Shown here: one piece after another, positions 1 through 34,639 of the stretch
Layout of the letters: every line of letters starts with the position of its first letter
Numbering within the stretch: the stretch's first letter is position 1
Assembly: GCF_008016535.1 (NCBI RefSeq)
Contig: NZ_SAXY01000021.1
Span: forward strand, 1-34,639
Reading direction: 5' to 3'
Length of the DNA: 34,639 bases
Source of the DNA: Brachyspira pilosicoli
GTDB taxonomy: Bacteria > Spirochaetota > Brachyspiria > Brachyspirales > Brachyspiraceae
The notes under the pieces: generated by a model
What the model saw: the letters and a program-made list of their open reading frames with translations, nothing else
Databases searched by the model: none
What the model was told of the DNA's origin: nothing
Translations under genes and position numbers: made by a program

Positions 1-1
1 T

Positions 2-211
2 GCCGCAGGCACGCACAGCGATGGTGTAGTAGAAAGTACACACAACCGAGACCAAAAAGAATTTTATGATTTTTGTACACAAGAATTAACTTTAGAGAAA
101 GCAAATAAAAATATACAAAAATATAATTATTTTTTCAATTATAAACGAATACATTCTGCTTTAAATTATAATACGCCTTTTGTTTACTTTAATAAATTAA
201 GGAATTCTTAA
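2..211 (+). CDS. IS transposase, C-terminal fragment (IS3/IS481-like DDE integrase)
   Basis: This is an open frame entering from the left edge and ending in TAA at 209-211, with 69 codons visible. The translation contains VVESTHNRDQKEFYDF and, near the end, NYKRIHSALNYNTPFVYF. These resemble the end of the rve integrase core: the Glu of VES would be the third acid of the DDE triad, and the YN...RxHxALNYxTP motif is typical of IS3 and IS481 family transposases. The rest of the element lies outside the window, so its family, and whether it is intact, cannot be decided. It was identified by motif reading only. Confidence 0.75.
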   Translation, partial: AAGTHSDGVVESTHNRDQKEFYDFCTQELTLEKANKNIQKYNYFFNYKRIHSALNYNTPFVYFNKLRNS

Positions 212-213
212 CT

Positions 214-236
214 GCAATATGTTTGGCACCTGTGCA
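214..236. repeat. Possible right terminal inverted repeat of the left-edge IS
   Basis: Directly after the transposase stop, the sequence from 214 ends in ...GGCACCTGTGCA, a GC-richer island before very AT-rich DNA. IS3-type elements end in CA after a terminal repeat close to the stop codon, so 236 is a plausible element boundary. The matching left end is not in the window, so this is only inferred. Confidence 0.3.
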
Positions 237-364
237 CTATATATAGTTAAGTATGAAAAATATCAATATTTCAACTTTATAGTTTAAAACTAGTTATTCT
301 CATAATTTAAATTAGTAAAATATATAGAAACAAATATGTATTAAAAAGATATTTATTTAAGCTA

Positions 365-393
365 TTGAATTTTTTTTATATTTTTTATATAAT
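365..393 (+). promoter_or_regulatory. Sigma-70 type promoter for the rhodanese gene
   Basis: TTGAAT at 365-370 is followed after 17 bases by TATAAT at 388-393, about 30 bases before the ATG at 423. The background is AT-rich, so chance matches are easy, but the spacing and the perfect -10 support it. The rest of 237-422 holds nothing else recognisable. Confidence 0.45.
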
Positions 394-422
394 TAAATAT
401 ACATATATGTGGTATATTAAAA

Positions 423-835
423 ATGAACAATACATTATCATTAATTATATTATTAATAACAGTTTTTATAATAATAACTTTTGTAAAGAAAATAATATTT
501 ACAATCATGAGTAAAGGTAATATAAAAACATAAAACTTAATGAAGCGGTAGACTTATATAACAACAATAAAAATATAGGCTTAATAGATGTAAGAAGCTA
601 TCAGGAAGTGCAATATAGCGGATACATAAAGAACAGTATAAATATAGCTTTAGATGATAGTAATTTTAATAACAAAATGTCTAAATTAGATAAAGATAAA
701 GAATATATAGTTTATTGTGCAAGCGGTTCTAGGTCAGCTATGGCTTGTATGCGTATGTATAAATTGGGCTTTACAAAAATATATAATCTTACATATGCAG
801 GATATTATGCACTCAATAATGCTTTAAAAAAATAG
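423..835 (+). pseudogene. Membrane-anchored rhodanese-domain protein, frameshifted
   Basis: ATG at 423 opens a frame encoding a hydrophobic N-terminal helix (LIILLITVFIIITFV) followed by KGNIKT and a TAA at 531. In another frame, starting just after an in-frame stop at 518-520, the sequence reads on as IKLNEAVDLYNNNKNIGLIDVRSY and then the rest of a rhodanese domain to 835. One extra A in the A5 run at 524-528 would join the two frames as GNIKN-IKLNEAV. The domain has the expected DVR motif and the active loop YCASGSRS (Cys, four residues, Arg). It would act as a periplasm- or membrane-facing sulfurtransferase or persulfide carrier, and it sits beside the thiol protein DsbD. A GTG at 608 could start only a truncated domain lacking the DVR strand. 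A sequencing error in the homopolymer is as likely as a real mutation. Confidence 0.7.
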
Positions 836-864
836 TTTTTACTTTCTTTTTTATAGTTCTTAAA

Positions 865-892
865 TTGACAATTATTTTATTTTATATATATT
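865..892 (+). promoter_or_regulatory. Promoter for dsbD
   Basis: TTGACA at 865-870 is followed by TATATT at 887-892 after 16 bases. The ribosome-binding site GGAGAG at 901-906 then precedes the ATG at 910. This suggests dsbD is transcribed on its own rather than only from the rhodanese promoter. Confidence 0.55.
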
Positions 893-909
893 AATTTTAT
901 GGAGAGAGC

Positions 910-2619
910 ATGAGAAAGATATATATTTTTTTATTTATAATTTTTAATTTGACAGCTTATAGTCAGAACTTTAATAGTTTACTTAATAAAAATACAGAAG
1001 CTATAATTAGTTTTAATCTATTAACTAATGATAATAAAATTATAGTAAAAGCAAATATACCAGATGGTTATTATGCTTATTTAGAATCTAAAATAGCAAA
1101 TAAAATATTATTTTTTGCAGACAATAAAGAAATAAATACAACATATCCTAAAGGTGAAAATTATCATGATGACATTATAATAAAAGGTGAACAAGAGTTT
1201 ATACTAAATAACATTGATATAAATAAAATCAACTTTATCAAAACAAGCTATCAATTATGCTCAGCAAAAGACAATGTATGCTTACAGCCTCAAAGTAAAG
1301 TAATATACGGTGAAGAAATTGATATACCAAATGCTAATATAACAGATGAAAAACCAGAGAATGCTACTTCTATAGAAAACTACATAAAAGGAAGCAATAA
1401 TATATTTATAACATTGATTTTAATATTTGCAGCGGGACTTGCATCTGTGCTTTTACCTTGTACTTATCCTCTACTCTCAATTACAGTATCTATTTTAGGA
1501 ACTACAAGTGATGATAAAAATAATAAAAAATCAAGTTTATTAGCTTCGCTTTTATTTGCATTAGGAGTAATCACAACATACACTCTTTTAGGTGCTATAG
1601 TTTCTGTGGCTGGATTTGCTTTTCATAAAACTATTCTATTTGGAAGTATTGGATATAACCCTATTATTTTAACAATATTGGTGCTGCTCTTTTTATACTT
1701 TACTTTTTCAATGGCTGGATTTTATGAGATTAAAGCTCCTAGTTTCTTACAGTCTGCAAAAACAAATGCATACAGCAAAAAAAATCAATCAATATTCCAT
1801 AAATATATAATGGGACTTCTTGCTGGAATAGTTGCCACTCCATGTGCTGCTCCTATAATAGCAGTTATATTAGAAATAGGTTTTCTTAATCCTGTATTTG
1901 CTACTCTTTATATGGCTGTTTATGCTTTGGGATTTGCTTCCGTATTATTTGTTCTTGGTGCATTCGCTTCAATACTTACAAAAATGCCTAAAGCTGGAAC
2001 TTGGATGGTATATGTTAAATATATTTTCACTTTCCTAATGATGATAATAAGTTTCTATTATGCTAATATACTTTTTGGTGTTTTAGGATTTAATAAAATA
2101 AGTTATATACTAGCATCTGCTACGATATTAGTATTTGCTCTATTAGTTTATATAATAAAAAATAAAACTGCAATGTTGAGTGCATTAGAGAAAAAAATAT
2201 TTGTTTCTGTGCTTATAATATCTATAGCATTAGGCTCTGTTTATGGATTTATAAAACAAAAAAATGAAGTTTCAAATACTGTATCATACACTGAAGCATT
2301 AGAGCTTTCAAAACAAAATAACAAGCCAATACTAATAGATTTCTCTGCTGTTTGGTGTGCGAATTGTTATGAGCTTAAAGAGAAAGTATTTGTAAATGAA
2401 GAGCTAAAAAAATTTATAGACAACAATTTAATTTTCACTGAAGTTGATGTTGATAAATACAAAAATATTTCTGATGAGTATAATGTTAAATGGCTTCCTT
2501 GGATAATAGTAATTGACAGCGACAAGAACATATTATACACAAAGAATTCGTTTTCAAGTTTCGATGACAAAATGGCTTTGAGTATAAAAGAAGATTTAGA
2601 GAAAGTAATTAATAAATAA
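910..2619 (+). CDS. dsbD: Thiol:disulfide interchange protein DsbD (full three-domain form)
   Basis: DsbD carries electrons from cytoplasmic thioredoxin across the inner membrane to periplasmic thiol proteins. All three modules are visible. After a signal peptide (about 1-19) comes the periplasmic alpha domain with its Cys pair C117/C124 (LCSAKDNVC). Next is the membrane beta domain with the two redox prolyl cysteines, C184 in LLPCTYP and C312 in ATPCAAP, surrounded by about eight hydrophobic segments. Last is a C-terminal thioredoxin-like domain with VWCANC (C483/C486). At 569 residues it matches the usual length. The start is supported by GGAGAG just upstream. In a host-associated anaerobe it would keep periplasmic cysteines reduced, and the adjacent rhodanese fits a thiol/sulfur theme. 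All six redox cysteines are present, so it should be functional. Confidence 0.93.
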   Translation: MRKIYIFLFIIFNLTAYSQNFNSLLNKNTEAIISFNLLTNDNKIIVKANIPDGYYAYLESKIANKILFFADNKEINTTYPKGENYHDDIIIKGEQEFILNNIDINKINFIKTSYQLCSAKDNVCLQPQSKVIYGEEIDIPNANITDEKPENATSIENYIKGSNNIFITLILIFAAGLASVLLPCTYPLLSITVSILGTTSDDKNNKKSSLLASLLFALGVITTYTLLGAIVSVAGFAFHKTILFGSIGYNPIILTILVLLFLYFTFSMAGFYEIKAPSFLQSAKTNAYSKKNQSIFHKYIMGLLAGIVATPCAAPIIAVILEIGFLNPVFATLYMAVYALGFASVLFVLGAFASILTKMPKAGTWMVYVKYIFTFLMMIISFYYANILFGVLGFNKISYILASATILVFALLVYIIKNKTAMLSALEKKIFVSVLIISIALGSVYGFIKQKNEVSNTVSYTEALELSKQNNKPILIDFSAVWCANCYELKEKVFVNEELKKFIDNNLIFTEVDVDKYKNISDEYNVKWLPWIIVIDSDKNILYTKNSFSSFDDKMALSIKEDLEKVINK

Positions 2620-2672
2620 ATTTTTGATATATATAATTTTATTTTCTAATTTTTTGTTTATTCATAAATGTA

Positions 2673-2690
2673 ATTTTAATTTATTAAAAT
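2673..2690. terminator. AT-only palindrome between convergent dsbD and mcrC
   Basis: ATTTTAAT and ATTAAAAT form a perfect 8-bp inverted repeat with a 2-base spacer, located where two convergent genes end. It overlaps the mcrC stop codon. With no GC pairs it would be a weak terminator, so this is a suggestion only. Confidence 0.25.
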
Positions 2691-3934
2691 AAAGGTAAGC
2701 TTATTGGAAGTTTATAAAATTTTATAAAATATTTAATTTCTTTCATATTATTAAAATCAAAGTTATTATTATCATTGTTTAAATATATGATTAAGCATTT
2801 TGGAGTATAATTATTTTCTTGATATTCATTATCATCTTTAAATTCCTCTATAATTTTTACTATGCGAGAATATGCTGACAATTGCATTATATCATTTTTA
2901 TCATAATAATTACTATAAATTTCTTTATATTTAGTATCTGTTATATAATTATAATCTTTACCCTTAATAATAAAGTCAGGTATAAATCTACCATTTAAAT
3001 ATGACTTTTGATACAAAATACTATTTTCTGTATTTTTTAATTTTTCTCTTAATAAAGAATAAGCATATTTTTCAAATAGCAATGACATATTAATATAAAA
3101 TGGAGGAGCTTCGTTTATATTATGAGTATCTTTATATCTTTGAATTTTTATTATTTTTATTGCTAACTCAATTAAAATTTTATATTTTTTATATAAAGGA
3201 TTTAGTTTTACTTTATTTAATTCATATAAATGAAGATCATCAGAAACTTCATTAAAAAATGAGATACAATAAGAATAATTATTTTTTATATTTTTGCTAA
3301 TGCATATTTTTAATGCCTTTTTTAAAATTCTATTTTCTAAGCAATTTATATCATAATCTAAATAAGAACAGTATATTCTATCATTTCTATTATTAAGAAT
3401 ATTCTTTTTTATATTATTTGAAAATAAAATTTTGCCTTTTATTTTTGAATGAAGATTTTCTTCTTTTTTTATAAAATTTCTTTTAAGTCCATTATGCAGT
3501 TCTAATTCCAATAATTTTAGAAAATGAATTACTATTAAAATATCTAAACTATTGATTAAATTATTATCTTTATGCTTAATTGTTTTTTCATCAAAATTAA
3601 TATCATATATTGTATGAAAGTCTTTTATAATATTAGAATATTCTAAACATTTGTTAAACATTTTAAAAAAATCTATATTTTCTATTTTAGGTTTTATTAT
3701 TAAACTTTGAGTTTCATTTATCCAAAAAGCACCTATATAGTAGGAAAATAAAGGATTATTTGTCTTATAATCTATTAAATCAGATACTATTTTATCTTTT
3801 GATATTTCTATACTTCTTAAAAAATTACTACAAAAGATAGGAGAGTTTTCTTTTACTATAAATGTATTGAAAAGGTCTTTTACTAAAATTTCATTACAAA
3901 AATTACATTCGCATTTATTATTTATATCATTCAT
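2684..3934 (-). CDS. mcrC: McrC-like nuclease subunit of a type IV (McrBC) restriction system
   Basis: McrC is the endonuclease partner that associates with the McrB GTPase ring to cut DNA with modified cytosines. The 416-residue protein shows the McrC family pattern: a variable N-terminal region, the central SLLFEKYAYSLL motif (about 284-295), and a C-terminal PD-(D/E)xK nuclease core with PDFII (D320) followed by ITDTKYK (D333, K335). Three cysteines near the N-terminus (C8, C10, C13) plus C35 could bind a metal, which is only a guess. The gene begins 3 bases after the mcrB stop, so the two are co-transcribed and probably translationally coupled. It faces dsbD tail to tail. The nuclease residues look intact. 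Confidence 0.88.
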   Translation of the reverse strand: MNDINNKCECNFCNEILVKDLFNTFIVKENSPIFCSNFLRSIEISKDKIVSDLIDYKTNNPLFSYYIGAFWINETQSLIIKPKIENIDFFKMFNKCLEYSNIIKDFHTIYDINFDEKTIKHKDNNLINSLDILIVIHFLKLLELELHNGLKRNFIKKEENLHSKIKGKILFSNNIKKNILNNRNDRIYCSYLDYDINCLENRILKKALKICISKNIKNNYSYCISFFNEVSDDLHLYELNKVKLNPLYKKYKILIELAIKIIKIQRYKDTHNINEAPPFYINMSLLFEKYAYSLLREKLKNTENSILYQKSYLNGRFIPDFIIKGKDYNYITDTKYKEIYSNYYDKNDIMQLSAYSRIVKIIEEFKDDNEYQENNYTPKCLIIYLNNDNNNFDFNNMKEIKYFIKFYKLPISLPLF

Positions 3935-3937
3935 AAA

Positions 3938-5569
3938 TCATTCTATTATTAGATTTTTAATAGTATTTTTTAATTCACTGCTATTTTGTAATATACCATC
4001 TTTTAAATATTCTAACAATAATGGTTTTATTTCATAATTTAATTTTATATTTAATTCTTCTATATCTTTAGCCATAAAATAACTATGTCCTATCATAATA
4101 TCATCAATATCAAATTCATCATTCAAATTTTCAGTTATTATTTCTTTTATACTATCAAATAAATCTGTAGCTATTTTTTTCAAATCCTCATCTTCATAAT
4201 AATTTTCTATTTTTTCTTTTTGAGCCTTTACAGGTATAAAAGCAAATCTTCTTCTTAAAGCATAATCAATATATCCTATACTTCTATCAGTTGTATTCAT
4301 AGTTCCTATTATATATAAATTATTAGGAACAGAGAATATTTCCTTTGAATAAGGTAAAATTAGTTTTATTTCGTTTTCAGAGCCTGTTCTTTTATCTGAT
4401 TCTAATAATGTAATAAGCTCTCCAAATATTTTTGATATATTTCCTCTGTTTATCTCATCTATTATTAATACAACAGGATTATTATGTTCTTCATTTCTAT
4501 CTGTTTTTGTGCTATTGCATGCTTCTTTAAATATGCCATCTTTTACTTTATAATAAATATTATTATCATTAGAAATAGGCTTAAAACCTTCAACAAATTC
4601 TTCATAATCCATAGATTGATGAAAAGTAGTGAAAAATATTTGATTTCCATCAATTAATTCTTTATATCTATTTATAAGTGATTTCCTATCATTTGGTATA
4701 TTTCCATCTATTAAAGATACAGCAATTTCAGCAGTTATATAAGTTTTACCCGTACCGGGGGCACCTTGTAATATAATTTGTTTTTTCTGTTTTAAAATAT
4801 CAATTATTTTTAATGTAGTTATTTCATCATTCATATTGAATTCCTCAAGTCTTAATAAATCTATAACCCTGTAATTCTTAAAATTAAAATTATTTTCTCT
4901 CATAAACTTATTAATGTTTTTTATATCATTAATATATCCACTAAAAGAATCATCTTTATCAATTTCTATTCCTATTTTTTTATATATCTTTATTCCTAAA
5001 CTATTTAATATTGGAAATACATTAGGTTTTATACAATGAAGAAATTGACTTAATGAACCTTTTTTTAATCCTTTTATATCTAAATTTCTATATCTCTCTA
5101 ATATGTTATTTAATATACTATCATTAGTATCATTAGTATCATTTATTTCTATAATTAACTTAAAAAACTTTAATATTTCATCTTTTTTTATAATTGATTC
5201 ATATTGTTTGAATGTAGAATTACCAGTTCCAAATAAACCATAACTATCTTTGTCATTTTCTTTATTAAAATATCTGTTTTTATTATTTTTTTCTTCATCA
5301 ATTAAAATTTTAATTTGAGTTTTTATATTTTCCTCTAAATTAGAATTTAATATATATTTTATTCTTTTATCAAGAGATATTCTCCAATCTCCTATGCATA
5401 AAAAATATATAGCATCTAAATCTTTATAATCTAAATTTTCTAATTTTGATTCTTTTAATAAGGTTATAACTTTTGGTATTAATACATAAGAACCATCATA
5501 ATTTTTAGGATCTATATTATTTTTCTTTTTTAATACATTTATTAATTCTTTATTGTATTGATTAGACAT
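3938..5569 (-). CDS. mcrB: McrB-like AAA+ GTPase of a type IV restriction system
   Basis: This is the motor and recognition subunit of McrBC. The C-terminal half is a McrB-type AAA+ domain: Walker A GAPGTGKT (269-276), Walker B VVLIIDEINR (D371/E372), and the McrB signature region MNTTDRS (424-430; MNTADRS in the classical protein, linked to GTP use), then the arginine-rich ALRRRFAF. The N-terminal 250 residues are helical and do not resemble the Escherichia coli methylcytosine-binding domain. They carry a SLSQFLHCIKPNVFPILNS stretch (172-190) of a type seen in other McrB-like ATPases, so the DNA modification recognised is unknown. A short 9-base tandem repeat gives NDTNDTND (143-150). The start is supported by an AAAGG site and a consensus promoter upstream. 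The role would be defence against phage or foreign modified DNA. Confidence 0.9.
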   Translation of the reverse strand: MSNQYNKELINVLKKKNNIDPKNYDGSYVLIPKVITLLKESKLENLDYKDLDAIYFLCIGDWRISLDKRIKYILNSNLEENIKTQIKILIDEEKNNKNRYFNKENDKDSYGLFGTGNSTFKQYESIIKKDEILKFFKLIIEINDTNDTNDSILNNILERYRNLDIKGLKKGSLSQFLHCIKPNVFPILNSLGIKIYKKIGIEIDKDDSFSGYINDIKNINKFMRENNFNFKNYRVIDLLRLEEFNMNDEITTLKIIDILKQKKQIILQGAPGTGKTYITAEIAVSLIDGNIPNDRKSLINRYKELIDGNQIFFTTFHQSMDYEEFVEGFKPISNDNNIYYKVKDGIFKEACNSTKTDRNEEHNNPVVLIIDEINRGNISKIFGELITLLESDKRTGSENEIKLILPYSKEIFSVPNNLYIIGTMNTTDRSIGYIDYALRRRFAFIPVKAQKEKIENYYEDEDLKKIATDLFDSIKEIITENLNDEFDIDDIMIGHSYFMAKDIEELNIKLNYEIKPLLLEYLKDGILQNSSELKNTIKNLIIE

Positions 5570-5597
5570 TCTATAACCTTTAATATATTTTTAATAT

Positions 5598-5626
5598 ATT
5601 ATAATAAAAATTTTATATTTTGTCAA
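5598..5626 (-). promoter_or_regulatory. Perfect consensus promoter for mcrBC
   Basis: On the minus strand TTGACA (5621-5626) and TATAAT (5598-5603) are separated by exactly 17 bases, an exact sigma-70 consensus, about 30 bases before the mcrB ATG. This predicts strong constitutive expression of the restriction genes. Confidence 0.75.
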
Positions 5627-5649
5627 AGTTAATAATACATCTATAAAAA

Positions 5650-5678
5650 TTGACAATTCAAAAATATGTTAGTATAAT
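5650..5678 (+). promoter_or_regulatory. Perfect consensus promoter for the Asn-rich lipoprotein
   Basis: TTGACA at 5650-5655, 17 bases, then TATAAT at 5673-5678, followed by AAGGAAG at about 5703 and ATG at 5714. It is also an exact consensus, and its -35 lies only 23 bases from the -35 of the divergent mcrBC promoter. Confidence 0.75.
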
Positions 5679-5713
5679 GCCTTCAATATTCTAAAAATAT
5701 TTAAGGAAGTTTT

Positions 5714-6289
5714 ATGAAAAAAATTATATTGATAACAGCTTTAAGCTTTTTAATAAGCTGCAATAATAAATCTGATAATACACAAAACAATACAACAGTT
5801 AATAACAATACAAACATAACAATCAATAATAATACTGCACAAAATACAAATCAAATTATAAATAACCAAACAACTGCTGTAAGAAATAAAAAACCTGAAT
5901 TCAAAAATAAATATCCAATTAATAATTACACAGAAGCAGAAGTTGATGAAATATTATACAAAACTATTGACAATGAATTAGCAAATTATGGAATATCCGA
6001 TAATTCCAAAAAAGAAAGAAGAGAAGAAGAAAAACAAAGATTAGAGCCTATAAAAGATTTATTATTAAAAGGAATAAATAGCAAAGATGAAAATGGAAAT
6101 AATGTATTGATGTTAATACCTAAACTTGATTATAGAAATTATGCTTATAATGATTTAGTAAAATGGCTTGTTGAAAATGGAATTAGTTTAGATGATACTA
6201 GAATATTAGATTATAATTATACTGATGAGATAATAGATTATTTATTAGATAGCGGTGTATATTATTATACATTCATATTAGTAATTTAA
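5714..6289 (+). CDS. Small Asn/Thr-rich lipoprotein, possibly with degenerate ankyrin-like C-terminus
   Basis: The 191-residue product starts with a clear lipoprotein signal: MKK, a hydrophobic stretch, and the lipobox LISC with Cys16 as the lipidated residue. Residues 17-65 are low-complexity Asn/Thr/Gln, likely a flexible linker away from the membrane. The rest is charged, with KDENGNNVLMLIP and DLVKWLVENGISLDD. These look like worn ankyrin repeat units, and an ankyrin protein with clear repeats occurs at 31335. The function is unknown. It is a single-gene unit with its own promoter, an AAGGAAG ribosome-binding site and a terminator. Confidence 0.75.
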   Translation: MKKIILITALSFLISCNNKSDNTQNNTTVNNNTNITINNNTAQNTNQIINNQTTAVRNKKPEFKNKYPINNYTEAEVDEILYKTIDNELANYGISDNSKKERREEEKQRLEPIKDLLLKGINSKDENGNNVLMLIPKLDYRNYAYNDLVKWLVENGISLDDTRILDYNYTDEIIDYLLDSGVYYYTFILVI

Positions 6290-6313
6290 TAGAGGCTTAT
6301 AACAAATAAAACA

Positions 6314-6356
6314 ATAAAGGGCTTTAGTTTTTTTGTTAACTCAAAGCCCTTTTATT
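6314..6356. terminator. Bidirectional intrinsic terminator between lipoprotein gene and rpiB
   Basis: AAAGGGCTTT (6316-6325) pairs perfectly with AAAGCCCTTT (6343-6352), with a T-rich loop. TTTTATT follows on the plus strand and a T-rich run follows on the minus strand. It sits between two convergent genes and can end both transcripts. Confidence 0.8.
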
Positions 6357-6380
6357 AAAATTAATTATATATTTTAAAAA

Positions 6381-6830
6381 TTAAATTTCTTCGCCGTTCT
6401 CTATTTTTGTAATAAGCCCAACCCTTTTAGCATGTCTTCCACCTTCAAATCCAGCATCAATCCATTCTTTTACAATCATTTTTGCTAAATCAACTCCAAC
6501 TACTCTAGCACCAAAAGCTATTATATTAGAATTGTTATGCAATTTAGAAAGTTTAGCAGAATAAGGTTCACTGCAAACTGCTGCCCTTATTCCTTTTACC
6601 TTATTAGCAGCAAGTGAAATACCTATACCAGTGCCGCATATCAAAACACCGCCATCAAAGTTTCCATTAGAAACTTCTACGGCAACTTTTTTACCATATA
6701 TTGGATAGTCAACACTTTCTGTAGTATGCGTACCGAAATCAGTAACATTATGTCCTAATTCTTCTAAATATTTTATTATTTCTTTTTTTAATTCAATGGC
6801 TGAATGATCACAGCCTATAGCAATTTTCAT
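6381..6830 (-). CDS. rpiB: Ribose-5-phosphate isomerase B
   Basis: RpiB interconverts ribose 5-phosphate and ribulose 5-phosphate in the non-oxidative pentose phosphate pathway. The 149-residue length is standard. Family motifs are visible: MKIAIGCDHSAIELK at the N-terminus (phosphate and Asp/His site), VLICGTGIGISLAANK with the catalytic Cys, and HNNSNIIAFGARVVG. The related LacA/LacB isomerases share the fold, but the GCDHSA start and the lack of other lac genes favour RpiB. It follows the thioesterase gene by 42 bases on the same strand. The site GAGGA lies about 10 bases before the ATG. Confidence 0.9.
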   Translation of the reverse strand: MKIAIGCDHSAIELKKEIIKYLEELGHNVTDFGTHTTESVDYPIYGKKVAVEVSNGNFDGGVLICGTGIGISLAANKVKGIRAAVCSEPYSAKLSKLHNNSNIIAFGARVVGVDLAKMIVKEWIDAGFEGGRHAKRVGLITKIENGEEI

Positions 6831-6872
6831 AATTATTTATTCCTCTTTTTATTTTATGTAATATATATTATA

Positions 6873-7580
6873 CTATAAATTATAAGAAAACTCTATTATA
6901 GCATAAGTTTTATTATCTTCACTATCAAATTTAAGTAAAACTTTATCATCAACTATAGATTTTTTTACAACTATAGTATCACATAAAGCAGCAGGTACTC
7001 TATATTCTATTCTTATTCTTTTATAATTATCTTCTACATAATCTATTGCCATATCAATATATCTAGCATTATTAACATGATTATTGTCATCTATAAAATA
7101 TTTTTTTACTTTAAATCTATCAACTTCTTTTAGAGCATCATTATCAACTTTTATCTTTCTAGGTAAATAATTCATCTCCTGCTTTTCATCAAATTTAATT
7201 TTTTTAATAAAATCAGAAGGCACTCTAATTAAATTACCATTAGATAAATCAACAAAACCACCTATAGCATAGCAAATAATAAGCTCATTATAATTTTCAT
7301 CATATATCACAGTGTTTCTGTATCCATAAGCCTCGTTACATTCATACACATAAGTACGTACTATCACTTTGTCGCTATATTTTGGAAGTTTGTATATATC
7401 AACTTGCCTAGATACCAAAAACATACTCACATTATTTTCATGGAAATATTTTGTAAGCTCTTCCTCAGAATCTAATTGAAAAAATGAACAATCCTGCATT
7501 AAATCAAATATTGACGAAGTTTTTAAAAGTCCATCTTTATCAATTTGACTAGTACCTACAATAGCTTTCATTTCATACAT
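6873..7580 (-). CDS. Acyl-ACP thioesterase (FatA/FatB-like double hot-dog)
   Basis: This 235-residue protein resembles bacterial acyl-ACP thioesterases, which release free fatty acids from acyl carrier protein. The N-terminal hot-dog half contains DLMQDCSFFQLDSE and VSRQVDIYKLPKYSDKV, close to the family pattern in which a Trp/Arg-rich segment precedes a KYP-type loop. The second half carries FIDDNNHVNNARYIDMA, the Asp/Asn-His motif typical of the family's active-site region. Preferred chain length cannot be read from sequence. It precedes rpiB in a likely two-gene unit. The region upstream of its start holds the repeats described at 7674-7911. Confidence 0.82.
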   Translation of the reverse strand: MYEMKAIVGTSQIDKDGLLKTSSIFDLMQDCSFFQLDSEEELTKYFHENNVSMFLVSRQVDIYKLPKYSDKVIVRTYVYECNEAYGYRNTVIYDENYNELIICYAIGGFVDLSNGNLIRVPSDFIKKIKFDEKQEMNYLPRKIKVDNDALKEVDRFKVKKYFIDDNNHVNNARYIDMAIDYVEDNYKRIRIEYRVPAALCDTIVVKKSIVDDKVLLKFDSEDNKTYAIIEFSYNL

Positions 7581-7673
7581 AAATAATAAAACCTTTTTTA
7601 ATTAAAATAATTCTAAATATTATAATACTAAAATAATAATTGTCAAAACAATTAGACTTTTAATTTTATACAT

Positions 7674-7911
7674 CCGCACGGTTAGCCTATTTTCTTATAT
7701 AATAAAAAAGGTTTTTCTAAAAAATAAATATTTTTATAAAAACGTTTACCGTGCGGTTATTAAAACTTTAAATTTTAAAAATCTAGGGTGGAAAACTATG
7801 AATTTGTATTTAAATTATTAAAACAAATAAAATTATAATTAAAAAAACAAACATTAAATATTGAGGGTGGAAAGTGAAAATAAAATTTAAAATCTATTTA
7901 GCGTGCGGTTA
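7674..7911. repeat. Intergenic cluster of repeated GC-rich motifs (CCGTGCGGTT and AGGGTGGAAA)
   Basis: The 354-base gap between pgeF and the thioesterase gene is AT-rich except for five islands. ACCGTGCGG occurs at 7748-7756, in inverse orientation at 7674-7682, and as AGCGTGCGGTTA at about 7900-7911. AGGGTGGAAA occurs at 7785-7794 and again at 7864-7873. The two direct pairs make a roughly 150-base mirrored arrangement. No ORF or terminator explains them. They could be remnants of a dispersed repeat or binding sites acting on the thioesterase promoter. Confidence 0.65.
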
Positions 7912-7934
7912 AAAAATTGAAAATGAATTTAAAA

Positions 7935-8648
7935 TTATAATAATACACCAATAGTAAGCATTCTTCCAATCTGAAGAGCATCTCTCCTATAAGAATAGAA
8001 ATTATTATCATAACTATTAAGATTAGAAAGTTCAACATTGTTTTCTAAAATACCGCATTTTATCATTTGACTCTTTATTTCTAAACCGTTATCAATATGC
8101 CATTTATTATTAATTATAGATTTGTTTTTGAAATGAATCGCCACCTCTTCTCCAACCTCATAATCTTTTAAAGCTATGTAAGGACCAATATAAGCATACA
8201 TATTAGAAGGGTTTGCATTATATTCTTTAATCATAGTAAGAATAGTTTTTTCTGTAATATTTTGAACAGTGCCTCTCCAACCAGAATGAATTGCTGCCAT
8301 AGAATTGCTTTCACTGCAATAAAGTATTATAGGAACACAATCAGCTGTTTGAACTACTAAAGGAATATTTTTTAAGTTTGTTATTATAGCATCAGTTTCT
8401 TTAACTAATTTTTCTCTGCTTCCAAATAAATTAATATTTTTTTCATCTATCTTTACTATATTATCCTTATGGACTTGATTCATAAAAATTGATTCATTAA
8501 TGTCAAAACCAATTGTATTAAAAAAAGTTTTCTCTTGATTATCTCTATATTCTAAAGTAATATCTTTAGGATTTAAATTTAATTCTTTAGAAAGTACAGC
8601 TATATATATATTATCATTTTTATTATTAGGATAATAAATATTATGCAT
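7935..8648 (-). CDS. pgeF: PgeF/YfiH family protein (multicopper-oxidase-like, DUF152)
   Basis: This family has been described as peptidoglycan editing factor and as zinc-dependent purine nucleoside phosphorylase/adenosine deaminase (LACC1-like). The three zinc-binding motifs are intact: the His in MNQVHKDN, the Cys in QTADCVPII and the His in IHSGWRGT. The usual IGPxCCYEVG segment reads IGPYIALKDYEVG, so the secondary cysteines are absent, though these are not the metal ligands. The length of 237 residues is normal. Its start overlaps the end of the small coiled-coil gene by 8 bases, so the two are translationally coupled. Confidence 0.85.
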   Translation of the reverse strand: MHNIYYPNNKNDNIYIAVLSKELNLNPKDITLEYRDNQEKTFFNTIGFDINESIFMNQVHKDNIVKIDEKNINLFGSREKLVKETDAIITNLKNIPLVVQTADCVPIILYCSESNSMAAIHSGWRGTVQNITEKTILTMIKEYNANPSNMYAYIGPYIALKDYEVGEEVAIHFKNKSIINNKWHIDNGLEIKSQMIKCGILENNVELSNLNSYDNNFYSYRRDALQIGRMLTIGVLL

Positions 8649-8877
8649 TCTTTAGCCTTTTAATCTCTGCCTCTAGCTCCTTTACTTTATTAGTAAGGTT
8701 TTTAGTTTCGGTTCTAGATTGTTCCATAATATTTTCATATAAAACAAAAAACTTCTGTGCATATTCTAATTTTTGTTTCAATTCATTTATCTCTTCTTTA
8801 TAGATATCTATTTTGGAAGTAAGCAGTTTATTATCTTCTTGTAATTCTAAAATAGTTTCTTTATCATTATATTCCAC
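8641..8877 (-). CDS. Small coiled-coil protein of unknown function
   Basis: The product has 78 residues and is nearly all heptad-like, rich in Leu, Glu and Lys (for example ETILELQEDNKLLTSKI and TNKVKELEAEIKRLKNA), with no signal peptide or membrane segment. Its size and character recall division-associated coiled coils such as ZapB, but nothing specific supports that. It overlaps pgeF by 8 bases and has its own promoter. The function is not recognised. Confidence 0.65.
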   Translation of the reverse strand: MEYNDKETILELQEDNKLLTSKIDIYKEEINELKQKLEYAQKFFVLYENIMEQSRTETKNLTNKVKELEAEIKRLKNA

Positions 8878-8916
8878 TTATACAAATCCTAATTTTTTCT
8901 ATCTTTATATAATATA

Positions 8917-8944
8917 ATTATGTACATTAAAATTGAATTGTCAA
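8917..8944 (-). promoter_or_regulatory. Promoter for the coiled-coil/pgeF unit
   Basis: On the minus strand TTGACA (8939-8944), 16 bases, CATAAT (8917-8922), about 40 bases upstream of the coiled-coil start. It separates this unit from leuB, which ends at 9004. Confidence 0.5.
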
Positions 8945-9003
8945 GTTAAATTACATAATTATATTATGATAATTAAGTAAATATGAACTATAATTAATGT
9001 TTT

Positions 9004-10092
9004 TTATATATTAGATACAATAATATCTGATATTTCAGAACATTTTACTAATTTGTATAAATTAGATATATTTTTATCTTTAGGCATAATATCTATAGTT
9101 CTATAACCCTCTTCTATGGTTTTATAAACAGCTTTTTCTATATTCTCTGACTCTTTATCTAAATTAAAAGAATGTCTAAACATCATAGCAAGAGAAAGTA
9201 TGGTACCTATAGGATTAACTAAATCTTTACCCGCAATATCAGGGGCAGAACCATGAATAGGTTCATACATACCAACTGTATTATTAGCAAGACTAGCAGA
9301 AGGAGCCATACCAATAGAACCTGTTATAACACTAGCCTCATCAGAAAGTATATCGCCAAACATGTTTTCTGTAACTATAATACCAAATTGAGAAGGATTA
9401 GCAATAATCTGCATAGCAGCATTGTCTACATACATATCATTATATTTAATATCACTATATTCTTTTGATAAATTATTCATAACCTCACGCCACAATTTAG
9501 AAGTATGAAGGACATTAGCTTTATCAACAGAAGTAAGAGGCTTTTTTAATTTTCTAGCCATCTCAAAAGCAACCTTACCTATTCTTTTTATTTCATTTTC
9601 ATCATAAGGCATAATGTCTGTTGCTTTTTTTGTGTTATTAATAGTTTCAAATTTATGCTCTCCAAAATACACCCCTCCTGTAAGCTCTCTCACTATAACA
9701 AAATCTATATCATTTTTAGAGATAATTTCTTTTAGAGGTGAAGCATATTCTAATGGTTTAAGCATTTTTATAGGTCTAATATTAGCATAAAGCCCCATAC
9801 CTTTTCTTAATTTAAGAAGCCCTTTTTCTGGTCTATTTTCAGGAAGCACATTGTCCCACTTAGGACCTCCAACAGCACCCAAAAGCACAGAATCGGAAGA
9901 TTTGCATTTTTCTAAATTTTCATCAGTTAAAGGAACTCCATATTTATCTATAGAAGCCCCACCCATATCAACATATTCTAAATTGAATTTATGAGAATAT
10001 TTTTGCTCTATTTTTTTTAATATATCAATAGCCTTAGAAATAATTTCAGGACCAACCCCGTCCCCTTCAATAACAACAATATTTTTTTCCAT
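9004..10092 (-). CDS. leuB: 3-isopropylmalate dehydrogenase
   Basis: LeuB oxidises and decarboxylates 3-isopropylmalate with NAD, the third dedicated step of leucine synthesis. The 362-residue protein has the family landmarks: IEGDGVGPEI at the N-terminus, LLGAVGGPKWD, GLYANIRP, the RELTGGVYFGE active-site segment, and the metal-binding region FGDILSDEAS followed by GSIGMAPSASL and EPIHGSAPDIAGK. An AAGGG site precedes the ATG. It is the last gene of the leucine cluster and starts 18 bases after leuD. Confidence 0.95.
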   Translation of the reverse strand: MEKNIVVIEGDGVGPEIISKAIDILKKIEQKYSHKFNLEYVDMGGASIDKYGVPLTDENLEKCKSSDSVLLGAVGGPKWDNVLPENRPEKGLLKLRKGMGLYANIRPIKMLKPLEYASPLKEIISKNDIDFVIVRELTGGVYFGEHKFETINNTKKATDIMPYDENEIKRIGKVAFEMARKLKKPLTSVDKANVLHTSKLWREVMNNLSKEYSDIKYNDMYVDNAAMQIIANPSQFGIIVTENMFGDILSDEASVITGSIGMAPSASLANNTVGMYEPIHGSAPDIAGKDLVNPIGTILSLAMMFRHSFNLDKESENIEKAVYKTIEEGYRTIDIMPKDKNISNLYKLVKCSEISDIIVSNI

Positions 10093-10110
10093 AAATAATT
10101 ATCCCTTAAA

Positions 10111-10593
10111 TTAATTTTTTAAAGAGTTCAAAAGCCCATTAGAGTTAATAATATTTTTTATAAACTCTGGGAAAGGCTCTGCTTTGTAGCTTTCATTTTT
10201 AGTGATGTTTGTAATAATTCCGCTGTCAAAATCAACTTCAACCTCATCACCAGCATTTATTTTTTTACTAGCCTCATCGCATTCTAATATAGCAAGCCCT
10301 ATGTTAATAGAGTTCCTATAAAATATTCTAGCAAAAGATGAAGCTATAACGCAAGATATACCAGATTCTTTAATAGCAATAGGAGCATGCTCTCTTGAAG
10401 AACCGCATCCAAAATTCTCTCCTCCCACCATTATATCACCTGTTTTAACTTTGCCTACAAAATCTTTATCAATATCTTCCATACAATGGGAAGCCAACTC
10501 TTTATGATTAGCAGTATTTAAATATCTTGCAGGAATAATAACATCAGTATCAACATTATCTCCATATTTATGAACGAAACCTTTAGCTTTCAT
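10111..10593 (-). CDS. leuD: 3-isopropylmalate dehydratase small subunit
   Basis: The small (swivel) subunit pairs with LeuC to isomerise 2- to 3-isopropylmalate. At 160 residues it belongs to the short LeuD type that partners about 420-residue LeuC proteins. Motifs include the N-terminal [33 protein letters not shown] and [15 protein letters not shown]. It lies 18 bases before leuB but is separated from leuC by 282 bases that hold repeat copy A. AGGAG is present before the start. Confidence 0.94.
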
Positions 10594-10630
10594 ATTATCT
10601 CCTAATTTAATTATTATTATTAATAATAAA

Positions 10631-10673
10631 TACGGCTATAAAAAACTACATTCACAAAAACTTTTAAGCCGTA
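10631..10673. repeat. Hairpin in the leuD leader
   Basis: TACGGCT (10631-10637) and AGCCGTA (10667-10673) are a perfect 7-bp inverted repeat with a 29-base AT-rich loop, about 40 bases upstream of leuD on the coding strand. A similar AAATACGACTATAAAAAA stretch without the partner arm occurs at about 30526. Its role is unknown, and it may belong to the adjacent repeat copy A. Confidence 0.4.
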
Positions 10674-10689
10674 AAATTAATTAAATACA

Positions 10690-10780
10690 CTAAAAATTTT
10701 ATATTTTGTTGTAAATATTTCTGGGGCTTTGCCCCAGACCCCACTTCTTTTGGTGACCCAAAGAAGCAAAAGGACTGCAA
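10690..10780 (-). repeat. Modular hairpin repeat, copy A (leuC/leuD gap)
   Basis: Read on the minus strand, this copy has the order TGCAGTCCTTTTG, a hairpin with arms CTTCTTT and AAAGAAG (10744-10750 and 10760-10766), GGGGT, then a hairpin CTGGGGC-AAA-GCCCCAG (10721-10737), then an A-rich tail. The same order occurs in copies B and C. The first hairpin module of those copies is missing here. The orientation is opposite to B and C. Confidence 0.85.
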
Positions 10781-10875
10781 TTTTATATCCAAAATTATAA
10801 TTTACATAATGTATTATATCTATAATTAAAAAATTTCATACTTAATTATTCTAAATACATTTTGAAATATCTCTA

Positions 10876-12138
10876 TTATTTAGGCTCTGTTATGTATCCT
10901 GTCAAAGCACTGTATGCTGCTGTAGCAGGACTAGCCAAATATACTTTTGAAGTTTTATCTCCCATTCTTCCAACAAAGTTTCTATTAGTTGTAGTAACAG
11001 CAACCTCATCATGTGCAAGTATTCCCATATATCCACCCAAACAAGGTCCGCATGTAGGAGTTGATACCGCACAGCCTGCATCAATAAATATATCCATATA
11101 ACCTAATTTTATGCACTCTTTATAAACTTTTTGAGTAGCAGGAATAATTATACATCTTACATTCTTAGCTACTTTTTTGCCTTTTAAAATGTTGGCAGCA
11201 ATAACCATATCGGATAATCTTCCATTTGTACAAGAACCTATAACAACCTGATCAACTTTGATGTCTTTTAATTCTTTAGCTTCTTTTGTGTTTTCAGGCA
11301 AATGCGGACAAGCAACTGTAGGCTCAATTGCAGATAAATCAATATCATACTCTTTTTCGTATACTGCATCATCATCAGCTTTAAAAATAGTATAATCTCT
11401 TTTTACTATATCTTTTAAAAATTCTATAGTTTTATCATCAACTTCAAATATTCCGTTTTTAGCCCCTGCCTCAATAGCCATATTAGAAATACAAGCCCTG
11501 TCGTCCATAGTAAGAGATGAAACTCCTTCACCTCTAAACTCCATTGACTTATATAATGCACCATCAACTCCTATCATACCTATAATATGAAGTATAACAT
11601 CTTTTCCAGATACATTTGGCTTTAATTTTCCTTTAAGATTAAACTTAATAGCAGCAGGCACTTTAAACCAAACCTTTCCAGTAGCCATAGCAGCAGCCAT
11701 ATCAGTGCTTCCAACACCAGTAGAAAAAGCACCGAAAGCCCCATAAGTACATGTATGAGAATCAGCCCCAATTATAACTTCACCAGGAGCAACTAAACCC
11801 TTCTCTGGCAAAAGTGCATGCTCCACTCCCATATCACCCACATCATAATAATGAATAATATCATGCTTATTAGCAAAATCTCTGCATTGCTTACATTGCT
11901 CTGCAGCTTTGATGTCTTTGTTTGGAGCAAAATGGTCCATAACCAAAGCTATTTTCTCTTTATCAAAAACTTTATTAAAACCATATTTTTCAAATTCGTT
12001 AATTGCCACAGGGCTTGTTATGTCATTTCCTAAAACTAAATCGGTTCTAACCATTATAAGCTCACCTGCTTCAACTTTGTCAACTCCAGCATGTGCAGCT
12101 AAAATCTTTTGTGTGATAGTCATTTTTATATCCTTCAA
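10876..12138 (-). CDS. leuC: 3-isopropylmalate dehydratase large subunit
   Basis: LeuC is the [4Fe-4S] aconitase-family subunit that binds and isomerises isopropylmalate. The 420-residue product belongs to the shorter LeuC type, compared with about 466 in enterobacteria. The cluster ligands are visible in [13 protein letters not shown] and in [16 protein letters not shown]. Other landmarks are [32 protein letters not shown] and [10 protein letters not shown]. It lies between two repeat-filled gaps, 499 bases after leuA and 282 before leuD. These are unusually wide for an operon that is otherwise compact. Confidence 0.95.
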
Positions 12139-12166
12139 TAATTAATTTACACTATAAATTATTTTT

Positions 12167-12288
12167 ATTATTTGCAGGAGCTACCACCAAAGTTCTTTAA
12201 CGACCGAAGGAAGCACCTATGGTATTGGTATAAAAACTAGGGTGCTGCACACTGTGTACTTCGTTAAGTGTAAAGCCCTGCAAATAAT
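12167..12288. repeat. 122-bp nested inverted-repeat element (D) upstream of leuC
   Basis: ATTATTTGCAGG (12167-12178) and CCTGCAAATAAT (12277-12288) are perfect 12-bp terminal inverted repeats. Inside them TTAACGA (12197-12203) pairs with TCGTTAA (12261-12267), and AGCACCTA (12212-12219) pairs with TAGGGTGCT (12238-12246, one bulge). The three stems nest, predicting a long branched hairpin in either strand. The inner end lies 29 bases upstream of the leuC start. No ORF is present. It could be a structured leader RNA or a small MITE-like element. Confidence 0.8.
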
Positions 12289-12306
12289 TTAAAAAACTAA
12301 AAATTA

Positions 12307-12331
12307 ACAAACTTAAAAATTTTTAGTATAT
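12307..12331. repeat. 25-base tail repeat, first copy
   Basis: This stretch is identical base for base to 12563-12587. A third version with three mismatches lies at 14403-14427, after copy C. It begins ACAAACTTAAAAA and ends TTTTTAGTATAT. It follows element D here and follows the terminal hairpin in copies B and C, so it appears to be the shared 3' module of the repeat family. Confidence 0.75.
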
Positions 12332-12587
12332 ACCTAAACAACTATATTTTGTCATAGAAGTTTTTTCTTCAACTTTTTCCCGCCGCAAAAAGTTGCAAAA
12401 AGTGCATATATCATAATCAATATTTTATAAATATGTATAAAATATATCATAAAACCTAAATTTTAGCTAAAAAATGCAGTCTTTTTGGTTCTTTTGGTCA
12501 CAAAAAGAACTGGGGTCGTGGGGCAAAGCCACCACAAATAAAAACTTAAAAACTATATTTTGACAAACTTAAAAATTTTTAGTATAT
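12332..12587 (+). repeat. Modular hairpin repeat, copy B (leuA/leuC gap)
   Basis: The order on the plus strand is as follows. A hairpin has arms CAACTTTTT (12370-12378) and AAAAAGTTG (12387-12395) around loop CCCGCCGC, then CAAAAAGTGCA. About 75 AT-rich bases follow, then ATGCAGTC. A second hairpin pairs GTTCTTTT (12488-12495) with AAAAGAAC (12503-12510), then GGGGTC. A third hairpin pairs GTGGGGC with GCCACCAC (12518-12535, one bulge), and the 25-base tail ends at 12587. There is no coding potential. Confidence 0.85.
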
Positions 12588-12637
12588 CAAAAGAAGGCTT
12601 TTACAATCTATTAAAAATTGCATAAGCCCTATAAAAA

Positions 12638-14134
12638 TTATAATTTATTCAAACCATTAATATAAGCCATCAAACTTGCCTGTATAATATCAGTACTTAC
12701 TCCCCTTCCAATAACAGTTTTATTATCAGAAGCAAGTCTTACAATAACCTCTCCCAAAGCATCTTCACCTTCTGTAATGGCATTGATAGTATATGTAACC
12801 AATTTAGCTCTATTTGATGTTACAGAGTCAATAGCTCCAAATGCCGCATCAATAGGTCCGTTTCCTTTACCTATAGCCTCCACAACGTTATCCTTATTGT
12901 CTATTATAGAAACAGAAGCAAATGAAGATATTGAATCACTGTCATTAACCATAAAGCTTTTCAATGTATAATTAGGATTCTCTATATTTGTGCTTCCTAT
13001 CAATAATGCTTCAATGTCAGAATCTGTAACTACTTTTTTCTTGTCTGCCAAAGCCTTAAACTCTGTAAACTTATCTTCCAAAACTTTATCATCAATATCA
13101 TAACCCAAAGATTCTATTCTGTCTTTAAAAGCATGTTTACCAGAATGTTTACCTAACACCATTTTGTTTTGAGGTATACCTATATCTTCAACATTCATAA
13201 TCTCATAAGTAGAACGCTCTTTTAATACTCCATGTTGATGAATGCCAGCCTCATGAGCAAAGGCATTAGCACCCACTATAGCTTTATTAGGAGCAACAAC
13301 CATACCAGAAATTGTAGATAATAATTTTGACACTTTATAAATGCGTTTGGTGTTAATATCAGTGTATGCATTATAAAAATCTTTTCTTGTTTTTATTCCC
13401 ATTACAATCTCTTCTAAGCTAGCATTACCAGCACGCTCGCCTATACCATTAATAGTACATTCTACCTGAGTAGCACCAGCCAACACTGCAGATAAAGAAT
13501 TAGCAGTACCAAGTCCTAAATCATCATGACAATGCACAGATATATCAACATTATCTATACCCTTAACATTCTCTTTTAAATATTTTATTAAGTCAGCCAT
13601 CTCTAAAGGAGTAGTATATCCCACAGTATCAGGAACATTTATTGTAGTAGCACCGTTTTCTATTGCTGTAGAATAAGCCTTAGCTAAAAACTCTCTATCG
13701 CTTCTTGATGCATCCTCAGCAGAAAACTCTATAAACTCGAATTTGGTTTTAGTATAAGAAACAGATTCTTTTATAGTTTCTAATACTTGCTCTCTAGTCA
13801 TTTCCAATTTATGCTTTAAGTGTATATCGCTTGTAGCTATAAATGTATGAAGCATAGGGTGTTTTGCTTGAGCAAGAGATTCATAAGCTCTGTCTATATC
13901 AGCCTTATTACATCTTGCCAAACTAGCCAATTTAGCATTTTCTACAACCTTACTTACTTCTCTTATGGCATTGAAATCATCATCAGAGCATATAGCAAAA
14001 CCTGCTTCTATTATATCAACGCCCAATTTATCTAATTCAGCTGCCATCTCTAATTTTTCAGCCAAATTCATAGTACAACCGGGAGACTGCTCTCCATCTC
14101 TTAAAGTAGTATCAAAAATTTTAATCTTTCTCAT
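12638..14134 (-). CDS. leuA: 2-isopropylmalate synthase
   Basis: LeuA condenses acetyl-CoA with 2-ketoisovalerate, the committed step of leucine synthesis. The 498-residue protein has the catalytic barrel with DTTLRDGEQSPGC at the N-terminus, SAEDASRSD, the metal-binding HCHDDLGLGTANSLSAV, and GIGERAGNASLEEI, then the linker HEAGIHQHGVLK. The C-terminal regulatory (LeuA dimer) domain from about residue 370 would mediate leucine feedback inhibition. An AAAGG site lies upstream of the ATG. It is separated from ilvC by 346 bases with repeat copy C. Confidence 0.95.
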   Translation of the reverse strand: MRKIKIFDTTLRDGEQSPGCTMNLAEKLEMAAELDKLGVDIIEAGFAICSDDDFNAIREVSKVVENAKLASLARCNKADIDRAYESLAQAKHPMLHTFIATSDIHLKHKLEMTREQVLETIKESVSYTKTKFEFIEFSAEDASRSDREFLAKAYSTAIENGATTINVPDTVGYTTPLEMADLIKYLKENVKGIDNVDISVHCHDDLGLGTANSLSAVLAGATQVECTINGIGERAGNASLEEIVMGIKTRKDFYNAYTDINTKRIYKVSKLLSTISGMVVAPNKAIVGANAFAHEAGIHQHGVLKERSTYEIMNVEDIGIPQNKMVLGKHSGKHAFKDRIESLGYDIDDKVLEDKFTEFKALADKKKVVTDSDIEALLIGSTNIENPNYTLKSFMVNDSDSISSFASVSIIDNKDNVVEAIGKGNGPIDAAFGAIDSVTSNRAKLVTYTINAITEGEDALGEVIVRLASDNKTVIGRGVSTDIIQASLMAYINGLNKL

Positions 14135-14212
14135 TGTTAAAACCTTTTTATAAAATAACCATTGTATAATTAAATATTTTTATTGTTTGTATAAAATTGT
14201 TTATTTTTTCTT

Positions 14213-14427
14213 GTTCTTTTTCCCGCAGCAAAAAGAACCAAAAAGTGCAAAATAGTAAATAATATAAATTATCTTTTATATATTAAGATGATTTATTAAA
14301 TTACTATCAAATGCAGTCCTTTTGCTTCTTTGGGTCACCAAAAGAAGTAGGGGTTCGGGGACTAGTCCCCGAAAATAACAAAAATATAAAAACTAATTTC
14401 CAACAAAGTTAAAAATATTCAGTATAT
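14213..14427 (+). repeat. Modular hairpin repeat, copy C (ilvC/leuA gap)
   Basis: It has the same architecture as copy B but different stem sequences. The first hairpin has arms GTTCTTTTT (14213-14221) and AAAAAGAAC (14230-14238) around CCCGCAGC, followed by CAAAAAGTGCA. After about 70 AT-rich bases come ATGCAGTCC and a hairpin CTTCTTT/AAAGAAG (14325-14331 and 14341-14347). Then comes the perfect 20-base palindrome TTCGGGGACTAGTCCCCGAA (14354-14373) and a diverged tail at 14403-14427. Confidence 0.85.
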
Positions 14428-14480
14428 AAACAAAACTCCAATATAAAAATATTTAATTATAACACTGAGTTGGATAAAAA

Positions 14481-16060
<1,580 letters not shown>

Positions 16061-16079
16061 TTTTTACTCCTAGTATTTT

Positions 16080-17753
16080 TTAATCTACTATTATATCATC
16101 TACTGTTCCGCCTGCTGGAATCATAGGTAAAACTCTCAAATCTTTATCTATAACGCATTCTATCCAAACAGGACATTTACATTTTAATGCCTCTTCAAAA
16201 GCATTTTCAAATTCAGTTATAGTTTCGCATCTAAAACCCTTAGCCCCAAAACCTTCAGCAACTTTTATATAATCCATTTTTTTATTTATATCAGTGCTTG
16301 AATATCGTTTATCATAAAATATAGTTTGCCATTGTCTTACCATACCCAATGTACTATTATTAAGTATTATGCTTATAACAGGTAAATTATATTCAACAGC
16401 AGTTGCTACTTCATTTAAATTCATATAAAAAGAGCCATCACCTGTTATATGTATTACTTTTCTATCTGGTTTAGCTACCTGAACACCTAAAGCAGCAGCA
16501 TATCCAAATCCCATAGTTCCCAAGCCTCCGCTAGTTATAAAACTTCTTGGTTTGGTATGACGTATATACTGAACAGCCCACATCTGATGCTGACCTACAT
16601 CTGTAACATAAATTGCTTCATCTTTAGTTTTATTTCCTATTATATTCATAACTTTACTTGGATAAATGCCATCTTTATCAGTATTTCTCTTGGAATCCTC
16701 TTCTTTTTCTTTTAATCTTAAATCAGATAAATATTTTACCCATTCATCATCTTTCACTCTTTTTACAAGTTTATTAAATCTATCTAATACATCATTTAAA
16801 TCGCCTATTATGCTATAATCAACATTAACGTTTTTATTAATCTCGCTTCTGTCAATATCTATATGCACCTTTTTGGCAACACCTCCAAATTTAGAAGTAT
16901 TCAAAGCAACTCTGTCGCTAAATCTTGTTCCAACAGCAAGTATTAAATCAGCTTCATTCATAACCTTATTAGCAGTAGCAGAACCATGCATACCTAAAAG
17001 CCCTATATTTAATTTTTCATTATAACCCAATACCCCAGCCCCCATTAATGTATGAACTGATGGTATATTAGAATTAATCATAAACTCTCTTAATTTATCG
17101 CTTGAATCTTTAGCACCGCCTCCAAAATATATAATAGGTCTTTTAGATTCATTTATTAATTTTGCTACTTCTTTTATTGTGTTTTCATCTTCAGAACTTA
17201 TTTGAACTGCTTTTGGAGTGAATTTGTGTTTGTTTAGAAATTCTGTTTCTGCTATTGTAATATTTTTTGGTATATCTATTAAAACAGGACCTTTTCTTCC
17301 TGTATTTGCTATATAAAAAGCCTTTCTAATTGTATCAGCTAAATCCTTAACATCTCTAACAACAAAATTATGCTTTGTAACAGTCATTGTTATTCCAGCA
17401 ATATAAACCTCTTGGAATGAGTCTTTACCTATTAAACTCGTAGGCACATTTGCTGTAATAGCTATTAAAGGCACACTATCCATATATGCTGTGGCTAATG
17501 GTGTTACTAAGTTAGTAGCCCCCGGTCCGCTTGTAGCAATTACTACACCTGTTTTACCGCTTGCTCTTGCATATCCGTCAGCAGCATGACAAGCCCCTGT
17601 TTCATCAACAGGCATTATATGTTTTATTTTATCTCTATATTTATAAATAGCATCATATATATTTAAAGCAGCACCGCCCGGATAACCAAATACAGTGTCT
17701 ACTCCCTGCTCTATTAAAACTTCAATTAAAATATCTGAACCATTCAATTGCAT
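16080..17753 (-). CDS. ilvB: Acetolactate synthase large (catalytic) subunit
   Basis: IlvB is the thiamine-diphosphate enzyme that makes acetolactate or acetohydroxybutyrate, the first common branched-chain step. The 557-residue sequence shows VFGYPGGAALNIYDAIY, the catalytic Glu in VDETGACHAADGYARASGK, SGPGATNLVTPLATAYMDS, and the cofactor motif ITGDGSFYMNLNEVATAVEYNLPVISIILNN. It is the first structural gene of the ilv-leu cluster. Its ribosome-binding site TAGGAGA (minus strand of 17759-17765) is complementary to Leu codons in the upstream leader peptide gene, which suggests control by attenuation. Confidence 0.95.
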   Translation of the reverse strand: MQLNGSDILIEVLIEQGVDTVFGYPGGAALNIYDAIYKYRDKIKHIMPVDETGACHAADGYARASGKTGVVIATSGPGATNLVTPLATAYMDSVPLIAITANVPTSLIGKDSFQEVYIAGITMTVTKHNFVVRDVKDLADTIRKAFYIANTGRKGPVLIDIPKNITIAETEFLNKHKFTPKAVQISSEDENTIKEVAKLINESKRPIIYFGGGAKDSSDKLREFMINSNIPSVHTLMGAGVLGYNEKLNIGLLGMHGSATANKVMNEADLILAVGTRFSDRVALNTSKFGGVAKKVHIDIDRSEINKNVNVDYSIIGDLNDVLDRFNKLVKRVKDDEWVKYLSDLRLKEKEEDSKRNTDKDGIYPSKVMNIIGNKTKDEAIYVTDVGQHQMWAVQYIRHTKPRSFITSGGLGTMGFGYAAALGVQVAKPDRKVIHITGDGSFYMNLNEVATAVEYNLPVISIILNNSTLGMVRQWQTIFYDKRYSSTDINKKMDYIKVAEGFGAKGFRCETITEFENAFEEALKCKCPVWIECVIDKDLRVLPMIPAGGTVDDIIVD

Positions 17754-17865
17754 AAAAATCTCCTAAAATATAGTATTGCAAAAATATATACAAATATAAC
17801 AGAATACAATTTATTATTTTTTGTTTTATTTTTTTATGTGTGTGTAATTTGTTATAATAGAAACT

Positions 17866-17940
17866 TTACAGGATGATAATGAGAGATAGGAGAATAATAG
17901 ATATGCTAGTTTGATTTAAATGTTTGAAAAATGACTTCAT
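17866..17940 (-). CDS. Ile/Leu-rich leader peptide of the ilv-leu cluster (attenuator)
   Basis: A 24-codon ORF starts with ATG at 17940-17938, 10 bases after AAGGAG, and ends at TAA 17868-17866. The peptide begins MKSFFKHLNQTS and ends ISIILLSLIIIL, so 10 of the last 12 codons are Ile or Leu. Several are C-ending or CTN codons (CTC, CTA, CTC, ATC, ATC, CTG) that look uncommon in this AT-rich genome. It lies between a consensus promoter and ilvB on the same strand. This is the pattern of amino acid biosynthesis leader peptides such as IlvL, where scarce charged tRNA stalls the ribosome. No valine codons are present. A short hydrophobic toxin-like peptide is the main alternative, but position and composition favour a leader. 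Confidence 0.75.
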   Translation of the reverse strand: MKSFFKHLNQTSISIILLSLIIIL

Positions 17941-17960
17941 TATTCATCTTCTCCTTATCT
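17884..17960 (-). promoter_or_regulatory. ilvB leader hairpin pairing the leader-peptide SD with its Ile/Leu codons
   Basis: On the minus strand AGATAAGGAGAA, which holds the leader peptide ribosome-binding site, can pair with TTCTCCTATCT, which spans the ATT-CTC-CTA control codons. Eleven pairs form with a single bulge, and AATAAT/ATTATT can extend the stem. The control-codon segment TCTCCTA is also exactly complementary to the ilvB site TAGGAGA (plus-strand 17759-17765). No GC-rich terminator with a T-run was found before ilvB, so control may be translational. Confidence 0.55.
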
Positions 17961-17972
17961 TATTTTTATAGT

Positions 17973-18001
17973 ATTATATAATACTTCTAATAATATTGCA
18001 A
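17973..18001 (-). promoter_or_regulatory. Promoter of the ilv-leu cluster
   Basis: On the minus strand TTGCAA (17996-18001), 17 bases, TATAAT (17973-17978). Transcription would begin near 17966, giving a leader of about 210 bases before ilvB with the leader peptide near its 5' end. The -10 lies inside a perfect 14-bp palindrome, GTATTATATAATAC (17971-17984). Confidence 0.65.
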
Positions 18002-18086
18002 TAGCAAAACAAATATTTTTTATAAAAAAATCTACTATACTTACAAAATATAATTAAAAAAGTAGTTAATATATAATTTGAGAGTG

Positions 18087-18114
18087 TTGACTTTTTATTA
18101 AAAAAAAAGATAAT
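18087..18114 (+). promoter_or_regulatory. Promoter for the phasin-like/ubiB unit
   Basis: TTGACT (18087-18092), 16 bases, GATAAT (18109-18114), followed by a strong AAGGAGG site at about 18137-18143 before the ATG at 18151. Confidence 0.5.
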
Positions 18115-18150
18115 AAAATAAATTAATAATTTTCTTAAGGAGGAATAATT

Positions 18151-18459
18151 ATGGGAATTTCAGATGATATAAAATCTGGTATTTATACTGGTATAGGATT
18201 TATACTTAAAGGCAAAGAAAAAGTAGAAGAAGCTGCAAAAGAGTTTATAAAAGATAAGAATATGAGCACTGAAGAAGGTGAGAAATTTGTAAAAGAAATG
18301 GTTAGTAAGGCTAGCGAAACTAAAGAAGAAATAACTCAGTATTTAGATGAAAGAATAAAAACTACTATGGATAAAGCTGGTTATGTAAAAAAAGAAGAAT
18401 ATGATGCTATAAAAAAAGAATTAGAAGAATTAAAAAGTAAAATAAACAATCAGCAGTAA
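18151..18459 (+). CDS. Phasin-like helical protein (COG3937 type)
   Basis: This is a 102-residue, almost entirely helical acidic/basic protein. It resembles the phasin-related proteins annotated as polyhydroxyalkanoate synthesis regulators: a short N-terminal hydrophobic patch (GIYTGIGFILKGKEKVEEAAKE), a KFVKEMVSKASETKEEI segment, and a C-terminal coiled coil (EEYDAIKKELEELKSKI). No PHA genes are nearby. Small proteins of this type often precede UbiB/ABC1 kinase genes, as here, so a role in a lipid- or membrane-linked complex with the kinase is more plausible than granule binding. The AAGGAGG site is strong and close to optimal. Confidence 0.65.
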   Translation: MGISDDIKSGIYTGIGFILKGKEKVEEAAKEFIKDKNMSTEEGEKFVKEMVSKASETKEEITQYLDERIKTTMDKAGYVKKEEYDAIKKELEELKSKINNQQ

Positions 18460-18499
18460 ATTATAAACAATATTAATAATTATAAAATTGGGGCATATT

Positions 18500-20176
18500 G
18501 TGAAGGGGAAAAAATCTTTAAATAGAACAAAAGAAATTATATCGGTTATAATGGCATATGGTTTTAAAGATATAATTGCCGTTACACCTATATTAAAATT
18601 GGTAAAAAATCCAATACAAAAATTCAATGTAAAATATAAAGGTGTAGATTTAAGAAGTTATACACGAGGTCAAAGAATAAGAATGGCATGCGAAGAACTC
18701 GGTACAACTTTTGTAAAATTAGGTCAGATACTTTCAAACAGAAGCGATATACTTCCTAAAGATATTATTGATGAATTAAAAAAACTTCAAAATAATGTTA
18801 AGCCTTTTGATGAAAAAGAAGCTCTAGCTATAGTAGAACAAGAATTGCAAAAACCTATAAGTGAAGCTTTTGAATCTTTTGATACCACCCCTAAAGCAAG
18901 CGCCTCAATTTCTCAAGTGCATACTGCTGTATTAAAAACAGGCGAAAAAGTTGCTATAAAAATAAAAAGACCAAACATAGAAGAAAATATACTCAATGAT
19001 ATTGAAATAATAACTTGGCTATCTTCTATATTAGAAAAATACAATGAAGAGTTTGCTTTAATAAGACCGGAAAAATTAATAAAGGCTTTTAAAAATCAGC
19101 TTTTACAGGAATTGGATTTTAATTTTGAAAAAAATAATACTATAAAATTCCAAAAGTTTTTCAAAAATAATAAAAATATAAAAATAGCTAAAATCTATGA
19201 AAACTATAGTACAAAAAATATATTAACTATGGAATATATAGAAGGAATCAAAATCTCTGATATTAGCCCTGATGATACAAGATATGATAGAAAAAAGTTA
19301 GTTTCTATTGGTGTTGATTGTGTATTGGAGCAAATATTTAAATTAGGTTTCTTTCATGCAGATCCGCATCCGGGTAATTTAATGGCTTTAGATAATAATG
19401 TATTATGTTTTTTAGATTTCGGTATGATAGGTTTTATCCCGCCTACTTCAAAAGAGGCTTTCTCTTCTCTTATAATGAGTATCAATAATGCTGATTATAT
19501 TAATCTTTCTAAAGCTGTATTAGATTTATGCGATCATAGTGAAATACAGAATATGGAAGATTTTAATATGGCTATATTTATGCTTATAAACAAATATATA
19601 GATATGCCATTAGAAAACATCAACATAGAAGATATATTTAATGAACTTATATCTATAATAAGAGAGTTTAGATTAATGCTCTCTGGAAATATAATGCTTC
19701 TTATAAAATCTTTAATAGTATTAGAAGGTGTTGGAAGAGATTTAGATAAAGACCTTAAATTAGTAGAACATATAAAACCTTTTGCTTTTAAGTATGTTAA
19801 AGAACAATTAAAACCTGATAATTTATTAAAACAATCAAGAAATTTAATTAATGATTATTTTCATGTTTTAAAAAATGTGCCTTCAGATTTGGGTGAAGTT
19901 ATAAGCCTAATGAAAAAAGGAAATATTAGAATACAGCTTGAACATAAAAAACTTGATACTCTTGCAAATACTTTAGACAGTTTGGGAGACAGATTAAGCT
20001 ATTCTATAGTATTAGCTTCATTAATTATTTCAAGCGGACTTATAATAGCTGCAAAAATGCCCCCTCTAATAAATGGAATATCATTAGTTGGGCTTGTGGG
20101 GTTTTTATTATCTGGAATCATGGGATTTATTATGATTATAAGCAGATTTATAAGAAAGTATGTAAAGAAAAAATAG
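18500..20176 (+). CDS. UbiB/ABC1 (AarF) family atypical kinase
   Basis: The protein has the hallmarks of the ABC1/ADCK/UbiB protein-kinase-like family: the KxGQ motif in FVKLGQILSNRSDILP, the Ala-rich loop in ASASISQVHTAVL followed by the lysine of VAIKIKRP, the catalytic HADPHPGN and the metal-binding DFGMIG. Two hydrophobic segments end the protein. Family members are tied to quinone or isoprenoid lipid metabolism, and the substrate here is unknown. I prefer GTG at 18500 (558 residues) because GGGG lies 6-7 bases upstream. A TTG at 18488 would add four residues. The stop directly abuts the stop of convergent batE with no spacer. Confidence 0.88.
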   Translation: MKGKKSLNRTKEIISVIMAYGFKDIIAVTPILKLVKNPIQKFNVKYKGVDLRSYTRGQRIRMACEELGTTFVKLGQILSNRSDILPKDIIDELKKLQNNVKPFDEKEALAIVEQELQKPISEAFESFDTTPKASASISQVHTAVLKTGEKVAIKIKRPNIEENILNDIEIITWLSSILEKYNEEFALIRPEKLIKAFKNQLLQELDFNFEKNNTIKFQKFFKNNKNIKIAKIYENYSTKNILTMEYIEGIKISDISPDDTRYDRKKLVSIGVDCVLEQIFKLGFFHADPHPGNLMALDNNVLCFLDFGMIGFIPPTSKEAFSSLIMSINNADYINLSKAVLDLCDHSEIQNMEDFNMAIFMLINKYIDMPLENINIEDIFNELISIIREFRLMLSGNIMLLIKSLIVLEGVGRDLDKDLKLVEHIKPFAFKYVKEQLKPDNLLKQSRNLINDYFHVLKNVPSDLGEVISLMKKGNIRIQLEHKKLDTLANTLDSLGDRLSYSIVLASLIISSGLIIAAKMPPLINGISLVGLVGFLLSGIMGFIMIISRFIRKYVKKK

Positions 20177-20854
20177 TTATATTTTCTCTAAATACTCTTT
20201 ATTAATCCAGCCTTTTGATATGCCGTTAACATAATACCAATTAGAGGACTCTTTTATCACTCTAAATTTCTCACCCTCATATACGCTCGAAACAATATCT
20301 GACTTTACACTGCTTCCGCTATATATGTTTGTGTTTCTAACAATTATAATATAATCAGATTTTATGGTATGATATGCATATATAGAAAAAATAATTAAAA
20401 TGATAGAGCTAATTAATAATAACCAATTTGTATTTTTCTTTTTAATAAATGATACAAATAAAAATGCACTAAAAAATACAAACAAAATCAAACTTATATA
20501 AAAAGCAATTATATAAAAAGAATCATAATCTTTTCTTTCAGTTATTTTATTTATATTGTTTTTAATCTCTTTATCGAAAGGTGCTATATTCAAAGCCCTC
20601 TCATACCACAACACTGCATAGCCATTACTATTAATCTCATAATATGAAGAAGCCAAATTATAATACAAATCTTTAGACACCACATTAGAGCTTATTAAAT
20701 TAAGATACAAATTATTAGCCTCTATATACATTCCTTGATTATATAAATCATTTGCATTTTTAAATATATTGTTAATACTTTCCAAATCATTTTGAGCAAA
20801 AAGGAAATTGCATCCAAAGAGTAAAAACATTATAATAATTTTTTTAATACTCAT
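20177..20854 (-). CDS. batE: BatE-like protein (TPR, two membrane helices, SH3b)
   Basis: The 225-residue protein has a signal peptide (MFLLFGCNFLFAQ), about two TPR units (NDLYNQGMYIEANNLYLNL and YNLASSYYEINSNGYAVLW), two membrane segments around residues 115-160, and a C-terminal SH3-like domain (RNTNIYSGSSVKSDIVSSV to GWINKEYLEKI). This order matches BatE of the Bacteroides-type aerotolerance operon, which is also found in spirochaetes. It is the last gene of the cluster, 9 bases after batD. The biochemical role of Bat proteins is unsettled. Confidence 0.8.
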   Translation of the reverse strand: MSIKKIIIMFLLFGCNFLFAQNDLESINNIFKNANDLYNQGMYIEANNLYLNLISSNVVSKDLYYNLASSYYEINSNGYAVLWYERALNIAPFDKEIKNNINKITERKDYDSFYIIAFYISLILFVFFSAFLFVSFIKKKNTNWLLLISSIILIIFSIYAYHTIKSDYIIIVRNTNIYSGSSVKSDIVSSVYEGEKFRVIKESSNWYYVNGISKGWINKEYLEKI

Positions 20855-20863
20855 AAATAAAAG

Positions 20864-22546
20864 TCACTTCTTTTTGTTAATACTAGTAATTATTTCAATA
20901 GCCTTACTATGATAATCTATGTTTTCAGTAGATTTATTTCCAGAATAAAGCTCTCTCTCACAAGAATCTATTATAGACTTTATCTCTTTTATTTTTTCTT
21001 CTTCTACTTTTCCCTTTAATTCTAAATAAATATTATTAGAGTTTGTATTTAATTTCTTTTTAATCTCTTTTTCTATATAAGAAATAACACTTTTACAATA
21101 CTCTTCCCTATTTCCTTCATTATAATTTGAAATCATAATACTAATACCAGACTCTTTATTATTATTATTTGAAGGAGATAAAGCTAATGTTTTAATCTTC
21201 TTAGAAAATACTATAATAAAAGAAAATATTATTAAAATAAGTATATAAATATAAACAATATTAATGTTTAATAAATTAAAAGGTTTTTCATTTTTAATAT
21301 AAGTATCTTTAATATTAATAATATCAGGCTGATTATTATTATCAATAAAAGAAGAAGAGGCAATATTGCCACCCATCATATTAAAGGATATATTTTCTGA
21401 ATAAACATTACTATAACTTTTAGCATCAGGAGAAAAATAACAAAAAGCTATATTTGACAGGCTAAACTCTCCGCTATTAGTTGCAACCATCACATATTGT
21501 TTTGTCTTTTTAGCCATCATTTTATCATCTTCAAACCAATTAGTTTCATAAGTTTTAGGCTGATAAACAGAAAAATATTTATTAATATTTGTATCAATAC
21601 TAGGCATATTTATAATAGAAGTATTTCCCTCTCCAAAAACTTCCAAACTAACAACTACCTCTTCACCTATTTTTAAATTAGTTTTATTAGCCTTAACTGT
21701 AAAATCAAACTCTCCAACACCGCCAGAAAAGTTTTTGTACCCTGTATTATCAGGAAGAGGAAGCACCTTTATATTATATTCTTCTTCTCCATAAAGCACC
21801 CTATCAAAAAACATATTATTCTTTTCAAAAACAAACTCTGTAGTGATAATGTTTTTATTTCCATCTTTTAAAGCGTATAACACCTCTTTTTTTAATGGTA
21901 TAACACTCACCCTCTTTCCGTTAATTATCTCTGTAAAAGAATTGTACTCAGAAGAATCTGTATAAGAAATAAAATCTGTTCTATCAGCTATTTTAGATAT
22001 ACCAACCACATTAACAGGAACATGAGTATATGCTCTTTGTATAATATATATAGGCTCATACAAATATACTTCTGTTTTGTTTATAGTGTTTTCAACATGT
22101 ATATCTTCAGAGTAATTCATAAATCTGTCAAAAGAATCAGAATCAGGAGCATCGCTTTCTCTTTCTCTAACAGGCTCATCTACAACTTCTAAAGTAAGAG
22201 GATTTGCCTTGTAAGTTGTATTATCTATCTTCACAGTAATATTATCTATATTATATATACCAACCCTATTTGCCACATAAGTATAACTATATGTTTGAAT
22301 GGATTTAAAAGTTCCCCCGCTTAATGTCATATTTCTTGTCTGCGAAGTTCCTCTTAATAATAAGCCGTCTATATTGGGTATAGTAACTTTTCCTTTTGTA
22401 TTATTAATAGTTACAGATAAACTAAAAACTTCACCAATACCTATTTTTTCATCAGAGAGTTTAGCTGTAATTGTAGTTTGAGAAAATAAGGCAGAAACAT
22501 TTAATAAAAATAATACAGCAATTATTGCTTTACCAGTCTTTATCAA
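20864..22546 (-). CDS. batD: BatD-like membrane protein
   Basis: This large periplasmic protein of the BatD family is anchored by one membrane helix (about residues 430-450, IYILILIIFSFIIVF). It has an N-terminal signal peptide ending at ALFSQ and repeated beta-rich domains, with DEKIGIGEVFSLSVTI and a second NLKIGEEVVVSLEVFG typical of the family. I choose TTG at 22546 (560 residues) because GGAGG lies about 5 bases upstream and the signal peptide then begins MIKTGKAIIAVLFLL. An ATG at 22576 would add ten acidic residues before the signal. The gene overlaps batC by 17 bases, so translation is likely coupled. Confidence 0.8.
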   Translation of the reverse strand: MIKTGKAIIAVLFLLNVSALFSQTTITAKLSDEKIGIGEVFSLSVTINNTKGKVTIPNIDGLLLRGTSQTRNMTLSGGTFKSIQTYSYTYVANRVGIYNIDNITVKIDNTTYKANPLTLEVVDEPVRERESDAPDSDSFDRFMNYSEDIHVENTINKTEVYLYEPIYIIQRAYTHVPVNVVGISKIADRTDFISYTDSSEYNSFTEIINGKRVSVIPLKKEVLYALKDGNKNIITTEFVFEKNNMFFDRVLYGEEEYNIKVLPLPDNTGYKNFSGGVGEFDFTVKANKTNLKIGEEVVVSLEVFGEGNTSIINMPSIDTNINKYFSVYQPKTYETNWFEDDKMMAKKTKQYVMVATNSGEFSLSNIAFCYFSPDAKSYSNVYSENISFNMMGGNIASSSFIDNNNQPDIINIKDTYIKNEKPFNLLNINIVYIYILILIIFSFIIVFSKKIKTLALSPSNNNNKESGISIMISNYNEGNREEYCKSVISYIEKEIKKKLNTNSNNIYLELKGKVEEEKIKEIKSIIDSCERELYSGNKSTENIDYHSKAIEIITSINKKK

Positions 22547-23369
22547 TTCTTCCTCCGCCATAATATTGATCATCATTTTCTTTATCTTTTCTATATTGTC
22601 TTAATGAATCTAAGAGCCTATCAATATCAGTTTGAGTGTTTTTCTCTTCATCATCTCCGTTATCATTGCCATTATTATTGTTTTGATTATCTTGGTTATT
22701 GTTTTGGTTATCATTATTTTGATTGTTATTATCTTGATTATCATTGTTCTGATTATCTTGATTATTCTGATTGTTGTCTTGGTTATTTTGATTATTGCCA
22801 TTATTATTTTGATTGTTGTTATTATCTTGATTGTCTTGGGTATTTTGATTGGAATTAGCATCATCTTGATTATCATTATTATTGTTCTGAGTACTTTCGC
22901 CGCTATTTTTTTTCTGCTCTTCTAGTTTCTTTTTTGCATATTCTAAAGCACTTTTTGCATTATTATCATCAGGCTTATTTACCAAAGCTTCTATTAACTC
23001 TTCTATAGCACCCGCATAATCTTCCATTTCTATTTTGCTTATGCCTGCATTATAATAAGTTGAGTTTTTCATATCTTTAGAAGTTTTTTCTGTAAAGTTT
23101 TTTTTAGCCATATCAAAGGCCTGAATTGCAGAGTCCATCTCACCCATAGAAGATAAAGTAGTACCCATATTATAATAAATCTCTGGAGATGTAGGCAGCT
23201 TACTTAAAGCCTTCTCATACAAGCTTATAGCATTATCATAATCGCCTTTTCTTAACAACCTGTTAGCCCTATCAACATCAATCTTCGCTGTAAACTCATT
23301 TAAAGACAAAGCATAGGAGCTTGAAAATAATATTAAAAATAGTAACAATACTTTTACTCTAAACAACAC
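22530..23369 (-). CDS. batC: BatC-like TPR protein with Asn/Gln-rich tail
   Basis: After a signal peptide (LLLFLILFSSSYALS), residues 30-150 hold three to four TPR units (DYDNAISLYEKALSKLPTS, EIYYNMGTTLSSMGEMDSA, DYAGAIEELIEALVNKPDD). A low-complexity region of about 85 residues follows, almost only Asn, Gln and Asp, then a short basic and Gly/Tyr end (YYGGGRIDKDW). The TPR part matches BatC. The repetitive tail comes from short AT/GTT-type codon repeats, and open frames in other phases over 22600-22930 are artefacts of this composition. It starts 18 bases after batB. Confidence 0.8.
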   Translation of the reverse strand: MLFRVKVLLLFLILFSSSYALSLNEFTAKIDVDRANRLLRKGDYDNAISLYEKALSKLPTSPEIYYNMGTTLSSMGEMDSAIQAFDMAKKNFTEKTSKDMKNSTYYNAGISKIEMEDYAGAIEELIEALVNKPDDNNAKSALEYAKKKLEEQKKNSGESTQNNNNDNQDDANSNQNTQDNQDNNNNQNNNGNNQNNQDNNQNNQDNQNNDNQDNNNQNNDNQNNNQDNQNNNNGNDNGDDEEKNTQTDIDRLLDSLRQYRKDKENDDQYYGGGRIDKDW

Positions 23370-23387
23370 AAATCACCTATCTTATTA

Positions 23388-24404
23388 TTATTTAATATCT
23401 TTAATGATACTACTTTTATTATTTTTGTAAAGAACTCTTTTTTGAGTTAATATATTTAATATGCTAGCAATTATAATTAAAATAGTTGAAGCAAATAAAA
23501 ATATTTGAAATCTATCTTTATAGCTTCTATTATTTTTTATTGTAGAGACACTATCCATATTATTTTTTATGTCATTAAATATATTTTTTAAATATACATT
23601 ATCAGCAATATAAGATTTGCCGCCTGTAGAGTCTGCTATTAATTTTAATGTTTTATCATCTCTTTTTGATATAACAGTTTTTTCAGAATAACCAATATCA
23701 CTGCTTATGCTAGCACCAAGTTCAGAACCTACCCCCACAGTATAAACACTAATATCATTGTCTTTTAATTCTTTTAATATATTATCAAAATACCCCGCAT
23801 GGTCTTCACCATCTGTTATAAGTATGATAGATTTTTTTCCCGGTATATTAACATTAAAAGTATTTTTGGCAGTAACCAAAGCATCAGCAATTCTAGTGCC
23901 CTGCAAAGTTACAGATTTAATGTTTAACTCATTTAATATATAAGAAAAAGTTTCCATATCCTGAGTAAAAGGCGAAGCAACAAAACTAGTTCCCGCAAAC
24001 CCTACTAAAGCTACAGAAAGATTATCCGTGTTTTTTACAAAATCTTCTATCTCCAATTTAGCCCTTTCTAATCTTGAAGGCCATACATCATCAGCCTCCA
24101 TAGAACGCGATAAATCTAATAATATAGTTATCATATAATTATTAGTTCTTATCTTTTGTTCTATTATACCCCATTTAGGCTGCATAAGTGCAAATATTGA
24201 TAATGATAAAGCAAGTATTAAAAATGAAGCAGAAAATATTCTTAGTTTGGATATCCTTTTATAATTTTTATCGTTTTTAAAATTTGTGTTTTTAGTAAAT
24301 ACCGATAATACTTTATTTACTTTAAAACGAGAAGTAACTAAAAAAAATATTAGTACAGGCACAATTATAAAAAGAAATACAAACTTAAAATCTTCTATAA
24401 ACAT
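23388..24404 (-). CDS. batB: BatB-like von Willebrand factor A protein
   Basis: The 338-residue protein has two N-terminal membrane helices (about 8-24 and 55-75), a cytosol- or periplasm-exposed VWA domain, and a C-terminal helix (about 305-325). The metal-ion-dependent adhesion site is intact: DLSRS (D97, S99, S101), the Thr in FAGTSFVASPF, and ITDGEDH. This topology is that of BatA/BatB. Without a second VWA gene or a MoxR/DUF58 pair nearby, BatB is the better label, with the upstream partners presumably elsewhere. It is the first bat gene here, following the amidohydrolase-like gene by 45 bases. Confidence 0.82.
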   Translation of the reverse strand: MFIEDFKFVFLFIIVPVLIFFLVTSRFKVNKVLSVFTKNTNFKNDKNYKRISKLRIFSASFLILALSLSIFALMQPKWGIIEQKIRTNNYMITILLDLSRSMEADDVWPSRLERAKLEIEDFVKNTDNLSVALVGFAGTSFVASPFTQDMETFSYILNELNIKSVTLQGTRIADALVTAKNTFNVNIPGKKSIILITDGEDHAGYFDNILKELKDNDISVYTVGVGSELGASISSDIGYSEKTVISKRDDKTLKLIADSTGGKSYIADNVYLKNIFNDIKNNMDSVSTIKNNRSYKDRFQIFLFASTILIIIASILNILTQKRVLYKNNKSSIIKDIK

Positions 24405-24449
24405 AATGTATAAATAATATACTAATTTATTATTTAATCAATAAGAAAA

Positions 24450-26036
24450 TCAATTATCTCTGCTGTATACAATATCTCCGTCAATGATAGTTTTTAATAC
24501 TTTAATATCTTTTATTTCTTTTTTATCTACTTCAAAAATATCTCTATCCAAAACAATAAAATCAGCTAATTTATCTTCTTTTATGCTTCCTTTAAGTTTA
24601 TCTTCAGAAGACAAATAAGCACTTCCCATAGTATATAAATAAACTGCCTCTTTAACAGTAAGTTTCTCTTCAGGCATCCAACCGCCCTCTGGCCAACCAT
24701 TTAAATCCTCTCTATTAACAGCACAATGAATACCTTCCATTATGTTAATTCCTCCGGCAGAACCAGCTGTACCAAAACCTATATGAATACCCATATCCAT
24801 AGCAGTTTTATAAGCATAGCTTGTTTCAGCACTCTCCTTACCAACACGCTCTTCAGCTATATGCATATCATAATTTAAAAATATAGGATGATAATATATA
24901 CAAACATTTAACTCTTTTATTCTCTCTAATAATTTTTTATCTGTTATCTGACAATTTATCAAACCATTTCTTCTATATTTAAAATCTTTAGTATCTTTAA
25001 TTTTCTCTATTGAGTTTAATGCCATCTCTATAGCACCATCTCCTGTGGCTTGTATGATAACAGAATAATCTAGACTATTAGCATATTTTACTAACTCATC
25101 AAGCTCTTCTTGTTTGTATTGGCTCACACCCCTAACACCTTGGGCATCATTATAATCTTCTCTAAGTAAAGCAGTTCTAGAACCTATACCGCCGTCTATA
25201 ACAAGTTTTATACGGGCAACTTTAAATCTATTATCGTTAATATATTGATAATAGTAGTATTGCCTAAAATCATCTATATCTTCTTTGTTAATAAACTCTG
25301 CCTGCTCGCATACTCTTATCTTTAATTTCTTTTCTCTATGAAGCTTTTGATAAGCATCTATTACTTTTTTATAATCAAAATCAGGAAGTCCTCTTAAATC
25401 ATCAGCCTGCACAGATGTAATACCCATCCTAAAAAACTCTTCCTGTGTGTCTAATATTATCTCTTTTAATTTATCCATCTCAATAGATTTTATTTTTGAT
25501 AATATTAAACTCATAGATTTTGAAGCTATAAGACCATTCTCAAAATCTATAGTGTCAGATTTCATACTCTCTGTAATACCGCAAACTTCAAGAGCCTTAC
25601 TATTTGCTACTATCATCTCTCCGCAGCATCTTCTAAAAGCAACAGGATATTCACTAGATATTTCATCTAAGTCATGTTTATTAAGCATTCTCTTCTCTTC
25701 AAAATAATCCTGATTCCATCCTCTTCCTACAACCCAATTATCATATTTTTCAGCCTTTTTAGCAATTTCAATAACTTCTTTTATAGATTTACAATTACTC
25801 AAATCCAACATAGTATCAAAGCGAGCATAAACTACAAAATTAACATTACTGTCATTAAATCCCGGTATAACCGTCTTACCTTCTAAATCTATTATTTCAG
25901 ATGCATCTTTATATTTTTTTAATACCTCTTCGTTGCTTCCTGCAAAAACTATAACACCATTATCAACAGCAACAGCTTCATAAATACTGTCATTTTTATC
26001 CATAGAATATATTTTAGCATTTTTAAAAATTTTCAT
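24450..26036 (-). CDS. YtcJ-like amidohydrolase homologue lacking metal ligands (probable pseudoenzyme)
   Basis: The overall sequence is a YtcJ/amidohydrolase_3 protein of normal length (528 residues): N-terminal beta-sandwich start (MKIFKNAKIYSMD, EGKTVIPGFNDS), GWNQDYF, NSKALEVCGI, KLVIDGGIGSRTALLRED and the C-terminal GSIKEDKLADFIVLDRDI. The metal-binding residues are replaced, however. The usual HxH after PGFNDS reads N64-V-N66. The His of the HATGD-type motif reads Q329 (IQATGDGAIEMAL), and the His of RIEH reads C362 (LINCQ). The catalytic Asp of the GSD motif is missing in FGTAGSAGG (421-429). Only the lysine (K277) position remains. The frame is intact and in an operon-like row, so it probably has a non-hydrolytic role. 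Confidence 0.82.
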   Translation of the reverse strand: MKIFKNAKIYSMDKNDSIYEAVAVDNGVIVFAGSNEEVLKKYKDASEIIDLEGKTVIPGFNDSNVNFVVYARFDTMLDLSNCKSIKEVIEIAKKAEKYDNWVVGRGWNQDYFEEKRMLNKHDLDEISSEYPVAFRRCCGEMIVANSKALEVCGITESMKSDTIDFENGLIASKSMSLILSKIKSIEMDKLKEIILDTQEEFFRMGITSVQADDLRGLPDFDYKKVIDAYQKLHREKKLKIRVCEQAEFINKEDIDDFRQYYYYQYINDNRFKVARIKLVIDGGIGSRTALLREDYNDAQGVRGVSQYKQEELDELVKYANSLDYSVIIQATGDGAIEMALNSIEKIKDTKDFKYRRNGLINCQITDKKLLERIKELNVCIYYHPIFLNYDMHIAEERVGKESAETSYAYKTAMDMGIHIGFGTAGSAGGINIMEGIHCAVNREDLNGWPEGGWMPEEKLTVKEAVYLYTMGSAYLSSEDKLKGSIKEDKLADFIVLDRDIFEVDKKEIKDIKVLKTIIDGDIVYSRDN

Positions 26037-26092
26037 TACTTAAAATCATCCATAAACTTATAAAACTTATAACTCTATTTTTTATATATTTA

Positions 26093-27904
26093 TTATTCTA
26101 ACATAGCCTTTATACTGTCAATCTCTTCATTGATTAAAAGCCATTCATTTTCTTTTTCTTCTATTAATTTCTTAACCTCTAATAATCTCTTACTCTTATC
26201 ATCATTATAGTCCTTCTCAAAGAACTTTAATATATCAATCTCCTCTTTTTTATAATCCTCTATTTCTTTCTCATATTTTTTTAACATAGATTCAGCCTTA
26301 GAAAGTCTATTTCTAATCTTTTTTCTTTCCTCATAATTGCTATTATTTTTTTCTATTGTATTTATCTCTTTAGTGTTATTAGCCTCTTGATATTCTAATT
26401 CTCTCTCCTCTTCCTCCAAAGCCTCCAAACGAACCTTATAAACATAAGCTTCATAATCACCATTATAAAGAGAGAGTTTTTTGTCTTTAACTTCTATTAT
26501 GGTATCAGCAAGAAGACTTGCAAAAGTTCTATCATGCGAAGTAAAAAATATAGTACCGCCATAATCACGCAGAGAATTAGCAAGTGCCTCAACTGTTTCA
26601 AAATCTAAATGGTTAGTAGGCTCGTCTAATATAAGCACATCGGCACATTGTGTAATAGCACAAAGTAAAGATAATCTTGCCATCTCGCCTCCGCTTAACA
26701 CCTTTACATCTTTATTAACATCTTCACCAGAAAATAAAAAACTTCCTAAAAGTGTTAAAAGCTCTTGAGTTAAAAGCCCCTGTTTGGCGTTTTTTTTCAA
26801 ATAAGAAAGCACATTATCATTAGCTGTAATGTTTTTATAAGTATCCTCTCCAAAATAGGCAAGCTTTATGCCATAAGAATAATTATAACTTCCAGATACA
26901 GGTTTAAGCCTTCCTGCTATAGTTCTTAAAAAAGTTGTTTTGCCTTCTCCATTTTCTCCAAGCACAGCAACTCTGCTTCCTCTAGGTATCTCCATTCTCC
27001 TGCTTGTTACCACCACCTTTTCACCATAGCCCACAGATAAATCATCAGATATAATGGCAAAACCTTTTTTAGATTCAACTTCAGGTAATCTTATTCTCAC
27101 ACTTTTTGCTGGATGATTAATCTCTATAGTTTTTAATTTCTCTATTTGTTTTATACGAGATTGCACAGCCTTTGCTTTTGATGCCTTATATCTAAATCTC
27201 TCGACAAATCTCTCTAAATGTGCCTTTCTCTCTTCTACATTTTTATTATATTTTTTTATTGTATATTCTTTCTCTTCTTTATATTCAAAATAATCTTCTA
27301 TATTGCCAGGAAAATAAGTAAGTTTACCCTTTTCTATTTCAACAGTTTTCTCGCAAGTGGTCTTCAAAAACTCTCTATCGTGCGAAACTATTAAAAAACC
27401 GCCATTATAATCCATTAAAAAGTTTTCTAAATCTATTAATGTATTTAAATCCAAAAAGTTTGAAGGTTCATCAAGTATTAAAAAATTAGGCTCTTCAAGC
27501 ATCATCTCAGCAAGCTTCACTCTCATTCTATAACCACTAGATAAACTTCCAATATTATAATTTACTTTTATATGGTCAATTCCAAATCTACTAGCTATCT
27601 TAGAACATTTCCAAGATTCCTTACCGCTAACCATTACAAGATAATCTATAGCCTTTTCGCTCTCATCAAAATCCCCCTGCTGACGAAGATATCCAATTCT
27701 CACATCATCTGAAAATATTATTTCTCCATCATCTGCCTCTTCAAGCCCCATAAGAATTTTTAAAAGCGTAGTCTTGCCTGCTCCATTTCTGCCTATCATG
27801 CCTATTTTAGATTTCTCCTCTATAAGCAAATTTACATTATCAAGCAAAACTCTGTCTATAAATCTCTTTGATATATTAACTATATTTATGATACTCTTAG
27901 CCAT
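26093..27904 (-). CDS. ABC-F family ATPase
   Basis: This soluble protein has two tandem ABC domains and no membrane segments, as in the ABC-F family (Uup, EttA, YdiF, antibiotic-resistance ribosome-protection factors). The first domain has GRNGAGKTT (38-46), a variant signature LSSGYRMRVKLAE and LILDEPSNFLD. The linker is charged (KAHLERFVERFRYKASKAKAVQSRIKQ). The second domain has GENGEGKTT, VLSGGEMARLSL and LILDEPTNHLD. A C-terminal Glu/Lys-rich coiled coil of about 90 residues resembles Uup-type tails. At 603 residues it is typical. It is first in a same-strand row with the amidohydrolase-like and bat genes (gaps of 56 and 45 bases). The exact subfamily cannot be set by eye. Confidence 0.9.
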   Translation of the reverse strand: MAKSIINIVNISKRFIDRVLLDNVNLLIEEKSKIGMIGRNGAGKTTLLKILMGLEEADDGEIIFSDDVRIGYLRQQGDFDESEKAIDYLVMVSGKESWKCSKIASRFGIDHIKVNYNIGSLSSGYRMRVKLAEMMLEEPNFLILDEPSNFLDLNTLIDLENFLMDYNGGFLIVSHDREFLKTTCEKTVEIEKGKLTYFPGNIEDYFEYKEEKEYTIKKYNKNVEERKAHLERFVERFRYKASKAKAVQSRIKQIEKLKTIEINHPAKSVRIRLPEVESKKGFAIISDDLSVGYGEKVVVTSRRMEIPRGSRVAVLGENGEGKTTFLRTIAGRLKPVSGSYNYSYGIKLAYFGEDTYKNITANDNVLSYLKKNAKQGLLTQELLTLLGSFLFSGEDVNKDVKVLSGGEMARLSLLCAITQCADVLILDEPTNHLDFETVEALANSLRDYGGTIFFTSHDRTFASLLADTIIEVKDKKLSLYNGDYEAYVYKVRLEALEEEERELEYQEANNTKEINTIEKNNSNYEERKKIRNRLSKAESMLKKYEKEIEDYKKEEIDILKFFEKDYNDDKSKRLLEVKKLIEEKENEWLLINEEIDSIKAMLE

Positions 27905-28000
27905 TTCTCTATTTAATTAAATACTTTATTTTTAATTCATTTTATTAGTAATTTAGTAAACAATTTTATAATAGTTTTTAAAATTATTCAATAACATAAA

Positions 28001-28036
28001 AATCATATTTAATCATATTATAAATTTAATCATATT
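28001..28036. repeat. Three copies of AATCATATT upstream of ABC-F and acyP
   Basis: AATCATATT occurs at 28001-28009, 28011-28019 and 28028-28036 in the 183-base gap between the divergent ABC-F and acylphosphatase genes. It could be an operator array or only AT-rich slippage. A TATAAT at 28066-28071 may be the -10 for acyP. Nothing else was seen in this gap. Confidence 0.35.
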
Positions 28037-28087
28037 TTAATAAAAATAAAAAATAAAAATAATTATATAATATCCGATAAAATATTT

Positions 28088-28366
28088 ATGTTTAGAGTTA
28101 ATATTTTATTAAAAGGCCGAGTTCAAGGCGTAGGTTTTAGATACTATGTTAAACAGACAGCAGATGCTATGAACATAGTAGGAAAAGTTTGGAACAATTA
28201 TGATGGTTCTGTAGAAATAGAAGCATATATAAAAACAAAAAATGAAATAGAAGATTTTGTTGCAAAAATGAAAAAAGGCTCTCCTATGTCTAGTGTAAAA
28301 GAATCTAATGTTGTAGTATTAGCTTGCGATCCTCCTGTAGAAGAACATTTTGAAATAGATAATTGA
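28088..28366 (+). CDS. acyP: Acylphosphatase
   Basis: This 92-residue enzyme hydrolyses acyl phosphates such as acetyl- or carbamoyl-phosphate. It has the signature GRVQGVGFRYYVKQTA, with the catalytic Arg in GFRYY, and the second motif KVWNNYDGSVEIEAY with the catalytic Asn. No ribosome-binding site is visible. A TATAAT about 17 bases upstream would leave a 5' leader of only about 10 bases, so initiation may be leaderless-like. The LysM gene begins 21 bases downstream and may be co-transcribed. Confidence 0.92.
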   Translation: MFRVNILLKGRVQGVGFRYYVKQTADAMNIVGKVWNNYDGSVEIEAYIKTKNEIEDFVAKMKKGSPMSSVKESNVVVLACDPPVEEHFEIDN

Positions 28367-28387
28367 ATTATATAATTAGGCGGTGTT

Positions 28388-30487
28388 ATGAAAAAATTGT
28401 TTCTTATATCTCTTTTTGCATCATTATTTTATAATTTTTCTTTTGCTTTAAATTATGTAGATTATAAAGTAGAAAATGGAGATACATTATACGGCATCGC
28501 TTTTGCTCATGATATGACTGCAAGTGAGTTTTTAAAACTAAATAAAATAAAAGATCCAGATTCATATAAATTAAAAGTTGGAGAAACTCTAAAGGTAAAA
28601 GAGAAAGGATATGATTTAGTATATGATGTTAAGGCTAAATCGTACGGACTTAAGCCAGAGAAAAAAAAGTCTTATACAGATTACAAAGTAAAAGATGGGG
28701 ATACTATACTTGGAATAGCTTTTTCTCATGGTATGAGTGCTAGTGAGTTTTGTACTATAAACAATATAGATGATTTCAATAAATATCAACTAAAGAAAGG
28801 TGAAATATTAAAAGTTGCAAATATTTCAAATACAGAAGAAGAAAAAATAAATCGTAATGTAGAAAATATAAAAAAAGAAATAGAGCAAAATAAATATGTA
28901 GATTATCAAGTAAAAGATGGAGATACTATTCTTGGCATAGCATTTTCGCATGGAATGAGTGCCAGCGAGTTTTGTGCTATAAACAATATAAAAGATTTTA
29001 ATAAGTATCAATTAAAAAAGGGCGAAATATTAAAAGTTGCCAATGCATCAAATATATCAAGAGAAGAAAATTTAAATAATAATAATAATAATAATACAGA
29101 AGAAAAAACAGAAATAAAAGAGCAAATAGAAAATAACTATACAGAATACAAAGTAAAAAATGGAGACACCCTTTACGGCATTGCATTCTCTCATGGTATG
29201 AGTGCTAATGAGTTTTTGAAGCTTAATAAAATAGACGATGCAAATAAATATAATCTTAAAATTGGAGAAACTCTAAAAGTAAAAGATAATAATAATTCTA
29301 ATATAGAAAGAGTAGAAAATAAAGATGTTGAAGAAATAGAAGAAAATAGAAATATATCAAAAGATAACAATAACTATATAGATTATAAAGTAAGAAATGG
29401 GGATACTCTCTACGGTATTGCTTTTGAAAATGATATGTCTGTTAGTGAGTTTTTAAAACTAAATAATATATCAAACCCTCTAACATACAAACTTAAAGTA
29501 GGTGAAATATTAAAAATTAATTCAAAAATACAAAATAAAGTAGATGCTTCAAGAACAACTAAAATATACAAAGTAAAAAGAGGAGATACTCTTGGTGCTA
29601 TAGCTATGAATAATTCTATGTCTTTAGACGAATTATTAAAATTAAACTCATTTAAAAAAGATTATGTATTAAAAATTGGCGACAACATAAAAGTATATGA
29701 TAAGATATCTGTAAAACTTGATAGCAACTCTATAGAAAAAGCTGACTACATAAAAATAGAAAGTTATAAAGTTAAAAGCGGTGACACTTTAAGTGAAATA
29801 GCAGTTGCTAAAAAAATGGATTTAGTAGAGCTTTATTCATTAAATGGATTAGATAATAATTATGTATTAAAAGTAGGCGATGTATTAAAAGTACATGGTG
29901 AAAGAGAAAAAATCAATAAAATTGTTATTTCTAATTACAAAGTAAAAAAAGGAGATACTTTATACTCTATAGCAAAAAATAATAAAATGGAATTAAAAAA
30001 ATTATTAGAGATAAACAATATAAAAGATGCTAATAAATATTCCTTACAGATTGGAGCTAATTTAAAAATAGAAACCATAAAAAGCGAATATGCAGATGAA
30101 ACTATACCAGATTCTTCATTTCAATGGCCTTATAGGGGTATAATAGTTGTTAGATATGGAGTTGACACATATAAACTTGCAAATAGAGGTATAAATATAT
30201 TAGGAGATATTGGAGATAAAGTGTTAGCTGCAGATTATGGTATTGTAGAATATGCTAATGATATTAGAGGATTTGGTAAAGTAGTTATAATAAAGCATAA
30301 AAATGGTTTTACAACTTCTTATGCTCATCTATCTAAAATAGCTGTAAAATTGGGTGATATAGTAAATAAAGGCGATTATATAGGCAATATAGGTGATACT
30401 GGCTTGGTTGATAAGAGTGAATTGTATTTCAAGATATCATACAGAGGAAGAGCTTTAGACCCTGTGAAACTACTTCCTAAAGACTAA
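28388..30487 (+). CDS. Eight-LysM protein with degenerate M23 (LytM) domain, NlpD-like
   Basis: A signal peptide (about 1-20) is followed by eight LysM peptidoglycan-binding repeats, each starting YKV..GDTL-like, spread over about residues 24-560. Repeats 2 and 3 are nearly identical (GDTILGIAFSHGMSASEFC and QLKKGEILKVAN in both). The C-terminal domain has the M23 fold markers GIVVRYG, GDKVLAADYGIVEYAN, GFGKVVIIKHKNGFTTSYAHLSK and VNKGDYIGNIGDTG. The zinc ligands are altered, though. The usual HxGxD reads N-R-G-I-N, and the final HxHFE reads ELYFK. This resembles NlpD/EnvC-type LytM factors, which activate amidases rather than cut peptidoglycan. Linkers between the early repeats are Asn/Glu-rich. 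Confidence 0.88.
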   Translation: MKKLFLISLFASLFYNFSFALNYVDYKVENGDTLYGIAFAHDMTASEFLKLNKIKDPDSYKLKVGETLKVKEKGYDLVYDVKAKSYGLKPEKKKSYTDYKVKDGDTILGIAFSHGMSASEFCTINNIDDFNKYQLKKGEILKVANISNTEEEKINRNVENIKKEIEQNKYVDYQVKDGDTILGIAFSHGMSASEFCAINNIKDFNKYQLKKGEILKVANASNISREENLNNNNNNNTEEKTEIKEQIENNYTEYKVKNGDTLYGIAFSHGMSANEFLKLNKIDDANKYNLKIGETLKVKDNNNSNIERVENKDVEEIEENRNISKDNNNYIDYKVRNGDTLYGIAFENDMSVSEFLKLNNISNPLTYKLKVGEILKINSKIQNKVDASRTTKIYKVKRGDTLGAIAMNNSMSLDELLKLNSFKKDYVLKIGDNIKVYDKISVKLDSNSIEKADYIKIESYKVKSGDTLSEIAVAKKMDLVELYSLNGLDNNYVLKVGDVLKVHGEREKINKIVISNYKVKKGDTLYSIAKNNKMELKKLLEINNIKDANKYSLQIGANLKIETIKSEYADETIPDSSFQWPYRGIIVVRYGVDTYKLANRGINILGDIGDKVLAADYGIVEYANDIRGFGKVVIIKHKNGFTTSYAHLSKIAVKLGDIVNKGDYIGNIGDTGLVDKSELYFKISYRGRALDPVKLLPKD

Positions 30488-30552
30488 TGATTAAATTAAA
30501 TATAGTATTTGTTTAATATTATTATAAATACGACTATAAAAAATACATATAT

Positions 30553-31305
30553 TTATAAACTATTTAAATCTACTTTTTCATTCATATAGCTTAATTTTTT
30601 TATAAGCTTTATATTTGAATTAATAAAAATTCTTTCTATATTATCATAATCCAAACTAGGCACAGATATATGTATTTTGCTTATTATGTTTGGAAGTTCA
30701 TTTTCATTTTCTTTCCAACCTATAATTTTGAATCTCATAATTTTTATGCCAAATTTATCTATTTCATTTTCAATATCAATTTTATTATTGTATTCTATTA
30801 AATATATAATAGAATGATTTTTATGAGCCAAAAAATAAGGCACTCTATAAATTGATGTACTTAAAAATATACAAAAACAACCAATAGCAGAAAGTATCCA
30901 TTCTCCAGAACCTATAACTATACCCAAACAAGCAGTAACCCACACAATAGCAGCAGTAGTTATTCCATGCAATTTACCTCTGTTTTGTATAATCATACCG
31001 GCACCTAAAAAACCAATACCCGAAACAATCTGTGCTGTAATTCTGCTGTAATCAGGCATAGAATATAATAATTTGCTTCCTATCTCCATCAATTGACTAT
31101 TTTGAATTAGTATAGTTTTTGCAAATATTTCTTCATAGCAAGATAATATAGCGGCCCCCATACATACGATACTTGTAGTTCTGCTTCCTATAGGCTTTTT
31201 ATGCTGAGCCCTCTCCCACCCTATTAAAGCACCAACCACATAAGCTACTAATATTCTTGTTGTTATTTCTAATATATTATAGTTTTCTGCAATCGTTTTT
31301 ACCAT
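30553..31305 (-). CDS. MgtC/SapB family membrane protein
   Basis: The N-terminal 150 residues hold four to five membrane helices with the family signature: ILVAYVVGALIGWERAQHKKPIGSRTTSIVCMGAAILS, in which the Arg/Glu/Asp pattern WERA and GSRTT is characteristic, followed by GIGFLGAGMII and GITTAAIVWVTACLGIVIGSG. The C-terminal 90 residues are soluble and ACT-like, as in longer MgtC/YhiD proteins. MgtC proteins affect magnesium homeostasis and, in pathogens, survival in the host through ATP synthase or phosphate transport. A true role here cannot be assigned. AGGAA precedes the start, and the gene follows the ankyrin gene by 29 bases. Confidence 0.85.
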   Translation of the reverse strand: MVKTIAENYNILEITTRILVAYVVGALIGWERAQHKKPIGSRTTSIVCMGAAILSCYEEIFAKTILIQNSQLMEIGSKLLYSMPDYSRITAQIVSGIGFLGAGMIIQNRGKLHGITTAAIVWVTACLGIVIGSGEWILSAIGCFCIFLSTSIYRVPYFLAHKNHSIIYLIEYNNKIDIENEIDKFGIKIMRFKIIGWKENENELPNIISKIHISVPSLDYDNIERIFINSNIKLIKKLSYMNEKVDLNSL

Positions 31306-31334
31306 ATTTTTAGTATTTCCTGTTTTACTATTTA

Positions 31335-32381
31335 TTACTGCTTCTTTTCAATGTAAGAGTCAAATAATTCTATCACATCTTTTCGTTTTTTTCTTGCTGC
31401 TAGTCTGTATGCAGTATTGTCATAATTATTTCTATCTGTAGGATTTGCTCCTGCTTTTAATAGCTCTTCTATAATGTTAATATCTGTACCAAATGTTTTG
31501 TAAATTGTTTTATTATACTCTTCTACCTTTTTCTCATATTGATACATTACAGAACGTATTAAAACACTGTTTCCATTTCTATCTCTAGCCTGAACATCTG
31601 CACCTAATTCTATTAATTTTTTTATATTGTTTAAATTGGCATCTTCTCTCTCTATTGAATACATTAAAACACTTTTCCCGCTATTAGTTTCATAAGAGTT
31701 TACATCAGCTCCTAGTTCTATTAAATTAAATACCATATTAGTATTATTGTTTTTTGCATTATAAATTAAAGCATCATTTAAATTAGTGGCTTCTGCTTCT
31801 ATTAACCTTTTTGTGATGTCTAAATCTTTGGATGCTGATAAAGGCGACTTTCTTATAGCACCCTCATAATTCCTATATACAAATAAAAAAGTTTCAGTAT
31901 TAACATTAGCTCCCATTTCTATTAAATAATTTATAGTGTTAATATCTCCGCCTTCACAAGCACTCACTAATGCACTATTAATGTCTTTTGCCCCCATATT
32001 GATAAGTTCTTGAACAATATCCAATTTTCCGCCAAAAGCAGCATAACTAATAGCAATATTATAATTACTAGCCCCAGCATTATTTAACTCTTTAGCTATA
32101 TCCCAATAGCCTTCCATACATGAAATATAAAAAGCCATATCAATATCTTTAGCTCCAAAATTAAGAAGCTCCATCACAATATCAATATTGCCATTCTTTG
32201 CAGCATACATTAAAGGTGTCATATTATATTTAGAATCAAATATATCTAAATTATACCCATCTCTTATTATATTTTTTATTTCTTCTATGTTGTTATCATT
32301 TATACTTTTCATTAAGTCATTGCTGCTTTGTGAAAATAAAATTGAAACATTAATTAAAATAAATACAATTACTTTTTTCAT
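31335..32381 (-). CDS. Secreted ankyrin-repeat protein
   Basis: A signal peptide (MKKVIVFILINVSILFSQ) is followed by about eight to nine ankyrin repeats with typical endings, for example NMTPLMYAAKNGNIDIVMELLNFGAK, GKLDIVQELINMGAK, NLNNIKKLIELGADVQARDRNGN and NIIEELLKAGANPTDRNNYDN. The repeats fill the whole protein, so it is probably an exported protein-binding scaffold. I prefer the start at 32381 with GGAT upstream. ATG at 32396 would add MDKCI, which is less signal-like. Partner proteins are unknown. Confidence 0.82.
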   Translation of the reverse strand: MKKVIVFILINVSILFSQSSNDLMKSINDNNIEEIKNIIRDGYNLDIFDSKYNMTPLMYAAKNGNIDIVMELLNFGAKDIDMAFYISCMEGYWDIAKELNNAGASNYNIAISYAAFGGKLDIVQELINMGAKDINSALVSACEGGDINTINYLIEMGANVNTETFLFVYRNYEGAIRKSPLSASKDLDITKRLIEAEATNLNDALIYNAKNNNTNMVFNLIELGADVNSYETNSGKSVLMYSIEREDANLNNIKKLIELGADVQARDRNGNSVLIRSVMYQYEKKVEEYNKTIYKTFGTDINIIEELLKAGANPTDRNNYDNTAYRLAARKKRKDVIELFDSYIEKKQ

Positions 32382-32504
32382 AATACACTTATCCATTATA
32401 TACTGTTATAATTATCGGAAAATAGACATAATATTAAAAAATATTTTTAATAATCACTTATAAAAATATCTTGTAATATGTATTATATATTTTATAATAA
32501 AAAA

Positions 32505-33146
32505 ATGATTAATATTATTTATGAAGATGAATATTTTTTGATAATTAATAAAGAAGCCGGCATAGAAGTAGATGATTCAATAATAAATATAATAAAAAAA
32601 GATTATCAAAATATAAAAGAACTTTTTTTGGTTCATAGATTAGATAAATATACTTCTGGAATACTCATACTTGCTAAAGATAATAATACAAAAACATATT
32701 TTGAAGATGCATTCAAAAATAGAAAAATTAATAAAGTGTATCATTCAATAGTTGAAGGAATACCCAAAAATATAAAAGGAACTATAAATATACAAATAGC
32801 AAAAGACATAAATAATTCAAATAAAAGAATGGCTGTAAAAAAAGGCGGTGAGCAAGCTATAACACATTATAAAGTATTAAAGAAGTTTAAATCGCATTCT
32901 CTATTAGAACTTAAACCAATCACAGGAAGAACTCATCAAATAAGAGTGCATCTATCTTATTTAGGAAATCCTATAATAGGTGATAAAATATATTCTAAAA
33001 ATGCAAAACTTTATAATATAAAAAGCTTTGCACTAATAGCTAAAGAAATACATTTTATACACCCCATAACTAAAAAAAATATAGATATAGAAATAAAATA
33101 CAATAAAGAATTTTTAAATAGCTTAAAAATTTTATCTAGTAAATAA
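32505..33146 (+). CDS. RluA-family pseudouridine synthase
   Basis: This enzyme isomerises uridine to pseudouridine in rRNA or tRNA. It has the catalytic motif VHRLDKYTSGILILAKD (Asp in RLD) and the C-terminal GRTHQIRVHLSYLGNPIIGD. The start at 32505 gives 213 residues beginning INIIYEDEYFLIINKEAG, the usual family opening. ATG at 32478 would add nine hydrophobic residues with no ribosome-binding site for either. There is no N-terminal S4 domain, as in RluA or RluC-short relatives, so the target site cannot be named. Its stop abuts the stop of the convergent homoserine dehydrogenase gene. Confidence 0.88.
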   Translation: MINIIYEDEYFLIINKEAGIEVDDSIINIIKKDYQNIKELFLVHRLDKYTSGILILAKDNNTKTYFEDAFKNRKINKVYHSIVEGIPKNIKGTINIQIAKDINNSNKRMAVKKGGEQAITHYKVLKKFKSHSLLELKPITGRTHQIRVHLSYLGNPIIGDKIYSKNAKLYNIKSFALIAKEIHFIHPITKKNIDIEIKYNKEFLNSLKILSSK

Positions 33147-34406
33147 TTAATGTCTTATTTTTGCTATAAATATATTTTCTATATCTTCAATAGTTTTTAT
33201 AGAATTAAGTATATTATTAATAGTAGTCTTTCTTAATACAAACATCATATTATTATCTTTGTTTAAAGTCTTATCTACATTAATTGCACTATTATTAAAA
33301 GCATTGATAAAAGAATCTATTTTGTTTTTTAAAGATTTAAATCTCACATAAAAATCTTCTTCTTTATCTCTAAAATCTTTTATTATTAAATCATTATTAT
33401 AATTAGTAAATCCTAAAATAGGAGAGAAAAGTTCATTGCTAATAGCTTTGTTTTTGGCAATAGATATAATATCTGAAACTATAGCACTGCTAGTATTAAT
33501 TCCGCCAGCACCTACTCCATAAAAGACATTATCCCCAGCAATATCACTAGTAATTTTAATAGCATTAAAACTATAACTTGTTCTAGCTAAAAAATTCCTA
33601 TCTTTTATAAAGCTAGGTATAACATAAACATATAAATTATTATCTTTATCTATACTTGCATCAGCAACAAGTTTTACAGTATATCCCAACCCCATAGCAA
33701 ATATAATATCATCTAATAAAATATTTCTTATTCCTCTAACATAAATATCTTTCATATTAATGATATTACAAAAAGCCATAGATGCTAAAATACATATTTT
33801 ATGTGCTGTATCTATACCATCTATATCAAATGTAGGGTCAGCCTCAGCATATCCTCTATCTTGTGCCTCTTTAAGAACAACATTAAAATCTATCTTTTGT
33901 TTAGTCATATTAGTAAGTATATAATTACAAGTACCATTTAATATACCATTAATAGATTCTATATTATCAGCAGTTAAACTCTCTTTCATAACTCTTATTA
34001 TAGGAATAGCACCAGCAACAGAAGCTTCAAACTCAATATCTGTTTTCCTGTCTTTTATTAACTCTTCAAGACTATTAGCCAATAATGCTTTATTTGCAGT
34101 AACAATAGGTTTATTAGATTTTATTATTAACTCTTTTGCTGTGGTCATTCCGCCAAGAACTTCTACTATAATGTCTATTTCATTATCATTTAATATATCA
34201 TTTAAATCTTCCGTTTTTATTTCTACATTATCAAGATATTCATCATGTTTTTCTTTTATATTTCTGCTGAATACTGTTTTTACTATTAATTTAAATCCGC
34301 TTCTTCTCTCTATATTCTTATTATTCGTTATAATAGTTTTTAAAGTAGCACTTCCAACATTGCCATATCCTGCAATTGCAATTTTTATTTCTTTACTTTC
34401 ATTCAT
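33147..34406 (-). CDS. hom: Homoserine dehydrogenase
   Basis: This enzyme reduces aspartate semialdehyde to homoserine, the branch toward threonine, methionine and (through threonine) isoleucine, so it feeds the ilv pathway encoded nearby. The 419-residue protein starts with a Rossmann site (IAIAGYGNVGSATLKTI), followed by VEVLGGMTTAKELI, KPIVTANKALLA, ILNGTCNYILTNM and the catalytic GYAEADPTFDIDGIDTAHK. The C-terminal 90 residues form an ACT-like domain that would bind threonine. It has its own promoter just upstream. The gene lies between rluA and an insertion element. Confidence 0.93.
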   Translation of the reverse strand: MNESKEIKIAIAGYGNVGSATLKTIITNNKNIERRSGFKLIVKTVFSRNIKEKHDEYLDNVEIKTEDLNDILNDNEIDIIVEVLGGMTTAKELIIKSNKPIVTANKALLANSLEELIKDRKTDIEFEASVAGAIPIIRVMKESLTADNIESINGILNGTCNYILTNMTKQKIDFNVVLKEAQDRGYAEADPTFDIDGIDTAHKICILASMAFCNIINMKDIYVRGIRNILLDDIIFAMGLGYTVKLVADASIDKDNNLYVYVIPSFIKDRNFLARTSYSFNAIKITSDIAGDNVFYGVGAGGINTSSAIVSDIISIAKNKAISNELFSPILGFTNYNNDLIIKDFRDKEEDFYVRFKSLKNKIDSFINAFNNSAINVDKTLNKDNNMMFVLRKTTINNILNSIKTIEDIENIFIAKIRH

Positions 34407-34453
34407 ATCAATCTCACTTTTAAATATAATAGAAATTTATTTGTTAACCTTTA

Positions 34454-34482
34454 AGTATATAAGACTATATAAAAAAAATCAA
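34454..34482 (-). promoter_or_regulatory. Promoter for hom
   Basis: On the minus strand TTGATT (34477-34482), 17 bases, TATACT (34454-34459), about 48 bases before the hom ATG. It lies only about 30 bases from the putative IS end at 34511, so the insertion left the promoter intact. Confidence 0.5.
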
Positions 34483-34510
34483 GTTACTATATATAGTTTT
34501 TGTTTAGGAG

Positions 34511-34532
34511 TGTGAGATATTGGACATTTTTT
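34511..34532. repeat. Possible left terminal repeat of the right-edge IS
   Basis: TGTGAGATATTGGACA begins at 34511, about 88 bases before the transposase ATG. Starting with TG and carrying a TGGACA core fits IS3-type ends. The other end is outside the window, and the sequence does not clearly match the IS end at 214-236, so the two edge elements may differ. Confidence 0.35.
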
Positions 34533-34598
34533 AGTATAAAAAAAGCAGTATCCTTGTTATAATATTTTGAACATAAAACAAATAAAAAGGATGCTACT

Positions 34599-34639
34599 AT
34601 GAAAAGAGATTATAGCACAGAATTTAAATTATTTATAGT
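34599..34639 (+). CDS. IS transposase OrfA, N-terminal fragment (IS3-like)
   Basis: ATG at 34599 follows AAAAGG and reads MKRDYSTEFKLFI to the window edge. It resembles the start of IS3-family OrfA helix-turn-helix proteins (MKxxYSxEFK...). Only 13 complete codons are visible, so family and integrity are uncertain. Confidence 0.6.
   Translation, partial: MKRDYSTEFKLFI

Follow-up and report, generated by a model that had tools for sequence, protein, structure and literature searches.

A decayed, double-ended copy of a Brachyspira-wide palindromic repeat in the leuA–leuC gap of Brachyspira pilosicoli

The gap between leuA and leuC in a Brachyspira pilosicoli genome (G000) contains a 122-bp palindromic element that we regard, with considerable confidence, as a decayed and double-ended copy of a repeat found throughout the genus Brachyspira. 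It forms part of an array of about 410–430 bp, together with a hairpin of a different type (module B) and a second unit of the same family, which entered the gap in this lineage; we infer the steps of spread, module exchange and fusion that lie behind it. The element was found in a stretch of 34,639 nucleotides (contig NZ_SAXY01000021.1, positions 1 to 34,639), hereafter the window, to which all coordinates refer unless another locus is named.

The element upstream of leuC

The element occupies positions 12167–12288, 43 bp upstream of the leuC ATG (12123–12121, minus strand). The gap is flanked by leuC (10876–12123, minus strand; Pfam Aconitase, 1.6e-105) and leuA (12638–14134, minus strand; Pfam HMGL-like, 3.8e-92, and LeuA_dimer, 7.3e-33), and the nearest named relative of this leuC, with 99% identity, is that of B. 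pilosicoli T010 (G012). A first-pass annotation had described perfect 12-bp ends enclosing two nested stems, all of which are present: direct reading of the sequence gives the inverted ends ATTATTTGCAGG (12167–12178) and CCTGCAAATAAT (12277–12288), the outer of the inner stems TTAACGA (12197–12203) with TCGTTAA (12261–12267), and the innermost stem AGCACCTA (12212–12219) with TAGGGTGCT (12238–12246), which includes a single bulged base. The 12-bp arms are the sole perfect inverted repeat of that length in the window that contains 4 or more G+C and whose arms lie no more than 100 nt apart; since 8 of 100 dinucleotide shuffles of the window contain at least one comparable pair, the arms alone are only mildly unusual. 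Folded as RNA, the 122 nucleotides reach −37.8 kcal/mol (z −3.24, equalled by none of 200 shuffles) and the reverse strand −37.1 (z −3.53), and the DNA fold has a z of −3.48. The element is nevertheless placed beyond chance by its two halves, each of which recurs many times in the rest of the genome (E down to 1e-20). Elsewhere in the window, tandem direct repeats of about 175 to 240 nt (28454–30067) lie within a 699-aa ORF (28388–30487) and encode repeated protein domains.

A dispersed family of intergenic repeats

The first-pass annotation had also remarked that the element shares its tail with modular repeats, a correct observation that proved the key clue. From reading the blast copies we defined the common core of the repeat family, for which we coin the name A unit. 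Its layout is AAAATGCAG, hairpin P1, TGGGG, hairpin P2 and GCAAATAAT. The 5′ end reads in detail AAAATGCAG-TnnTTTTG and leads into P1, which has the consensus [C/G]TTCTTT..NNCA..AAAGAA[G/C]; P2 comes as GGGGCAAAGCCCC or GGGGGCTAGTCCCC types, and GCAAATAAT is followed by an AT-rich tail that often has TTTTTAGTATATA at its end. Ordinary A units therefore have unlike ends, AAAATGCAG versus GCAAATAAT.

The host genome holds at least 71 blast matches to 12140–12320, mostly to single halves, and 170 first-look candidates for the 76-nt core. This core is present in 23 of 26 Brachyspira genomes, many with at least 35 scored copies, where copy numbers are first-look candidates and at most 35–40 were scored per genome; units were surveyed in about 835 kb of fetched stretches plus individual loci. 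Outside the genus, 198 genomes drawn from the phylum gave only two short partial matches of 28 and 23 nt. A units are a Brachyspira-wide dispersed intergenic palindromic repeat. Searches by term of the open-licence literature found no mention of such a family in the genome papers of B. pilosicoli, B. hyodysenteriae and B. intermedia, nor in the strain-comparison and recombination papers on B. pilosicoli.

The two hairpins show compensatory changes across copies. Across 29 aligned minimal units, P1 and P2 are paired in 97.0% of cells, compared with 88.5% in shuffled alignments, and the covariation score is 0.254 against 0.101 shuffled (0 of 500 as high); slid controls scored at most 0.042, a comparison that disfavours them because the structure was read off these same 29 sequences. 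Of 75 units, 38 close P1 with G-C and 32 with C-G. Such compensatory changes could stem from hairpin-templated repair or conversion between copies, rather than from selection on structure.

Modular lengths and loop-sited mini-modules

The lengths of typical A units are quantised at about 74, 96, 118 and 140 nt, and 79 full units divide into classes of 69–77 (42 units), 88–100 (18), 115–124 (14) and 137–144 nt (5). This is mostly because GC-rich mini-modules of 21–24 nt occupy either the P1 loop (for example ACCACAGGCACTTCCTTCGGTCGT) or the interval between P1 and P2 (for example TGCACGGTGTGTACTTCGTTAA), although in one unit of 140 nt (L018) the extra length comes from a B-like fragment and not from three mini-modules. 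A strict pattern for the ACCACAGGCACTTCCTTCGGTCGT block occurs 12 times in about 835 kb, always in an A or B element or a chimera of the two, an assignment made partly by eye: the context classifier left 3 of the 12 unassigned, which on inspection are the leuC element, an A/B chimera and an A unit. At one locus of the host genome (L029) extra blocks are present in both an A loop and a B loop, and the orthologous locus of G011 is without either.

In G011 an A-to-B chimera carries the alpha mini-module at its switch point (G011:C1 about 1183884; position 303884 of the joined stretch L184–L203), and the sequence aligned to it from the host genome is a longer A-B-A-B array (L002).

A two-tier parasitic system is a conceivable though unlikely reading: the A and B hairpins would spread through the genome, and the mini-modules of 21–24 nt might insert independently and specifically into their loops, moved by some activity other than a RAYT with the ability to recognise DNA or RNA in folded form.

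The leuC copy is a head-to-head composite

An A-unit profile (nhmmer) matches the element on both strands, from 12235 to 12163 on the minus strand (profile 22–120, E 9.4e-12) and from 12192 to 12292 on the plus strand (profile 18–120, E 1e-14), so that an A-unit 3′ part can be read on either strand, the two sharing a single P1 loop. The element (A′, 12167–12288) consists of the 3′ halves of two different A units, fused head to head, and the family's 3′ terminus CCTGCAAATAAT stands at either end of it, which accounts for the perfect 12-bp repeat. The normal 5′ end AAAATGCAG is missing. With a P1 and P2 core, the 3′ terminus GCAAATAAT and a significant profile match the element belongs to the family, as a degenerate, double-ended composite derived from it and not as a standard A unit.

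Sequence reading, profile and unit list together delimit the two outer parts. The minus-strand half (12167–12191) comprises the 3′ terminus and a decayed P2 of the CTAG type, GGTGGTAGCTCC, and the plus-strand half (12268–12288) a decayed P2 hairpin, GTGTAAAGCCC, and the 3′ terminus TGCAAATAAT. Between them lies the P1 hairpin-loop module (12192–12237; blast and unit list) with the alpha mini-module ACGACCGAAGGAAGCACCTATGGT at about 12199–12222. Blast copies of this loop module (q46–96) are found at about 20 places, and its P1 arms are decayed here to GTTCTTT and AAAAAC. The beta mini-module TGCACACTGTGTACTTCGTTAA (12246–12267, plus strand) lies between P1 and P2, and the same block is found in L002–L010. 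As it is confined to the right half, the two halves differ, which indicates that the fusion joins two different copies. Snap-back duplication of one unit was considered as an origin of the composite and rejected, for the two P2 halves are not of one type, the beta mini-module accompanying just one of them.

The nested inner stems are largely incidental. TTAACGA is one substitution away from the usual TTTTACGACC, and TCGTTAA is part of the beta mini-module; with decayed P1 arms, and with inner stems that join pieces belonging to different modules, the nested fold is not the conserved fold of the family.

A pattern search for the double-ended form found it at one place in the host genome and gave three matches in other genomes: an analogous double-ended element with a clear profile match in G025 (L180), a weakly analogous one in G015 (L179), and in G013 (L178) an ordinary A unit beside a chance TATTTGCAGG. 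Closely neighbouring A units are in direct orientation in all 17 pairs (one counted twice), none of which is an intact head-to-head precursor, and a head-to-head intermediate is for this reason hypothetical.

The array and its history among relatives

Between leuC and the leuA terminator the array reads A′-tail-B-spacer-A-tail. The composite is followed by the AT-rich tail common to A units (12289–12335, plus strand; last bases ACAAACTTAAAAATTTTTAGTATATA), which forms direct repeat D4 and recurs in the 3′ flanks of units. The module B hairpin TTCAACTTTTTCCCGCCGCAAAAAGTTGCAAAAAGTGCAT (12368–12407, plus strand) is one that recurs 5′ of A units, and the AT-rich B-to-A spacer (12408–12470, plus strand; ending in TTTTAGCTAAA) exists in many copies, with matches running across it in L025, L030, L018 and L026. 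The second A unit (12471–12542, plus strand; nhmmer E 5e-12) is without a mini-module, and its tail (12543–12585, plus strand) is the right end of the array. Empty-site alignment shows that this tail adjoins the intrinsic-terminator hairpin of leuA (12597–12628, minus strand), which in relatives carries AAAGCCCTTTTTT and here has the T run TTCTTTT beside the insertion. A third recurrent module, a CCGCACGGTAATG...CTTCTTAGTCGTGCGG hairpin followed by GGGAGTGCCTTTTAATGTACAATTAAATTATAAAATTTATAATA, lies directly 5′ of A units at seven other loci (L147, L149, L017, L020, L009, L175 and L006).

The leuA–leuC gap measures 433 bp here and 21 bp in G011 and G013, where it is empty, as it also is in T010 (G012); in G016 one A unit lies there, pointing the other way. 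With three relatives empty and a different occupant in a fourth, gain of the array in this lineage is the simplest reading, loss being the less likely course. The neighbouring gaps are similarly changeable. Profile and alignment place another A unit in the leuC–leuD gap (10712–10783, minus strand), which is occupied by an A unit in G013 too, by B in G011 and by B in reverse orientation in G016. In the gap beyond leuA an A unit (14309–14383, plus strand) stands beside a B module (about 14235–14265); G016 also has B plus A there, G013 a pair facing the opposite way, and G011 neither. In this gap upstream of leuA the internal parts of the unit have been replaced at a fixed site between G000 and G016, and at another locus (L173) the flanks agree with G011 while the closing pair of P1, the loop and the P2 type are all swapped. 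An A unit of about 190 bp (L013, 1412–1600) lies beside an intrinsic terminator, which is intact in the corresponding empty site of G011 (G011:C1 about 1266091).

Gene context

Gene neighbours were assigned by a simple ORF caller (ORFs of at least 70 aa), and 70 of the 79 units lie outside such ORFs. The 67 units with both neighbours are distributed over 44 tandem, 21 convergent and 2 divergent gaps; 2 divergent among the 23 divergent and convergent gaps corresponds to a binomial probability of 3.3e-5 under equal odds. Units avoid gaps with two promoters, and there is no sign of a general upstream regulatory role.

The family might have a selected post-transcriptional role that keeps its hairpins intact, as a 3′-end mRNA stabiliser or RNase site of the kind argued for REP and ERIC. 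The covarying hairpins are consistent with such a role, as is the location of 65 of the 67 scored units downstream of at least one gene. However, units in tandem gaps show no bias towards the sense strand (24 sense, 20 antisense), and close relatives differ in whether a particular gap is occupied, by which type of module and in which orientation; this role is unlikely.

A-unit tails such as 12559–12585 (plus strand), TTGACAAACTTAAAAATTTTTAGTATATx, resemble an outward sigma-70 promoter (TTGACA-17-TATATx); a few tail copies seen by eye have TTGACA-17-TATATA, and a few lie just 5′ of start codons (L004, L159). A reading of the tails as mobile promoters was not adopted, given the lack of orientation bias in tandem gaps.

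A dispersed repeat rather than a leuC regulator

The first-pass annotation had offered a structured leader RNA, a small RNA or a MITE-like unit, and had proposed that many copies at unrelated sites with empty-site alleles would favour a mobile repeat. Both were found. Copies lie between unrelated genes and not always upstream of the same ones, and together with the empty orthologous gap they favour a dispersed repeat over a regulator of leuC.

The MITE-like suggestion came closest: a short, non-coding, intergenic sequence with strong dyad symmetry, many copies and empty-site alleles behaves like a mobile repeat. That the 122 bp moved whole as a classical MITE, by means of 12-bp terminal inverted repeats recognised in trans by an IS transposase, is nonetheless very improbable. 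The exact double-ended form occurs at one place only in the host genome, the 12-bp ends are not the family's terminal repeats, ordinary units having unlike ends, and the insertion is the whole array rather than 122 bp. In addition, the alignments inspected reveal no clear target-site duplication, and no matching IS was identified in searches for Y1 and reverse transcriptase genes.

Still harder to sustain is a structured leader RNA controlling leuC, whether attenuator, T-box-like or riboswitch. The proximity of the element to the leuC start codon and its strong folding on both strands would suit such a leader, yet its inner stems link parts of different modules; Rfam gives no match at the gathering threshold in the whole window, the same modules occur between unrelated genes in either orientation, and the sequence upstream of leuC, where it was read in other Brachyspira genomes, does not contain the element, the empty sites of G011, G012 and G013 included. 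Whatever effect there may be on leuC would follow incidentally from the insertion of 400 bp into its 5′ region. Least credible of all is a small regulatory RNA gene, for despite the stable fold and the covarying hairpins of the family a scan of 12100–12680 found 3 sigma-70 promoter-like sites against 3.3 expected and 0 terminators, neither above shuffles, and the 170 candidates in one genome with their reshuffled modules are unlike an sRNA gene.

The spread of the dispersed repeat can be envisaged as follows. A units would propagate as non-autonomous, probably selfish DNA, copied by a machinery that recognises their hairpins in single-stranded DNA or RNA, and would settle in AT-rich DNA near gene ends, the sites of least harm. 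Nearly identical hairpins may let copies swap modules, whether by ectopic conversion or by template switching. The leuC element would have formed when the 3′ halves of two different, oppositely oriented units were joined at the P1 hairpin, whose arms, identical in either orientation, could serve as the junction point.

A Y1/RAYT transposase (PF01797) was detected in 0 of 26 Brachyspira genomes, positive controls being detected. Reverse transcriptase (PF00078) shows no correlation with units across the 26 genomes: it is present in 7, including G001 and G003 in which no units were detected, and absent from most unit-rich genomes. The host genome has one reverse transcriptase gene (G000:C40:29314–29955). 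The few junctions inspected show no evident target-site duplication; they are AT-rich, with a few bases replaced, which renders the exact ends of the mobile unit uncertain. Neither such a duplication nor a Y1 transposase nor an autonomous relative was found, and the route of spread set out above is hypothetical.

Relation to known repeats

Short modular repeats are known from other bacteria. The BOX elements of Streptococcus pneumoniae (boxA-boxBn-boxC) are short, intergenic and modular, with hairpins and many copies (PMC3049150). A units resemble them in kind, not by descent, being intergenic, non-coding and hairpin-forming with a variable number of modules, as seen in the quantised lengths and in presence or absence at one locus. 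They differ in that their mini-modules are of several sequence types and lie within a hairpin loop or between two hairpins; no sequence relation is claimed. In REPINs two REP sequences form an inverted doublet, and the element is linked to a RAYT (Y1) gene (PMC3116915). Like REP and REPIN sequences, A units are extragenic palindromic repeats in spaced clusters and likely form hairpins in ssDNA or RNA, but no Y1 gene occurs in the 26 Brachyspira genomes, and A units that lie close together point the same way instead of forming inverted doublets of a palindromic 16-mer-like repeat.

ERIC, NEMIS-Correia and other bacterial MITEs are intergenic, 70–200 bp long and of high dyad symmetry, and some of them, the Correia/NEMIS elements of about 107 and about 155 bp, carry an additional block inside (PMC2229807). 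A units are likewise intergenic, of similar size and dyad-symmetric with extra internal blocks; however, they have several distinct mini-modules at two positions instead of one internal block. The terminal inverted repeats, TA ends and target-site duplication of MITEs are lacking or unseen in the A family. Elhai and colleagues reportedly described in 2008 small dispersed repeats of cyanobacteria, 21–27 nt long, that appear inside other repeats. The likeness lies in blocks of about 20–27 nt within other repeats, whereas sequences and hosts are unrelated and the mini-modules here are found only inside A and B hairpin elements.

Implications

These results remove a false candidate for a leuC riboregulator and expose a repeat family that goes without mention in the Brachyspira genome papers searched by term. 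Since one and the same gap can hold different units in closely related genomes, the repeats could be used as markers for typing; they can also mislead read mapping and genome assembly in these gut spirochaetes. The mini-modules, which sit in loops in quantised lengths and are present or absent at orthologous hairpins, offer a test bed for the multiplication of sequences of about 22 nt in a RAYT-less genome.
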